NCBI RefSeq assembly: GCF_022788695.1
Contig: NZ_CP085154.1
Span: forward strand, 2,294,001-2,358,000
Reading direction: 5' to 3'
DNA length: 64,000 nucleotides
From: Pseudosulfitobacter sp. DSM 107133
GTDB taxonomy: Bacteria; Pseudomonadota; Alphaproteobacteria; Rhodobacterales; Rhodobacteraceae
The first letter of the stretch is position 1. Every line of letters begins with the position of its first letter. A model generated the notes under the pieces. It made no database searches, had not been told where the DNA came from, and worked only from the letters and a program-made list of their open reading frames with translations. Both the position numbers and the translations under genes were made by a program. Shown in pieces: positions 1-64,000 of this stretch.

Positions 1-3000
1 TGATGCTGTCGTTGCCCTGAACCATGCCGGCCGGTTCGAACTTGGTGAACGTGAACGCATCAACAAACTCTTCCAGCGGCACGCCGTATTGCAGACCAAC
101 CGACACCGCGATAGCAAAGTTGTTCATCATGGCGCGGAAACCGGCACCTTCCTTGTGCATGTCGATAAAGATTTCGCCCAGGTTGCCGTCGGCATATTCG
201 CCGGTGCGCAGGTACACCTTGTGCCCGCCGACGATGGCCTTCTGGGTATAGCCCTTGCGACGCTCGGGCATTTTCTCGCGGTGCGATTTGACGATTTCCT
301 TGACGATGATCTTTTCAACGATCTTCTCGGCCAGAACGGTGGCTTTTTCCTGCATCGAACCGGATGCAAGGATCTCTTCCGCCTCTTCGTCATCCTCGAC
401 CAGCGCGGACGCCAGCGGCTGCGACAGTTTCGAGCCGTCACGGTACAGTGCGTTTGCCTTCACACCCAGCGACCACGACAGCTCGTACGCCTTCTGGCAA
501 TCCTCGATGGTGGCATCGTTGGGCATGTTGATCGTCTTGCTGATCGCGCCCGAGATGAACGATTGCGCGGCGGCCATCATATAGATGTGGCTGTCGACGC
601 TCAGGTAACGCTTGCCCTTCTTGCCGCAGGCATTGGCGCAATCAAAGATCGCGTAATGCTCTTCCTTCAGGAACGGCGCGCCTTCCAGTGTCATGGTGCC
701 GCACACGTGGTCGTTGGCCAGTTCGATGTCACGCTTGGTGAACCCAAGGTGGCGCAGCAGGTCGAAGGTGGGGTCGTTCAGCTTGGCCGCGGGGATGCCC
801 AGCACCTTGGTGCAGAAATCCTCGCCCAGCGTCCACTGGTTGAACACGAACCGGATGTCAAAGGCGCTTTCCAGCGCGGCGTCCACCTTGGCCAGCTCGT
901 TGGGACCAAAGCCGTGGCCGGTCAGCGACGTGTGGTTGATGCCGGGCGCATTGCCGATGGTGCCGTGGCCCACCGCATAGCTGACGATTTCCTCGATCTG
1001 GGCCGAGCCGTAGCCCAGCTTTTCCAGCGCCGCAGGCACCGACCGGTTAATGATCTTGAAGTACCCGCCACCGGCCAGCTTCTTGAACTTCACCAGCGCA
1101 AAGTCGGGCTCGATCCCCGTGGTGTCACAGTCCATCACCAGACCGATGGTGCCCGTGGGGGCAATGACCGAAGTCTGCGCGTTGCGATAACCGTGCTTTT
1201 CGCCAAGGCTCAGCGCCTCGTCCCAAGTGCTTTGGGCCATCTCGACCAGACGCATGTCAGGGCAACCGGCGATGTCCAGCGGCACCGGCTTTACGGCCAG
1301 CTTTTCATAGCCTTCGTCGTTGCCATAGGCGGCATTGCGGTGGTTGCGGATGACGCGCAGCATGTCCTTGGCGTTTTTCTTGTAGCCCGGGAACGCGCCC
1401 AGCTCGCCCGCCATCTCGGCGGATGTGGCATAGGCCACGCCGGTCATGATCGCGGTCAGCGCACCGCACAGCGCGCGGCCTTCGTCGCTGTCATAGGAAT
1501 AGCCCATGTTCATCAGCAAACCGCCGATGTTCGCATAGCCCAGACCCAGCGTGCGGAAGTCATAGGACCGCTGTGCAATCTCTTTCGACGGGAATTGCGC
1601 CATCATCACGCTGATTTCCAGCGTCACGGTCCACAGACGTGCTGCGTGCATGTAATCCTCGACCTGAAATTCACCGTCCTTCAGGAAGGTCAGCAGGTTC
1701 ATCGACGCCAGGTTACAGGCGGTGTCGTCCAGGAACATGTACTCCGAGCACGGGTTCGAGCCACGGATCGGGCCGTCCGCCGGGCACGTGTGCCATTCGT
1801 TCACGGTGTCGTGGTACTGGATGCCCGGATCAGCACAGGCCCATGCGGCGTGGCCCACCTGCTCCCACAGATCGCGGGCGCGGATCGTCTTGGTCACGCG
1901 GTTGTCGGTGCGGCTGATCAGTTCCCAGTCGGCGTCTTTTTCAACGGCCGTCAGGAAGGCGTTTGTCACGCGGATCGAGTTGTTCGAGTTCTGCCCCGAA
2001 ACCGAGCTGTAGGCTTCGGAATCCCAGTCGGTGTCATAGGTGGGGAACTCGATGCTGGTGTGGCCCTGTTTGGCATAATCCAGCACGCGTTTGATATAAG
2101 TCTCGGGGATCGCGACCTTTTTGGCGTCACGAATGGCTGCCTTCAGCCCTTCGTTCACCTTGGGGTCATAGGCGTCGGCCTCTGCGCCGTCCCATGCCTT
2201 GATCGCGGCGAAAAGCGCATTCAGCTTCTGTTCATGCATTTTCGAACCGGCAACGATGCTCGCCACTTTCTGCTCTTCGATCACCTTCCAGTTGATGAAA
2301 TCCTGAATGTCAGGGTGGTCCGCATCGACGATCACCATCTTGGCCGCGCGGCGCGTGGTGCCACCCGATTTGATCGCACCCGCTGCACGGTCACCGATTT
2401 TCAGGAAGCCCATCAGGCCGCTGGATTTGCCACCGCCGGACAGTTTTTCACCTTCGCCACGCAAGCTTGAAAAGTTGGTGCCGGTGCCCGAGCCGTATTT
2501 GAAAAGCCGTGCTTCACGCACCCAAAGGTCCATGATGCCGCCATCGCCCACCAGGTCGTCGGCAACCGACTGGATAAAGCAGGCGTGGGGCTGCGGGTGC
2601 TCGTAAGAAGAGGTCGAGCGGGTCAGCTCGCCGGTCTTGTGGTCCACATAATAGTGGCCCTGCGCCGGACCGTCGATCCCATAAGCCCAGTGCAGGCCGG
2701 TGTTGAACCACTGCGGGCTGTTGGGCGCAGCGCGCTGCGTCGCCAACATGTGGCGCATTTCGTCGTAATAAGTCCGTGCGTCTTCCTCGGTGGTGAAATA
2801 GCCACCCTTCCAGCCCCAATAGGCCCAGGCCCCTGCCAGACGGTCAAACACCTGCTTGGACGAGGTTTCGCCGCCCATCTTGGCACCCTTTGCAGGAACA
2901 GAGCGCCACAGGAATTCAGGAACACCCTTTTCCTTGATCTTTTCAACCTTGCTGGGCACGCCGACCTTGCGGAAATATTTCTGCGCGATCACATCGCTGG

Positions 3001-3151
3001 CCACCTGGCTCCACGACGAGGGCACTTCGACATTGTCGAGGTGAAAGACGATCGTCCCATCGGGATTGCGGATTTCGGACACGGTCGTAATGAAATCCAG
3101 CGATGCATAGGCATCTGATCCGGCTTTGGTAAACTTTCGGTCAATTTTCAT
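1..3151 (-). CDS. nrdJ: Adenosylcobalamin-dependent (class II) ribonucleoside-diphosphate reductase, 3' end outside window
   Basis: Reduces ribonucleotides to deoxyribonucleotides for DNA synthesis using coenzyme B12, so it needs no separate radical-generating subunit. About 1050 codons are visible; the C-terminal end, where the redox-active cysteines of this family lie, runs off the left edge. The N-terminus starts [11 protein letters not shown], with a GAGG ribosome-binding site about 10 nt upstream. The active-site signature NPCSE, followed by a [12 protein letters not shown] stretch, is clear near residue 470, and the PTGTIG phosphate-binding stretch is present further on. It stands alone, reading leftward. 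The preceding 0.5 kb carries a candidate NrdR box and two near-DnaA boxes (listed separately). Identification is secure; nothing can be said about the missing C-terminus. Confidence 0.96.
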
Positions 3152-3334
3152 CGCGCTGCCTCATATCCAGCATTTTCAGATTAGACAGCTGACGTTGCAG
3201 CGGTCCGTTTGGCTTATCGACTGAAAACAAACGACACCGCTTGGTCCGCTGAAAGCCGGTTGTTCCGGCCGCGGTTCCGCCTGATATGACGAAAATTGTC
3301 TGTCCCAGTGGCGTCGGGGATGGGGTAGTGTTGA

Positions 3335-3350
3335 CCACTAAATGTTGTGT
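3335..3350. promoter_or_regulatory. Candidate NrdR box upstream of nrdJ
   Basis: The 16-mer CCACTAAATGTTGTGT matches 13 of 16 positions of the usual NrdR box (acaCwAtATaTwgtgt). It lies 184 bases before the nrdJ start codon. NrdR represses ribonucleotide reductase genes and normally binds two such boxes. No good second box was found at the expected spacing, so this is a candidate only. Confidence 0.45.
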
Positions 3351-3491
3351 TGCCTGACGCTGTCTGCACAACCTGACGTATCCGGTGGGCTTGCGTCAAC
3401 GAAAATTTTTAGGTTTTTTTCTACGCAACAGCCTTGACCGACGAACAAGATTGTATCGTCAACGGAGTCTGCTGATTCAGGGTCGCAAGGT

Positions 3492-3520
3492 GGTGGATAA
3501 CCCCCAAAATGTTACCCACA
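3492..3520. promoter_or_regulatory. Two near-DnaA boxes in opposite orientation upstream of nrdJ
   Basis: GGTGGATAA at 3492-3500 (minus orientation) and TTACCCACA at 3512-3520 (plus orientation) each match the DnaA box TTATCCACA at 8 of 9 positions and are separated by 11 bases. DnaA is known to regulate ribonucleotide reductase transcription in some bacteria. Two single-mismatch boxes are too few for an origin of replication. A regulatory role is inference. Confidence 0.3.
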
Positions 3521-3689
3521 GGCTGTGAATGAATTTTTCTAACATTGAAGCAAGCTTAGCCCGCTCATGTGACGTTGTTCATGAAGTTGTACCCAGCTTC
3601 ATCCACGGTTCTGCGCCGCAGCGCGAAACGGTTTGTCCTTGGATGGGAAGTATGATCGTTTGGAGGCAACTGGCAAAAAGGGCACGCTC

Positions 3690-4154
3690 ATGAAACTGAT
3701 TTCGGCACTCTTGCCCATCTTGTTGGCAGCCTGTTCCCCACAATATGTAGAAACAACGGTCAGCAATCCACAAGATTTGCCCGTGCGTCGTGCTTTGTTT
3801 GCCCAAGACCCCACCGGCCTACACGAAGCCTTTCGCGCGGCCTGCGACTCACCAGGCGACATTCTGGCGACTCCCGCACGGGGAATCGTTCAGTGTCGCA
3901 CCCTGCCCACCCCCGATTTTGCCGCATTCTTGTTGCTGGAATATGACGGTGCGCTGAAAACCCCCACCGTGGTCATGCAGAAACAGCAGCGCCGCACCGA
4001 TGCGGGGCCACAGTCCACACTGGTCGAATTCAGCTATTTCGCAGAGGTGCCGCAGAAATCGGGCACGCCGCGGCGCATCTATTATAAAGACCGCCAGCTG
4101 GATCATTTGCTGGACCAGATGATGCGTGCCGCCGGTGGCAAGACGGTTGACTAG
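3690..4154 (+). CDS. Small lipoprotein of unknown function
   Basis: 154 residues starting MKLISALLPILLAACSPQY: a short hydrophobic signal followed by the lipobox LLAAC, so the mature protein would begin at the lipid-modified cysteine (residue 15) and be membrane-anchored. An upstream in-frame ATG at 3633 would put 19 residues before the signal sequence and spoil it. The ATG at 3690 has AAAAAGGG upstream and is preferred. The rest is a soluble domain of about 140 residues with no motif I recognise. It ends some 60 bases before the tRNA on the opposite strand. Function unknown. Confidence 0.8.
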   Translation: MKLISALLPILLAACSPQYVETTVSNPQDLPVRRALFAQDPTGLHEAFRAACDSPGDILATPARGIVQCRTLPTPDFAAFLLLEYDGALKTPTVVMQKQQRRTDAGPQSTLVEFSYFAEVPQKSGTPRRIYYKDRQLDHLLDQMMRAAGGKTVD

Positions 4155-4217
4155 ACGCGCCTGATCCGGCGCGCGCGTTGCGCGTGCCGTGAAAGATCAA
4201 ACATCGTAAGAGATATA

Positions 4218-4294
<77 letters not shown>

Positions 4295-4357
4295 AACCAT
4301 GGGCGGTGCATAACGACCACCCCGTCGATTGAAAAGAGCAAAAGTGCCCTGCGGGTG

Positions 4358-4828
4358 CTATTCTGTGCAGGGCCATGCAGCATCGGCGTCACGAAACGCC
4401 GGATGACGCACCTGAGTGCCGGTGGTGATACCCAGTCGCGCGGCCAGTCCGCCGTTTATTTCCAATGCGGCCAGCATATTCTCGCCGCCGAAAATCGGGG
4501 TTTCGTCCAGGGGAATCGCGTTGCGGTGAATGTTCTGCACCACGCCCTGCGCATCAATGAACAGCATGTCCAGCGGGATCAGCGTATTGCGCATCCAGAA
4601 CGACATGCTGCGCGGTCTGTCATAAACAAAGAGCATCCCGGCCGATTGCGCCATCTTCGTCCGGTGCATCAGCCCTTTCGCGCGTTCTGCATCCGTGTCG
4701 GCAATCTCGACATTAAACCGCGCCTGGCCCCAGTCACCGCGCAGCTCGACCGCCCCTTGGGAACAGGCCGCCCACAGCGCGTTGGCGCCAAAAATCAGAA
4801 AAAGACCGGTAAACAGAAAGCCGCGCAT
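4358..4828 (-). CDS. Secreted DUF192 family protein
   Basis: 156 residues. The start MRGFLFTGLFLIFGANALWA gives a good signal peptide with a probable signal peptidase I site after ALWA; a start 33 bases further upstream would overlap the preceding gene. The body contains the DUF192 features AERAKGLMHRTKM, GMLFVYDRPRSMSFWMRNT and PLDMLFID. The family is small, exported and of unknown function. The ATG lies two bases after the stop of the cold-shock gene, so the two are probably cotranscribed. Confidence 0.9.
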   Translation of the reverse strand: MRGFLFTGLFLIFGANALWAACSQGAVELRGDWGQARFNVEIADTDAERAKGLMHRTKMAQSAGMLFVYDRPRSMSFWMRNTLIPLDMLFIDAQGVVQNIHRNAIPLDETPIFGGENMLAALEINGGLAARLGITTGTQVRHPAFRDADAAWPCTE

Positions 4829-4830
4829 TG

Positions 4831-5382
4831 TCAGTCGTCCTTTGACAGCGCCGCCTCCCAAGGGTGAACTTCGGCGGCCATGCGCCCACGTTTGCCATCA
4901 ATCACCCGAATTGCCAAGGCTTCGCCCGGTTGCAGGTCGGCCAGACCCGACCGGCGCAGCACCTCGACATGCAGAAAAACATCTTCTGCGCGACCAAAGA
5001 CATTGGCAAAGCCGAACCCCTTGCCCTTGTCGAACCACTTCACCCGCGCCGGTTCCAGCGGCACCATGTCCAGATCCGCAGCACCGATTTCGGCCAGTTC
5101 GTTCATCGGCAGGCTTGGTTCTACACCTTCGGGCGGTGAGATCGACAGCACTTCGACCGCCTGAACTCCGCGTTCCGTCTGTTGAACCGTCACACTGATC
5201 CGCGCCATATCCGAAACCGAACTTTGGCCAAAATTGCGCAACACATTCACATGCAGCAGAATGTCGGGACCGCCCGTATCAGCGACGATAAAGCCAAACC
5301 CTTTGACCGGATCGAACCATTTCACCAGCCCGGTCAAGGGTACAAGTTTGATTTCTTCGTCGGACACAGAGCGGTCTTTCAT
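4831..5382 (-). CDS. Cold-shock protein with two cold-shock domains
   Basis: 183 residues with two CSD beta-barrels. The first has the RNP1-like motif KWFDPVKGFGFIV (around residues 21-33), the second KWFDKGKGFGFANV (around 113-126). Such proteins bind single-stranded nucleic acid and act as RNA chaperones. The frame is open upstream to an ATG at 5523, but those 47 residues do not resemble the family and would overlap pdxH. The start at MKDRSVSDEE leaves a 113-base leader after pdxH, which would suit a cold-shock mRNA, although no strong ribosome-binding site is visible there. Start uncertain, identity secure. Confidence 0.85.
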   Translation of the reverse strand: MKDRSVSDEEIKLVPLTGLVKWFDPVKGFGFIVADTGGPDILLHVNVLRNFGQSSVSDMARISVTVQQTERGVQAVEVLSISPPEGVEPSLPMNELAEIGAADLDMVPLEPARVKWFDKGKGFGFANVFGRAEDVFLHVEVLRRSGLADLQPGEALAIRVIDGKRGRMAAEVHPWEAALSKDD

Positions 5383-5495
5383 ATGCAGAACATTTTCATT
5401 CACAAGTGGCGCAAGACTTGCACGATTTCCACATCGCTTTTCAAGCGAGAAAAATTCAAACATTTCAAGTTTCTGCATTTCACGCTTCGTGAAAT

Positions 5496-6101
5496 TCAGG
5501 GATTTAGGCGCTGAATCCGCCATGGATCAGCCTTGTTTTCACGCCACCATTTGTACCTGTCATGTAGTCTGAAATCGCCATCTGCCCAGAATTCTATCTC
5601 GACCGGGGTGATCCGGTAGCCGCCCCAGAATGGCGGGCGTTTGGGGTTGGTTCCATGCTGCGCGGTGACCTTTGCGACCTCGGCCATCAGGGTTGCGCGG
5701 TTTTTCAACGGGCGGCTCTGGCGCGACGCCCAGGCGCCCAGACGGCTTTTCAGCGACCGTGACGCATAATAGGCGTCAGCCCGTTCACCATCTTCGCGTG
5801 TGACCGTCCCGCGCACCCGCACCTGCCTGCGCAATGATTTCCAGTGCATCACAAAGGCGGCTGTCTTGGCGTGTTCCAGCTCTTGCGCCTTGGCGCTTTC
5901 ATAATTGGTGTAAAAGATGAATGCGTCGTCCGTGATGTCCTTTAACAATACCATGCGGGCATTCGGCATGCCCTGTGCATCAACCGTGGCCAGGGCAATG
6001 GCATTGGGATCATTCAACTCGACCGCTTCCGCCTCGGCCAACCAGCTGCGCGCCAGGGCAAACGGGTCTTCGCCTGCGAATTTACCACTGCGTTCTGCCA
6101 T
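5496..6101 (-). CDS. pdxH: Pyridoxamine/pyridoxine 5'-phosphate oxidase
   Basis: 201 residues, the usual length. FMN-dependent oxidation of pyridoxine or pyridoxamine phosphate to pyridoxal 5'-phosphate, the last step of vitamin B6 supply. Family features seen: [54 protein letters not shown] and the C-terminal WRIQRLNP. The start MAERSGKF is chosen because GGAG lies 6 bases ahead; an upstream MMEKR start is possible. It is divergent from fabI and upstream of the cold-shock gene. Confidence 0.96.
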
Positions 6102-6264
6102 TCTTTTCTCCATCATTTTCGTAACATCGGTCGTGCCGCGGCATGTATCTGCCTACTATACCGCATAAAGACCACATCGGATGCATACCATCTCTCTTGA
6201 TGGCATCGGGTCAATCGCCTAAAGGTCAGGTAGGTGAAGTGGCTTGAAGGCAAAGGGGTTTTTG

Positions 6265-7068
6265 ATGGCGCATGAGCTAATGAAGGGCAAACGCGGTTTG
6301 ATCATGGGCCTTGCCAATGACAAGTCGATCGCGTGGGGCATTGCCAAGACACTTGCGGATGCCGGTGCACAGCTGGCATTTTCCTATCAGGGCGATGCGC
6401 TGAAGAAACGTGTTGACCCGCTGGCCGCGTCTTTGGGCAGCAACATTGTCCTGCCCTGCGACGTGGGTGACGAGGCATCGATTGATGCGCTGTTTGCCTC
6501 CCTGAAAGAGACATGGGGCAATCTGGATTTTGTGGTTCATGCCATCGGCTTTTCGGACAAGAACGAACTTCGCGGGCGCTATGTCGACACCAGCCGCGCC
6601 AACTTCGCCATGTCCATGGACATTTCGGTCTATTCCTTCACTGCCGTGATGCAGCGCGCCGAGAAGATGATGAACCCCGGCAGCAGCGCCGTGACGCTCA
6701 CCTATTACGGCGCCGAAAAGGTGATGCCGCATTATAACGTGATGGGCGTGGCCAAAGCCGCCCTTGAGGCGTCGGTGCAATATCTGGCCGAAGATCTGGG
6801 CAAGGACGGCATCCGCGTCAACGCGATCTCGGCCGGCCCGATCAAAACGCTGGCCGCGTCGGGCATCGGCGATTTCCGGTACATCATGAAGTGGAATGAG
6901 TACAACTCTCCCCTGCGCCGCAACGTGACCATCGAGGACGTGGGCAAGGCCGCGCTTTATCTGCTGTCCGATCTGGGCAGCGGCACAACGGGTGAAAACC
7001 TGCACGTCGATGCAGGCTATCATGTGGTCGGCATGAAGGCGGTCGACGCCCCCGACATTACCAAGTGA
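6265..7068 (+). CDS. fabI: Enoyl-[acyl-carrier-protein] reductase (NADH)
   Basis: 267 residues. Catalyses the last reduction of each fatty-acid elongation cycle. The N-terminal glycine-rich nucleotide site reads GLIMGLANDKSIAWGIAK, typical of FabI rather than general short-chain dehydrogenases. The catalytic Tyr157 and Lys164 lie in YNVMGVAK, and SAGPIKTLAASGI follows. The ATG at 6265 has AAAGGGG about 8 bases upstream; an in-frame TTG at 6244 is less likely. It begins a rightward run with the exporter gene 7 bases downstream. Confidence 0.96.
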   Translation: MAHELMKGKRGLIMGLANDKSIAWGIAKTLADAGAQLAFSYQGDALKKRVDPLAASLGSNIVLPCDVGDEASIDALFASLKETWGNLDFVVHAIGFSDKNELRGRYVDTSRANFAMSMDISVYSFTAVMQRAEKMMNPGSSAVTLTYYGAEKVMPHYNVMGVAKAALEASVQYLAEDLGKDGIRVNAISAGPIKTLAASGIGDFRYIMKWNEYNSPLRRNVTIEDVGKAALYLLSDLGSGTTGENLHVDAGYHVVGMKAVDAPDITK

Positions 7069-7075
7069 TCCGCAT

Positions 7076-7678
7076 ATGTCGCTCGAAAGCCTGATTGCCT
7101 TTAACGCGGTTCTCATCGCCGCCCTGCTGAGCCCCGGCGCCGCATTCCTGACATCGGTGCGCATATCGGTCAGCGCAGGACGTGCGGCAGGCATGGCCAC
7201 AGGTCTTGGGCTGGCGACAATGGCCGCGCTTTGGACCACGGCGGCGCTGATGGGGCTTGAGGGGCTGTTTGCCCTGTTCCCCTGGGCTTATACCACGCTG
7301 AAAATCGCTGGTGCGTTCTATCTGATCTGGATTGCCGTGCAGACGTGGCGCCATGCGCGCACGCCGCTAGGCGATGTGTCCGTGCCGCGCGGGCGCGCGT
7401 TTCTGACGGGTTTTCTGGTCAACCTTGGCAATCCCAAATCCATGCTCTTTGCCGGTGCGATCATTGTGGTGATCTTCCCGCAGGGGCTTGATCCGGTGCA
7501 TATTGCGCTGATCGTTGCCAATCACTTCGTGCTTGAGCTCGTGTTTTACACCGCCTGTGCCGTGCTCTTGTCTACCGGCCCTGCCCGTGCGCGCTATATC
7601 GCAGCCAAACCCGTACTGGACCGTATCGCTGCGGTGGCCTTGGGTGGCTTTGGCCTGAAACTGCTTACAGGAAAGTAA
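7076..7678 (+). CDS. LysE/RhtB family amino-acid exporter
   Basis: 200 residues, almost entirely hydrophobic, with about six membrane segments. The N-terminal [17 protein letters not shown] contains the SPGP-like turn typical of the LysE/RhtB superfamily, and [13 protein letters not shown] is the second family signature. Such proteins export amino acids or derivatives; the substrate cannot be read from sequence. It sits 7 bases after fabI and 4 bases before gpt, so all three may share a transcript, with no obvious functional link. Confidence 0.88.
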
Positions 7679-7682
7679 TCCG

Positions 7683-8186
7683 ATGACCGACCGCCTGCCC
7701 CACGAAAAAGGTTTTCACATCAGCTGGGACCAGATCCACCGCGACAGCCGCGCGCTGGCCTGGCGTCTGGACGGGCACGGCCCCGACGAAGGAGGCTGGC
7801 GCGCCGTGGTGGCGATCACCCGTGGTGGCATGGCCCCCGCGATGATCGTCGCGCGCGAACTGGACATCCGCACTGTTGATACGATCAGCATCAAATCCTA
7901 CGACCATCAGGACCAGTCCGAAGCGCGGGTGCTGAAATACCCCGACGCCAGGATGATGGGCGACGGCACCGGCATTCTGATCATCGACGATCTGGTGGAC
8001 AGCGGAAAAACCCTTGAAGTTGTCCGCGCCATGTACCCCAAGGCGCATTTCGCCACCGTCTATGCCAAACCAAAGGGCCGCCCGCAGGTCGATACCTTTA
8101 TCACCGAAGTCTCTCAGGACACGTGGATCTTCTTCCCATGGGACATGGCGCTGCAATACGTCGAGCCCTATCGCGGCAAGGACTAA
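7683..8186 (+). CDS. gpt: Xanthine-guanine phosphoribosyltransferase
   Basis: 167 residues. Salvages guanine and xanthine by transferring phosphoribose from PRPP. The PRPP-binding loop is [13 protein letters not shown] (around 98-110), and [13 protein letters not shown] is the earlier phosphate-contact stretch. The C-terminal [18 protein letters not shown] resembles bacterial Gpt. It follows the exporter gene at a 4-base gap. Confidence 0.92.
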
Positions 8187-8253
8187 CGCACCCGCTTCTC
8201 TGGTTCAAAAAATCCCCGCCGGAGGCATCTGCCCCCTCAACCGGAGCCAACCG

Positions 8254-9435
8254 ATGAATTTGCCACGCACCGCCACCACATTCGCCCCGCCCGTCATGGA
8301 AGCGCGTCGCTGGCTGGACGGGGTCACCCATCCCGCCGACCGCCCGCTGATCAACGTGAGCCAGGCCGCGCCGGTTGACCCGCCGCCCCCCGCTTTGCGT
8401 CAGGCGATGGCGGATGCGGCGCTGACCAAAGACGATGCGCACCTTTATGGCCCCGTGCTGGGCATGCCCGCCCTGCGCGATGCATTGGCCGCCCAGATCA
8501 GCACGCATTACGAAGCGTCGGTCACGGGCGATCACGTTGCGATTACCTCGGGCTGCAATCAGGCATTCGCCGCCGCCATCGCCACGCTCTGTGCCGAGGG
8601 TGACGAGGTGATCCTGCCGACGCCCTGGTACTTCAATCACAAGATGTGGCTGGACATGTCCGGCGTCACATCCGTGGCCCTGCGCACCGGCGACGATCTG
8701 TTGCCCGACGTGGACGCGGCCCGTGCCCTGATCACGCCACGCACCCGTGCGATTGCGCTGGTCACCCCCAACAACCCCGGCGGCGTGGAATACCCCGCCG
8801 AACTGGTCCGCGCATTTTACGATCTTGCGCGGGATACGGGCATCACGCTGATGGTTGACGAGACCTACCGCGATTTCGACAGCCGCACCGGCGCGCCGCA
8901 CGCGCTGTTCCAACAGGACGGCTGGCAGGACACGTTCATCCATCTGTATTCTTTTTCAAAGGCTTACCGCCTGACCGGTCACCGCGTCGGCGCGCTGGCG
9001 GCCTCCCCTGCACGGCTGGCCGAGGTGGAAAAGTTCCTTGATACCGTCGCCATCTGCCCCGGCCAGATCGGCCAGTATGCCGCGCTTTGGGGGTTGGAAA
9101 ACCTGTCGCAATGGGTCGCGGGCGAACGCGACGAGATTCTGGCCCGCCGCGCGGCCATCGCCAGCGGTTTCGATGTGCTGGCGGCCCAAGGCTGGCGTTT
9201 GCTGGGGCTGGGGGCCTATTTCGCCTATATGGAGCATCCTTTTGCGGCCTCTTCGGCGGATCTGGCGCCGCAACTGGTGCGCGAGGCCGGCATCCTGTGC
9301 CTGCCCGGCACCATGTTCTGCCCCGCCGAGGATCCCGCAGGGCCGCGCCAGCTGCGCATCGCATTTGCCAATCTCGATGTCACGGGAATCGCTGAATTCT
9401 ATCGCCGTCTTGCCGCGCTGGAGCTGGCGCGCTGA
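8254..9435 (+). CDS. PLP-dependent class I/II aminotransferase
   Basis: 393 residues of fold-type I aminotransferase. The PLP lysine is in YSFSKAYRLTGHRVGAL (SFSKAY), the substrate and cofactor contacts TPNNPGG and VDETYRDF precede it, and the C-terminal RIAFANLD arginine is the expected carboxylate anchor. The start MNLPRTATTF is preceded by GGAG 9 bases upstream; the open frame extends upstream into gpt but that part is out-of-frame gpt sequence. The amino-acid substrate is not determinable. Confidence 0.87.
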   Translation: MNLPRTATTFAPPVMEARRWLDGVTHPADRPLINVSQAAPVDPPPPALRQAMADAALTKDDAHLYGPVLGMPALRDALAAQISTHYEASVTGDHVAITSGCNQAFAAAIATLCAEGDEVILPTPWYFNHKMWLDMSGVTSVALRTGDDLLPDVDAARALITPRTRAIALVTPNNPGGVEYPAELVRAFYDLARDTGITLMVDETYRDFDSRTGAPHALFQQDGWQDTFIHLYSFSKAYRLTGHRVGALAASPARLAEVEKFLDTVAICPGQIGQYAALWGLENLSQWVAGERDEILARRAAIASGFDVLAAQGWRLLGLGAYFAYMEHPFAASSADLAPQLVREAGILCLPGTMFCPAEDPAGPRQLRIAFANLDVTGIAEFYRRLAALELAR

Positions 9436-9512
9436 CAGGCAGCGTTGTCGGGCCTTGCCCCTGCTCTGCACGCTCGCTAGACAAAGCAAACCGTTACCCG
9501 AGGACCCATACA

Positions 9513-11357
9513 ATGGCCGTACGCACAAAGAACCTGTCGAAAACCGCAGTTTGGGTCCTGATGGCCATGCTGATACTGGGTCTGGGCGGCTTTGGCGCGA
9601 CCAACCTGTCGGGCACCTTGCGCACGCTGGGCACGGTCGGTGACAAACATATCGACATCGACCAATACGCCAACCAGCTCAGCCAGGAAATCCGCGCAAT
9701 CGAGGCCCAGACGGGCCAGCAGCTGCCCTTTGCACAGGCGCAGGCCATGGGTCTGGACAAGGCCGTGTTGCAGCGTCTGGTCAGCCAGCGCGCGCTGGAC
9801 AGCGAAACCGACAAACTGGGCCTGTCCATCGGTGATGCGGCTTTGCGCGATCAGATCCTTGAAATCCGCGCCTTTCGCGGCGTTGACGGCAAGTTCAACC
9901 GCGAAGGCTACCGGATGGCGCTGGAAAGCTCGGGTCTGACAGAATCCGAGTTTGAAACCCGCCTGCGCGAAGAGGCGTCGCGCACCCTGTTGCAAGGGGC
10001 CATCGCCTCGGGCGTTGTCATGCCTGACACCTATGCCAAGACGCTGGTCGATTATATCGGCGAAGCACGCAATTTCACCTACGCGCGCCTCGGCGCCGAT
10101 GATCTGGACACGCCGGTGGCAGAGCCCACCGAAGACGAAATGCGCGCCTATCTCACCGAACATCAGGCCGATTACCAGCGCCCGGAAACCAAGACCATCA
10201 CCTATGCGCTGCTGACCCCCGACATGTTGATTGACAGCGTCGACGTCGATGAGGCCGACCTGAAAGCGGCCTATGACGCGCGCGCCGATGAATACCAGCA
10301 GCCGGAACGGCGTCTGGTCGAACGCCTGCCCTTCCTGGATCAAGAGGCCGCCGACCGTGCCGCCGCCGCGCTGGAAATGCAGGGCACGACCTTTGAACAG
10401 TTGGTGCAGGACCGCGGGCTGGAACTGGCCGATGTCGACATGGGTGACGTTGGCCTTGCCGATCTGGGTGCCGCGGGCGACCCTATCTTTGCCGGTGCCG
10501 TGGGCGATGTGGTCGGCCCGCTGCCCACATCGCTGGGACCGGCCCTGTTTCGCATCAACGGCATTCTGCCCGAACATATCACCACATTCGAGCAGGCCGA
10601 ACCCGAACTGCGCGCCACGCTGGCCGCCGACCGCGCCCGACGTCAGGTCGATGCGCAATCGCGCGACTATGACGACCTGCTGGCCGGAGGTGCAACGCTG
10701 GAAGAGCTGACCAAGGAAAGCGACATGACCCTTGGCACCATCGACTGGTTCGAGGGGTCCCAGGAACAGATCGCCGGCTATACCGAGTTCCGCGATGCGG
10801 CCAAGGCGCTGACACAGGACGATTACCCCGAAATCGAACAGCTCAGCGACGGTGGCATCTTTGCCATGCGTCTGGACAAGGTCACCCCCGCCCGCGATGC
10901 CACCTTTGACGAAGCGCGCGATGATCTGGCCGCAGACATGATTGCCGCCCGCACCGAAGCTGCCCTGACCGCCAAGGCCGAGGCCGTGCTGCCGCAGCTG
11001 AAGGATGGCACCGGTTTTGCCGATCTGGGACTGGATTCAATCGAAGAGACCGACCAGAACCGAAATGCTTTCATTCAGGACACCCCGCGCAGCATGATGG
11101 CGCAGGTGTTTGAAATGAACGCGGGCGATGTGAACCTGATCACTGGTCAGGGCATGGTCGTGATCGTGCGTCTGGACAAGATCCTGCCCGCCGCCGACAA
11201 CGCCGAGGCCACCGCCCTGCAAGCACAGCTGGTCGAACAGCTGAACCAGTCGCTGTCGCAGGACATTCTGGACATCTACACCGCCGACACCACCCTGCGC
11301 GCCCGTCCCCAGATCGACCAGCGCGCGGTGCAGGCGGTTCATGTGAACTTTCCCTGA
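9513..11357 (+). CDS. PpiD-like membrane-anchored peptidyl-prolyl isomerase / SurA_N domain protein
   Basis: 614 residues. A short cytoplasmic start, one membrane segment (about 12-30, VWVLMAMLILGLGGFGA), then a long periplasmic part: a SurA-like chaperone region (KAVLQRLVSQRALDSETDKLGLSI, FRGVDGKFNREGYRMAL), a parvulin-like region in the middle (about 260-370), and a second long chaperone lobe. This matches PpiD, an inner-membrane foldase for exported proteins. Whether the parvulin core is catalytically active is not clear. The stop lies 3 bases before trpE, so the two are probably cotranscribed. Confidence 0.88.
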   Translation: MAVRTKNLSKTAVWVLMAMLILGLGGFGATNLSGTLRTLGTVGDKHIDIDQYANQLSQEIRAIEAQTGQQLPFAQAQAMGLDKAVLQRLVSQRALDSETDKLGLSIGDAALRDQILEIRAFRGVDGKFNREGYRMALESSGLTESEFETRLREEASRTLLQGAIASGVVMPDTYAKTLVDYIGEARNFTYARLGADDLDTPVAEPTEDEMRAYLTEHQADYQRPETKTITYALLTPDMLIDSVDVDEADLKAAYDARADEYQQPERRLVERLPFLDQEAADRAAAALEMQGTTFEQLVQDRGLELADVDMGDVGLADLGAAGDPIFAGAVGDVVGPLPTSLGPALFRINGILPEHITTFEQAEPELRATLAADRARRQVDAQSRDYDDLLAGGATLEELTKESDMTLGTIDWFEGSQEQIAGYTEFRDAAKALTQDDYPEIEQLSDGGIFAMRLDKVTPARDATFDEARDDLAADMIAARTEAALTAKAEAVLPQLKDGTGFADLGLDSIEETDQNRNAFIQDTPRSMMAQVFEMNAGDVNLITGQGMVVIVRLDKILPAADNAEATALQAQLVEQLNQSLSQDILDIYTADTTLRARPQIDQRAVQAVHVNFP

Positions 11358-11360
11358 CCC

Positions 11361-12869
11361 ATGGCTTTGACACCTTCATATGACGCCTTTGCCGCCGGTT
11401 TTGACGCCGGTCGCAACCAGATCGTCTATACCCGCCTTGCCGCCGACCTTGATACGCCGGTTTCCCTGATGCTCAAGCTGACGGGAGCAGCCGAAAATGC
11501 CTTTGTGCTGGAATCGGTCACCGGCGGTGAAGTGCGGGGGCGCTATTCCATCATCGGGATGAAGCCCGACCTGATCTGGAGATGCCAGGGCGAAACCTCT
11601 GCCGTGAACCGCACCTCGCGTTACGATGCCGATGCCTTCCAGCCGATGGACGGCAATCCGCTGGACGCGCTGCGGGCACTGATTGCGGAATCGAAGATCG
11701 ACCTGCCCGATGATCTGCCGCAGGCGGCGGCGGGGCTTTTCGGCTATCTGGGCTATGACACCGTGCGGCTGGTCGAACACCTGCCCGACGTGAACCCCGA
11801 CCCGCTGGGCCTGCCCGACGCGGTCATGCTGCGCCCTTCGGTCGTGGCGGTGCTGGACGGGGTCAAGGGCGAGGTGACGGTCGTGTCGCCCGCATGGGTC
11901 AACGACGGCCAAAGCGCGCGCGCTGCCTATGCCCAGGCTGCCGAACGGGTGATGGATGCGGTGCGCGATCTGGAACGCGCCATGCCGCGTGAAACCCGCG
12001 ATCTGGGTGAGGCATCGGTCAGCGACGAACCGGTCAGCAATTTTACCCATCAGGGCTATCTTGAAGCGGTCGAGAAGGCCCGCGATTACATCCGCGCGGG
12101 CGACATCTTTCAGGTGGTGCCCAGCCAACGTTGGGCACAGGCCTTTCCGCAGCCGCCCTTCTCGCTCTACCGCTCGCTGCGGCGCACCAACCCGTCGCCG
12201 TTCATGTTCTATTTCAACTTTGGCGGCTTTCAGGTGATCGGTGCCAGCCCTGAAATTCTGGTGCGGGTCTTTGGCAACGAGGTCACCATCCGCCCCATCG
12301 CGGGCACGCGGCCCCGTGGTGCCACCCCCGAGGAAGACCGCGCGCTGGAAGCCGACCTGCTGGCGGACAAAAAGGAACTGGCCGAGCATCTGATGCTGCT
12401 GGATCTGGGCCGCAACGACGTGGGCCGCGTGGCCAGGATCGGCACCGTGCGCCCGACCGAGGAATTCATCGTCGAACGCTACAGCCACGTGATGCACATC
12501 GTGTCGAACGTGGTGGGCGAACTGGCCCCGGGCAAGGACGCGCTGGACGCTTTCTTTGCCGGGATGCCCGCAGGCACGGTATCCGGTGCGCCCAAAGTGC
12601 GCGCGATGCAGATCATCGACGAGCTGGAGCCGGAAAAACGCGGCGTCTATGGCGGCGGTGTCGGCTATTTCAGCGCGGGCGGCGATATGGACATGTGCAT
12701 TGCCCTGCGCACCGCCGTGGTCAAGGATGAAACCCTGTACATTCAGGCCGGCGGCGGCGTTGTCTATGACAGTGACCCGCAATCGGAATATATGGAAACC
12801 ATGCACAAATCCGGCGCGATCCGCCGTGCGGCAGAAGATGCAGCACGCTTTGGCGGCGGCAACGGGTGA
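11361..12869 (+). CDS. trpE: Anthranilate synthase component I
   Basis: 502 residues. Converts chorismate to anthranilate, using ammonia supplied by TrpG. The N-terminal feedback region contains FVLESVTGG (the tryptophan-site LLES equivalent), and the chorismate-binding half has IRAGDIFQVVPSQR, ASPEILVR, PIAGTRPRG, LDLGRNDVGRV, MPAGTVSGAPKVRAM and QAGGGVVYDSDPQSEY. It is separated from trpG-trpD-trpC by two unrelated genes. It follows the PpiD-like gene with a 3-base gap and no visible attenuator. Confidence 0.97.
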   Translation: MALTPSYDAFAAGFDAGRNQIVYTRLAADLDTPVSLMLKLTGAAENAFVLESVTGGEVRGRYSIIGMKPDLIWRCQGETSAVNRTSRYDADAFQPMDGNPLDALRALIAESKIDLPDDLPQAAAGLFGYLGYDTVRLVEHLPDVNPDPLGLPDAVMLRPSVVAVLDGVKGEVTVVSPAWVNDGQSARAAYAQAAERVMDAVRDLERAMPRETRDLGEASVSDEPVSNFTHQGYLEAVEKARDYIRAGDIFQVVPSQRWAQAFPQPPFSLYRSLRRTNPSPFMFYFNFGGFQVIGASPEILVRVFGNEVTIRPIAGTRPRGATPEEDRALEADLLADKKELAEHLMLLDLGRNDVGRVARIGTVRPTEEFIVERYSHVMHIVSNVVGELAPGKDALDAFFAGMPAGTVSGAPKVRAMQIIDELEPEKRGVYGGGVGYFSAGGDMDMCIALRTAVVKDETLYIQAGGGVVYDSDPQSEYMETMHKSGAIRRAAEDAARFGGGNG

Positions 12870-12885
12870 CGGTGCAAACCCGATA

Positions 12886-12940
12886 GAGCGAGGGGCCAGC
12901 CCCTCGCGCTCCCCGGGATATTTTTGAACCAGAGAAAAGG
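12886..12940 (+). repeat. Intergenic palindromic element (copy 1): GGGGCCAGCCCC ... CCCCGGGATATTT
   Basis: Between trpE and the following gene lies a GC-rich foldback (GAGCGAGGGG against CCCCTCGCGCTC) followed by CCCCGGGATATTTTTGA and an A-rich stretch. The same layout recurs at 50879-50931. Here the element reads in the direction of transcription. It may act as a terminator or RNA-processing site, or be a mobile REP-like element; sequence alone does not decide. Confidence 0.6.
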
Positions 12941-12950
12941 CACCCGCGCC

Positions 12951-13988
12951 ATGAGCCGCCCCCCTTTCGAGATTGCCGGTCAAGCCATCGCTGCGGGCAC
13001 CAGCGATGTGGTGGATCTGCCGGTGTCGATCCTGCCGGACCACACACCGGTGCATATGTCGGTCAAGGTACATCACGGCAAACGCCCCGGCCCCACGATG
13101 TTCGTCTCGGCTGCGGTGCATGGCGACGAGGTGATCGGGGTTGAAATCGTGCGCCGTCTGCTGCGCGCGCCGCAACTGTCCAGCCTGCGCGGCACATTGC
13201 TGGTGGTGCCGGTGGTCAACTCTTTCGGCTTTCTCAACCGCTCGCGCTATTTGCCCGACCGGCGCGACCTGAACCGCTGTTTCCCCGGCACGCCGTCGGG
13301 GTCGCTGGGGTCGCGGCTGGCGCATATTTTCCTGCACGAGGTGGTGTTGCGCTGCGATTTCGGCATCGACCTGCATTCGGCGGCGATCCACCGCACCAAC
13401 CTGCCCCAATGCCGCGTCACCCCCGGTGACAAGACAACCGCGCGCATGGCGCGGGATTTCGGCGCGCCGGTGATTCTGAACTCGACCCTGCGCGACGGAT
13501 CGCTGCGCAGCGAAGCCGCCGCGCAGGGTACGCCGGTGCTGCTGTACGAGGCGGGCGAAGGTCTGCGGTTTGACGAATTTGCCGTGCGTGCCGGTGTGGC
13601 CGGTATCCTGCGGGTGATGCGCGCGCAGGACATGCTGCCCGCCAAGGGCATCGCCAAGGGCAAGTCTGCCTCGTTGCTCTGCAAAGGCTCGCACTGGCTG
13701 CGTGCCCCTGCGGGCGGGTTGCTGCGCACCTTTCGCGACACCGGCGAGGTGGTGGAAAAAGGCGACGTGCTGGCCGCCATCTCGGACCCGTTCGGCCATG
13801 TCGAGGTAGAACTGAAAGCCCCCGCTCCCGGCATCCTGATTGGCCGTGCCATCCTGCCGGTGGTAAACGAAGGCGATGCGATCTTTCATCTGGCCGAACT
13901 GGGGCCGCGCGCGGATGAGGACACCGTCGAAGACATGACCGCCCAGCTTGAAAGCGATCCGATCTTTGACGAAGATGAAATTATCTGA
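12951..13988 (+). CDS. Succinylglutamate desuccinylase/aspartoacylase family protein
   Basis: 345 residues. A zinc carboxypeptidase-like hydrolase. The metal-ligand motif is in SAAVHGDEVIGVE (HGDE, around residues 50-53), RRDLNRCFPG follows, and FGIDLHSAA carries the later histidine ligand. The C-terminal third, with APAGGLLRTFRDTGEVVEKGDVLA, resembles the beta-barrel tail of this family. The substrate is unknown. The start MSRPPFEIAG has AAAAGG upstream and lies just after the palindromic element downstream of trpE. Confidence 0.87.
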   Translation: MSRPPFEIAGQAIAAGTSDVVDLPVSILPDHTPVHMSVKVHHGKRPGPTMFVSAAVHGDEVIGVEIVRRLLRAPQLSSLRGTLLVVPVVNSFGFLNRSRYLPDRRDLNRCFPGTPSGSLGSRLAHIFLHEVVLRCDFGIDLHSAAIHRTNLPQCRVTPGDKTTARMARDFGAPVILNSTLRDGSLRSEAAAQGTPVLLYEAGEGLRFDEFAVRAGVAGILRVMRAQDMLPAKGIAKGKSASLLCKGSHWLRAPAGGLLRTFRDTGEVVEKGDVLAAISDPFGHVEVELKAPAPGILIGRAILPVVNEGDAIFHLAELGPRADEDTVEDMTAQLESDPIFDEDEII

Positions 13989-13991
13989 GGA

Positions 13992-15407
13992 CTACTCGCC
14001 CACCTGCGCCTTCAGCAGTGCCGACACCGGTGTCAGTGCCACCCGTTCGGCGCGGTCTTGCAAGCCCCACAGCAACAGCGCCGAGATCGTGTCGGGGCGC
14101 ACGCGGCCCAGCATGATGACGCCACCCTCTTGCCCCGCGCGAAACGCGGCCTGATCCAGAAAGCGGCGGATCACGGTGGGCGTCTGGTCGGCACTGTCGA
14201 AATCGCGGAACACGGTTGCGGCGGGCACGCCATCGCGCACCGCCAGTTTTTGCGCGGTGTTCAGCCCCTTGGACTGCATCACGATGCCATAGCCGTCGCT
14301 GCCCAGAATGCTGACCACCTGATCGGACAGCGCACGGTCGGCCTGAAATCCGGTGCCGGTGCCTTCCAGCACACCGATGGCCTGCGGCACCGCGTTCAGC
14401 GCGGCGGCAATGCTGACTTCGGCATCTGCGGGCGTGGCCCCTGCGGGCAGGTCGATCATCGCCAGCACTTCCAGCCCTTCGGCGCGATAGGCCGCCGAGC
14501 GTTCGGCCGCGTCGGGCAGGTTGGCGTCGATGGCAAAGCTCAGCGGATAGGGAAAGCTGCGCAGGGCGGCCAGACCGACAGTGCCGCCGCTCAGATCGGC
14601 ACCGTTGTCGATCAGTACGATGGACATCATCGGCTTGTCAGGGTCCACGACCTCGATATCGGGGACATAGGCATAGGCGTCGATGGGTTTAAGCTCTGGT
14701 GCCGCTGCGGCTGGAGCGGGGTCGCTCGCAGGCGGTTCGTCACGATCAACCAACGAACCGACGCGCTGCTCCAACAGCGGCGTTGGCGCTGTGTCTTCCT
14801 GGGCGACGGGTGAGTCGTCAGAAGCTGGCTCTTGGACACCTGCAGGGGCCGTTGCCGGAGCGTCCGAGACAGGTGGCTCGACCTGCGCTGTGGCTGCCGG
14901 AGCTTCGGCCTGCGCTTCGGGGGACACGCTTTCAAATCCGCTGTCCGCGGCCACTTCGGGCGCTGGCGGCTGCGCCGGTTCCGTGGAAATGCTCAGCTCG
15001 TCCGTATCTGGCTGACTGGGCAAAGCCGCTTGTGGGCTTGGCAAGACGGGCGCGTCGGTCTGCACCTCGACGCTGCCCTCAGCCGTGGGTGTTTCAGGCG
15101 CATCAATGCCGCTGGTGCCGCCGGTTTCTGGGCGCACGGGCGTATCGGTGCCTGCATCGCTCAGCGCTGCCACATCGTCTGCGGCAGGTTCCGGCACCTT
15201 GGGGGCGCCGGCCTCGGTGGCCAGATCCGCATCGCCCGCCACTTGCGGGGTGTCGGTCTGGGATGCATCCGGCGCAGGCTCGGACACCGGTGCCGACACA
15301 GCCATTTCAGGCGCTGGTGGTGCATCAGCCAGAATCGATGCCAGCCCCACAGCCCCGACGCTGACCACAGCCCCAACAACCGCTCCGCTCAAAAACCCTC
15401 GCGCCAT
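13992..15407 (-). CDS. Divergent polysaccharide deacetylase family protein
   Basis: 471 residues. An N-terminal membrane anchor or signal (about 5-27), a linker of roughly 200 residues dominated by Ala, Pro, Glu, Asp, Ser and Thr, then a C-terminal domain of the divergent polysaccharide deacetylase type (MSIVLIDNGADL, YPLSFAIDANLPDAAERSAAYRAEG, LPAGATP, RDFDSADQTPTVIRRFLDQAAFRAGQEGGVIML). The family is distantly related to NodB-type deacetylases but its activity is uncertain. It is convergent with the aspartoacylase gene, with 3 bases between the stop codons, and divergent from trpG. Confidence 0.85.
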   Translation of the reverse strand: MARGFLSGAVVGAVVSVGAVGLASILADAPPAPEMAVSAPVSEPAPDASQTDTPQVAGDADLATEAGAPKVPEPAADDVAALSDAGTDTPVRPETGGTSGIDAPETPTAEGSVEVQTDAPVLPSPQAALPSQPDTDELSISTEPAQPPAPEVAADSGFESVSPEAQAEAPAATAQVEPPVSDAPATAPAGVQEPASDDSPVAQEDTAPTPLLEQRVGSLVDRDEPPASDPAPAAAAPELKPIDAYAYVPDIEVVDPDKPMMSIVLIDNGADLSGGTVGLAALRSFPYPLSFAIDANLPDAAERSAAYRAEGLEVLAMIDLPAGATPADAEVSIAAALNAVPQAIGVLEGTGTGFQADRALSDQVVSILGSDGYGIVMQSKGLNTAQKLAVRDGVPAATVFRDFDSADQTPTVIRRFLDQAAFRAGQEGGVIMLGRVRPDTISALLLWGLQDRAERVALTPVSALLKAQVGE

Positions 15408-15592
15408 GTCTGTTCGTCCCTGCCTGTTGCGTGCCTACCCTAACGGGTTTTTTGTGCTCTTGTCATTGCTCACTCTACCCTGTCTTCGGCCCCGCCCCCC
15501 TTGACGCTGGCGGGCAAGCCTGAACAAGTATGCCTCGCTTATACAGTGCAGGTGGCCCTGGCCTCCAGCCCCCTAAAGACAAAGTTTGACCC

Positions 15593-16174
15593 ATGCTGCT
15601 GCTGATCGACAACTATGACAGTTTTACCTACAACCTCGTGCATTATCTGGGCGAACTGGGAGCCCAAGTGGCAGTCCACCGCAATGATGCGCTGAATGTG
15701 CAGGAGGCGATGGCGATGAACCCTGCGGGGATCCTGCTGTCGCCCGGCCCCTGTGATCCCGATCAGGCGGGCATCTGTCTGGCACTGACCGAGGCCGCCG
15801 CCGAAACCCGCACGCCGCTGATGGGCGTCTGTCTGGGCCATCAGACCATCGGTCAGGCCTTTGGCGGCAAGGTGGTGCGCGCGCCCGACATCGTTCATGG
15901 CAAGATGGGCACGATGCAGCACACCGGCACCGGCCTGTTTGCCGGCCTGCCCACACCGTTCGAGGCCACGCGCTATCATTCGCTGATCGTGGACCGCGCC
16001 ACCCTGCCCGACTGTCTTGAGGTCACGGCCGAACTGGACGACGGCATCATCATGGGCCTGCAACACCGCGAACTGCCGATTCACGGTGTGCAATTCCACC
16101 CCGAAAGCATCCGCTCGGAACATGGCCACGCCTTGCTCAAGAATTTTCTGGATCTGCTAAAGGTGCCTGCATGA
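15593..16174 (+). CDS. trpG: Anthranilate synthase component II (glutamine amidotransferase)
   Basis: 193 residues. Releases ammonia from glutamine for TrpE and may also serve p-aminobenzoate synthesis. Class I amidotransferase motifs: [13 protein letters not shown] at the start, LLSPGPCDP, nucleophile Cys80 in [15 protein letters not shown], and the His-Glu pair in GVQFHPESI. Its stop overlaps the trpD start (ATGA), the usual sign of translational coupling. Confidence 0.95.
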
Positions 16175-17187
16175 GTGACGCCCTCAAACCCCTGATCGAC
16201 GCCGCCGCCAATGGCCCGCTGACCCGCGCGCAGGCTGAAGCGGCCTTTGCCATCCTGTTCGACGGAGAGGCGACACCGGCCCAGATCGGCGGGCTGCTGA
16301 TGGCCCTGCGCACGCGCGGCGAAACGGTGGACGAATACGCCGCCGCTGCCGCCGTGATGCGCGCCAAATGCAATCCGGTGCAGGCCCCGGACGGGGCGAT
16401 GGACATCGTCGGCACCGGGGGGGACGGCAAGGGCACGCTGAACATCTCGACCGCGACGGCCTTTGTGGTGGCCGGCGCGGGCGTGGTTGTGGCCAAACAT
16501 GGCAATCGCAACCTCAGCTCGAAATCCGGCGCAGCCGATGCGCTGACCCAGATGGGCCTGAAGGTGATGGTCGGCGCGCCCGTGGTGGAGCGCGCCCTGC
16601 GCGAGGCGGGCATCGGCTTTATGATGGCGCCGATGCACCACCCTGCGATTGCGCATGTCATGCCCGCGCGCACCGAACTGGGCACGCGCACGATCTTCAA
16701 CATCCTTGGCCCTCTGACCAACCCCGCAGGCGTCAAACGCCAGCTGACAGGGGCGTACCGGCGTGACCTGATCCGTCCAATGACCGAAACGCTGCAACAG
16801 CTTGGCAGCGACAAGGCATGGCTGGTCCACGGATCAGACGGCACCGACGAGTTGACGATCACCGGCGTGTCCTGGGTGTCAGGGCTGGCAGACGGGGCCG
16901 TGACCGATTTCGAAGTACACCCCGAGGACGCCGGCCTGCCCGTGCATCCGTTCGCGGATATCGTCGGCGGCACCCCCGAGGAAAACGCCGTGGCGTTCCA
17001 CGCGCTGCTGGACGGTGCGCCCTCGGCTTACCGCGACGCGGTATTGCTGAATTCTGCCGCCGCGCTGGTGGTGGCCGATGCCGCGCCCGACCTGAAAACC
17101 GGCGTCGAGATGGCCCGCGCCGCGATCGACAGTGGCGCCGCACGGGCAAAAATCGCCGCCGTCGCCAAAATCACCCACGAGGGCTGA
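16171..17187 (+). CDS. trpD: Anthranilate phosphoribosyltransferase
   Basis: 338 residues. Joins anthranilate to PRPP, the second step of the tryptophan branch. Family motifs seen: [17 protein letters not shown] (PRPP/metal), [39 protein letters not shown] and [12 protein letters not shown]. Overlaps trpG by 4 bases; trpC follows after 34 bases. Confidence 0.97.
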
Positions 17188-17221
17188 GCGCCCCTGCCGC
17201 CCCTCAAGAGGACACCAACCG

Positions 17222-18037
17222 ATGACCGATACAATTCTTGACCGCATCAAAGCCTACAAGCTGGAAGAAGTCGCCGCCGACAAACAGGTCAAAAGCCTGA
17301 GCGACGTCGAAGCCGAGGCCCGCAGCGCCAGCCCCGTGCGTCATTTTGCGCGGTCCTTGCAAATGGCATCGCGCGAAGGCTACGGGCTGATTGCCGAAAT
17401 CAAAAAGGCCAGCCCGTCCAAGGGCTTGATCCGCCCTGATTTCAATCCTGCCGCCCATGCCAAAAGCTATGAAGACGGCGGCGCTGCCTGTCTGTCGGTG
17501 TTGACCGACACCCCCAGCTTTCAGGGCACCAAGGAATTTCTGGTAGAAGCCCGCGCCGCCTGTGCGCTGCCGGTTCTGCGCAAGGATTTCATGTACGACC
17601 CCTATCAGGTGGTCGAAGCCCGCGCGCTGGGGGCCGATTGTATCCTGATCATCATGGCCTCGGTCGGGGATCAACAGGCGATTGAACTGGAAACCACGGC
17701 AATGGACTGGGGCATGGACGTGCTGATCGAAGTCCATGACGAGTCCGAACTGCACCGTGCCAGCAGCCTGAAAAGCCCGCTGATCGGCATCAACAACCGC
17801 AACCTGAAAACCTTTGAAACCTCGCTGGACACCACCCGCACCCTGTCGAAACTGGTGCCCGAGGATCGCACGATTGTCTGCGAAAGCGGGCTGAACACGC
17901 CCAAGGAACTGGCCGAGATGGCGATGTACGGCGTGCGCAGTTTCCTGATCGGCGAAAGCCTGATGCGCCATGACGATGTTACCGCCGCAACCCGTGCCTT
18001 GCTGGCCAACCCGCTGCAACCTGGCGGGGGCATGTAA
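17222..18037 (+). CDS. trpC: Indole-3-glycerol phosphate synthase
   Basis: 271 residues. Closes the indole ring from carboxyphenylamino-deoxyribulose phosphate. Signatures: [60 protein letters not shown] and IVCESGLNT. The frame is open 90 bases further upstream, but that part overlaps trpD out of frame; MTDTILDRI with an AAGAGG site upstream is the start. No trpF fusion is present. It is followed by moaC after a single base. Confidence 0.96.
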
Positions 18038-18038
18038 C

Positions 18039-18530
18039 GTGGCCGATCACCCCGCAGGCAAGCTGTCGCATTTCGACGCCGAAGGTCAGGCGCATATGGT
18101 CGATGTTACCGACAAGGCCGTGACCGACCGTGTGGCCGTGGCCGCCTGTCACATCAAGATGGCGCAAGAAACCTTTGATATCATTAGAGAAGGCCGTGCG
18201 AAAAAGGGCGATGTTCTGGGTGTTGCGCGGCTGGCCGGCATCATGGGGGCCAAGCGCACATCGGATCTGATCCCGCTGTGTCATCCGCTGCCGATCACCA
18301 AGGTCGCGCTGGAGCTGACCCCCGACGCCACCCTGCCCGGCATCCGTATCACCGCGACCGTCAAGACCACCGGCCAGACGGGGGTGGAAATGGAGGCGCT
18401 GACGGCCGCCTCGACCGCCGCGCTGACGGTCTATGACATGGCCAAGGCCGTGGACAAGGCGATGGAGATCGGCGGGCTGCATGTGGTTCTGAAAGATGGT
18501 GGAAAATCAGGGCGGTACGAGGCGTCATGA
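18039..18530 (+). CDS. moaC: Cyclic pyranopterin monophosphate synthase
   Basis: 163 residues, family-typical. Works with MoaA in the first step of molybdenum cofactor synthesis. Motifs: [40 protein letters not shown] and [14 protein letters not shown], then [12 protein letters not shown] take the GTG at 18039 as start ([12 protein letters not shown]), one base after the trpC stop with GGCGGGGG ahead; upstream in-frame ATGs lie inside trpC. Overlaps moeA by 4 bases. Confidence 0.93.
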
Positions 18531-19699
18531 TCCCCGTTTCACAGGCGCTTGACCATCTGTTTGCCCTTGTGCAGCCCCTGCCGGTTGAAACCGTCCCGCT
18601 GCGCCGGGCGCATGGTCGGGTGCTGGCCGAAACGGTTCTGGCGCAACGCACCCAGCCGCCTTTTTCCGCCTCTGCCATGGATGGCTATGCGGTGAAATCT
18701 GCCGAGGTCGAAACCGACGCGCTGTTCAAGGTCATCGGGGAATCGGCTGCCGGTCACGGGTTTGCAGGCACCGTGGGTGCGGGGCAAGCGGTGCGAATCT
18801 TTACCGGCGCGCCCGTGCCGACAGGTGCGGATTTCGTTGTAATTCAAGAGGATGTGACCCGTCGCGGCGATCTGATCACCTTGAATCACAATCTGAGCAG
18901 CGGCAACAACATCCGCCCCGCAGGCACCGATTTTACCGCAGGCACCCCGATGCCCGCCCCGCGTCGTCTGTCGGCTGGCGACGTGGCGCTGCTGGCGGCG
19001 ATGAATGTCGCCCGGGTGCCCGTCACCCGCGCGCCCGTGGTTGCCCTGATCTCGACCGGTGACGAACTGGTGATGCCCGGAGAGACACCGGGGGATGACC
19101 AGATCATCGTGTCGAACACCTTTGGCCTTGCTGCCCTGCTCGAAGACCTTGGCGCCATGCCGCGCATCCTGCCGATTGCCCGCGACACCAGAGCCGCGCT
19201 GCGGCAGGTTCTGGAACTGGCCGCCGGGGTCGATCTGATTGTCACCATTGGCGGAGCCTCGGTGGGCGATCACGATCTTGTGGCCGATGTGGCCGCTGAA
19301 ATGGGCATGCAGCAATCGTTCTACAAAGTGGCGATGCGTCCGGGAAAACCGTTGATGGCCGGTGTGTTAGGGGGCGTTCCGATGATCGGCCTGCCCGGCA
19401 ATCCGGTTTCGGCCATGGTCTGCGGCACCGTCTTTCTGACCCCCGTCATCCGTGCGATGCAGGGGCTGGGCGAAGCCCCCGCGCCACGTCGCCAGATGCT
19501 TCTGACCGCGCCGCTTGAGGCCAACGGGCCGCGCGAGCATTACATGCGCGCCGTGGCTGATGCACTGGGCGTTGCCGATGCCGGACGGCAGGACAGTTCC
19601 TTGCTGAGCGTGCTGGCCACGGCCAACGCGCTGATCGTGCGCCCGCCCCATGATCCGGCGCGTGCAACCGGCGACCTCGTGGATGTGATCGACATCTAG
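18527..19699 (+). CDS. moeA: Molybdopterin molybdenumtransferase
   Basis: 390 residues. Inserts molybdate into adenylylated molybdopterin. Motifs: [13 protein letters not shown] near the N-terminus, [49 protein letters not shown] and [11 protein letters not shown]. Coupled to moaC (ATGA). The trpG-D-C and moaC-moeA genes form one tight rightward run ending before the lexA SOS box. Confidence 0.95.
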
Positions 19700-19719
19700 C
19701 AACGGTTGACACAAAACGG

Positions 19720-19734
19720 GAACATGCATAGAAC
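19720..19734 (+). promoter_or_regulatory. LexA-binding SOS box before lexA
   Basis: GAAC-ATGCATA-GAAC is an exact match to the alphaproteobacterial SOS operator GAAC-N7-GAAC, 33 bases before the lexA ATG. It supports autoregulation of lexA and is a lineage marker. Confidence 0.88.
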
Positions 19735-19767
19735 AAACCCAAACCAACGGTGGCGAGGGACCTGTAA

Positions 19768-20463
19768 ATGCTGACCAAAAAGCAACTGGATCTATTGGAG
19801 TTCATTCAAAAACGGGTTCAGCGCGACGGCGTTCCGCCCAGCTTTGACGAGATGAAAGAGGCGCTGGACCTGCGGTCCAAATCCGGCATCCACAGATTGA
19901 TTACAGCCTTGGAAGAACGCGGTTTTATCCGTCGGTTGGCACACCGTGCGCGGGCTATTGAAATTGTTAAGCTGCCTGAGTCCATGGGGGGTGCGCCGAC
20001 GTCCGGCTTTGCGCCGCGGGTGATTGATGGCGACCGGCCCGACAGCCCTGCCACGGCCCTGCCGGTCGCGGCGATGTATGCCACCGAACTGCCCGTGATG
20101 GGCCGTATCGCGGCAGGTGTGCCGATCGAGGCGATCCAGCAAGCGTCGCATTCCGTGGCGGTTCCGGGGCAGATGCTGAGCGGCAAGGGTGAACACTATG
20201 CCCTTGAAGTCAAAGGAGATTCCATGATCGAGGCGGGGATCAACGACGGTGATGTCGTGGTGATCCGCGAAACCTCGGTGGCGGAAAACGGCGATATTGT
20301 CGTGGCCCTGATCGAGGATCAGGAGGCGACGCTGAAACGCTATATGAAACGGGGCAATACCATCTTGCTTGAGGCGGCAAACCCGGCCTATGAAACCCGT
20401 GAATTCAGCGATGACCGGGTGAAGGTGCAGGGCAAGCTGGTCGGGCTGATCCGCACATATTAG
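19768..20463 (+). CDS. lexA: SOS response repressor LexA
   Basis: 231 residues. Represses DNA-damage genes and cleaves itself when RecA is activated. N-terminal winged helix [13 protein letters not shown] ... [22 protein letters not shown]. The self-cleavage bond is Ala116-Gly117 in [11 protein letters not shown]; the catalytic dyad is Ser152 (GDSMIEAGI) and Lys190 (EATLKRYMK). In the photosynthetic relative Rhodobacter capsulatus LexA also influences gene transfer agent production, which is of interest given the lysis pair at 34-35 kb. A GTACATATT repeat array begins at its stop codon. Confidence 0.97.
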
Positions 20464-20583
20464 GCGGATTGGTACATATTCGGCCCTGTCTGGTACATAT
20501 TCGGGACCGCTGTTCTGGCGGGTTTTGGCCCGCAAAAAGGCGGTTTCGTACATATTTTGCGGTGTCTGGTACATCTTTTCGGG
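20452..20583. repeat. GTACATATT(CGG) repeat array after lexA
   Basis: GGTACATATTCGG occurs at 20471-20483 and 20492-20504, with related copies CGTACATATTTTGCGG at about 20548 and GGTACATCTTTTCGGG at about 20569, and a degenerate CGCACATATTAGG at 20452 across the lexA stop. The two pairs each have a 21-base period (two helical turns) and are 56 bases apart. A GCGGGTTTTGGCCCGC hairpin lies between the pairs. Function unknown. Confidence 0.7.
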
Positions 20584-20605
20584 CGGCTCTGTGGGGCCGC
20601 CTTTT
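20582..20605 (+). terminator. Intrinsic terminator after lexA
   Basis: GGCGGC, an 8-base loop, GCCGCC, then TTTT. It ends the lexA transcript just beyond the last GTACAT copy. Confidence 0.7.
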
Positions 20606-20738
20606 GCGTGGGGAATATTGGCCCGAAACGTCAAGCATTTCTGACCCAGACCAGACCTTCGGTGCGCCGTGGGGCAAGGTCGGCTTTGCGGACGAAGCCG
20701 CCGTTCGAAAATCGCAGGCAGATGTGTTATAGGTAGCT

Positions 20739-21614
20739 ATGCTTGAACTTCATGACACCACCTCAATTGAGGTAAACGGGACCAATATTGCCGTTGTAGA
20801 GCGAGGCAGCGGCGATCCGGTCGTACTTGTGCACGGCGGTGTCTCAGATTTGCGCAGCTGGGCCCGTCAGGTGCCAGTTTTATCGAACTGTTTACGCGTT
20901 GTTTGCTACAGCCGACGCTATCACTCCCCGAACGCAGCCATTCCGCCTGAACAACCAGACAGCTTCCAAACGCACGTGGACGATTTGGCAGCGCTGATAA
21001 ATCGGCTTGGCGTTGCACCCACCTATCTCGTTGGCCATTCATGGGGCGGCTTGATCGCACTCGCCCTCGCTTCACAACAACCTGACTGGTGTAAAAAGCT
21101 GGTTTTGATCGAACCACCAAGCGTATCTGTTCACATCCAAATTCCTCCCAAACCTCTGCAACTTTTGAAGCTCTTTTTGTCGAAGCCGAAACTTGCATTT
21201 TCGATAGCGAAACTGGGAGCAGGCACGTTTGCACCAGCTGAAAAGGCGTTTCGAAAAGGAGATGACGAGGCCGCCATCGCGTACTTTGGACGTGGCGTGT
21301 TGGGGGATCACACTTTCAAAGCTCTCTCCAAAGAACGGTACCAGCAGGTTTGGGATAACCGGGGAGCGGACAGAGCACAGGCTCTTTACCACGGGTTTCC
21401 GGATTTACGTGACGCGCCGCTTTCGCGTATTACAATGCCCGTCCTGTTGCTGAGCGGAGGTTCAAGTCCTATCGTCTTTCGACGGCTGAATAACGCCTTG
21501 GCTGAGATACTGCCTGATGCGACACACCGCATAATACCAAACGCTTCGCATATCGTTCACGAGGATGCCCCTGACAGTGTAAACGCCGAGATCATCCGTT
21601 TTCTTCAAAGGTAA
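20739..21614 (+). CDS. Alpha/beta hydrolase
   Basis: 291 residues. Single-domain alpha/beta hydrolase: oxyanion-hole strand VVLVHGGVSDLRSW, nucleophile elbow VGHSWGGLIAL (Ser in GHSWG), an acid candidate after the late strand MPVLLLSGG, and the general-base histidine in IIPNASHIVHED. The base composition is visibly less GC-rich than the neighbours and codon use differs, suggesting later acquisition. It lies between lexA and comEC with its own short upstream region. The substrate is unknown. Confidence 0.88.
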   Translation: MLELHDTTSIEVNGTNIAVVERGSGDPVVLVHGGVSDLRSWARQVPVLSNCLRVVCYSRRYHSPNAAIPPEQPDSFQTHVDDLAALINRLGVAPTYLVGHSWGGLIALALASQQPDWCKKLVLIEPPSVSVHIQIPPKPLQLLKLFLSKPKLAFSIAKLGAGTFAPAEKAFRKGDDEAAIAYFGRGVLGDHTFKALSKERYQQVWDNRGADRAQALYHGFPDLRDAPLSRITMPVLLLSGGSSPIVFRRLNNALAEILPDATHRIIPNASHIVHEDAPDSVNAEIIRFLQR

Positions 21615-21639
21615 TTCTGGGCTCACTGCCGGCATTCGC

Positions 21640-21800
21640 GACACCCTGCGCGCAGGTCCGGTTTTCCATTTTGGGTCAGTGGATGACGTAAAGGCCAATT
21701 CCGTCTGACGTCTGACAGTCTTCGACATGACGGGTCGCACCACGGCCTGTCGATGCGCGGCTTTGCGGTCGATTGCGAACGGCAGCTCCCTCTGACACGC
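21640..21800. repeat. Dispersed repeat family R2, partial copy (R2c)
   Basis: Between the hydrolase and comEC stops is a stretch without a gene that shares the core GCACCACGGCC-GTC-ATGCGCGGCTT with 37171 onward and with the reverse complement of 62400-62450. Only the core and its downstream GCGGTCG-TTG-GAACGGC are recognisable here, so the copy is partial. Confidence 0.55.
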
Positions 21801-21804
21801 TCCA

Positions 21805-23853
21805 TCACCGCGCCCAGCCTGACCACATCCGGTCGCCCGCCACCTGTCGCGCGGTGCGCAGGCGGATGCCGTTCCTGCCCTGAACCAGCGCAATCGCGCC
21901 CGTGGTGCGCAGACGTTCGGGGTCGTAGACATCGCAGTCGCCCAGCGGCGCTTCTGGGGTGACGCTGAGCACCACCAGCTGCCCCGGCATACACGGGCCG
22001 AACCCCGCCAGCGCCCGCTTGCCGATCAGGTGCACCAGTTCGACAGGCCCCACTGTCGCCAGCTTGGTGCGCGGCGCTTGTGGCGCTCCTTGCCAGCGCG
22101 CTGCCGCGCGTTGCTGGCCTGCGCCGTCGCCATCGTTTTCCAGCCAGTTTTGCGCGACGAACCCCGCGCCCTTGTCCTTGCTGAGTGCACGCCCCTGTGC
22201 GGTCATCACGCCGACAATGCCGCCATCCTCGGCAATCAGCGCCGCAGGGCGGTCGGCGCCGGCCCACACCGCAAATCCCAGCGCCATCGCCGCCAGACCG
22301 GCAAACCGTCCGCGCCCCTGCCACAGGATCACCACCAGCCCGCCCAGGGCAATCATCGGCAGCACCCAAGGCTCCGGCCCGGCCACATAGCCGCGCGCGC
22401 CGTCCAGCCCCGCGACCCAGTCGGCCACGGCCAGAATCCAGCGCAGGCCCAGCCCCATCAGCCACAGCCCGATCCAGTCGAGCCCGAGCGGTGCCAGCAA
22501 CCCCGCCAGCACCGCCGCCGGCACCACCAACAGGCCCATCAGCGGCACCGAAGCCAGATTGGCCAGCAGCCCGAAATGCGACACCGTGTTGAAATGGGCC
22601 GCCCCGATGGGCGCAGTGGCCAACCCCGCCACCGCCGAGGAAATCAGGACCGCAACAAAGGGTTTCAGCCAACGCGGGCCACGGGTCAGCGCGCTGTCAC
22701 GCAGCCAGCCAAAGACCGCCACCAACGCCACCGTCGCGGCAAAGGACATCTGGAAACCGGGGCCCAGCAAAGCCTCGGGGCGCAGGACCAGTACGATGAT
22801 GGCCGCCATTGCCACCGCCCGCAGGCTGATGGCACGACGGCTCAGCATCACCGCGCAAAGGGCGACGGCGGCCATGACATAGGCGCGTTCGGTCGCCACG
22901 TTGCCCCCCGACAGCGCCAGATAGCCCGAGGCCGCGACCAGCGCGCCGGCGGCGGCGATCTTGCGCACCGGCCAGTGCAGCGCCGCCCCCGGAATGGCCG
23001 CCAGCACCAGCCGCAACAGCCCCAGCACAAAGCCGCTGAGCAGGCCCATGTGCAGGCCGGATATAGCCAGCAAATGCGCGGTATTGCTGGCCCGCAGGGT
23101 GTCCAGCGTGCGCAGGCTGATGCCGCTGCGATCCCCTGTGGTGACGGCGGCGGCGAAACCGCCCACATCGCCGGGCAAGGCCGCGCGGATATGGGACGAC
23201 ATCGCCATGCGCAGACGGAAGGTGGCCAGCGACCAGCCGTCCTGTGCGGCCACAAGCCCGACGAGCGGCACGCGGGTATAGCCGACCGCCCCAAGCCGCG
23301 CGAACCATGCGTGGCGCTGGAAATCAAAACCGCCCGGTTCCACCGGCCCGCCCGGCGGTGACAGGTGCGCCGTGGTCATCACCCGCATCCCCGGTTGCGG
23401 GTCAATGCCCACGGCATCCCCGTGCAAAGACACGCGCACCCGCAGGGGCGTGCGGGCGGGCGACACCCGTTCCAGCACAACATGGTCCAGCGTGACGCGC
23501 ACCGCGTCCGAGCCGCTGCGGTCCAGCGCGACCACCCGCCCCTCGACCGCACCGTAATACCGCCAGCCCAGCACCGGCCCCGCCACATAATGCGCGCGCC
23601 CTGCGGCCAGCAGCGCCCCCGCCAGCACCAGCACCAGTGCAAAGGGAATCGGGCGCAACGCCTCTCCCATGTGCCGTGCCAGCAGGGCAAGACCAAGGGC
23701 GACCACCACAGCCCCCGCCAGCATCATCCCGTTTGGTTCAAACCGCAGGGTAAAGAAACCGCCGACCCCGATGGCCAGACAGACAGGCACCCAGTGAAAC
23801 AGATGCCCGCGCTGCACCAGCATTGCCTGCTTGAATGCCCGTACCATGCGCAT
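21805..23853 (-). CDS. comEC: ComEC/Rec2 family DNA-uptake channel
   Basis: 682 residues. Inner-membrane channel for single-stranded DNA entry in transformation; in Rhodobacter capsulatus ComEC is also needed to take up DNA delivered by gene transfer agents. An N-terminal soluble OB-like part with [23 protein letters not shown], then the polytopic Competence domain starting around TGDRSGI and [15 protein letters not shown]. The C-terminal region (about 540-682) lacks the HxHxDH motif of a metallo-beta-lactamase nuclease. Start MRMVRAFK chosen for the AAGGGG upstream. Divergent from gltX. Confidence 0.92.
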
Positions 23854-23930
23854 GCTTGCCCCTTGTGGGTCCACTGGATAGACAGACGCAAACTCTAGCC
23901 ATCTTCTGGTTACTGAAAGGTAAACGCCCC

Positions 23931-25331
23931 ATGTCCGACCAAGTCGTCACCCGTTTCGCGCCCTCTCCTACGGGGTATCTGCACATTGGTGGCGCACGCA
24001 CGGCGCTGTTCAACTGGCTGTATGCCCGTGGCCGTGGCGGCAAGTTCCTGCTGCGCATCGAGGACACGGACCGCGCGCGCTCGACCCCCGAGGCAACGGC
24101 GGCGATTCTGCAAGGGATGGCGTGGCTGGGTCTGGATCACGACGGCGAAGTCATCAGCCAGTTCGAACGCGCGCCCCGTCATGCCGAAGTGGCGCTGGAG
24201 CTGCTGGCGCAGGGCAAGGCGTACAAGTGTTTTTCGACCCAGGACGAAATCGCCGCCTTCCGCGAGGCGGCCAAGGCCGAGGGCAAATCGACCCTGTTCC
24301 GGTCGCCCTGGCGGGATGCGGATGCGGCAAGCCACCCCGACGCCCCCTATGTCATTCGGATCAAGGCCCCGCTGGAGGGCAAAACCGTGATCCGGGACGA
24401 GGTGCAGGGCGATGTGACCATCGGCAATGAACAGCTGGACGATATGGTGCTGCTGCGCTCGGACGGCACGCCGGTCTATATGCTGGCCGTGGTGGTGGAC
24501 GATCACGACATGGGTGTCACACATGTGATCCGGGGTGACGACCATTTGAACAACGCCGCGCGGCAGATGATGATTTACAACGCGATGGGCTGGGATGTGC
24601 CGGTCTGGGCGCATATCCCGCTGATCCACGGCCCCGACGGCAAGAAACTGTCGAAACGTCACGGGGCTTTGGGCGCGCAGGAATATCAGCTGATGGGCTA
24701 TTCGGCGGCGGGTATGCGCAACTATCTGTCGCGGCTGGGCTGGAGCCACGGCGACGACGAGTTTTTCAGCGACGCGCAGGCGCTGGAGTGGTTCGACCTG
24801 TCGGGCATCGGCAAAAGCCCCGCACGGTTCGACACCAAGAAGCTGGAGAATCTGAGCGGGCAGCATATTGCGGTGGCGGATGACGCTGCATTGCAGCACG
24901 AATTGACGGCATTTCTGGCGGCTGCGGGCCGCCCTGCGCTGGATGAGGTACAAAATAATGCATTATCCAGAGCCATGCCATTTTTGAAAGAACGCGCCAA
25001 GACATTCCCGGAACTACTTGAAAAGGCTCAGTTTGCGCTTTGTGCGCGCCCGATCGAGATCGAGGAGAAGGCGGCCAAGTCACTGGATGCGGACACCCGC
25101 GCCTTGCTCGCGCAATTGACGCCGCATCTGCAAACTGATAGCTGGGACCGTGACAGCCTGGAGGCGAAACTAAACGGCTTTGCCGAACAGAACGACACAA
25201 AGTTCGGCAAACTTGCAGGCCCCCTCAGGGCGGCACTTGCTGGTCGTGCGGTGACCCCTTCTGTGTTTGACATGATGCTGGTGCTGGGGCGTGAAGAAAC
25301 CCTTGCCCGTATCACCGATGTCGCTATCTGA
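23931..25331 (+). CDS. gltX: Glutamyl-tRNA synthetase
   Basis: 466 residues. Charges tRNA with glutamate. Class I motifs: [19 protein letters not shown] (HIGH equivalent HIGG, around residues 18-21) and KKLSKRHGA (KMSKS equivalent). [11 protein letters not shown] is also typical. The start [15 protein letters not shown] is set by homology; the frame extends upstream through the gltX-comEC gap. gltA follows after about 110 bases. Confidence 0.96.
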
Positions 25332-25440
25332 GTTTGGTTAACCCGTTCTAAAGGATACGCGACGTAGCAATTGGCCCGGATCTTGGTTCGGGCGCCGCCG
25401 GTGGCTTTGATCGCCCGGGCGAAACTCAGGAAGGGACCGC

Positions 25441-26736
25441 ATGGCCGACTCTACGAAAACTGCAAAACTCACGATTGATGGCAAGGATTTTGAACTGCCG
25501 ATCTATTCGCCGACCGCAGGACCTGACGTTCTCGATATCCGCAAGCTTTATGCACAAGCAGGCGTTTTCACCTACGATCCGGGCTATACCTCGACCGCAA
25601 GCTGCGACAGCACCATCACCTTTATCGACGGTGACGAGGGCGTTCTGCTGCACCGTGGCTATCCCATCGACCAACTGGCCGGCAAATCGCATTACCTGGA
25701 AGTGTGCTATTTGCTGATGTACGGCGAACTGCCGACCCCCGCAGAGCTGGAAGATTTCGAAAATCGCGTGACCAATCACACGATGCTGCACGAGCAGATG
25801 ATGAATTTCTTCCGTGGCTTCCGTCGCGATGCGCACCCGATGGCCGTCATGGTCGGCGTGGTGGGCGCGATGTCTGCGTTCTATCACGACAGCACCGACA
25901 TCACCGATGAATGGCAGCGCGAAGTGGCGTCGATCCGTCTGATCGCCAAGATGCCGACAATTGCCGCGATGGCGTACAAGTACACCATCGGCCAGCCGTT
26001 CGAATATCCGCGCAACGATCTGGACTATGCGTCGAACTTCCTGCGCATGTGCTTTGCCGTGCCTGCGGAGGACTATGTGGTGAACCCGATTCTGTCGCGC
26101 GCGATGGACCGGATCTTTACCCTGCACGCGGACCACGAACAGAACGCGTCGACCTCGACCGTGCGTCTGGCGTCGTCCTCGGGGGCGAACCCGTTCGCCT
26201 GTATCGCGGCCGGTATCGCCTGTCTGTGGGGGCCTGCCCACGGTGGTGCCAACCAGGCCTGCCTGGAAATGCTGAAAGAGATCGGCACGCCCGACCGCAT
26301 TCCCGAATTCATCGCCCGCGCCAAGGACAAGAACGATCCGTTCCGTCTGATGGGCTTTGGCCACCGCGTTTACAAGAACTTTGACCCGCGCGCGACCGTG
26401 ATGAAGGAAAGCGCCGACGAGGTTCTGGAACTGCTGGGCGTCGAGAACAACCCGACCCTGCAAGTGGCCAAGGAACTGGAGAAACAGGCGTTGCAGGATC
26501 CGTATTTCACGGAAAAGAAACTGTTCCCCAACGTCGATTTCTATTCCGGCATCATTCTGGAAGCGATGGGCTTCCCCACGTCGATGTTCACCCCGATCTT
26601 TGCGCTGTCGCGCACCGTCGGCTGGGTGTCGCAGTGGAAGGAAATGATCGGCGATCCGCAGAACAAGATCGGCCGTCCGCGCCAGTTGTACCTGGGCGAA
26701 ACCGCCCGCGACTATGTGGACATCGAAAACCGCTAA
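25441..26736 (+). CDS. gltA: Citrate synthase
   Basis: 431 residues, hexameric type I family length. Condenses oxaloacetate with acetyl-CoA to start the TCA cycle. Active-site features: [16 protein letters not shown] (His), [29 protein letters not shown] (His) and the late aspartate region [21 protein letters not shown] lies just before the ATG, and an intrinsic terminator follows. Confidence 0.97.
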
Positions 26737-26756
26737 GCCGGGTCACAGACCAGCTG

Positions 26757-26785
26757 AAAAGCCACCCTTCGGGGTGGCTTTTTTC
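26757..26785 (+). terminator. Intrinsic terminator after gltA
   Basis: Stem GCCACCC / GGGTGGC with a TTCG tetraloop followed by TTTTTT; a textbook rho-independent terminator 25 bases after the gltA stop. Confidence 0.92.
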
Positions 26786-26930
26786 GTATTTCGGCACCAA
26801 ATGGCCGAAATTGCGGCGACTGTTGCACATGTGAAGACAGTAAGCCCCCGCGCGCCTCAAAGACCAATTGACCGGATATCTACCCAGACCTAGCGTCTGA
26901 TCCGTAACCATTTTTTCTGGGGAAACGATT

Positions 26931-27845
26931 ATGGGTGCTTTGGTATTTATCCTGCCCGGCCTGCTGCTGAGCTGGGGCATTTTTGAATTGATCGACAACA
27001 ATAATGATGACGATGACAACCAGGAGATCAACGGCACCGAACAAGCCGATGATCTGGACGGCAAGAACGGCAATGACCTGATCAATGGCGGCGCCGGCAA
27101 TGACAACATCGAAGGCGGCAGTGGTGCAGACAGTCTGCGCGGTGATGACGGCGATGATGTGATCTTTGGCCAGCAGGGCGATGATGACATCGACGGCGGC
27201 GCGGGCGATGACGCCATTGTGGCCGGACGGGGCGCTGACACCGCGCATGGCGGCGCAGGCGACGACTGGGTCGAGGGCGATCAGGGCGACGACACGCTGG
27301 ACGGTGACGCGGCCCACGATCTGCTGCTGGGCGGCAACGGGGCCGACACCCTGTCGGGTGGCACAGGTGACGATCTGTTGGTTGGTGGCAGGGTCAGCGG
27401 CCTGCCGCTGTCGTTCGAGCAGATGAAGATGCTGCGCGAAGGTGCCACGGTCGAGGATTTCGAGGACGAGATACCCCCCAGCACCTTCCAGTTGCGCGAT
27501 GATGGCGATGTTGATGTGCTGAACGGTGGTGACGGTGCTGACGCCCTGTTTCTGGGTGCCGGTGACATTGGCGACGGCGGCGCGGGCATTGACGACTATA
27601 TGATTTTGCAGAACCAGATTGGCGACGCCGGCCCTGCGATTGTACAAACCTTTGAAGACGACGAGGCCATCGGGGTTTTGTCCAACAGTGCCATTGACCC
27701 GGACATCACGGTCGACACCGATGGCGACGACGCGCTGGTGCTGGCGGATGATGTGATCGTGGCACGGGTGCTTGGCGCGGCAGGCCGCATCGATGCCTCT
27801 GACATCTTTGTCTACAACACCTCGGCAATCTATACGCTGGGCTGA
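26931..27845 (+). CDS. RTX-type calcium-binding repeat protein
   Basis: 304 very acidic residues. A hydrophobic N-terminus (MGALVFILPGLLLSWGIFELI) is followed by an Asp/Asn run and then glycine-rich nonapeptide repeats of the GGxGxDxLx type at about residues 36-150 (GGAGNDNIEGGSGADSLRG, GGTGDDLLVGG) and again around 195-215 (LNGGDGADALFLG). These bind calcium and form a beta-roll. The C-terminal 90 residues have no repeat. An ATG with GGGGAAA upstream starts it. Such proteins are often exported, but no secretion genes are adjacent. Role unknown. Confidence 0.85.
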   Translation: MGALVFILPGLLLSWGIFELIDNNNDDDDNQEINGTEQADDLDGKNGNDLINGGAGNDNIEGGSGADSLRGDDGDDVIFGQQGDDDIDGGAGDDAIVAGRGADTAHGGAGDDWVEGDQGDDTLDGDAAHDLLLGGNGADTLSGGTGDDLLVGGRVSGLPLSFEQMKMLREGATVEDFEDEIPPSTFQLRDDGDVDVLNGGDGADALFLGAGDIGDGGAGIDDYMILQNQIGDAGPAIVQTFEDDEAIGVLSNSAIDPDITVDTDGDDALVLADDVIVARVLGAAGRIDASDIFVYNTSAIYTLG

Positions 27846-27855
27846 GCCGGATCAC

Positions 27856-27897
27856 CCAAACCGACCTTGGTGCGCAGTGCGGCCAAGGTCGGTTTGG
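27856..27897 (+). terminator. Perfect 15-bp hairpin after the RTX gene
   Basis: CCAAACCGACCTTGG at 27856-27870 and its exact complement at 27883-27897 with a 12-base loop, 11 bases after the stop codon. No T-run follows, so termination is inferred. A diverged version of the same sequence (GACCTTCGGTGCGCCGTGG...AAGGTCGG) lies at about 20653-20688. Confidence 0.5.
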
Positions 27898-27920
27898 AGC
27901 CCAGAGTTACCTCACAACAC

Positions 27921-28067
27921 AGGGCAACGCCCGACCGCGGGTGGGCATCACCACATGGGTGGATGCCCCTTAATTTCTATGCTTTGGCGTGGGGATGAAG
28001 AAACGCAATACAGCGAAGAAGCGCCCGCCCATGGGGCGGTCGGGCGCTGCCCGGCGGCACTGCGTGC
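27921..28067 (+). repeat. Dispersed repeat family R1, left part of copy R1a (interrupted by IS110 copy 1)
   Basis: Reads AGGGCAACGCCCGACCGCGGGTGGGC, a diverged middle, then a palindrome (arms GCGCCCG/CGGGCGC at 28021-28047) and a small hairpin GGCAC-TGC-GTGCC directly before the IS110 end. The same order is found at 32636-32781 and, inverted and uninterrupted, at 49365-49603. The right-hand remainder resumes at 29229 (ATTCCGGGCTT). Confidence 0.78.
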
Positions 28068-28089
28068 CTTGTCTCAGACTTTCCGTGGC

Positions 28090-28262
28090 TCTTCTGCGAA
28101 GGTGGAGCCGGTGCCAGCCACCTTTTGGATCGCAGGCACCGGCGACGGGTGGATCGTCTGCGGCCAGGTCTTCGAGGACCGTAATCAAGTGAGATCGCCC
28201 GTCGTCTTCGCATGAGGCCTGAACGGATACGCAGCAGCTCACAGGCTCTGCACGACAAGCAA
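28090..28262 (+). ncRNA. Predicted IS110 bridge RNA, copy 1
   Basis: The leader folds by eye as a bridge RNA. A 5' hairpin CCGGTGCC (28108-28115) / GGCACCGG (28135-28142). A first internal loop is closed by GGG..GATC/GATC..CCC and by GGTC-TTCGAG-GACC; its left strand TGCGGCC (28159-28165) resembles the target's left side and its right strand AATCAAG (28183-28189) is complementary to target CTTGATT. A second loop is closed by CATG..CCT/AGG.CATG and by GCAG/CTGC; its left strand ACGGATAC (28223-28230) equals the element's right end and its right strand GACAAG (28254-28259) is complementary to its left end CTTGTC. RNA boundaries are approximate. Confidence 0.75.
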
Positions 28263-28267
28263 AGGAC

Positions 28268-29212
28268 ATGACGAAGATGATCAACGATACCATCGGCATC
28301 GACATCTCGAAAGCGCATCTTGACGCGCACCGGCTCAGCACCGCAACCCACGCCCGGTTCGACAATACCGCGACAGGCCTGCGCGCCTTCGAGCGCTGGT
28401 TGGGGCAGACAACGCCGGAGCGCGTGGTCTTCGAGCCCACCGGCCCCTACCACCGACGCCTCGAGAGCCATTTCTCAGGCCGCCTGCCGCTCGTCAAGGT
28501 GAACCCGCTGCAGGCCCGCCGCTTCGCGCAGGCCCACGGCACACGCGCTAAGACCGACGCGGTCGATGCCCGCATGCTCGCGCTCATGGGGCGCGCGCTG
28601 GAGCTGGTTCCGGACCAGCCAACCGACCCCAAACAGCGTGAAATCAAGGAGTTGCATGTCGCCCGCACCGGGCTGGTGCGGGATCGTACCGCGCTGATGA
28701 ACCGCCTTGGCACGCAACAGCTCGACGTGACCCGCCGCCTGACCCGGGCACGCCTGCGTCAGGTCAACCACCAGATCGACAGGCTTAACGCCGAAATCGA
28801 ACGGCGAAACCGCGATTGCCCGGAACGCGCCAGGGCAATCGGCATTCTCACCTCGATCCCCGGGATCGGTGCCATCACCGCACGGGCGCTGCTCAGCGAA
28901 TGCCCCGAGATCGGCACTCTGGGGTCAAAGCAGATCGCGGCGCTCGCAGGTCTCGCGCCGATCACGTGTCAGTCCGGTCAGTGGAGCGGAAAGGCCCACA
29001 TCCAGGGCGGGCGCAGGCTCCTGCGCGAGAGCCTGTTCATGCCCGCCCTCGTCGCCATGAAGCGAAACCCCGATCTGAGCCAGAAATACGATGCCCTCAG
29101 AGCCGCCGGAAAACCCCACAAGGTCGCGCTCGCCGTCCTCATGCGAAAACTCCTGATCCTCGCAAACACTCTCATAAGCGAAAACAGAGAATGGACACCA
29201 AAACACCCTTGA
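28268..29212 (+). CDS. IS110-family transposase (DEDD recombinase), copy 1
   Basis: 314 residues. An N-terminal RuvC-like domain with the DEDD set Asp12 (GIDISKAHLD), Glu56 (VVFEPTGPY), Asp97 and Asp100 (KTDAVDARML); a coiled middle; and the C-terminal Tnp_20 domain with SIPGIGAITARALLSE, AGLAPITCQSGQWSGK and GGRRLLRESLFM, which carries the serine used in strand exchange in this family. It recombines DNA guided by the bridge RNA encoded just upstream. A second ATG at 28277 (MINDTIGID) is a possible alternative start. Confidence 0.93.
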   Translation: MTKMINDTIGIDISKAHLDAHRLSTATHARFDNTATGLRAFERWLGQTTPERVVFEPTGPYHRRLESHFSGRLPLVKVNPLQARRFAQAHGTRAKTDAVDARMLALMGRALELVPDQPTDPKQREIKELHVARTGLVRDRTALMNRLGTQQLDVTRRLTRARLRQVNHQIDRLNAEIERRNRDCPERARAIGILTSIPGIGAITARALLSECPEIGTLGSKQIAALAGLAPITCQSGQWSGKAHIQGGRRLLRESLFMPALVAMKRNPDLSQKYDALRAAGKPHKVALAVLMRKLLILANTLISENREWTPKHP

Positions 29213-29259
29213 CCAAGACGGATACTTGATTCCGGGCTTTGGTATTTCGCAGCAGCCCG

Positions 29260-30042
29260 TTACCGTCCCTCGAATTTCGCCTGGCGCTTTTCGGTAAAGG
29301 CCACGACGCCTTCGACAAAATCGCGGCTCTCGGCGCATTGGCCTTGTTCGGATGCTTCCAGCTCAAGCTGTTCTTCCAGATCATTGGCCCAGCTTGACCG
29401 CAGCACCCGTTTGATCGCGCCATAGGTTTTGGTGGGGCCGTTGGCCAGATGGGCGGCGCGCGCCTTCCAGTGGCTGTCAAAATCGGCGTCCGGCACCGCT
29501 TCCCAGATCATGCCCCAGTCGTCGGCCTGTCTGGCGCTGATACGGTCAGCGAACAGGGCCGCGCCCATCGCCTTGGACATGCCCATGGTGCGCGGCAGCG
29601 TATAGGTGCCACCGGCGTCGGGGATCAGGGCGATGCGGGCAAAGGCCTGCATGAAATAGGCGCGCTCGGCGGCGATCACCACGTCGGCGGCCAGCGCAAG
29701 GTTGGCCCCTGCCCCCGCAGCGGCCCCGTTCACGGCGCAGATGGTCGGCACCGGGCAATTCACAATGGCGCGCAGCATCGGCGCGTATTCGTCGCGCAGG
29801 GTACGTTCGGTGTTTTCAGCCCCCAGACCGCCGGTGCCGTCGCCCAGATCCTGACCCGAGCAGAACGCCCGGTCGCCCGAGCCGGTCAGCACCACAACGC
29901 GCGCTTCCTTGCCGCCACGGGTCACGGCCTGTTCGATCTCGGCGCGCATCTGGCTGTTCAGCGCATTCATCTTTTCGGGACGGTTCAGCGTCACGGTGGC
30001 AATGCCGTCGGTCAGATCGTAAGTCAGCGTTTCGTAATGCAT
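29260..30042 (-). CDS. Enoyl-CoA hydratase/isomerase family protein
   Basis: 260 residues of the crotonase superfamily, closest in feel to PaaG-type 2-(1,2-epoxy-phenylacetyl)-CoA isomerases. Oxyanion-hole strands GSGDRAFCSGQDLGDG and NGAAAGAGANLALAADVVIAA; FARIALIPDAGGTYTLPR and GMIWEAVPD follow. The substrate is not determinable. The start MHYETLTYD has AAGGGA upstream. It ends the leftward ccmF-ccmH run (gap about 85 bases), and IS110 copy 1 begins 31 bases after its stop. Confidence 0.9.
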   Translation of the reverse strand: MHYETLTYDLTDGIATVTLNRPEKMNALNSQMRAEIEQAVTRGGKEARVVVLTGSGDRAFCSGQDLGDGTGGLGAENTERTLRDEYAPMLRAIVNCPVPTICAVNGAAAGAGANLALAADVVIAAERAYFMQAFARIALIPDAGGTYTLPRTMGMSKAMGAALFADRISARQADDWGMIWEAVPDADFDSHWKARAAHLANGPTKTYGAIKRVLRSSWANDLEEQLELEASEQGQCAESRDFVEGVVAFTEKRQAKFEGR

Positions 30043-30127
30043 CCGGGGTCCCTTCCCATGTATCAGGGGCAATCAGTGTCGCGCGCAGCTTAGCAAACCC
30101 GCGCGCGACGCCCAGCGAAACCGCGCG

Positions 30128-30580
30128 TCAATCTTTCAGAATTTCGGCCAGCCGCCTGGTTTCCGCTTCGCTCAGCGCCTGTTCCTGCCGTCGCGGCGCG
30201 CGCGATCTGGCACGCAGGTAAAGCACAGCGGCCAGCAGCGCCAGCAGCAGCATCACCGGCCCCGCCGCCCACAGCAGCCAGTTGGCCCCCGTGGCTTGCG
30301 GGCGCAGCAGCACATATTCGCCGTAGCGCGCCACGATGAAATCCACCACTTCGGCGTCGCTGTCACCGGCCAGCAGACGGTCGCGCACCAGCAGGCGCAG
30401 GTCGCGGGCCAGCGGCGCGTGGCTTTCGTCGATGCTTTCGTTGCGGCAGACCAGGCAGCGCAGGCCCTGGCTGATCTCGCGGGCGCGGGTTTCGAGCGCG
30501 GGGTTGTCCAGCACCTCGCCCGGTTCGACCGCCCGGAGGGGGGTGGCCAGCAACAGCAGGATCATCAGCAGCCGTTTCAT
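30128..30580 (-). CDS. ccmH: Cytochrome c-type biogenesis protein CcmH
   Basis: 150 residues. Periplasmic thiol-oxidoreductase of System I that keeps apocytochrome c cysteines reduced for heme attachment. Signal peptide MKRLLMILLLLATPLRA; redox motif LRCLVCRNESI with Cys42 and Cys45; C-terminal membrane segment around 100-122 and a charged tail. The start overlaps the ccmF stop (ATGA). A longer open frame covering this region is CcmH plus out-of-frame ccmF and is not a gene. Confidence 0.94.
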   Translation of the reverse strand: MKRLLMILLLLATPLRAVEPGEVLDNPALETRAREISQGLRCLVCRNESIDESHAPLARDLRLLVRDRLLAGDSDAEVVDFIVARYGEYVLLRPQATGANWLLWAAGPVMLLLALLAAVLYLRARSRAPRRQEQALSEAETRRLAEILKD

Positions 30581-32532
30581 TCCGCAGGCACCGCTTGCGG
30601 TTTGCGCGCGCCTGCCGCCACACGGAAGCGCCGGTCGCTGAGGCTGAGACCGCCGCCAAGGGCCATCAGCGCACAACCGATCCAGATCCAGTTGACCAGC
30701 GGTTTGATATAGGTGCGCACGGCCCAGCCGCCCGCGTCCTGTTCGTCGCCGATCACCACATAGACGTCTCGGGCGAGCGACTGGTCGATCGCGGCCTCGG
30801 TCGTGGGCATTTGCGCCACGGGATAGACCCGTTTTTCGGGGCGCATCCGGGCAATCTCGCGGCCGTCGCGGGCCAGCGTGACAAAGCCGGTGGTGGCGAA
30901 ATAGTTCGGCCCCTCGCTGTCGCGCACCGCGTCCAGCGTCAATGTATAGGCCCCGACGTCGAAGGGCTGCCCCAGCTGGGCGACGCGAATGTCCTCGGAT
31001 TGCCATGCGGTCAGCCCTGCGATGCCGAAGACGGTCACGCCAAAGCCTGCGTGGGCCACGGCGCGGCCCCAGTCGGCGCGTGGCAGGCGGAACAGGCGGG
31101 CCATGCCGCTGCGTCCGGTGCGTGTCCACAGGTCGACCGCCGCCCCCATGACCAGCCACGCCCCCAGGAACAGGCCCACCGGCCCCAGCATGCTGCGCCC
31201 CGTCTGCATCATCCAGACCAGTCCGGCCAGCGCCAGCGCCAGCACGAACACCGGTGCCATCAGCCGCACGGCGCGCCCCAGTCTGGCGCGTTTCCACGGC
31301 ATCACCGCGCCCACGGGCAGCACCAGCCCCAGCAGTACCATGAAGGGGGTGAAGGCCATGTTGAAGAACGGCGGGCCGACGCTGAGCTTGCGGTCGAGGA
31401 ACATCTCGGCCACCAGCGGCCACATGGTGCCGACAAAGACCACGAAACAGGCCACCGCCAGCAGGATGTTGTTCACCAGCAGCGCGCTTTCGCGGCTGAC
31501 CATGCCGAATACGCCCCGCGCCTCCATTGCCCCTGCACGCAGGGCATAAAGCGTGAGCGCACCGCCGACGAAGACCGCGAGGATGGCAAGGATGAACACG
31601 CCGCGTTCGGGGTCGTTGGCAAAGGCATGGACCGAGGTCAGCAGGCCCGAGCGTACGATGAAAGTGCCGATCAGCGAAAAGCCAAAGGCCAGGATCGCCA
31701 GCAGGATCGTCCAGGACTTCAGGCTTTCGCGTTTTTCCACCACGATGGCGGAATGGAACAGGGCGGCGGCCAGCAGCCATGGCATGAACGAGGCATTCTC
31801 GACCGGATCCCAGAACCAGAAGCCGCCCCAGCCCAGTTCGTAGTAGGCCCACCACGATCCCAGCGCGATGCCGATGGTCAGGAAGATCCACGCGGCCAGC
31901 GTCCACGGGCGCACCCAACGGCCCCATGCGGCGTCGACCCGCCCCTCGATCAGGGCGGCCATGGCAAAGCTGAAGGTCATGCTGAGGCCGACATAGCCCA
32001 GGTAGAGAAACGGCGGATGGAAGGCCAGCCCGGGGTCCTGCAACAGCGGGTTCAGGTCCTGCCCGTCGAAGGGGGGCACCGCCATGCGCAGGAACGGGTT
32101 CGAGGTGAAGAGGATAAAGGCGAAGAACGCCACCGCGATAGCTGCCTGCACCGCCAATACGCGCGCGCGCAAGGAAGGTGGCAGGTTGCCCCCGAACCAC
32201 GCGGCCATCGCGCCGAACAGCGAGACGATCAGCACCCAGAGCAGCATCGACCCCTCGTGGTTGCCCCAAGTGCCGCTGATTTTATACAGCATCGGTTTCG
32301 CGGAATGGCTGTTCAGCACCACCAGCCGCACCGAGAAATCCGAGGTGACAAAGGCCCACATCAGCGCACCAAAGGCCGCCAGCGTCAGGAAGAATTGCGC
32401 CGCGGCGGCGGGTTCTGCCACCGCCATCCACGCCGCATTGCGCCGCTGCGCGCCGATCATCGGCACCACGGCCTGTACGATCGCCACCAGAAAGGCGAGG
32501 ATCAGGGAAAAGTGACCAAGTTCTGTAATCAT
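30577..32532 (-). CDS. ccmF: Cytochrome c heme lyase subunit CcmF
   Basis: 651 residues, about 15 membrane segments. Takes heme from holo-CcmE and attaches it to apocytochrome c with CcmH. The WWD periplasmic heme-handling motif is WGGFWFWDPVENASFMPW (about 235-252); NHEGSMLLW and histidine-bearing FHPPFLYLGYVG are other family landmarks. The start MITELGHFSL is chosen by homology. Its natural upstream neighbours (holin, endolysin, ccmE) are now separated from it by IS110 copy 2 and an R1 repeat. Confidence 0.95.
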   Translation of the reverse strand: MITELGHFSLILAFLVAIVQAVVPMIGAQRRNAAWMAVAEPAAAAQFFLTLAAFGALMWAFVTSDFSVRLVVLNSHSAKPMLYKISGTWGNHEGSMLLWVLIVSLFGAMAAWFGGNLPPSLRARVLAVQAAIAVAFFAFILFTSNPFLRMAVPPFDGQDLNPLLQDPGLAFHPPFLYLGYVGLSMTFSFAMAALIEGRVDAAWGRWVRPWTLAAWIFLTIGIALGSWWAYYELGWGGFWFWDPVENASFMPWLLAAALFHSAIVVEKRESLKSWTILLAILAFGFSLIGTFIVRSGLLTSVHAFANDPERGVFILAILAVFVGGALTLYALRAGAMEARGVFGMVSRESALLVNNILLAVACFVVFVGTMWPLVAEMFLDRKLSVGPPFFNMAFTPFMVLLGLVLPVGAVMPWKRARLGRAVRLMAPVFVLALALAGLVWMMQTGRSMLGPVGLFLGAWLVMGAAVDLWTRTGRSGMARLFRLPRADWGRAVAHAGFGVTVFGIAGLTAWQSEDIRVAQLGQPFDVGAYTLTLDAVRDSEGPNYFATTGFVTLARDGREIARMRPEKRVYPVAQMPTTEAAIDQSLARDVYVVIGDEQDAGGWAVRTYIKPLVNWIWIGCALMALGGGLSLSDRRFRVAAGARKPQAVPAE

Positions 32533-32635
32533 GCGGACCTTATAGGCCCGCAGGCGTCGCCTCACAATCCGCAGTGGGTGGCGTCGTCATTGTGTCGCAT
32601 CAGATTTGTGTGGGGGGGCGTGACATTCCCACAGA

Positions 32636-32781
32636 GGGCAGCGCCTGACCGCGGGTGGGCATCGAAACGTCAGTGGATGCCACTTTATTTCTAATCTTTG
32701 GGGTGTGGGTGAAGAGGTGCTAGCCGGTGAGAAAGCGCCCGCCCATGGGGCGGTCGGGCGCTGCCCGGCGGCACTGCGTGC
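32636..32781 (+). repeat. Dispersed repeat family R1, left part of copy R1b (interrupted by IS110 copy 2)
   Basis: Opens AGCGCCTGACCGCGGGTGGGC, then a diverged middle, then the same GCGCCCG/CGGGCGC palindrome and GGCAC-TGC-GTGCC hairpin as R1a. The insertion point is identical to that in R1a. The remainder (ATTCCGGGCTTGGGGGTTGGGG) resumes at 33943 and matches the uninterrupted copy at 49365-49603. Confidence 0.78.
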
Positions 32782-32803
32782 CTTGTCTCAGACTTTCCGT
32801 GGC

Positions 32804-32976
32804 TCTTCTGCGAAGGTGGAGCCGGTGCCAGCCACCTTTTGGATCGCAGGCACCGGCGACGGGTGGATCGTCTGCGGCCAGGTCTTCGAGGACCGTAATC
32901 AAGTGAGATCGCCCGTCGTCTTCGCATGAGGCCTGAACGGATACGCAGCAGCTCACAGGCTCTGCACGACAAGCAA
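32804..32976 (+). ncRNA. Predicted IS110 bridge RNA, copy 2
   Basis: Same sequence as the copy 1 leader; the target guides fall at 32873-32879 and 32897-32903 and the donor guides at 32937-32944 and 32968-32973. Confidence 0.72.
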
Positions 32977-32981
32977 AGGAC

Positions 32982-33926
32982 ATGACGAAGATGATCAACG
33001 ATACCATCGGCATCGACATCTCGAAAGCGCATCTTGACGCGCACCGGCTCAGCACCGCAACCCACGCCCGGTTCGACAATACCGCGACAGGCCTGCGCGC
33101 CTTCGAGCGCTGGTTGGGGCAGACAACGCCGGAGCGCGTGGTCTTCGAGCCCACCGGCCCCTACCACCGACGCCTCGAGAGCCATTTCTCAGGCCGCCTG
33201 CCGCTCGTCAAGGTGAACCCGCTGCAGGCCCGCCGCTTCGCGCAGGCCCACGGCACACGCGCTAAGACCGACGCGGTCGATGCCCGCATGCTCGCGCTCA
33301 TGGGGCGCGCGCTGGAGCTGGTTCCGGACCAGCCAACCGACCCCAAACAGCGTGAAATCAAGGAGTTGCATGTCGCCCGCACCGGGCTGGTGCGGGATCG
33401 TACCGCGCTGATGAACCGCCTTGGCACGCAACAGCTCGACGTGACCCGCCGCCTGACCCGGGCACGCCTGCGTCAGGTCAACCACCAGATCGACAGGCTT
33501 AACGCCGAAATCGAACGGCGAAACCGCGATTGCCCGGAACGCGCCAGGGCAACCGGCATTCTCACCTCGATCCCCGGGATCGGTGCCATCACCGCACGGG
33601 CGCTGCTCAGCGAATGCCCCGAGATCGGCACTCTGGGGTCAAAGCAGATCGCGGCGCTCGCAGGTCTCGCGCCGATCACGTGTCAGTCCGGTCAGTGGAG
33701 CGGAAAGGCCCACATCCAGGGCGGGCGCAGGCTCCTGCGCGAGAGCCTGTTCATGCCCGCCCTCGTCGCCATGAAGCGAAACCCCGATCTGAGCCAGAAA
33801 TACGATGCCCTCAGAGCCGCCGGAAAACCCCACAAGGTCGCGCTCGCCGTCCTCATGCGAAAACTCCTGATCCTCGCAAACACTCTCATAAGCGAAAACA
33901 GAGAATGGACACCAAAACACCCTTGA
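32982..33926 (+). CDS. IS110-family transposase, copy 2
   Basis: 314 residues, intact, identical to copy 1 except Thr for Ile at residue 189. All DEDD residues and the C-terminal serine region are present, so it is predicted functional. Confidence 0.93.
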   Translation: MTKMINDTIGIDISKAHLDAHRLSTATHARFDNTATGLRAFERWLGQTTPERVVFEPTGPYHRRLESHFSGRLPLVKVNPLQARRFAQAHGTRAKTDAVDARMLALMGRALELVPDQPTDPKQREIKELHVARTGLVRDRTALMNRLGTQQLDVTRRLTRARLRQVNHQIDRLNAEIERRNRDCPERARATGILTSIPGIGAITARALLSECPEIGTLGSKQIAALAGLAPITCQSGQWSGKAHIQGGRRLLRESLFMPALVAMKRNPDLSQKYDALRAAGKPHKVALAVLMRKLLILANTLISENREWTPKHP

Positions 33927-34008
33927 CCAAGACGGATACTTGATTCCGGGCTTGGGGGTTGGGGTCCGCGTTGGAGGATACCGCCATGAGCGGCAGTTTG
34001 TCGTCCCC

Positions 34009-34581
34009 CTAACCCGCCCGTTTCCAGACCTCCAGCGCCGCATTCCGGTCCGGCAGAATCGCCGCCGTGGTCAGGCGCGCGTCGTTGCCGGTGTCGGCGA
34101 CGCCGACGCTGTCGGCGCGCAATTCACGCAGGGCGCGGATGTTGTCCATGACCTGCGGCACATGGGCCATGGTGCCGACGATCTGGCGCTGGAATTCCTG
34201 CGCTTTGACCTGATGGCGCGCGCCGAAATAGAAGGACACGATCACCCCCAGCAGCCACCACAGCGGTTCGGGCACCAGTGCGATGCCCTGCATCCGTTCG
34301 GCAAACCAAAGCGGTTCTACCATGGCCGAGATGAACAGGCCCAACGTGCCAAAGGCCAGCATCGGGCGCGGCAGGCGGTTCAGTCCGTCGACAAAGCGGT
34401 CGAACCACCCCTGCCGCGCCACGGCATATTCCGCGCCGAACTGGCGCATGGCCTGTACCTGCACGTCATGGGCGCGGGCGCTGCCGACCTCGGCGTTTTC
34501 GCGGAACACTTCGACCGTGTCGCGCACCACATTGCCCCCGTTGCCGAACAACAGGCCAAACATCCGTTCAATCATCCCCAT
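34009..34581 (-). CDS. Holin of three membrane segments, gene-transfer-release type
   Basis: 190 residues. Resembles the three-TM holin family associated with gene transfer agent release. Start MGMIERMFGLLFGNGGNVVRDTVEVFREN; hydrophobic segments around 75-93 (MLAFGTLGLFISAMV) and 103-120 (LWWLLGVIVSFYFGARH); a charged C-terminal tail. Expected role: permeabilise the inner membrane so the endolysin can reach the wall. The start overlaps the endolysin stop by 10 bases; a second ATG two codons in would overlap by 4. Confidence 0.82.
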   Translation of the reverse strand: MGMIERMFGLLFGNGGNVVRDTVEVFRENAEVGSARAHDVQVQAMRQFGAEYAVARQGWFDRFVDGLNRLPRPMLAFGTLGLFISAMVEPLWFAERMQGIALVPEPLWWLLGVIVSFYFGARHQVKAQEFQRQIVGTMAHVPQVMDNIRALRELRADSVGVADTGNDARLTTAAILPDRNAALEVWKRAG

Positions 34582-35183
34582 ACCGCCACCCGTGCGTTAA
34601 ATTCTGCTGTTGTCATGTGAAAGGACGCGCTGATGAATTCCTCGGCCCGCCTGATCCAGCCGCCTTTGCCGCCTGCCCGCGTGCGCGCGTATTTGCGGCT
34701 GGCGGGGCGGCGGTCGGCGATGCGAAAGTAATAGTTGCGCCGCGCGATGCCGTAAGCGTCGACCATGGCCTGCGGGGCCGTGCCATAGGCCGCATGGGTC
34801 GCCTTGATCGACTGCGGCCCCAAGGCACCGTCCACGGCCACGGTGTGTCCCATCTCGCACAGCAGCCGTTGCAGGATGCGCACGGCATTGGCCCCGGCGT
34901 TCACATACATGTCGAAAACCGTTGCTTGCAGACCGCTGGGCAGTTCCGCAATCAGGGGGCGGTCGAAATAGTGGCGGATGAAGATGTCCACCGCCTGCGC
35001 CCGTGTCAGATGCTGCACGTCGGTCGCGTCCACATCGCCGTCTGCGTCCAGATCCAGCCCCAGCCGCCGCATGGTGTGAATGGTGACGCCGAATTTGGTC
35101 GCCCCGCCCGGATCGTCGGGGTCGTTCACATAGCCGCCCTCGCGGGCGACGATTTCATTTGCGATGTCTCTGACGGTTTGCAT
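34572..35183 (-). CDS. Endolysin, glycoside hydrolase family 108
   Basis: 203 residues. Peptidoglycan muramidase of the GH108 type: catalytic Glu15 in VAREGGYVNDPDDPGGATKFGVT, then RPLIAELPSGLQATVFDMYVNAG and a peptidoglycan-binding-like C-terminal part with VDGALGPQSIKA. It lacks a signal peptide, consistent with holin-dependent release. The start MQTVRDIANE is preferred over one 11 codons upstream. Paired and overlapping with the holin; together they resemble the lysis genes used by Rhodobacter gene transfer agents, which lie apart from the structural cluster. Confidence 0.88.
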   Translation of the reverse strand: MQTVRDIANEIVAREGGYVNDPDDPGGATKFGVTIHTMRRLGLDLDADGDVDATDVQHLTRAQAVDIFIRHYFDRPLIAELPSGLQATVFDMYVNAGANAVRILQRLLCEMGHTVAVDGALGPQSIKATHAAYGTAPQAMVDAYGIARRNYYFRIADRRPASRKYARTRAGGKGGWIRRAEEFISASFHMTTAEFNARVAVWG

Positions 35184-35261
35184 GTCCAACCCCTGTCCCT
35201 GCTGCAACTGGTGCAAAGAGTGGGTTGAAAATGGTTAACAGAGGTTGATCTGTGCGTGCGC

Positions 35262-35705
35262 TCAGCCCTCGGGATCCTTGTAGACGCCTTGTTCCTTCAG
35301 CGCGTCCACGACCTCTTTGGGCATGTAGGTTTCATCGTGTTTGGCAAGGATTTCAGAGGCTTCAAACACACCGTTGACGTAACGGCCGGTGCCGACCATG
35401 CCCTGATCCTCGGCAAAGAGGTCGGGCAGCACGCCGCTGAACACCACGGGCACGGATGCGCCGCCGTCGGTCACTTCAAAGCGGATCACCTCGCCCTGCC
35501 CGCGTTGCAAGGTGCCTGTGGCCACCAGCCCGCCGATGCGGAACACTTCGCCCGGGCGCGGCGGGTCGGCCACAACCTGGCTGGGCGCGCGGAAGAAATT
35601 GATGCCGTCGCGCATGGCAAAGCCGATCAGCGCGGTGCTGAGGGCCAGCGCCACGGCTGTGACCAGAATGATCTGGATGCGCCGTTGTTTCTTGAGGCTT
35701 TTCAT
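35262..35705 (-). CDS. ccmE: Cytochrome c maturation heme chaperone CcmE
   Basis: 147 residues. Periplasmic heme carrier anchored by one N-terminal membrane segment (about 10-30). The heme-binding His123 and nearby Tyr127 lie in AKHDETYMPKEV, the HxxxY motif; FRIGGLVATGTLQRG and FEVTDGGASVPVVFSGVLPDLF form the OB-fold. Start MKSLKKQRRIQ with good positive-inside character. It is followed on the same strand by endolysin and holin, then IS110 copy 2, then ccmF. Confidence 0.95.
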   Translation of the reverse strand: MKSLKKQRRIQIILVTAVALALSTALIGFAMRDGINFFRAPSQVVADPPRPGEVFRIGGLVATGTLQRGQGEVIRFEVTDGGASVPVVFSGVLPDLFAEDQGMVGTGRYVNGVFEASEILAKHDETYMPKEVVDALKEQGVYKDPEG

Positions 35706-35829
35706 CGCGGCTCCGTCTGCTTTTCCGCATGGAAAAGGTTCAGAGATATCTAGACACAAACCGCGCGCCAATCAACGCGCGCCGTTCGGCCGTAGTGTCG
35801 CACCTTAGAGCGCCCCTTAGAAAACCGGA

Positions 35830-35893
35830 CCTATCCGCAGATCGCAGCGAAGGGCCGGTTCGAGCCCCGTTCAACTTTCCCCTCGTGCGGAAT
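35830..35893 (-). repeat. Dispersed repeat family R2, distal part of copy R2a
   Basis: On the minus strand it reads ATTCCGCACGAGGGGAAAG and on to GAACCGGCCCTTCGCTGCGATCTGC. It aligns with the sequence right of CTTG in R2b (62567-62620), so it is the other half of the repeat split by IS110 copy 3. Confidence 0.65.
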
Positions 35894-35909
35894 CAAGTAT
35901 CCGTCTTGG

Positions 35910-36854
35910 TCAAGGGTGTTTTGGTGTCCATTCTCTGTTTTCGCTTATGAGAGTGTTTGCGAGGATCAGGAGTTTTCGCATGAGGACGGCGAGCGCGACC
36001 TTGTGGGGTTTTCCGGCGGCTCTGAGGGCATCGTATTTCTGGCTCAGATCGGGGTTTCGCTTCATGGCGACGAGGGCGGGCATGAACAGGCTCTCGCGCA
36101 GGAGCCTGCGCCCGCCCTGGATGTGGGCCTTTCCGCTCCACTGACCGGACTGACACGTGATCGGCGCGAGACCTGCGAGCGCCGCGATCTGCTTTGACCC
36201 CAGAGTGCCGATCTCGGGGCATTCGCTGAGCAGCGCCCGTGCGGTGATGGCACCGATCCCGGGGATCGAGGTGAGAATGCCGGTTGCCCTGGCGCGTTCC
36301 GGGCAATCGCGGTTTCGCCGTTCGATTTCGGCGTTAAGCCTGTCGATCTGGTGGTTGACCTGACGCAGGCGTGCCCGGGTCAGGCGGCGGGTCACGTCGA
36401 GCTGTTGCGTGCCAAGGCGGTTCATCAGCGCGGTACGATCCCGCACCAGCCCGGTGCGGGCGACATGCAACTCCTTGATTTCACGCTGTTTGGGGTCGGT
36501 TGGCTGGTCCGGAACCAGCTCCAGCGCGCGCCCCATGAGCGCGAGCATGCGGGCATCGACCGCGTCGGTCTTAGCGCGTGTGCCGTGGGCCTGCGCGAAG
36601 CGGCGGGCCTGCAGCGGGTTCACCTTGACGAGCGGCAGGCGGCCTGAGAAATGGCTCTCGAGGCGTCGGTGGTAGGGGCCGGTGGGCTCGAAGACCACGC
36701 GCTCCGGCGTTGTCTGCCCCAACCAGCGCTCGAAGGCGCGCAGGCCTGTCGCGGTATTGTCGAACCGGGCGTGGGTTGCGGTGCTGAGCCGGTGCGCGTC
36801 AAGATGCGCTTTCGAGATGTCGATGCCGATGGTATCGTTGATCATCTTCGTCAT
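35910..36854 (-). CDS. IS110-family transposase, copy 3
   Basis: 314 residues, protein identical to copy 2 and intact. It lies between ccmE and argC in the direction of those genes. Confidence 0.93.
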   Translation of the reverse strand: MTKMINDTIGIDISKAHLDAHRLSTATHARFDNTATGLRAFERWLGQTTPERVVFEPTGPYHRRLESHFSGRLPLVKVNPLQARRFAQAHGTRAKTDAVDARMLALMGRALELVPDQPTDPKQREIKELHVARTGLVRDRTALMNRLGTQQLDVTRRLTRARLRQVNHQIDRLNAEIERRNRDCPERARATGILTSIPGIGAITARALLSECPEIGTLGSKQIAALAGLAPITCQSGQWSGKAHIQGGRRLLRESLFMPALVAMKRNPDLSQKYDALRAAGKPHKVALAVLMRKLLILANTLISENREWTPKHP

Positions 36855-36859
36855 GTCCT

Positions 36860-37032
36860 TTGCTTGTCGTGCAGAGCCTGTGAGCTGCTGCGTATCCGTT
36901 CAGGCCTCATGCGAAGACGACGGGCGATCTCACTTGATTACGGTCCTCGAAGACCTGGCCGCAGACGATCCACCCGTCGCCGGTGCCTGCGATCCAAAAG
37001 GTGGCTGGCACCGGCTCCACCTTCGCAGAAGA
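36860..37032 (-). ncRNA. Predicted IS110 bridge RNA, copy 3
   Basis: Reverse-strand copy of the leader. The target guides fall at 36957-36963 (TGCGGCC) and 36933-36939 (AATCAAG), the donor guides at 36892-36899 and 36863-36868. Here the left target (TTCGGC before CT) fits the left guide (TGCGGC) better than in copies 1 and 2. Confidence 0.72.
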
Positions 37033-37054
37033 GCCACGGAAAGTCTGAGACAAG

Positions 37055-37260
37055 GCCGAAGGCCGCCGCACATCGACGGGCCGCCCCACGGCACGGCGAT
37101 TTGGCTGCTGTTGTGTGGAACAGATAGGTCGTAGGTGTTTGGCTGCCATTAAGTGGCAGACACAGCTGTAGGATCGCCGCACCTCGGCCCGTCGATGCGC
37201 GGCTTCATGCTTTTTGCAAAAGGCAGAAAAGTCCGCGCACCCGCCTTTGACCCGAACTGC
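37055..37260 (-). repeat. Dispersed repeat family R2, proximal part of copy R2a (interrupted by IS110 copy 3)
   Basis: Aligns closely with the reverse orientation of 62400-62566: shared GGCAGCCAAA, CAGCAGCCAAATCGCCGTGCCG, GATG-GCGGCGGCC and the GGCC-TTC-GGCC hairpin abutting CTTG. A short frame on the minus strand (MAAKHLRPIC...QQPNRRA) is shared with R2b. It fills the gap between IS110 copy 3 and argC. Confidence 0.75.
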
Positions 37261-37303
37261 GCGGAAGGGCCGGTTCGGGTCAGAAATGCGCGACGTTCCG
37301 CGC

Positions 37304-38332
37304 TTAGGGGAACAGCGGTGCCATCATCAGGCCGGCGGTTTCCGGCAGGCCCAGCATCAGGTTGGCGTTTTGCAGCGCCTGTCCGCTGGAGCCCTTGGTC
37401 AGGTTGTCGAGGGCTGCGACCACGATGCAGCGTCCGTCGATCCGGTCGCCCACCACGCCGATGTGGCAAAAGTTGCTGCCGCGGATGTGGCGCGTGCTGG
37501 GCGCCTCGCCTTGTGGCAGGACCTGAATGAACGGTTCGTTCTCATAGGCCGCGGCCAGCGTGGCGTGCACGGCATCCGCGTTGCCCGAGACGTAGCAGGT
37601 GGCCAGAATACCCCGGTTGGCGGGGATCAGGTGCGGGGTGAACTGCACCTGCACCGGGCGGCCTGCGACCTTGGAAAACTCCTGGTCGAACTCGCCCAAG
37701 TGCCGGTGCGTGCCGCCGACGGCATAGGCGTGATAGCCCTCGCTCAGCTCGGCGTGCAGCAGGTTTTCCTTGAGCGACCGGCCCGCGCCGGAGACCGCGC
37801 ATTTCAGGTCCATGATGATGTCGTCCAGCCCGATCACACCGGCGGCAATCAGCGGGCGCAGGGCGAACTGGCCCGTCGCCGCGTTGCAGCCCGTGCCCGC
37901 CACCAGCCGCGCGGCGGCGATGTCGTCGCGGTAGAATTCGGTCAGGCCGTAAACCGCTTCGGACTGCATTTCGATGGCGGCGTGGTCGTTGCCGTACCAT
38001 TTTTTATAGTCCGCCGGATCGCGCAGCCGGAAATCGGCGCTGAGGTCGACGATTTTCAGCGTCTTGGGCAGGTCGCGGATGACCTCCTGGCTGGTCTTGT
38101 GGGGCAGCGCGCAAAAGCACAGGTCGATGCCCGACCAGTCGATCGTGTCAAAGGCGACCATATCCGGCAGGTCCAGATGGCGCAGGTGCGGGAACACCTC
38201 GGCCAGCTTTTGACCGGCCTTGGAAAACGCGCCCAAGGCCTTGATTTCAATGGATGGATGTTCGGCGATCAGCCGGATCAGTTCGGCGCCAGTGTAACCG
38301 CTGGCCCCCAGGATTGCGACAGAATGGGTCAT
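37304..38332 (-). CDS. argC: N-acetyl-gamma-glutamyl-phosphate reductase
   Basis: 342 residues. NADPH-dependent third step of arginine synthesis. Nucleotide site [17 protein letters not shown]; catalytic Cys149 in [13 protein letters not shown]; the later [11 protein letters not shown] holds the expected active-site histidine region. The residues around the cysteine differ from the commonly quoted NPGCYPT, which may be a lineage trait. It sits upstream of the ccm block on the same strand, with IS110 copy 3 and R2a between. Confidence 0.94.
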
Positions 38333-38366
38333 GTCAGACCTCGTATATTAGGAATTTCAAAGATGT

Positions 38367-39176
38367 TCAGGCAGAGACAAAGCTGATTTGTCGTCGCATG
38401 AACTGTGTCGCGCGGTCGCTGACCCGTTTGGGGTCGCCCGTGGTCAGATAGGCCGCCGAACCGCTGCCCATCTTGTCGGGGTGGCGGTCCAGATAGTCCG
38501 CAAGGCTTTCGCCAACCAGCGCGGCCTGCGAATAGACCTGCACATCTGCGCCCAGCGCCTGCTGGAAGGTCTCTTGCAGCAGCGGATAGTGGGTGCAGCC
38601 CAGAATCGCCGCCTGTGGTTCCGGCATCTTGCGTTTCAGCGCGTCCACATGGCTGCGCACCAGTGCCTCGGCCAGGATCATGTCGCCGTCTTCGATGGCA
38701 TCGACGACGCCGCCGCAGGCCTGTGCCTCGACATCAACGCCGATGGCGCGAAAGGCCAGTTCGCGCTGGAAGGCGCGGCTGCTGACGGTGGCGGGGGTGG
38801 CAAACAGCGCCACATGTTTCACGGCCACTTCGCGCGGGGGGGAATTGTCGCCCCATTGCCGTTCGGTCATGGCTTCGATCAGTGGCACGAAGACGCCGAG
38901 TACCCGCTTGCCCTCGGGCACCCAGCTTTCCTGCATGCGGCGCAGGGCGGCGGCCGAGGCGGTGTTGCAGGCCAGAATCACCAGATCGCAACCGGCATCG
39001 AACAGCCGCTGCACGGCGGCGGTGGTCAGGTTGTAGATATCATCGGCGGTGCGCACGCCATAAGGCGCATGGGCCGAGTCTGCGAAATAGACAAACTCGA
39101 CATCCGGCAGACGCTTTTGCGCTGCTTCCAGAACGGTCAGGCCGCCCAAACCACTGTCAAAAACACCAATTGCCAT
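38367..39176 (-). CDS. murI: Glutamate racemase
   Basis: 269 residues. Makes D-glutamate for peptidoglycan. Start motif [13 protein letters not shown]; the two catalytic cysteines are in LACNTASA and [20 protein letters not shown] is the acid motif. Same strand as argC, 34 bases upstream of it, possibly cotranscribed. Confidence 0.95.
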
Positions 39177-39215
39177 AACGCGTTAGCCCGTGCTCCCAAG
39201 GCACCGGTGATCTGC

Positions 39216-40094
39216 TCAGCGGTGCCGTTCCTCGAATTCATAGCCCAGATCAAAATGTTTGACCGGACCTGGATTGAGGTCATACGTCGCTTTGCGCAGG
39301 AAATCCATCATCTGTTTGCTGTCCCCTGCCAGCGGGTCCAGCACATCGCGCCCCAAGGGGTCGCCCACGACCACGCGCACGGGGGTGTCGACGCGTTTGC
39401 GGAACTCCTTGATCAGCAGGCCCAGCCGCAGGGTGTTGTGCATGTGGCTGGCCAGTTGGAACAGGCGGCTGGTGTGGCCGTCAAAGTAGACCGGCACCAC
39501 CGTTGCGCCCGATTTGGCCACCATCCGCGCGGTAAAGCTGCGCCAGCGCGGGTCCATGGGGCGCGAGAACGGTCGGGCTGCCGTGCTGACGGTGCCGCCG
39601 GGGAAAATGCCGATGGCCCCCCCTTGCGCCAGATAGCCCAGCGCGGTGCGCCGTGTTTCGATGTTTTGCGCCAGCGCCTCGCGGGTCTGGTCAAAACTGA
39701 TGGGCAGCAGCACGCGGTTCAACTCTTCGGCGCGGTTAAAGACCGCGTTTGCCAGAATGCGGAAATCGCCGCGCATGACCGACAGGATATGCCCCATCAT
39801 CATGCCGTCGAGAATGCCGTAGGGGTGGTTGGCGATCAGGATCAGCGGGCCGGTGCGCGGAATGTTGTCCAGCGCGCCGCCGACCACGTCCAGCGACAGC
39901 CCGTAGCGTTCCACCATCACCGACCAGAAATCACGTCCTGCCGCGACCTCGTCCTGATAGCCGTCGGCGCGGCGGATCAGGTTCAGCCGGCCTGTCGAAT
40001 TCTCAATCAGGCGGATCATCGCACGGCCACTGCGCGAAGTGGCCGAATGGGAATAGGTGATGTCACGCGCGATTGCGCGCTTGGACGGGGCCAT
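39216..40094 (-). CDS. Lysophospholipid acyltransferase (PlsC-like) family protein
   Basis: 292 residues. Acyltransferase block I NHPYGILDG (HX4D variant), FNRAEELNRVLLPI, then the substrate-binding GGAIGIFPGGTVS (FPEGTR-like with Gly for Glu). Such enzymes acylate lysophospholipids or related lipids; the acceptor is unknown. No strong membrane segment. The start MAPSKRAIARD has GGAG 6 bases upstream; an ATG two codons earlier is possible. Between murI and the oxidoreductase gene on the same strand. Confidence 0.85.
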   Translation of the reverse strand: MAPSKRAIARDITYSHSATSRSGRAMIRLIENSTGRLNLIRRADGYQDEVAAGRDFWSVMVERYGLSLDVVGGALDNIPRTGPLILIANHPYGILDGMMMGHILSVMRGDFRILANAVFNRAEELNRVLLPISFDQTREALAQNIETRRTALGYLAQGGAIGIFPGGTVSTAARPFSRPMDPRWRSFTARMVAKSGATVVPVYFDGHTSRLFQLASHMHNTLRLGLLIKEFRKRVDTPVRVVVGDPLGRDVLDPLAGDSKQMMDFLRKATYDLNPGPVKHFDLGYEFEERHR

Positions 40095-40178
40095 TGTCAT
40101 CTCCGTGACCAGAGGCGTGTCATTACTGCAAAGCCCAGTATCACACGCCCCCCGTTACAGGAATGTGACGATTGCGCC

Positions 40179-43100
40179 CTACTCGGCTGCTTTCGCCATA
40201 TCCTTGCCGCCTGCGCGGATCACCGCAAGCAGTTCCTCGCGCCGTTTGGCGGCCTTGGCTTCGTTGGCCTGTTTCACGGGACCAAAGCCACGGATCGACT
40301 TGGGCAGTTCCGCCAGTGCGACGATGGCGTCGCGGGTGTTGTCGGTCAGCAGCGGCAGCACCTGCTTCATGTCGGCCTCGTACTGGGTGATCAGCGCGCG
40401 TTCCATCTTGCGTTCGGTGGTATAGCCGAACACATCCAGCGGCGTGCCTCGCAGGCCCTTGAAGCGTGCCATCAGCGCCAGCGGTTTTTCCAGCCACGGG
40501 CCAAAGGTGCGTTTGACAGGGCGGCCATCGCTGCCCATTTTGGTCAGGACCGGCGGGGCCATGTGGTATTTCATCGTGAAATCGCCGTCGAATTCCGCCT
40601 CGGCCTTGGCACGGGTGGATTGCAGCAGGCGCGCGACCTCGTATTCGTCCTTATAGGCCAGCACCTTGTGATAGCCTTCGGTCACTGCGGTGCGCACGGC
40701 CTTGTCTTCGATGGCTTCAACCAACTTGCGATAGCGTTTGGCCAGCCGTTTGCTTTGGTATTTCACCAGATGATCGGCGCGGTAGGCGATCTTTTCGTCC
40801 AGTGTCTTTGGCAGGGCCACGACCTTGGGCGTCAGGATGTTCTGCGCCTGTTCGGGGTACAGCACCGCCCAGCGCCCGATTTCAAAGGCACGCAGGTTGC
40901 GTTCCACAGCAGCACCATTGAGCGTGACCGCCTCGACGATGGCATCATGGGTCAGCGGCAGCAGGCCGCGCTGCCATGCGGCGCCCATCAGCATCATGTT
41001 GGAATAGATGGAATCGCCCAGCACCGCCTTGGCCAGGTCCGAGGCATCGAACATCGCCACCCGGTCCTGCAACCGTGCCTCAAGCGCCAGCTTGAGCCGG
41101 TCGGCCGGCAGGGTGAATTCGGTGTCGCGGGTGAAATCGCCGGTGATGATTTCGTGGCTGTTGACCACGGCACCGGTGCGGCCGGTGCTGGTCAGGCCCA
41201 GCGTCTTGGCCCCCGCACTGACCACCAGATCGCCGCCGATCAGCGCGTCGGCCTCGCCTGTGGCGACGCGGATGGCGCTGATGTCGGCAGGGTTGTTCGC
41301 CAGACGGCAATGGATGTGTACCGCCCCGCCCTTTTGCGCGAGACCGGCCATTTCCATCATGCCCGCTCCCTTACCGTCGATATGCGCGGCCTGTGCCATC
41401 ACCGCACCCACGGTAACGACGCCGGTGCCGCCGACGCCGGTGATGACCACGTTGAACGTGCCGTCAATGGCGGGCAGCGTGGGGTCCGGCATCGCGGGCA
41501 GGTCCAGCTTGGTGGTGGGATCCTTGCGGACCTGCGCGCCTTCGAGGGTCACGAAGGACGGGCAGAACCCTTTGAGGCAGGAGAAATCCTTGTTGCAGGA
41601 CGACTGGTCGATGGCACGTTTGCGGCCCAGTTCGGTTTCCTTGGGCACGATCGACACACAGTTCGACTGTACCCCGCAATCGCCACAGCCTTCGCAGACA
41701 TCGGTATTGATGAACACGCGCTTGTCCGGGTCGGGGAAGCTGCCGCGTTTGCGGCGGCGGCGTTTCTCGGCGGCGCAGGTCTGGATGTAGACGATGGCGC
41801 TGACGCCCTCGACCTCGCGCAGGCGTTTCTGCACCGCGTCCAGTTCGGCGCGTTCATGGGTGGGGATGCCCTTGCCGAAGCGGGCAAGGTCGACGTCTTC
41901 TTTCTCGTCATAGACCACTTCGATGGTCGGCACGCCGATGGCGCGCAGCTCGTCCACGATCTTGTAGGCGCTCAGGCCGCCTTCGTTGGTCTGGCCGCCG
42001 GTCATGGCGACGGCGTCGTTGTAGAGGATCTTGTAGGTGATGTTCGCCTTGGACGCCAAGGCGGCGCGGATGGCCTGAATGCCCGAGTGGTTGTAGGTGC
42101 CGTCGCCAAGGTTCTGGAACACATGGTTCGTGGTGGAAAACGGCGCTTCGCCGATCCAGTTCGCCCCTTCGCCGCCCATGTGGGTGTAGCCCACGGTGTC
42201 GCGGTCCATCCACTGTGCCATGTAGTGACAGCCGATGCCCGCATAGGCGCGGCTGCCGTCGGGCAGTTTGGTGGAGGAGTTGTGCGGACAGCCCGAGCAG
42301 AAATAGGGCAACCGCGCCGCGAGGTCCTGTGCGTTGTCGTTGCGCCGTGCCTCGGACAGCGAGGCCAGCCCCGCCTGGATGCCGTCGGTGTTGCGGCCCT
42401 CTTCGATCAGGATCTCGCCCAGTTTTTCGGCGATCAGGATCGGGTCCAGCGCGCCGCGTGTCGGGAACAGTTCCAGACGGCGGCCATGTTCCCATGTGTC
42501 GCCCTTGTGCCAGCCATAGACGCGGCGGCCGTCGCGGTCATCAAAGATGGCTTCCTTGATCTGCACCTCGATCAGTTTGCGTTTTTCTTCAACGACGACG
42601 ATCAGGTCCAGCCCGGCGGCCCATTCGTGGAAGGTGTCCATGTCCAGCGGCCATGTCTGGCCGACCTTGTAGGTGGTGATGCCCAGACGCTCGGCCTCGT
42701 TGGCATCAATGTGCAGCAGGTCCAGCGCATGCATCAGGTCCAGCCAGTTCTTGCCTGCGGCGACAAAGCCGATCTTGGCCCCCGGCTTGCCCCAGACACG
42801 CTTGTCCATGCCGTTGGCGCGGCTGAACGCCTCGGCGGCAAAGCGTTTGTGGTCGATGACGCGGGTTTCCTGATCGACGGGTGTGTCGACCAGACGGATG
42901 TTCAGCCCGCCCTTGGGCATGTTGAATTCGGGCACCACGAAATTCAGACGGTTGGGATTGCCGTTGACGACACTTGTGGCCTCGATGGTGTCTTTCATGG
43001 TTTTCAGGCCGACCCAAAGGCCGGAAAAACGGCTGAGCGCCCAGCCATAGAGGCCATAGTCCATGATCTCCTGCACACCGGCAGGCGAGACCACGGGCAT

Positions 43101-43601
43101 ATAGGCGTCCAGCAGCGCAAATTCGGACTGGTGCAGCACGGTCGAGGATTCACCGGTGTGATCGTCGCCCATGGCCACCAGCACGCCGCCGTGCTTCGAG
43201 CTACCCGCCATGTTGGCGTGTTTGAACACGTCGCCCGAGCGGTCCACGCCCGGCCCCTTGCCGTACCACAGACCAAAGACGCCATCGAATTTCCCCTCGC
43301 CGCGCAGTTCGGCCTGTTGGCTGCCCCACAGGGCGGTGGCGGCGAGATCTTCGTTCAGTCCGGGCTGAAAGGTCACATCATGTTCGGCCAGCGGTTTGGC
43401 GGCGCGCATCATCTGCAAATCAACGGCACCCAGCGGCGATCCGCGGTAGCCGGTGACCAGACCCGCAGTGTTCAACCCGGCGGCACGGTCGCGGACCTTT
43501 TGCATCATCATCAGCCGCACCAGCGCCTGCGTGCCGTTCAGCAGCACCGTGTCGCGGTCAAGGTCATAGCGGTCATTCAGCGAAATCTTCTGCGTGCTCA
43601 T
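40179..43601 (-). CDS. Indolepyruvate ferredoxin oxidoreductase family protein (fused subunits)
   Basis: 1140 residues. Thiamine-pyrophosphate enzyme that decarboxylates aryl (or branched) 2-oxo acids to acyl-CoA with ferredoxin. An N-terminal pyrimidine-binding domain (GLVTGYRGSPLGAVD), a TPP-binding part (FCSGCPHNSSTKLPDG, HMGGEGANWIGEAPF), a ferredoxin-like cysteine cluster (CEGCGDCGVQSNC, about 630-645, and CNKDFSCLKGFCPS), and a gamma-type C-terminal part (ITGVGGTGVVTVGAV). One polypeptide replaces IorA plus IorB. GGGAGGT lies before the ATG. Divergent from the LysR gene, sharing a palindrome-bearing promoter region. Confidence 0.92.
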   Translation of the reverse strand: MSTQKISLNDRYDLDRDTVLLNGTQALVRLMMMQKVRDRAAGLNTAGLVTGYRGSPLGAVDLQMMRAAKPLAEHDVTFQPGLNEDLAATALWGSQQAELRGEGKFDGVFGLWYGKGPGVDRSGDVFKHANMAGSSKHGGVLVAMGDDHTGESSTVLHQSEFALLDAYMPVVSPAGVQEIMDYGLYGWALSRFSGLWVGLKTMKDTIEATSVVNGNPNRLNFVVPEFNMPKGGLNIRLVDTPVDQETRVIDHKRFAAEAFSRANGMDKRVWGKPGAKIGFVAAGKNWLDLMHALDLLHIDANEAERLGITTYKVGQTWPLDMDTFHEWAAGLDLIVVVEEKRKLIEVQIKEAIFDDRDGRRVYGWHKGDTWEHGRRLELFPTRGALDPILIAEKLGEILIEEGRNTDGIQAGLASLSEARRNDNAQDLAARLPYFCSGCPHNSSTKLPDGSRAYAGIGCHYMAQWMDRDTVGYTHMGGEGANWIGEAPFSTTNHVFQNLGDGTYNHSGIQAIRAALASKANITYKILYNDAVAMTGGQTNEGGLSAYKIVDELRAIGVPTIEVVYDEKEDVDLARFGKGIPTHERAELDAVQKRLREVEGVSAIVYIQTCAAEKRRRRKRGSFPDPDKRVFINTDVCEGCGDCGVQSNCVSIVPKETELGRKRAIDQSSCNKDFSCLKGFCPSFVTLEGAQVRKDPTTKLDLPAMPDPTLPAIDGTFNVVITGVGGTGVVTVGAVMAQAAHIDGKGAGMMEMAGLAQKGGAVHIHCRLANNPADISAIRVATGEADALIGGDLVVSAGAKTLGLTSTGRTGAVVNSHEIITGDFTRDTEFTLPADRLKLALEARLQDRVAMFDASDLAKAVLGDSIYSNMMLMGAAWQRGLLPLTHDAIVEAVTLNGAAVERNLRAFEIGRWAVLYPEQAQNILTPKVVALPKTLDEKIAYRADHLVKYQSKRLAKRYRKLVEAIEDKAVRTAVTEGYHKVLAYKDEYEVARLLQSTRAKAEAEFDGDFTMKYHMAPPVLTKMGSDGRPVKRTFGPWLEKPLALMARFKGLRGTPLDVFGYTTERKMERALITQYEADMKQVLPLLTDNTRDAIVALAELPKSIRGFGPVKQANEAKAAKRREELLAVIRAGGKDMAKAAE

Positions 43602-43650
43602 ATCCGCACCTCCCCAGTTTGGATCATTCTATCGAATTTCAGCTCACAAT

Positions 43651-43669
43651 AGGTCATAAGCTATGACCT
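43651..43669. promoter_or_regulatory. Palindromic operator candidate between oxidoreductase and lysR
   Basis: AGGTCATAAGCTATGACCT has 8-base perfect arms around a 3-base centre and contains the LysR-type pattern T-N11-A (TCATAAGCTATGA). It lies 50 bases from the oxidoreductase start and about 100 from the divergent LysR-family start, where a LysR regulator would be expected to bind. The assignment to that regulator is inference. Confidence 0.5.
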
Positions 43670-43770
43670 GTATAGACATTAATGCGACTTTCCGCCACGC
43701 GCCTTTTGACGAGTGGTAGGTTTCCATGTCTTTTACTATAGGGTGATCTCAACGATCAGAAAGCAGTGTG

Positions 43771-44676
43771 ATGGACTGGGACAAGCTAAGAATATTTCAT
43801 GCCGTGGCAGATGCCGGCAGTCTGACCCATGCGGGTGACCGGCTGAACCTCAGCCAATCCGCAGTCAGCCGCCAGATTCGCGGGCTTGAGGAGTCGCTTG
43901 CGGCCACCTTGTTCCACCGCCATGCCCGCGGGTTGATTCTGACGGAACAGGGCGAACTGCTGTTCGACGCCACCAGCGCCATGACAAAACGTCTGGACGC
44001 AGCCGCCGCGCGCATCCGCGACAGCGAGGAAGAAGTCTTTGGCGACCTGCGCGTCACGACGACAACCGGCTTTGGCACCCTGTGGCTGGCCCCGCGCCTG
44101 CCCAAGCTTTACGCCAAACACCCCGACCTGCGTGTTGACCTGATGCTGGAGGAACGGGTGCTGGACCTGCCCATGCGCGAGGCCGACGTGGCGATCCGCA
44201 TGAAAGAACCCAGTCAGGCCGATTTGATTCGCAAGAAACTGATGACGGTCAAGATGTGCCTGTTTGCCTCTTCCACCTATCTCAATTCAGAGGGCACCCC
44301 GTCATCACTGGATGATCTCAAGGATCATCGCCTGATCTGCCAGAATATCGATTCTGCGCAGGTGGGCGCCAGCGTGAGCCTTGTTCAGGAACTGTTGACC
44401 CATGAGGTCAGCTCGATGTTGACCGTCAACAACTATTTCGGCGTGCTTCAGGGGGTGCTGCACAATCTGGGAATCGGCGTGCTGCCCGATTATCTGGCCA
44501 ACGATTTTCCCGATCTCATGCGCGTGCTGCCTGAGGTTGAGTCGACCGATATTCCCGTCTTCCTCGCCTATCCCGAGGAATTGCGGCATTCCAAGCGTAT
44601 TTCAGCGTTTCGTGATTTTGTTCAGGAAGAGATCCTGCTGTACCGCAAACAGCTGAAAAGCAAACAAAAACCTTAG
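43771..44676 (+). CDS. LysR family transcriptional regulator
   Basis: 301 residues. N-terminal winged helix-turn-helix (WDKLRIFHAVADAGSLTHAGDRLNLSQSAVSRQIRGLEE) and C-terminal effector-binding domain (around 90-290, LRVTTTTGFGTLWLAPRLPKL, IGVLPDYLANDFPDL). Start at ATG 43771, one codon after an in-frame GTG. It is divergent from the indolepyruvate oxidoreductase gene and the palindrome between them suggests it controls that gene. The effector is unknown. Confidence 0.92.
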   Translation: MDWDKLRIFHAVADAGSLTHAGDRLNLSQSAVSRQIRGLEESLAATLFHRHARGLILTEQGELLFDATSAMTKRLDAAAARIRDSEEEVFGDLRVTTTTGFGTLWLAPRLPKLYAKHPDLRVDLMLEERVLDLPMREADVAIRMKEPSQADLIRKKLMTVKMCLFASSTYLNSEGTPSSLDDLKDHRLICQNIDSAQVGASVSLVQELLTHEVSSMLTVNNYFGVLQGVLHNLGIGVLPDYLANDFPDLMRVLPEVESTDIPVFLAYPEELRHSKRISAFRDFVQEEILLYRKQLKSKQKP

Positions 44677-45012
44677 CCATGCATGAATTGCATAGCGGCC
44701 ATTCCTGCGGGCGTTCACATTCTGCCTTGTTTGGCAGCAACGCTGCACCTAAATCGGTCTCGAAGGCGATGATCGCTTCTGGCGCATCATCTTCATACCT
44801 CCCTGTTGGACTTGGCCGAGCTTTATGCTCGGCCTTTTTTTTGGCCCGGATCCGGGCGCAATACCGGTTCATGCCGCGCTTGTAACCGGGCCTGCCCCTC
44901 CAACGGTTCGCGCCCTCCCTTGCATGTTTTCCCGAGTAGCACCGAACGCGCGCAATGCGTTCAGAGATGTTTTGTTCCGCCTTTCACGAAAAATTTTTCT
45001 GAAAAAACAATA
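44677..45012. other. Intergenic region with terminator, possible small RNA
   Basis: No convincing protein gene. The first 137 bases after the LysR stop run to a strong terminator (44814-44842), and could encode a small RNA or simply be the lysR 3' end. After it come a 14-base palindrome (GCCCGGATCCGGGC, about 44845) and an AT-rich tract leading into the promoter at 45013. Confidence 0.5.
44814..44842 (+). terminator. Intrinsic terminator downstream of lysR
   Basis: GGCCGAGC - TTTAT - GCTCGGCC followed by eight T. A strong rho-independent terminator on the plus strand. Confidence 0.92.
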
Positions 45013-45038
45013 GGAACCGATGGGCCGTTGGTCCCGTT
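45013..45038 (+). promoter_or_regulatory. Candidate ECF-type promoter GGAAC-N17-CGTT
   Basis: GGAAC at 45013-45017 and CGTT at 45035-45038 with a 17-base spacer match the promoter pattern of the alphaproteobacterial general stress sigma factor EcfG. The distance to the ATG at 45074 fits a leader of about 30 bases, and an A/T-rich tract precedes it. Whether this organism has EcfG is not shown in the window. Confidence 0.5.
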
Positions 45039-45073
45039 GTCCCACCAGCAACGCAAAACGAAAGGAAATACAA

Positions 45074-45610
45074 ATGACACGCAAGTTTTTGACAACCGCC
45101 TCGACGATCGCCGCTTTGATTGCCGTTCCGGCGCTGGCACAGACCAACGACCCGGCTTCGGACCTGCAAGGCAACTCGCCTGCCGTGACTGAAGGCGGCA
45201 ACATGAACGAAGCCGCGTCGAACCAGTTCAAATACGACACTGAGTCGCCGCGCATTTCGAATGGTTACGCCGAATATGACACCAACCAGATCGCGATGTC
45301 CCAGTCGGCATTCCGCGCGCTGAGCAATGCACGCGGCGAGAACATGGAAACAACCGACGGCACAGTGATCGGGATGATCGAAAATGTGAATGTGTCCGGT
45401 CAGGGCAACCCTGAACTGGTGGTCGAACTGACCGACGATCAGGCAGAGAAATTCGACACCGACGTGCTGGTGGTTACCGTCACGCCCGGCAATGTTACCA
45501 TGCAAGGCGACAAGCTGGCGCTGGCCACCACACTTGACGATCTGGTGTTGGCCGCCGAGCAAGGTGACAAAGGCTCGTATGCCGACCGCAAGTCGGTGAC
45601 CTTGCCCTGA
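45074..45610 (+). CDS. Secreted protein with PRC-barrel-like region
   Basis: 178 residues. Signal peptide MTRKFLTTASTIAALIAVPALA with cleavage after ALA; the mature part is acidic. The C-terminal half (GTVIGMIENVNVSGQGNPELVVELTDDQAE, VLVVTVTPGNVTMQGDKLAL) has the short beta-strand pattern of PRC-barrel proteins, but I do not claim the family with certainty. Preceded by AAAGGAAA and a candidate stress promoter, so possibly an envelope stress protein. Function unknown. Confidence 0.78.
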   Translation: MTRKFLTTASTIAALIAVPALAQTNDPASDLQGNSPAVTEGGNMNEAASNQFKYDTESPRISNGYAEYDTNQIAMSQSAFRALSNARGENMETTDGTVIGMIENVNVSGQGNPELVVELTDDQAEKFDTDVLVVTVTPGNVTMQGDKLALATTLDDLVLAAEQGDKGSYADRKSVTLP

Positions 45611-45625
45611 TACCTGATAATCACG

Positions 45626-45646
45626 CCGCCCCCCTTGCGGGGGCGG
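45626..45646 (+). terminator. GC hairpin after secreted-protein gene
   Basis: CCGCCCCC - loop TTG region - CGGGGGCGG, 16 bases after the stop codon; no T-run, so a terminator is likely but unproven. Confidence 0.5.
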
Positions 45647-45673
45647 AATGATATCGAAAGGCCGTGCTTTCCC

Positions 45674-45939
45674 TAGGCTCTGGACCCATTAATTCTATAT
45701 ACTCAGCGGCGATTTCGCGAAATTTCAAAGGTTTGGGGCGTGCAGCCAATAGTGGTTCTATTTGCAAGCGACCCAAGACGTTGAAATGAAGCGAAATCGC
45801 CGCCCTTCGGGTTTGACGGATTTTCCCGCAGCCTGCGGCGCATCTGCTTAAAATAGAACCACTATTCTTGCGCAAATGCTTCTTGTCTGCGAAAAAATCT
45901 GTCAAACTGAGTATATAGAATTAATGGGTCCAGAGCCTA
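45674..45939. mobile_element. MITE-like element with 33-bp perfect terminal inverted repeats
   Basis: 266 bp with no coding capacity. Positions 45674-45706 are the exact reverse complement of 45907-45939; both ends read TA-GGCTCTGGACC inward, so a TA target duplication flanking 31-bp repeats is possible, as in IS630/Tc1-mariner derivatives. The interior is itself nested foldback: GCGGCGATTTCGC matches GCGAAATCGCCGC and AATAGTGGTTCTATTT matches its complement. It lies between the secreted-protein gene and purL. Confidence 0.85.
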
Positions 45940-46053
45940 CCTCCAGGCACGGCCTTTCTTTTTGCCGCATAGAAATCCGGGCCTTCCCCCCTTTCCCCGC
46001 GCGCCAAGCTGCCATAAAGACAGGCCACCATCTGTCACGGGGGACATGGGCGC

Positions 46054-48213
46054 ATGACCGAACCAGCAATTACACCTGACCTGATCGCCAGCCACGGGCT
46101 GAGCACGGACGAATACCAGCGTTTGCTGGAAATCATCGGGCGGGAACCGACATTTACCGAGCTTGGCATTTTCTCGGCCATGTGGAACGAACACTGTTCC
46201 TACAAGTCATCCAAGAAATGGCTGCGCACGCTGCCCACCGACGGCCCGCAGGTGATCTGTGGCCCGGGTGAGAATGCGGGCGTTGTCGACATCGGTGACG
46301 GCCAGGCCGTGGTGTTCAAGATGGAAAGCCACAACCACCCCTCGTATATCGAACCCTATCAGGGGGCTGCCACAGGTGTGGGCGGCATTCTGCGTGACGT
46401 GTTCACCATGGGCGCGCGACCGATTGCCTCGATGAACTCGCTGAGCTTTGGCGAGCCGTCGCACCACAAGACGCGCCAGCTGGTCAACGGCGTGGTTGCG
46501 GGTGTGGGCGGATATGGCAACTGTTTCGGCGTGCCCTGCGTGGGCGGCGAAGTGCGCTTTGACCCGGCCTATAACGGTAACTGCCTTGTGAACGCCTTTG
46601 CCGCCGGTCTGGCGGATGCGGACAAGATTTTCTATTCGGCGGCTTCGGGCGTCGGCATGCCTGTGGTGTACCTTGGCGCCAAGACCGGGCGCGACGGCGT
46701 CGGCGGGGCCACCATGGCCTCGGCCGAGTTTGACGACACCATCGAAGACAAGCGCCCCACGGTGCAGGTGGGTGACCCGTTCACCGAAAAGCGCCTGATG
46801 GAGGCGACGCTGGAGCTGATGGCGACCGGTGCGGTGATTTCGATTCAGGACATGGGGGCCGCCGGTCTGACCTGTTCGGCCGTGGAAATGGGCGACAAGG
46901 GCAAGCTGGGCATTCGCCTGCATCTGGAAAACGTGCCGGTCCGCGAAGAGCATATGACGGCCTACGAGATGATGCTGTCGGAATCGCAGGAACGCATGTT
47001 GATGGTGCTGCGCCCCGAGCTTGAGGCCGAGGCCAAGGCGGTGTTCGACAAATGGGACCTGGATTTTGCCATCGTCGGTGAAACAATCCCCGAGGACCGT
47101 TTCCATATCGTCTACAATGGCGAGACGATGGCCGACCTGCCGCTGTCGAAACTGGCCAGCTCCGCCCCCGAATACGACCGTCCGTGGGTAGAGACCCCAG
47201 CTGCCGCACCGCTGGCCGATGTGCCGGGGATCGACCCGATCGACGGGCTGCGCGCGTTGCTGGCCTCGCCCAACTATGCGGGCAAGCAATGGGTCTACGA
47301 GCAATACGACACCATGGTCATGGCCGACAGCGCCCGCACGCCGGGTCTGGGGGCGGGCATCGTGCGCATCCACGGCACCGACAAATCGCTGGCCTTCACC
47401 TCCGACGTGACCCCGCGCTATGTCAAGGCGAACCCCATCGAGGGCGGCAAACAGGCGGTGGCCGAAGCCTATCGCAACCTCTGCGCCGTGGGGGCCAAGC
47501 CCTTGGCCACGACCGACAACCTGAACTTTGGCAACCCCGAAAAGCCCGAGATCATGGGCCAGTTCGTGGGCGCGATCAAAGGCATCGGTGAAGCGGTTGC
47601 GGCGCTGGACATGCCCATCGTGTCGGGCAACGTGTCGCTCTACAACGAAACCGACGGCACCGGCATCCTGCCCACACCGACCATCGGCGCAGTGGGCATT
47701 ATCGCCCACAGCGACGAGATCATCGGCTGTGATGTGCGCGAGGGCCATGTCGCCCTGTTGATCGGGGACACCACGGGCCATCTGGGCCAGTCTGCCCTGC
47801 TGGCCGAAGTCTTTGGCCGCACCGAGGGCGACGCGCCGCATGTGGATCTGGAGGCCGAGGCCAAGCACGGCCAGTTCATCCGCGACAACCGCGATCTGAT
47901 CACCGCCTGCACGGACCTTTCCGATGGCGGCCTGGCGCTGGCGGCGTTCGAGCTGGCCGAGAAGACCGGCGTTGGCGTGACCCTGGACGCATCCGACACG
48001 CCGACGCTGTTCGGCGAGGATCAGGCGCGCTATCTGGTCGCCTGCAACTTTGACAAGGCCGAGGCGCTGATGACCGCCGCAGGTCGGGCTGGCGTGCCGT
48101 TGACCACGGTGGGCAAATTCGGCGGCGATCAGGTCAAGTTCGGGTCGGTGTCGGCCCCGCTGGCCGATCTGGCACAGGTGTTCCGCACAAGCTTTGCCGC
48201 AGCGGTTGCATGA
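46054..48213 (+). CDS. purL: Phosphoribosylformylglycinamidine synthase subunit II
   Basis: 719 residues, small-PurL type that works with PurS and PurQ. ATP-dependent conversion of FGAR to FGAM in purine synthesis. Motifs: [64 protein letters not shown] and [14 protein letters not shown]. The upstream gap carries the MITE, about 115 bases from the ATG. Confidence 0.97.
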
Positions 48214-48220
48214 AGTCGGG

Positions 48221-48236
48221 CGGGGCTGCGGCCCCG
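48221..48236. terminator. GC hairpin between convergent purL and small membrane-protein gene
   Basis: CGGGGC-TGCG-GCCCCG, 8 bases after the purL stop and just before the stop of the opposite gene; it could serve both directions. No T-run. Confidence 0.5.
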
Positions 48237-48240
48237 TCTG

Positions 48241-48462
48241 CTAATACTGTCCTATTTCCCCCAGTAGCAATTGGGTAAAGGCCGTGGGCAATAGCCAGCC
48301 CTGAAGCGAGGCCACGCGAAAGGTGATCGACCCCGCCAGATCCTTGGTCTCGGCTGTCTGTCGCCCGCCCCAGATGGCGCGGGTGGTGCCGTAGATAACA
48401 TAGACCGCGATGATATTGATCAGGGCGATCCCGAGGCCCATGGCGAATTCGTGAAGATGCAT
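48241..48462 (-). CDS. Small membrane protein of unknown function
   Basis: 73 residues. One clear membrane segment (FAMGLGIALINIIAVYVIYGTTRAI in two pieces, about residues 6-30) and a second weaker hydrophobic stretch near the C-terminus. A GGGAG site precedes the ATG. Codon use resembles neighbours. No family recognised. Confidence 0.65.
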   Translation of the reverse strand: MHLHEFAMGLGIALINIIAVYVIYGTTRAIWGGRQTAETKDLAGSITFRVASLQGWLLPTAFTQLLLGEIGQY

Positions 48463-48578
48463 GATGGTCTCCCACGGTGTGGTCGAAGCTTAGGCGGGGA
48501 CGGTGCGCAGGTCTACTTGGATTGTGTGTGTGGGGGGTGAGCGGGACTTTGTTGCCGTTCGTCTTGAGGCAACGAAGG

Positions 48579-49265
48579 TCAAGCTTCGGAAGGATGCGTA
48601 CTCCACGATAATGGCGGCGACAGTTGAGATGACGCGAAATCTAAGCGCAAAACCCTGCGTTCAGATTGAACCTTTGCTGGCTTCGAGGAATGCAAAGTCA
48701 GCATTTTTAGTATCAACACGTCTCCGCGCTTGGCCGCGCAAGTCTCAATCGGATAGGTGTTTGCCATTTTCTCGGCATTTGTAGAGTGGACAACCCCATC
48801 CGCATGGCTACCTACAGCGATTTCCATCGCACCGTTGGACCGATCAGTATCATCCAAGTGAACGCGAACAAAAAGCATGTCTTCCAAGACGGCTTGTGGC
48901 GGTTCGCAATGCCAAGTACCGGATTTATTGGTCCAATTCATGTATCCGGCGACATCCACCTTTTCCGCAACCGCGATGACCCGGTCTTGATGCCAAGGAA
49001 CACCCCAGTTTGCGTTTTCCGATTTGTTGAACGCGACGATACGGACGGGCATAGCCTCGGGCGCAAGACGCCGGATAACACGAATTAGCGAGCTTTCCTC
49101 AGACAAGGCCGCATTCAATGAAACCGTCGCATCGAGTCTTTGTCCAGCTTTCGAGGAGACAGCAGCAGCGCGGTCGAAACACGCCAGGTCCTCTTCCGAG
49201 ATGGCGTTTCTGAACCAGATGCGACCGCATTCTTCAAATTCATTGTGAAGTGATTGCTCCTGCAC
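48579..49265 (-). CDS. Phytanoyl-CoA dioxygenase (PhyH)-like protein
   Basis: 228 residues. Fe(II)/2-oxoglutarate oxygenase fold: the HxD pair is in VPWHQDRV, the distal histidine in LTLHSSKPAKV, followed by the arginine-rich RRVLRLDFAS that would bind 2-oxoglutarate. VRVHLDDTDRSNGAMEIAVGSH is the typical PhyH core. Starts at GTG; no ATG is available upstream before a stop. GC content is lower than in adjacent genes, and it lies beside a dispersed repeat, both suggesting horizontal acquisition. Substrate unknown. Confidence 0.82.
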   Translation of the reverse strand: MQEQSLHNEFEECGRIWFRNAISEEDLACFDRAAAVSSKAGQRLDATVSLNAALSEESSLIRVIRRLAPEAMPVRIVAFNKSENANWGVPWHQDRVIAVAEKVDVAGYMNWTNKSGTWHCEPPQAVLEDMLFVRVHLDDTDRSNGAMEIAVGSHADGVVHSTNAEKMANTYPIETCAAKRGDVLILKMLTLHSSKPAKVQSERRVLRLDFASSQLSPPLSWSTHPSEA

Positions 49266-49364
49266 CGCCCATTCCTGTTCTTTGCCTGTGTAAAGCTGAC
49301 ATTAGCCGCGTTGCAGAACTTAGGGAAGTTGGGCTCAATCCAGACATTCGCCGCGACAACAAAC
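49266..49364. other. Degenerate intergenic sequence
   Basis: Part of a gap of about 350 bases between the PhyH-like and CoxE genes. GACATTAGCCGCGTTGC and GGGCTCAATCCAGACATTC resemble repetitive intergenic debris but match no other place in the window that I could find. No gene seen. Confidence 0.4.
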
Positions 49365-49603
49365 GCCAGCCCCACCCACCAAGCCCGGAATCAAGGTGCG
49401 TAGCACCGCCGGCCTCTCGGTGTTCGCAAAGCGAACACCTGCCGGCAACACATTGCTTTGCAATGTGTGAGAGGCAGCGCCCGACCGCCCCATGGGCGGG
49501 CGCTTCTTCACCGTCTTGCGATTCAGCAGCCCCACGCCAAGGCATTGAAATTAAGTGGTTTGAACCAAGGTATCGGCGCCCACCCGCGGTCAGGCGCTGC
49601 CCT
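49365..49603 (-). repeat. Dispersed repeat family R1, uninterrupted copy (R1c)
   Basis: On the minus strand: AGCGCCTGACCGCGGGTGGGC, GCGTGGGGCTG, the GCGCCCG/CGGGCGC palindrome, an extra hairpin ACACATTGC-TTT-GCAATGTGT and a second GTTCGC/GCGAAC hairpin, then GGTGCTACGCACCTTGATTCCGG in two pieces and GTGGGTGGGGCTGG. The CTTG at 49392-49395 is the unoccupied IS110 target. It sits directly beside the 3' end of the CoxE gene. Confidence 0.78.
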
Positions 49604-49612
49604 ATGTGGCGC

Positions 49613-50872
49613 TCACTTCCCGATCAGCCCCATCAGCCGCGCCTTTTCGCCTACGTCGTCCTTGCGCGAGATCACTTCGGCCAGTTCTTCAAGCGAGGCG
49701 ATCGAATGGCCGGCGCGAAAGCTGTCCACGTGGGGCAGCATGGCGGCGATGCCGCGCGCCTTTGGGGCGAATTCGTCCCAGCGCAGCAAGGGGTTCAGCC
49801 AGATCAGCCGTTTGGCCGACAGGTGCAGCCGCTGCATCTGCTTGGCCAGCACCTCGGGCGCGCCGCGGTCCAGGCCGTCGGTGATCAGCAGCACCACGGC
49901 ACCCTGCCCCAGCACGCGCCGTGACCAGTCGCGGTTGAACGCCTCGATACACTCCCCGATGCGCGTGCCGCCTTCCCAGTCCTGCGCTTCGGCGCCGGCG
50001 GCGGCAAGGGCTGCGTCGACGTCGCGGTGGTCCAGATGGCGGGTGATGTTGGTCAGCCGCGTCCCAAAGGTAAAGGCGTGGACCTTTGCCCAGCCTGCCC
50101 CTTTGGCGTTGCTGACCGCGTGCAGGAAATGCAGAACCACCCGCGAATACTGGCTCATCGAGCCGGAGATGTCGCACAGCACCACCAGGTTCGGCCAGCG
50201 TTTGCGCGGCGCGCGGCGGGCGATGGTGCGGACCTCGCCGCCCGTGCGCATGGCGGCGCGCAGGGTTTTCGCGGGGTCGACGCGGCCCCGCAGCGCCGCC
50301 TGCATCCGGCGGGTGGGCATCGGTTCGACCGGCAGGCGCATCCGCGCCAGCATCCGCTTGGCGGCGGCCATCTCGGCGGTGCTCATCTGCTCAAAGTCCA
50401 GCGTTTTCAGCTTTTCCTGCGCCGAGGTGGTGAAACTGGCATCGACCTCTATCTGGGTTTCGCCGTCGTCCTCGTCCTGTTCGGGGTCAAAGTCGGGTGC
50501 TTCGGCCCCGTCCAGCAGCGCCTCGGCGGCGCGTTTCTCGCCTGCCTGGCCTGCGCGCTCTTCCTGCACCCCGCGAATGGCGGGCAGCATCGCGGCCATC
50601 ATATGTTCCAGATAACGCGGATCGCGCCAGTACAGCCGGAAGATCTGGCGAAAGATCACGCGGTGTTCGGGGCGGTTCACGAAACAGGCGTGCAGGGTCC
50701 AGTAGAAATCGCGCCGCTCGGTAAAGCCTGCCACCTCGACCGCGCGGATGGCGTCGATGACGCGACCCGGACCGATGGGCAGGCCCGCGCGACGCAGGGC
50801 GCGGGCGAAATGGGTGATGTTGCCCGCAAGGCGCGGGTTTTCGGGCAATTCCAGGGGGAGGTGTTCGACCAT
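49613..50872 (-). CDS. VWA domain-containing CoxE family protein
   Basis: 419 residues. Acidic N-terminal half and a C-terminal von Willebrand A domain with the MIDAS motif DISGSMS (about residue 238) and later TDGLDRGAP. CoxE-type proteins partner MoxR ATPases to mature metalloenzymes or other complexes; CO dehydrogenase genes are not adjacent, so the client is unknown. It is downstream of the MoxR gene on the same strand, separated by the palindromic element at 50879. Confidence 0.9.
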   Translation of the reverse strand: MVEHLPLELPENPRLAGNITHFARALRRAGLPIGPGRVIDAIRAVEVAGFTERRDFYWTLHACFVNRPEHRVIFRQIFRLYWRDPRYLEHMMAAMLPAIRGVQEERAGQAGEKRAAEALLDGAEAPDFDPEQDEDDGETQIEVDASFTTSAQEKLKTLDFEQMSTAEMAAAKRMLARMRLPVEPMPTRRMQAALRGRVDPAKTLRAAMRTGGEVRTIARRAPRKRWPNLVVLCDISGSMSQYSRVVLHFLHAVSNAKGAGWAKVHAFTFGTRLTNITRHLDHRDVDAALAAAGAEAQDWEGGTRIGECIEAFNRDWSRRVLGQGAVVLLITDGLDRGAPEVLAKQMQRLHLSAKRLIWLNPLLRWDEFAPKARGIAAMLPHVDSFRAGHSIASLEELAEVISRKDDVGEKARLMGLIGK

Positions 50873-50878
50873 GCGTCA

Positions 50879-50931
50879 GACCCCGGGGGCCAGCCCCCGG
50901 ACCCCCGGGATATTTGGGGCCAAAAGAAGCA
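50879..50931 (-). repeat. Intergenic palindromic element (copy 2): GGGGGCCAGCCCCC ... CCCCGGGATATTT
   Basis: CCCCGGGGGCCAGCCCCCGG then ACCCCCGGGATATTTGGGG and an A-rich end, on the plus strand. It fills the gap between two leftward genes, so relative to transcription it is inverted compared with copy 1 at 12886. Confidence 0.6.
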
Positions 50932-51840
50932 TCAGGTCGGCTCCAGGCTGGCGCGGGCCTGATCCAGCAGGCGTTTGGCTTCGGAGCCTTGCAGTTTGGC
51001 GATGTCGTCCTGGTATTTCAGAACGGCCCCCAGCGTGTCGGCGATGACCTCGGGCGACAGGGTCAGCACGTCCAGCGCCAGCAGGCATTTCGCCCAGTCG
51101 ATGGTTTCGGCCACGCCCGGTTTCTTGAACAGATCCTCGGTGCGCAATTGCTGGACAAAGGCCACGACCTCGCGGCTGAGGTTTTCCGCGGCTTCCGGTG
51201 CGCGGGCGGTCAGGATGTCCATTTCGCGGTCGAAATCGGGGTAGTCGACCCAGTGATAGAGACAGCGGCGTTTGAGTGCGTCGTGCACCTCGCGGGTGCG
51301 GTTCGAGGTCAGGATGACGATGGGCGGCTCGGGGGCCTTGATGGTGCCCAGTTCGGGGATCGTGACCTGAAAGTCGCTGAGCGCCTCGAGCAGGTAGGCC
51401 TCGAACGGCTCGTCGGTGCGGTCCAGCTCGTCGATCAACAGCACCGGCGCGCCGTTTTCGTCGGGGCGCATGGCGTCCAGCAGCGGGCGTTCGATCAGGA
51501 ACTCCTTGCTGAACAGCTCGGCTTGCAGGGCGGCGCGGTCGGCGGTGCCTGCGGCCTCGGCGGTGCGGATGGCGATCATCTGGGCGGGAAAGTTCCATTC
51601 GTAGACAGCGCTCGAGGCGTCCAGCCCTTCGTAGCATTGCAGGCGGATCAGGCGGCGGCCCAAGGCTGAGGCCAGCGCCTTGGCGATCTCGGTCTTGCCC
51701 ACGCCGGCCTCGCCTTCCAGAAACAGTGGGCGGCCCAGCGACAGTGCGAGGAACACCACGGTGCCCAGCGCGCGGTCGCAGACATAGCCCTCGGCCCCCA
51801 ACATCTGCTGTACCGCGTCGATCGAGGTCGGTTTGGTCAT
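50932..51840 (-). CDS. MoxR family AAA+ ATPase
   Basis: 302 residues. Walker A GEAGVGKTEIAKAL, Walker B VLLIDELDRTDEPFEA, sensor 1 VILTSNRTREVHDALKRRC and the closing arginine region DYPDFDREMDI. MoxR proteins act as chaperone-like ATPases with VWA partners, here the CoxE-type gene downstream. The start MTKPTSIDAVQQM is chosen; the frame is open 46 codons further but without family resemblance. Confidence 0.93.
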   Translation of the reverse strand: MTKPTSIDAVQQMLGAEGYVCDRALGTVVFLALSLGRPLFLEGEAGVGKTEIAKALASALGRRLIRLQCYEGLDASSAVYEWNFPAQMIAIRTAEAAGTADRAALQAELFSKEFLIERPLLDAMRPDENGAPVLLIDELDRTDEPFEAYLLEALSDFQVTIPELGTIKAPEPPIVILTSNRTREVHDALKRRCLYHWVDYPDFDREMDILTARAPEAAENLSREVVAFVQQLRTEDLFKKPGVAETIDWAKCLLALDVLTLSPEVIADTLGAVLKYQDDIAKLQGSEAKRLLDQARASLEPT

Positions 51841-52056
51841 TGTGGTCTCCCTTGCGCCTGTTGCGACAAACGTGCACCGCTGACCGGTCAGGTCAAGGGG
51901 CACGGGTGTGCCATCGTTGACGCAGGAAGACGCGGATGGCATTATATTTACGGAATAACAGAGGTTTTGCGGGCACATGTGCCTGACGGAACCCGATCAG
52001 AGGCGGATTAGGCAGATGAAGCGTGACCGAAGCCGGGACACAGCAGGGGCGCGCAT

Positions 52057-53094
52057 ATGCGCATAACAGCGGTGACATGTGTCAAGAACGAAGGCCCCTT
52101 CCTGTTGGAATGGATCGCCTTTAACCGCCTGCTGGGCGTGACGGATTTTCTTTTCTATTCAAACGATTGTACTGACGGAACCGACCGTCTGCTGGATGCG
52201 CTGCAAACGCGCGGCATCGTGCGGCACCTGCCCAACCCCGCCGAGGGGCGCAATTACCAGATGGAGGCGTTGAAAGACGCCAAGGGTCAGGACATCATTG
52301 CGGGCGCGGACTGGGTCTGGGTCGCGGATGTGGACGAGTTTCTGAACATCCATGTGGGCGATGGCACCATCCCTGCCCTGATTGATGCCTGCGGCAATCC
52401 GCAGGCGATCAGTGTGAATTTCCAGTTCTTTGCCAATGACGACGTGGACGCCTATGAGGACCGTCCGGTGATCGAACAGTTCACGCGCAGCCACAATCCC
52501 GATCTGTGGTGTGGTGAAACGGCCGTAGAGGTCAAAACGCTGGTGCGCGCCGATTTCCCCCTGCAATATTACGGCGCGCACCGTCCGTTCTTTCGCGAGA
52601 AACTGCCCAAGAAAAAACGCCCCGTCTGGACCGATGCGTCGGGGCGACCTGTGCAGCACCGGTTTCTGGTTGCCGCCAACCCGCGCCGCATTCGCAGGTT
52701 TCCGGCGCATGGGTCGCGCAAGTTTGCGACGCTGAACCATTATGCGCTGCGCTCGCTGGACAGCTATCTGGTCAAGAACGACCGGGGCGATGTGAACCGC
52801 GAGAACCGCGCGTTCGACGACACCTATTGGCGCGAGCGCAATGACGCGGCGTGGGAGGATACGTCGATCCAGAAATACCTGACCCCCCTGCGCAAAGAAA
52901 TGGCCGCGCTGATGGCGGACGCTGAGATTGCCACCCTGCACGCCGAAGCGGTCGCGGCCCATATTGCCAAGCGGGACGCACTGCTGGCGCAGCCCGAATA
53001 TCAACAGATGCAGGCGCAGTTGCGCGTGGCGTCAAAGCTGCCACCTCAGGAACAGGCGTTGATCGAGGCACTGGGACTGGAGCCTGTGACATGA
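52057..53094 (+). CDS. Glycosyltransferase family 2 protein
   Basis: 345 residues. Starts directly with the GT-A fold: RITAVTCVKNEGPFLLEWIAFNRLLGVTDFLFYSNDCTDGTD, and the metal-binding DxD equivalent ADVDEFLNIH at about 92-96. It resembles the glycosyl transferase family 2 group with KNE...W.A..R..GV spacing often found in surface polysaccharide clusters. First of five overlapping rightward genes; its stop overlaps the next start (ATGA). Confidence 0.88.
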   Translation: MRITAVTCVKNEGPFLLEWIAFNRLLGVTDFLFYSNDCTDGTDRLLDALQTRGIVRHLPNPAEGRNYQMEALKDAKGQDIIAGADWVWVADVDEFLNIHVGDGTIPALIDACGNPQAISVNFQFFANDDVDAYEDRPVIEQFTRSHNPDLWCGETAVEVKTLVRADFPLQYYGAHRPFFREKLPKKKRPVWTDASGRPVQHRFLVAANPRRIRRFPAHGSRKFATLNHYALRSLDSYLVKNDRGDVNRENRAFDDTYWRERNDAAWEDTSIQKYLTPLRKEMAALMADAEIATLHAEAVAAHIAKRDALLAQPEYQQMQAQLRVASKLPPQEQALIEALGLEPVT

Positions 53095-53717
53095 GCCTGC
53101 GCGTCGTCAATCTGGGCCTGCCCAAGACCGGCACGACGACATTGGCGCGGGCGCTGAAGATGGCCGGTTTCAAGGTGGCCGACCACCGCGTGCGCCCCAA
53201 GCAGACAGATGTGAAATCCCTGCACAACCAATATGTTGCCGAGCTTCTTTATCGCGGATATTTTGAAACCGGCGACCCCGGCGTGCATCTGGACCCGTTT
53301 GAATGTGTATCGGAGATCAGCCTGTTGCGCGAGGGCAAGTCGCTGTGGCCGCAGATGGATTTCGGCCTGATCGAGGCGATCCGCGCCCATCATACGGGGG
53401 TGAAATTCCTGGCATCGAACCGCGATCCGTTCCAGCTGAGCCAGTCGATGCTGGCGTGGTCCGATCTGGGCGTGGCGCGATTGCCGCAGGCGGGTATTCC
53501 CGGCCTGCCCGAAGGCTATGGCGAGACGACCAAACAGCGTGAACAATGGATCAGCGCCCATTACGCGCATTTGCGTGCGCTGTTCGCGGGCCGTGACGAT
53601 TTTCTGGAGTATGACGTGGCCGACGCGGATGCCCGCGACCGCATCGCCGCCTTTCTGGGCGTGCCGCTGCCGTGGTGGGGCCGCGCGAACCGCAATTCGA
53701 ACAAAAAGGCGTCGTGA
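53091..53717 (+). CDS. Sulfotransferase family protein
   Basis: 208 residues. Starts VVNLGLPKTGTTTLARALKMAGF, the 5'-phosphosulfate loop of PAPS-dependent sulfotransferases (LPKTGTT). The 3'-phosphate motif may correspond to FLASNRDPFQLSQSMLAW. It would transfer sulfate to a sugar or similar acceptor. Overlaps both neighbours by 1-4 bases, so expressed as one unit with the glycosyltransferases. Confidence 0.85.
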   Translation: MSLRVVNLGLPKTGTTTLARALKMAGFKVADHRVRPKQTDVKSLHNQYVAELLYRGYFETGDPGVHLDPFECVSEISLLREGKSLWPQMDFGLIEAIRAHHTGVKFLASNRDPFQLSQSMLAWSDLGVARLPQAGIPGLPEGYGETTKQREQWISAHYAHLRALFAGRDDFLEYDVADADARDRIAAFLGVPLPWWGRANRNSNKKAS

Positions 53718-56098
53718 TGCGCATACATCTGCATATTGGCCTGGAACAGGTCGGCGCCGACCGTCTGCAATCGGTCATGGCCGACAAACGCGAACAGTTG
53801 CTGGCCAAGGGCTATCTGTTTCCGCGCAGTTTGGGGCCGAAGAACCACACGCGCCTGTATATGGCGGTGACTGACCCCGCCCATGTGGACCCGCTGCGCT
53901 ATAACCGTGGCTATATTCCGCAAGATAAACAACAGGTTCTCTATGACACCGTGGCCAGCGATCTGGCGCGGGATGTGGCCCAGCACAGCCCCAGTGATCT
54001 GATCCTGTCGGCCTCGCAACTGGGGGCCAGTCTGGCCCGCCCCTCCGAGATTGCGCGGCTGCACACGCTGCTCACGCCGCTGTCGGATGACATTCGCATC
54101 ATCGCCCATGTGGACGAACAGGCCAGCCTGCTGACCCGCTGGTACGCCGAGCAAATCCTTGAGGGGCGCGGTGTGTCGCTGACGCAAGAGTTGGGTTTGG
54201 CGGGCAGCAAAACGTGGTGGGACGATTGTCTGGCCACCGCGCCCGTGATCGACCCGCAGGCGGGCGTGTTCATGGAAAATCAGGCGGCCCCGTTCTGGCT
54301 GGATTACAAGCGTTTGGTGACCCATTGGGAGGAGAGCTTTGGCGCGGGCAGTGTGAGCTTGCGGCCCTATGATGCCGAAGGGTTTGCCGCCGACACGGTT
54401 ACGGAGGAAATCCGCGCCATGTTCGGGATTGACGCGGTGCTGGGCAAGGCAACGCCTGTCGAGGTTCCTGCGCCCACATCGGCGGCGGCGCTGACGCGCG
54501 GGCGGCAGATGAATGCGCTGTTGTTGCAGGTTCTGGCGGATCGCAAACGCATTTTGCCGCGCCAGTTGTGGCGGTCTTTTATCAATGAAATCAACGTCGA
54601 TGGCGACCCTGTTGATGTGGCTTCGCTCTCGGCCATTTCAAAAACCTTTGCTGCCGACAATGCCGCCCTACTGAAAACGCAACCGGCACTGAGCAAGGAC
54701 ACCTTCAAGAAACCGCGCGCCAAGGGCACGTGGGAAGAGGCCGACCCAAAATTCGGCTTTCGCGCCACGCAATACCTGTTGGGCTTTATGTGGCGCATCG
54801 ACAAGGCGACCCGCGAAGAGCGCAAGACCAAGGGCGCTGATCTGGATGCGGCCAAGGCCGGCAAGGCGCCGAATGGCGCGGCCCCTGCCAAAGCCGAACC
54901 CCGGTCGGACGGGCTGAGCGAGGTTGCGCGCAAGCTGATGCCGCCGCTGGCGATCCAGAACTTTGACAAGCTGAAAAACTCCTCCTTTGCACCCCACAAC
55001 AAGCTGGGGGCGGTGGACGAAGAACAGCTTGCCGCCAGCTTTGTCCCGATCCCGCCGCGCGATCTGCCTGCGGGCAGCAGCGGCAATGTGATCGTCGGCT
55101 GCATGAAGAACGAGGCGCCCTATATCGTGGAATGGGTCGCCTATCACCGCGCCATGGGTGTGGATAATTTCCTGATCTATACAAACGGTTGCGAGGACGG
55201 GACCAGCGAAATCCTGGACCATTTGCAAGAAATGGGCGTGCTGCAACACCGCAACAATGACAACTGGAAGGGCAATTCGCCCCAGCAATACGCGCTGAAC
55301 CAGTCGTTGAAAGAACCCGTTATCAAAAACGCCGACTGGATCATTCACATCGACGTGGACGAATTCATGAACGTGCGCACCGGCAACGGCACGCTTCAGG
55401 ATTTCTTTGACGCGGTGCCCGATGCCACCAATGTGGCGATGACATGGCGGCTGTTCGGGCACAACGGGGTGACCGATCTGGCCGATGAATTCGTGATTGA
55501 CCAGTTCGACCATTGCGCCCCGAAATTCTGCCCCAAGCCGCACACGGTCTGGGGCTTCAAAACCATGTTCAAGAACATCGGTGCCTATGAGAAAATCAGC
55601 TGTCACCGCCCCAACAAGCTGGCTCCGGCGTTCAAGACATCGGTGAAATGGGTCAATGGTTCGGGCAAGGACATGACCAAGGAAGCCGCCGAAAACGGTT
55701 GGCGGTCGTCGAAAAAATCCATTGGTTACGACCTGTTGCAGCTTAATCATTATGCGCTGCGCTCGGCCGAAAGCTTTCTGATAAAACGCCAGCGCGGGCG
55801 CGCGCTGCATGTGGATCGCTCTATCGGGATCAACTATTGGATCCGCATGGACTGGTCTGATTTCCGGGATGTCACCATCAAACGCAACCTGCCGCGCCTG
55901 CGCGCGGAATACGACCGGTTGATGCAGGACGACACCCTGCGCGGCTGGCACCAAAAGGGTCTGGACTGGCACAAAGCCAAAGCCGAAGAGCTGCACGCCA
56001 TGCCCGAATTCGAGGACCTGTACAAACAGGCGCTCGAAGTGAAGCTGACAGAAGTCGAGCGTGTGGCCTATGCCCTCGCACTGGATATGGAGAGCTGA
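53717..56098 (+). CDS. Fusion protein: sulfotransferase-like N-terminal region and GT2 glycosyltransferase C-terminal domain
   Basis: 793 residues. The N-terminal 260 residues begin MRIHLHIGLEQVGADRLQSVMADKREQLLAKGYLFPRS, resembling sulfotransferase-like domains of surface polysaccharide clusters but without a clear PKTGTT loop. A charged linker (about 355-400, KTKGADLDAAKAGKA) follows, then a GT2 domain from about 455: VIVGCMKNEAPYIVEWVAYHRAMGVDNFLIYTNG, with DVDEFMN around 545. The GT part resembles the genes at 52057 and 56800. The start overlaps the preceding stop (TGATG). Confidence 0.83.
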   Translation: MRIHLHIGLEQVGADRLQSVMADKREQLLAKGYLFPRSLGPKNHTRLYMAVTDPAHVDPLRYNRGYIPQDKQQVLYDTVASDLARDVAQHSPSDLILSASQLGASLARPSEIARLHTLLTPLSDDIRIIAHVDEQASLLTRWYAEQILEGRGVSLTQELGLAGSKTWWDDCLATAPVIDPQAGVFMENQAAPFWLDYKRLVTHWEESFGAGSVSLRPYDAEGFAADTVTEEIRAMFGIDAVLGKATPVEVPAPTSAAALTRGRQMNALLLQVLADRKRILPRQLWRSFINEINVDGDPVDVASLSAISKTFAADNAALLKTQPALSKDTFKKPRAKGTWEEADPKFGFRATQYLLGFMWRIDKATREERKTKGADLDAAKAGKAPNGAAPAKAEPRSDGLSEVARKLMPPLAIQNFDKLKNSSFAPHNKLGAVDEEQLAASFVPIPPRDLPAGSSGNVIVGCMKNEAPYIVEWVAYHRAMGVDNFLIYTNGCEDGTSEILDHLQEMGVLQHRNNDNWKGNSPQQYALNQSLKEPVIKNADWIIHIDVDEFMNVRTGNGTLQDFFDAVPDATNVAMTWRLFGHNGVTDLADEFVIDQFDHCAPKFCPKPHTVWGFKTMFKNIGAYEKISCHRPNKLAPAFKTSVKWVNGSGKDMTKEAAENGWRSSKKSIGYDLLQLNHYALRSAESFLIKRQRGRALHVDRSIGINYWIRMDWSDFRDVTIKRNLPRLRAEYDRLMQDDTLRGWHQKGLDWHKAKAEELHAMPEFEDLYKQALEVKLTEVERVAYALALDMES

Positions 56099-56101
56099 CT
56101 G

Positions 56102-56803
56102 ATGGACGGAACAACCGACGTAAATGCGCAGCCCAGCATCAGATCGCGCGGGCTGCGCTATCCCAAGGCGGCGTTCATGACGCCCGCTATCCGCACGGCC
56201 TTGCGCAAGGACACCTACGAAAACACCATGGTGACTGCGTGCAGCCGCACTGCCCTGCCCGAAGACACGGTGCTGGACATCGGCGCGGGTATCGGCGCAG
56301 TGTCGGCCACGCTGGCCAAACAGCAAAACGTCAAGATGGTTCATGCGGTCGAGGCAAACCCCGAACTGGCCGCCTATCTGACCAAGATGTTCGCCATGAA
56401 CGGCATCGAAAATGCCGGCGTCATTGCGGGCACGCTGGGTGCGCGCAAATCCACCGCTGATTTCTATGTGCGCAAGAACCCGTCGATGTCATCGCTGGTC
56501 GAGCGCGAAGAAACGACCGCCTCGAAAGTCGAAAAGATCGACGTCTTGAACGCCAAGGCTCTGATCAAGGAGCTGTCGCCCACCGTTGTCATTGTCGACA
56601 TTCAAGGCTCGGAAGCGGATCTGGTCCCCCAGCTGGACCTGTCAGGCCTGCGTGCCGCCGTGGTAAAACTGCACCCCAAATGGATCGGCCCCGAAGGGGT
56701 GAATGCGGTGTTTGCCGCGATGATGCAGGCGGGGCTGAACTACAACGCGCGCGGCTCGTCGGGCAAGGTGGTGTCGTTCCGCAGGGCGTGGCCCACCGCG
56801 TGA
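56102..56803 (+). CDS. FkbM family methyltransferase
   Basis: 233 residues. SAM-binding core DTVLDIGAGIGAVSATLAKQ (motif I, about 55-74) and HAVEANPELAAYL (acidic residue of motif II), then the FkbM-type VIVDIQGSEADLV. Such enzymes O-methylate sugars. Start three bases after the previous stop; its own stop overlaps the next start as GTGA. In context it should modify the glycan made by the surrounding transferases. Confidence 0.87.
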   Translation: MDGTTDVNAQPSIRSRGLRYPKAAFMTPAIRTALRKDTYENTMVTACSRTALPEDTVLDIGAGIGAVSATLAKQQNVKMVHAVEANPELAAYLTKMFAMNGIENAGVIAGTLGARKSTADFYVRKNPSMSSLVEREETTASKVEKIDVLNAKALIKELSPTVVIVDIQGSEADLVPQLDLSGLRAAVVKLHPKWIGPEGVNAVFAAMMQAGLNYNARGSSGKVVSFRRAWPTA

Positions 56804-57864
56804 AGGTTCTGGCCGTCCTGTGTGTCCGCAACGAGGCGGCGTTCCTGCTGGAGTGGCTGGCGCATCACCGCGCCTGTGGGTTCACCGATTTCCTGGTGTT
56901 CTCGAACGATTGCGAAGACGGCACCGATGTGATGCTGGATGCGCTGGCCGATCAGGGCTGGCTGACCCACATCCGCAACGATGGCCCCTATGACAAGGGT
57001 GGCATCCAGTTCACCGCGCTGAAACACGCGCAAAAGCTGGACATCGTGCAACAGGCCGACTGGATTCTGCCGCTGGACGTGGATGAGTTCGTCAACATCC
57101 ATGTGGGCGACGGCACCGTGCCCGCCCTGCTGGATGCCCTGCCCGAGGCCACCGCGATCACGCTGACATGGCGGCTGTTCGGCAATGGCGACCAGATCCG
57201 CTATACAGACACGCCCGTCACCGGCACCTTTACCAAATGCGCGCCTGCCGTGCTGCACTGGCCGTGGCGGGCGTCGATGTTCAAAACCCTGTATAAAAAC
57301 GACGGCACCTATCGCAAACTGGGGGTCCATCGCCCGCGCAACCCCGATCCCGCGCGGCTGGACCGGTCCCGCTGGTTCGACGGTGAAGCGCGTGAACTGG
57401 ACGCGCAGTTCAAAACCAAGCGGTTGTTCAGCAATTTCGGGCGGTCGAACACTGCGCTGGTGCAACTGAACCACTATCCGCTGGGCGCAATGGAAAGCTA
57501 TGTGCTCAAGGCAGATCGGGGCCGCGCAGTGCATTCCGACCACGCCCTGGGGCTGGATTACTGGGTCGAGCGGAATTTCTGCTCGGATACCGACACCAGC
57601 ATAGCGCGCATGGCCGTCACCAGTGCCCCCGTTCTGGCCGCCCTGAAAGCCGATTCAACCCTTGCCCCGCTGCACCAACAGGCCGTCGCCTGGCGCCACG
57701 CCCGGTTTGACGCGCTGATGCAACAAGAACCGTTTCGCGCCCTGTTCGGCCGCCTGTTGATGGCGGGCCCCACGCGGCCCGTGTCGCCAAGGGCCGCACG
57801 GTTCATGGTACAATACGCCAACCGCGCGCGCAGCAGCTCGAAATCCGCAACAAAGGCACCTTAA
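56800..57864 (+). CDS. Glycosyltransferase family 2 protein
   Basis: 354 residues from a GTG that overlaps the FkbM stop. GT-A motif VLAVLCVRNEAAFLLEWLAHHRACGFTDFLVFSNDCEDGTD and DxD equivalent LDVDEFVNIH at about 91-95. Paralogous to the proteins at 52057 and to the C-terminus of the fusion. Last of the five-gene cluster. The longer frame upstream of the GTG is out-of-frame FkbM sequence. Confidence 0.86.
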   Translation: MKVLAVLCVRNEAAFLLEWLAHHRACGFTDFLVFSNDCEDGTDVMLDALADQGWLTHIRNDGPYDKGGIQFTALKHAQKLDIVQQADWILPLDVDEFVNIHVGDGTVPALLDALPEATAITLTWRLFGNGDQIRYTDTPVTGTFTKCAPAVLHWPWRASMFKTLYKNDGTYRKLGVHRPRNPDPARLDRSRWFDGEARELDAQFKTKRLFSNFGRSNTALVQLNHYPLGAMESYVLKADRGRAVHSDHALGLDYWVERNFCSDTDTSIARMAVTSAPVLAALKADSTLAPLHQQAVAWRHARFDALMQQEPFRALFGRLLMAGPTRPVSPRAARFMVQYANRARSSSKSATKAP

Positions 57865-57962
57865 CCGCAACAATTTTCCGCAATTTTGCCTTAATTCACG
57901 CGTAAATCCTCAACTCAAAGATGTGTGGTCCGCCCGCACGGTACTGGTATTGAGGACGCCCG

Positions 57963-58880
57963 ATGCAGGATGCAGCCACCACATTCAACGCCGAGCTTGC
58001 GGGCCTCGCCAAAGCCGAATGGCTGACCAAACTGGCCGATATTGCCGAAGAACACGGCTATTTCGAACCCTTGGGAAAACGTCATTTCACCGCCTTTGTG
58101 GAACAGGGCACCACCCTGCTGGTCACATTCGAAACCATACAGGGCATGCGCGCCCTGTCTGAATCTGCGGTGCCGCTGGGCTGGGAGATGGTGCGCGATC
58201 ACGGCTGGTCGCATCTGTGCATCGGATCAGACGGCGACACATGGTTTCGCGCCGATGCGCTTTATGCCTATTTCGACCGACTGATTGATGACGGCTTTTT
58301 TGACGAATTCGAAACAGTCCTGTTTTACGGTGCCGGCCCTTGCGGCTATGCGGCGGCGGCCTATTCGGTCGCTTCGCCCGGTGCCACGGTGCTGGCGATC
58401 CAGCCACAGGCCACGCTGGATGCACGGGTTACCGAATGGGACGACCGCTTTGTCGACATGCGCCGCACGGATTTCACCCAACGCTACGGCTATGCGCCCG
58501 ACATGCTGGACGCGGCCAAACGCGCCTTTGTCATCTATGACCCGCGTGAAACCCTGGACGCCATGCACGCGGCCCTGTTCACCCGTGCCAATGTCCACAA
58601 ATTGCGCACCCGCCATCTGGGCGATGCGATCCAGACCAACCTGATCGAAATGGACATGCTGAAACCGCTGCTGGAACAGGCGGCGATGGCAACCCTTGAT
58701 GATGCCAGCTTTTTCACCCTGTGGCGGGCGCGCCGCGCCCATCCGCCCTATCTGCGCAACCTGCTCAGCGCGCTGGAAGCCGACAAGCGCATGCTGCTGG
58801 TCAAGGCGCTGTGCAAGAACGTGACAGCGCGCATGAACGCGCCACGCTTTGCCCGCAAGCTGAAAGAACTGGGCAACTGA
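57963..58880 (+). CDS. Alpha/beta-hydrolase-like protein with replaced nucleophile
   Basis: 305 residues, no assigned family. A strand-elbow-helix (VLFYGAGPCGYAAAAYSVA, about 119-137) occupies the place of the GSSMGGYAA nucleophile elbow of some alpha/beta hydrolases, but the serine position is Gly126 and Cys128 follows. Later VIYDPRETLDAMHAALF and VHKLRTRHLGDAI could supply the acid and histidine regions. The fold assignment is tentative. It follows the glycosyltransferase cluster after about 100 bases and may act with it. Confidence 0.65.
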   Translation: MQDAATTFNAELAGLAKAEWLTKLADIAEEHGYFEPLGKRHFTAFVEQGTTLLVTFETIQGMRALSESAVPLGWEMVRDHGWSHLCIGSDGDTWFRADALYAYFDRLIDDGFFDEFETVLFYGAGPCGYAAAAYSVASPGATVLAIQPQATLDARVTEWDDRFVDMRRTDFTQRYGYAPDMLDAAKRAFVIYDPRETLDAMHAALFTRANVHKLRTRHLGDAIQTNLIEMDMLKPLLEQAAMATLDDASFFTLWRARRAHPPYLRNLLSALEADKRMLLVKALCKNVTARMNAPRFARKLKELGN

Positions 58881-58918
58881 CGCTGGCGCGTTGTCGCGCC
58901 GCGTGCTAACGGCAGCGC

Positions 58919-59953
58919 ATGACAGATACCCTTGCGATCCGCCGCCCCGATGACTGGCACCTGCACCTGCGCGATGGCGCCATGATGCGGGCCGTCCTGC
59001 CCCAAACCGCCGCCCATTTCGCCCGTGCGATCATCATGCCCAATCTGGTGCCGCCCGTGGTCACCGGCGCACAGGCGCAGGCCTATCGCGACCGGATCAT
59101 GGCCGCCCTGCCCGCGGGCATGGATTTCACCCCGCTGATGACCCTGTACCTGACCGAGGACACGGATGCCGCCGACGTGGCTGCCGCCCATGCCTCGGGT
59201 CTGGTCAAGGCGGTCAAGCTGTACCCCGCAGGTGCCACGACCAATTCCGCCTCGGGCGTGGCCAACTTCGACAATGTGCGCCCGGTGCTGGAGAAAATGG
59301 CCGAGATCGGCCTGCCGCTGTGCGTACACGGCGAGGTCACCGATGCGGACATCGACATTTTCGACCGCGAGGCGGTGTTCATCGACCGCGTCCTCGACCC
59401 GATCCGGCGCGCGACGCCCGGCCTGCGGGTGGTGATGGAACATATCACCACGTCCGACGCAGTCGATTATGCCAGCGCACAGGACGACACCTTGGGCGCC
59501 ACGATCACCACGCACCACCTGGTGATCAACCGCAACCACATCCTGGCCGGTGGCATCAAACCGCATTATTACTGCCTGCCCGTCGCCAAACGCGAAACGC
59601 ACCGTCTGGCCCTGCGCCGTGCGGCCACTTCGGGCAACGCGCGCTTTTTCCTTGGCACCGACAGCGCGCCGCACACCGACGCCAATAAACTGCTGCCCTG
59701 CGGCTGTGCCGGCTGCTTTACCGCGCCCAACACCATGTCGATCCTGGCGCAGGTCTTTGAACAAGACAGCGCGCTGGACAAGCTCGAAGCCTTCACCTCG
59801 CTCAACGGCCCCGCCTTCTACGGCCTGCCCGCAAACGACACGATGATGACCCTGACCAAAACCGCACCGACCTACCCCACACACATCGACACCGACGACG
59901 GCCCCGTCACCGTGTTCGACCCCGCGATGCCGCTGGACTGGTCCGTGACCTGA
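58919..59953 (+). CDS. pyrC: Dihydroorotase
   Basis: 344 residues, class II (E. coli-like) length. Cyclises carbamoyl-aspartate to dihydroorotate. Metal ligands in [12 protein letters not shown]; the carbamylated lysine candidate in [32 protein letters not shown] and FLGTDSAPH complete the site. It is followed by pyrE after 76 bases, a small pyrimidine unit. Confidence 0.95.
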
Positions 59954-60029
59954 CCTTCATCTTGCCCGATAAACTCCCGCCGGAGGCTCCCACAGCTTCC
60001 ACACGCCCAAACGCCCAAGGATGCACGCC

Positions 60030-60710
60030 ATGATCCCCACCAGCTATCCCGACGCCGCCGAAATGGCCCGCCTGACCGCCCGCATGTTGCTTGAAATCGA
60101 AGCCGTGCACCTGAATGCCAAAGACCCGTTCACGCTGGCCTCGGGGCTGCCCAGCCCGACCTATATCGACTGTCGCAAGCTGATCTCCTATCCGCGCATC
60201 CGATCGACCCTGATGGATTTCCTGACCGTCACCGTCATGCGCAACGCGGGCTTCGAGGCCTTCGACAACGTCGCAGGCGGCGAAACCGCCGGCATCCCCT
60301 TTGGCGCACTGGTGGCCGAGCGGATGGCGCTGCCCATGACCTATGTGCGCAAGAAGCCCAAAGGCTACGGGCGCAACGCCCGCATCGAAGGTGTGATGAC
60401 CGAAGGCCAGCGTGTTTTGCTGGTCGAGGATCTGACCACTGACGGCGGATCGAAGCTGTCTTTCGTCGATGCGATTCGCGAAACCGGCGCCACCTGCGGG
60501 CACACGGCGGTGATCTTCTACTATGGCATCTTCCCCGAAACCGAAAAGACCTTGGGCGATCATGGGGTTGCGCTGCACCACCTGTGCACATGGTGGGATG
60601 TGCTGGCCGAAGCCAAGGCACAGGGCACTTTTGATGATGCCACGCTGGAGGGCGTCGAAGCCTTCCTGAACGACCCGCGCGGCTGGCAGGAAGCGCATAA
60701 AAAGGCGTAA
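60030..60710 (+). CDS. pyrE: Orotate phosphoribosyltransferase
   Basis: 226 residues. Adds phosphoribose to orotate. PRPP-binding [28 protein letters not shown] and [16 protein letters not shown] (flexible catalytic loop). Start [12 protein letters not shown] chosen over an ATG three codons upstream because AAGG lies at the right distance. Downstream lies an inverted repeat and the dnaB gene. Confidence 0.94.
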
Positions 60711-60718
60711 ATCCGCCA

Positions 60719-60760
60719 CATCATCTGGTTTAGTGCGCTGCGCATCTACACCAGATGATG
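60719..60760 (+). terminator. Inverted repeat after pyrE
   Basis: CATCATCTGGT at 60719-60729 and its exact complement at 60750-60760, with an inner GCGCTGCGC loop; 9 bases after the pyrE stop. No T-run. Could be a terminator or an operator. Confidence 0.45.
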
Positions 60761-60782
60761 TATACTCACCCCCAGATCAAGG

Positions 60783-60791
60783 TTATCCACA
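60783..60791 (+). promoter_or_regulatory. Perfect DnaA box upstream of dnaB
   Basis: TTATCCACA matches the DnaA box exactly, 82 bases before the dnaB ATG. Direct control of the replicative helicase gene by DnaA is plausible but inferred. Confidence 0.4.
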
Positions 60792-60872
60792 GGATTTCCA
60801 GATTGCCTGTGCTGCACGGTGCCGTCTAAGACAGGACACCCGCGGGTGACGGGTCAATAAACGGGGTGAGCA

Positions 60873-62369
60873 ATGAACGAGATCAGCAGTATCCAGAACG
60901 CCGCGCCTGAGGTTCAGGCCGCCGAAACCATGCCGCATTCCATCGAGGCTGAACAACAGCTTCTGGGTGCGATTCTGACCAACAACGATATTTACGACCG
61001 TGTCGCCTCGATCATCGGGCCGCACCATTTTTACGACCCTGTGCACGCGCGCATCTACGACATCGCCTCGGCCCGTATTGCCAAGAACAACCTGGCCTCG
61101 CCGGTGACGCTCAAGGCGTTCATGGAAGACGACGAAGGCCTGAAAGAGCTGGGCGGCCCTGCCTATCTGGCCCGTCTTGCCGGTGCTGCGATCAGCGCCT
61201 TTGCGGTGCGTGACTATGCCCAGATGATTTATGATCTGGCGGTGCGGCGTGATCTGATCCAGCTTGGCCGCGACATCAGCGCCAAGGCGGCCAAGGTCGA
61301 TGTGGCCTCCGAACCGCGCGAGCAGATCGTCGAGGCGGAACAGCAGCTGTACAAGCTGGCCGAACAGGGCCAGACCGAAAGCGGTTTCCAGTCGTTCCTG
61401 AAGGCGGTGACCGATGCGGTCAACGTCGCCAACGCTGCCTATCAGCGCGAGGGCGGTCTGTCTGGCGTTTCGACCGGGCTGATCGACATGGACAAGAAGC
61501 TGGGCGGGTTGCACCGGTCCGATCTGTTGATCCTTGCGGGGCGTCCGTCGATGGGGAAAACCTCGCTGGCGACCAACATCGCGTTCAACGTGGCCAAGGC
61601 GTACAAACGCGGCATCCTGCCCGACGGGTCAGAGGGCGCGATTGATGGCGGCGTGGTGGGCTTCTATTCGCTGGAGATGAGCGCCGAACAGCTGGCCGCG
61701 CGTATCCTGTCGGAAGCCTCGGAAGTGCCCAGCGAACAGATCCGCCGCGGCGACATGACCGAGGCCGAATTCCGCCGTTTCGTGGATGCAGCCAAGTCGC
61801 TGGAAGCCTGCCCGCTGTATATCGACGACACGCCTGCCCTGCCGATCAGCCAGCTTGCGGCGCGCGCGCGGCGGCTGAAACGGACGCACGGGCTGGACGT
61901 GCTGATGGTCGACTATTTGCAACTGGTGCGCGGCACCGGCAAATCCGAAAACCGGGTGAACGAGATTTCCGAGATCACCATGGGCCTGAAAGCCATCGCC
62001 AAGGAACTGGACATTCCGGTCATTGCCCTGTCGCAGCTGTCGCGTCAGGTGGAAAGCCGCGAAGACAAACGGCCCCAGCTGTCGGACCTGCGGGAATCGG
62101 GGTCGATCGAACAGGACGCCGACGTGGTGATGTTCGTGTTCCGCGAGGAATACTACAAGGAACGCGAAAAGCCCGGCGATCACGATCTGGAAGCGATGGC
62201 CAAGTGGCAGGAAGAAATGGAACGCCTGCACGGCCGCGCCGAGGTGGTGATCGGCAAGCAGCGTCACGGCCCCATTGGCACGGTCGAGCTGAGCTTTGAG
62301 GGACGGTTCACCCGCTTTGGCAACCTTGTACAGCCATGGCAGCAGAGCGCAGGCGAGCAGGAGTTTTAG
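60873..62369 (+). CDS. dnaB: Replicative DNA helicase
   Basis: 498 residues. Hexameric fork helicase. N-terminal domain (MPHSIEAEQQLLGAILTNND), linker, then the RecA-like motor with Walker A GRPSMGKTSLATN, Walker B MVDYLQLVRG, and the arginine-finger/ssDNA region IALSQLSRQVESR with DLRESGSIEQDADVVMF. No intein seen. Preceded by a perfect DnaA box. Confidence 0.97.
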   Translation: MNEISSIQNAAPEVQAAETMPHSIEAEQQLLGAILTNNDIYDRVASIIGPHHFYDPVHARIYDIASARIAKNNLASPVTLKAFMEDDEGLKELGGPAYLARLAGAAISAFAVRDYAQMIYDLAVRRDLIQLGRDISAKAAKVDVASEPREQIVEAEQQLYKLAEQGQTESGFQSFLKAVTDAVNVANAAYQREGGLSGVSTGLIDMDKKLGGLHRSDLLILAGRPSMGKTSLATNIAFNVAKAYKRGILPDGSEGAIDGGVVGFYSLEMSAEQLAARILSEASEVPSEQIRRGDMTEAEFRRFVDAAKSLEACPLYIDDTPALPISQLAARARRLKRTHGLDVLMVDYLQLVRGTGKSENRVNEISEITMGLKAIAKELDIPVIALSQLSRQVESREDKRPQLSDLRESGSIEQDADVVMFVFREEYYKEREKPGDHDLEAMAKWQEEMERLHGRAEVVIGKQRHGPIGTVELSFEGRFTRFGNLVQPWQQSAGEQEF

Positions 62370-62385
62370 GGAGGTGATGGGGGGC

Positions 62386-62640
62386 AAAGCCGCCGTTCAC
62401 AAACGACCGCGAAGCCGCGCATTGACGGGCCGTGGTGCGGCGATCCGACCGTCGTGCATGGCACTTTATGGCAGCCAAATACATCCGAACTAACTGTTAC
62501 ACACTACAGCAGCCAAATCGCCGTGCCGGCGGACGGCCCGGCGATGCGCGGCGGCCTTCGGCCTTGACTCCGCGCAAAGGGAAGAACTGACAGGGCTAAA
62601 ACCTGACATTCTTTGCGATCTGCACCAAGGTCCATTCAGC
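62386..62640 (+). repeat. Dispersed repeat family R2, uninterrupted copy (R2b)
   Basis: The whole gap between dnaB and alr is mostly this repeat. It aligns with R2a on both sides of IS110 copy 3, and carries the intact target GGCC-TTC-GGCCTTGACTCCGCG with CTTG at 62563-62566. It also contains a short frame starting ATGGCAGCC (MAAKYIRT ... QQPNRRA) shared with R2a. Confidence 0.75.
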
Positions 62641-62739
62641 AACCTCAAACCAGACATTCACCGCCTATTCCGCCTTCTCCGACACCTTGAGCGGACGTTA
62701 CACCTTGACCTCGGACCCAAACATGGCACAACGCCGCGC

Positions 62740-63780
62740 ATGACATCAGCGACTTTGACAATCGACACCGGCGCCATCGCGCGAAACTGGCAATCACTTG
62801 ACGCGCGCACCGAGGTGGAAACCGGCGCGGTGGTCAAAGCCAATGCTTACGGGCTGGGCGCGCCCGTCGTGGCACGGGTGCTGGCCCGCGCGGGCTGCCG
62901 CAGCTTTTTCGTGGCCACCGCCGAAGAGGGCGCCACCCTGCGCGCCGCTTTGGGCCAGGGGCCTGTCATCTATGTGTTTTCCGGCCATATGGACGGCGAC
63001 ACCGGTGCCATCCGCGAGGGGCGCCTGACGCCGCTGCTGAACTCGGTGGATCAGATGCTGCGCCATGTCGAGGCGCTGCCCGGATCGCCCTTTGGCCTGC
63101 AAATGAACAGCGGGATGAACCGTCTGGGGATGCAAGCGTCGGAATGGTCCGCCCTGCGTGACATCGCCATAGCCCAACGCCCCGCGCTGATCATGTCGCA
63201 TCTGGCCTGTTCGGACGAACCCGACCACCCCATGAACGCCCAGCAACTGCGCACATTCCGCGAGATGACAGACGGCATCGACGCCCCGCGTTCGCTGTCG
63301 GCCACAGGTGGCACGCTGTTGGGTGAAGAATTCCACTTTGACCTGTGCCGTCCCGGTGTGGGCCTGTACGGCGGCCTGCCCTATGCCGAATCCGAGGCCG
63401 TCGTGACATTGGACGCGCCGGTCATTCAGGTGCGCGATGTGGCTGCGGGCGAGTCGGTTGGATACGGCAATATGTGGGTTGCACAACGCCCCTCGCGCAT
63501 CGCCACCATTTCCGCAGGCTATGCCGACGGGCTGATCCGCGCCATGGGCAACGCAGGCAAGGCGCAGGTCTGGGCAGGTGACACCGCCCTGCCCATCGTG
63601 GGCCGCGTGTCGATGGATCTGATCACCGTGGATGTCACCGATCTGGGCCACGATCCGGCGCGCCTGCAACTGCTTGGGCCACACCAGAGCGTTGACGATC
63701 TGGCCACCGCCGCAGGCACCATCGGCTATGAGGTGCTCACCTCGCTGGGCCACCGCTATGCCCGCCGGTACACCGAATGA
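62740..63780 (+). CDS. alr: Alanine racemase
   Basis: 346 residues. PLP enzyme making D-alanine for the cell wall. The PLP lysine is in [13 protein letters not shown] (about 32-44); NSGMNRLG and the catalytic tyrosine region [12 protein letters not shown] are present; [13 protein letters not shown] is the C-terminal domain signature. The stop overlaps the next start (ATGA). Confidence 0.95.
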
Positions 63781-64000
63781 GATTTGTCGCCGCCATTGGT
63801 GCCGCAACGCTTGGGCTGCTGGCGGCGGTGGGCCGGGTCTCGCTTTATGCGGCGCAAACCCTCAGCCACCTGCTGCGCCCCCCCTTCTATTTTCGTGAAC
63901 TGGCCATCGCGCTGCTGAACATCGGCTGGCTGTCGCTGCCTGTGGTCGGGTTGACGGCGATTTTCACCGGCGGCGCGCTGGCCTTGCAGATTTACGCGGG
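63777..64000 (+). CDS. MlaE-type ABC transporter permease, 5' part only
   Basis: 74 codons before the right edge. [20 protein letters not shown] is followed by [35 protein letters not shown], the characteristic N-terminus of MlaE/Ttg2B permeases that move phospholipids between envelope membranes. Coupled to alr by a 4-base overlap. The rest lies outside the window. Confidence 0.85.

Follow-up and report, generated by a model that had tools for sequence, protein, structure and literature searches.

What determines the sites at which a mobile element settles is the question raised by the 64-kb stretch of DNA analysed here (the window), in which an element of the IS110 group is found three times, with left cores CT at 28068, 32782 and, on the minus strand, 37054. 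The initial annotation had recognised these three copies, had read the leader of the first one as a complete bridge RNA and had concluded that its target specificity could be predicted from sequence alone. The 5.2-Mb genome as a whole carries 18 full copies, of which 12 are letter-identical between the ends, the others differing at 1-2 of 4 variable positions. These 18 near-identical copies, together with the countable empty sites, provide a natural read-out of bridge RNA specificity.

The flanks of the 18 copies switch exactly at the element ends, which read CT-TGTCTC...GACGGATA-CT with a core-to-core distance of 1157 nt, and the junctions are constant (CT on the left and CTTGATT on the right, each in 18/18 copies). 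The leader between left core and start codon is 200 nt long, and 12 nt separate the stop codon from the right core. The site occupied by the copy L018 is uninterrupted and of equal length in 5/5 congeners, all of which read CTGGC there, and that of the copy L017 is uninterrupted and of equal length in 1/5 congeners. As in other members of the IS110 group, a long leader upstream of the recombinase is combined with a short right end, and a CT core is used without target duplication; the RNA lies upstream and not in the right end, where the IS1111 group carries it. The initial annotation had invoked two empty sites to fix the ends. Two unoccupied repeats were detected in the window: that at 62411-62570 does span the junction but reads CTTGACTCC and not CTTGATTCC, and the second one, at 49473-49607, diverges ahead of it. 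Class A targets (defined below) with CTTGATTCC are present unoccupied elsewhere in the genome, e.g. CGGCACTGCGTGCCTTGATTCCG. The features of the locus are collected in Table 1.

Table 1. Coordinates of the element copies, their repeats and the parts of copy 1 in the window.
Feature	Position	Strand	Evidence or remark
Left portion of a class A repeat, with the target of copy 1 (CTGCGTGC ahead of CT)	27906..28067	+	27906-28205 is 90% like 32620-32919; this 300-nt match includes about 140 nt of the element itself
Element copy 1	28068..29226	+	Left core CT 28068-28069, right core CT 29225-29226
Bridge RNA, target-binding and donor-binding hairpins	28136..28277	+	Covariance model; compensatory changes
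Left target guide UCUGCGGC plus core-side CA, loop reading UCUGCGGCCA	28157..28166	+	5' side of the variable first loop
Right target guide AAUCAAG, complement of CTTGATT	28183..28189	+	CTTGATT after the element in 18/18 copies
Left donor guide ACGGAUAC, identical to the element right end ACGGATA-C	28223..28230	+	Sequence; kept in relatives
Right donor guide GACAAG, complement of the left-end CTTGTC	28254..28259	+	Sequence
IS110 recombinase, 314 aa	28268..29212	+	PF01548, PF02371; phmmer matches ISCro4 9t56, IS621 8wt6
TTGACC, candidate -35 box overlapping the stop codon	29209..29214	+	Would face a -10-like hexamer at 17 nt only once the circle ends are joined
Element copy 2 (L006), inside a class A repeat	32782..33940	+	Right end set by length; bridge RNA 32850-32991
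Element copy 3 (L016), inside a class B repeat, left target CTTCGGC	35896..37054	-	Right end set by length; bridge RNA 36845-36986
Unoccupied class B repeat, unfit right half CTTGACTCC	62411..62570	+	86% complementary to 37047-37206

The recombinase combines the DEDD (RuvC-like) and Tnp domains of the IS110 group (PF01548, 1e-21; PF02371, 1.3e-17), and D12, E56, D97, D100 and S236, numbered by eye, are presumably its catalytic residues. Among solved structures its top sequence match is ISCro4 (PDB 9t56; phmmer, E 7.5e-33), a likeness that concerns the protein comparison alone. When the ends of the elements are joined as in a circle, TTG is found near the right end in 36/36 rows, some of which represent one and the same element, and TAT follows at 17 nt in 28/36; from their letters, these two motifs would resemble a promoter. 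The second hexamer at the circle junction of our own element, CAGACT, is weak, and its promoter is a candidate for the rebuilding upon excision that PMC11208160 reports for IS621.

The leader was compared with those of related elements, 59 loci having been found by protein, while 58/394 genomes gave some match by DNA, many of them short. Alignment A1 contained the window leader and 43 leaders of relatives, with recombinases showing 43-61% identity in the matched part; it left out the leaders L106, L051, L113, L086 and L126 and near-duplicates (>93%), and alignment A2 additionally left out the window and L077. RNAalifold folded the window leader and those of its relatives into the same two hairpins. 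In this structure, which was derived from the same alignment A1 on which it was tested, compensatory double changes are seen in 15/24 pairs (44 leaders), 96.9% of the cells are paired compared to 84.7% after shuffling, and 139 cells are doubly changed compared to 43.8. When the partner was shifted by 1-3 columns, the paired cells fell from 96.9% to 33-56%. Of five covariation measures, four were higher than in any of the 500 shuffles; the remaining one, the number of further pair types, was not clearly above them (34 versus 31.1, with 54/500 shuffles as high). The covariance model R1, built from 42 relatives with the window excluded, scored the leader at 107.7 bits (E 1e-27) and matched the three copies of the window and nothing else in the 64 kb at E up to 10. 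At E <= 1e-5 it matched 15/385 sampled genomes of the class and 39/394 of the family, our own genome being included in both; the genomes of relatives are samples, their loci were drawn from part of the matches and the scored rows per genome give a lower bound. The initial annotation had proposed to look for a structure shared by related elements, and the common two-hairpin fold bears its reading out.

Both internal loops are present in the minimum-energy fold of 28140-28290. The folding energy itself is not unusually stable (z -1.20 for 28140-28290 and z -1.81 for 28066-28300); plain folding energy, not being significant, was dropped as support, and the structure was accepted because of its conservation. 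No Rfam family was detected at the leader when the 64-kb window was searched with cmscan at the gathering score; elsewhere in the window, SorX sRNA and tRNA were matched, at 44772-44840 (+) and 4221-4294 (-). As in the IS110 group, each of the two conserved hairpins has an internal loop, the first variable and the second conserved: by eye, variation between the conserved stems is greatest on the two sides of the first loop, and the guide segments of the second are nearly invariant, a pattern also described for IS621 in PMC11208160. The bridge RNA probably begins upstream of these hairpins and includes a 5' stem-loop.

The second hairpin extends into the start codon at 28268, as might be expected if the leader were an ordinary structured 5' UTR controlling transposase translation and the matches of its loops were due to chance. 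Such an explanation is hardly credible, because the loops vary with the targets across relatives and the stems are kept by compensatory changes. A regulatory role may exist beside the bridge function.

Both internal loops hold the guides that had been proposed, UCUGCGGCCA and AAUCAAG in the first and ACGGAUAC and GACAAG in the second. The first loop agrees with the left target on its 5' side and with the right target on its 3' side, and the second with the circle junction. The right donor guide agrees with the left end in 61/64 rows (some elements being present twice), partly by construction since left ends were located by the loose pattern CTT[GCA]T...; three of the 61 rows read GAGAAG/CTTCTC, and in three relatives, two of them mutually close, the right donor guide GAGAAG pairs with the left end CTTCTC. 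The initial annotation had correctly given the loop order (target, then donor), the CT core and the strands with which the guides agree; these features, like the position of the RNA in the 5' leader, are shared with IS621 of E. coli (PMC11208160, PMC11208158).

To compare guides and targets across relatives, the ends of the elements were found from terminal motifs and the flanks were then compared with the guides read from alignment columns; whether the left guide was placed 7 or 8 nt before the core (its register) followed a rule devised once the data were known. The leaders L106, L051, L113, L126 and L096, unparsed leaders, elements lacking a found end and repeated pairs were left out of these counts. 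The right guide matched its target at 3.83/5 positions beyond CT, compared to 1.66 after shuffling (sd 0.18; 0/10000 as high; 35 pairs including the window), and the left guide at 4.04/7 positions, compared to 2.22 (sd 0.17; 0/5000 as high; 48 pairs including the window). The right half of L050, L054 and L060 fits only 0-1 of 5, and in 38/76 pairs of relatives the left half fits neither ungapped (at least n-2) nor solely with one target nucleotide skipped, indicating drift of the guides, misplacement of ends or less strict rules. The loops of relatives thus follow their insertion sites when taken as a set, as had been anticipated, and not for every element.

Sorted by the letters at the site, the 18 insertions of our own genome comprise eight of class B, whose left target is CTGCGGC and once CTTCGGC, eight of class A, with CTGCGTGC and variants, and two elsewhere (L017 and L018). 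The left guide fits the eight class B targets ungapped, at 6-7 of 8 positions. All sites reading CTNCGGC-CTTGATT are occupied (8/8), whereas those with the left half only (CTNCGGCCTTG without ATT) are occupied in 0/71 cases, none of the 71 continuing as ATT. Sites containing GCCTTGATT are occupied in 16 cases and empty in 56; L008 and L017, in which the letters before CT are not GC, fall outside this table, leaving 16 of the 18 insertions. Occupancy amounts to 8/9 when the left half matches ungapped at 6 or more of 8 positions, to 8/16 when it matches only with one target nucleotide skipped, and to 0/47 when there is no left match of either kind. Compared to the other sites, both differences are marked (Fisher, p 6e-9 for ungapped and p 3e-6 for skipped matches), repeat copies not being independent. 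Counted as distinct left 12-mers, two ungapped, four skipped and none without match are occupied, and one, six and 34, respectively, are empty, two being found in both states. These results indicate that both guide halves matter and that the sites matching both of them ungapped are nearly all taken.

It could be argued that the left half is only loosely recognised and that the repeats, as hairpin-forming DNA, attract the element, given that 16/18 insertions lie inside the two repeat classes as judged by the letters beside the site. However, another repeat, around GAACCCAGTTTCGCATGCGCCTTGATTTGCGCCA, has the right half GCCTTGATT and no left half, and 0/14 of its copies are occupied (e.g. L193-L195). 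The 47 empty GCCTTGATT sites lacking a left match and the agreement of left guides and targets among relatives as a set also speak against this explanation, which we regard as improbable; L008, outside the table, is a counter-example, and would count in it as an occupied site without left match (5/8 at best, one skipped nucleotide included).

By contrast with the class B sites, at 10/18 insertions, including two of the three in the window, the left guide fits only 1-5 of 8 positions ungapped; skipping one target nucleotide raises the fit to 5-8 of 8. At the copy starting at 28068, the right half CTTGATT matches as the initial annotation stated, but the left target CTGCGTGC matches only 2/8 in register, which is no better than chance and was concealed by its notation 'xGC'; the match reaches 7/8 only when one target nucleotide is skipped. 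Both CTGGCGGC-CTTGATT and CTGCGTGC-CTTGATT are such longer target forms. The fit is 8/8 with the skip at L018, which like L017 lies outside both repeat families, and the presence of CTGGC in 5/5 congeners implies that the extra letter predates the insertion. The claim that specificity can be predicted from sequence alone consequently has to be qualified: the ungapped reading of both halves picks 8/18 insertions, the other 10 need the skipped nucleotide, and L008 fits just 5/8 even then.

The same form of target was found among relatives. Six of 76 distinct pairs (L053, L059, L068, L115, L135 and L317) fit only with one target nucleotide skipped, compared to 0.47 expected (0/4000 shuffles as high), and a smaller set gave 5/47, compared to 0.28 expected, these five being contained in the six; the window is absent from both counts. 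Irrespective of the register the count was again 6/76 (0.8 expected, 1/2000 shuffles as high). The limits of this category were set after looking at the sites, and the shuffle counts are to be taken as indicative. Pairs fitting only with an extra guide nucleotide were 0/76 (0.08 expected), so that the contrast between the two kinds is weak. The mean gain upon skipping was not significant (0.90 versus 0.78, 1189/5000 shuffles as high); this measure was judged wrong because pairs that match ungapped cannot gain, and was replaced by the above counts. In L017, L068, L115 and L135 the extra nucleotide adjoins the core, and may reflect a slip rather than a bulge.

A different origin of these sites would be a single entry into a class A repeat, followed by copying through homologous recombination or gene conversion, without any choice by a bulged guide. 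The class A repeats do share long left flanks around the insertion and the copies are almost identical, with 4 variable positions. To the right of the element, by contrast, only about 15 nt are strictly common, with looser likeness beyond, and four variants of the left half are occupied (CTGCGTGC, CTACGTGC, CTTCGTGC and CTACGCAC). Copying of class A would also not account for L017 and the perfectly fitting L018, outside both families, nor for the six pairs of relatives, and we consider it unlikely. It is probable that the bridge RNAs of this group regularly accept a target 1 nt longer than the left guide, through a bulge on the DNA side or a slip, that our own element thereby occupies its second repeat family, and that the natural range is wider than the ungapped reading indicates. 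Tolerated target insertions are mentioned at off-targets of IS621 with engineered guides by Durrant et al. (PMC11208160), and regular use at natural sites was not found described in the open papers searched. Engineered guides had thus given a hint of this tolerance; what is new is that it is regularly used in nature. These targets suggest that one unpaired target nucleotide in the left half should be allowed for when off-targets of bridge recombinases are predicted.

Taken together, the anatomy, the conserved structure, the guide-target agreement, the occupancy and the uninterrupted sites of equal length in relatives indicate that this is almost certainly an IS110-group member of the IS621 / ISCro4 type, whose leader makes a bridge RNA that guides insertion and tolerates one extra target nucleotide. 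By analogy with the findings of PMC11208160 and PMC11208158, the RNA would be expressed, pair and support recombination as follows. The donor loop would pair where the two ends meet in the excised circle, GACGGATA-CT-TGTCTC; in the target loop, the left guide CUGCGGC would pair with the bottom strand and the right guide AAUCAAG with the top strand around the CT core, and the recombinase would insert the circle at CT, leaving the target unduplicated. A close match would be needed in the right half and the core; the left half would have to match too, with one unpaired extra target nucleotide tolerated as a bulge or as a one-step slip at the core. Since fitting sites lie mostly in two dispersed repeat families, the element would have spread to 18 places.

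Several described systems resemble it. IS621 likewise inserts frequently into dispersed repeats and is described with a right target guide of 4 nt (PMC11208160, PMC11208158), compared to 7 nt including the core here. In the seekRNA elements of the IS1111 and IS110 types (PMC11187229), the RNA of a long non-coding region also selects the target; this region is upstream in the IS110 type, whereas in the IS1111 type it is usually downstream and long subterminal inverted repeats are present. Unlike IS621, our element carries the guides UCUGCGGC and AAUCAAG, and in 10/18 cases its natural target is better matched by the left guide if one extra nucleotide is allowed. ISPpu9 is an element of the IS110 family. 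It is among the elements inserted in REP sequences (PMC8450116, PMC1525189), which share insertion into dispersed palindromic repeats with our element; the likeness concerns the insertion habit. The bridge RNA family thus gains a new member that is ordinary but very clear and has unusually informative natural targets.

Additional observations were made beside these results. At 26931-27845, just upstream of the copy-1 repeat, an ORF contains GGxGxD-like repeats that by eye are of the calcium-binding type. Elements 97-98% identical to ours occur in P. pseudonitzschiae DSM 26824 (L049) and on a plasmid typed as conjugative in strain H46 (L161); they have one change in the left guide (CTGCAGC) and are inserted at CTGCGGC-CTTGATT. 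A second natural target series is provided by genome G240, with at least 8 copies of another element whose guide is CTTTGGG (L112, L289, L315-L320) and whose left halves read CTTCGGG, TTTTGGG, CTTTGGG, CTCTGGG and, with one nucleotide skipped, CTTTAAGG. In Azospirillum sp. B4, four copies (L064, L081, L085 and L102) have a common GTGATCGC upstream of the target, which resembles their left guide GTGACCG, yet seven letters off the core. Finally, genome G354 contains short remnants of related elements, L325 (about 962-1363) and L326, in which most of the transposase is gone and the bridge RNA is kept (74.7 and 49.2 bits); the right guide AATCAAG is unchanged and the left guide reads TTTCGCGC. The left flank of L325, TACCGCGC, and its right flank, CTCGATTCCGCG, closely resemble the class B repeat, and the left guide of these remnants may have changed together with the repeat.
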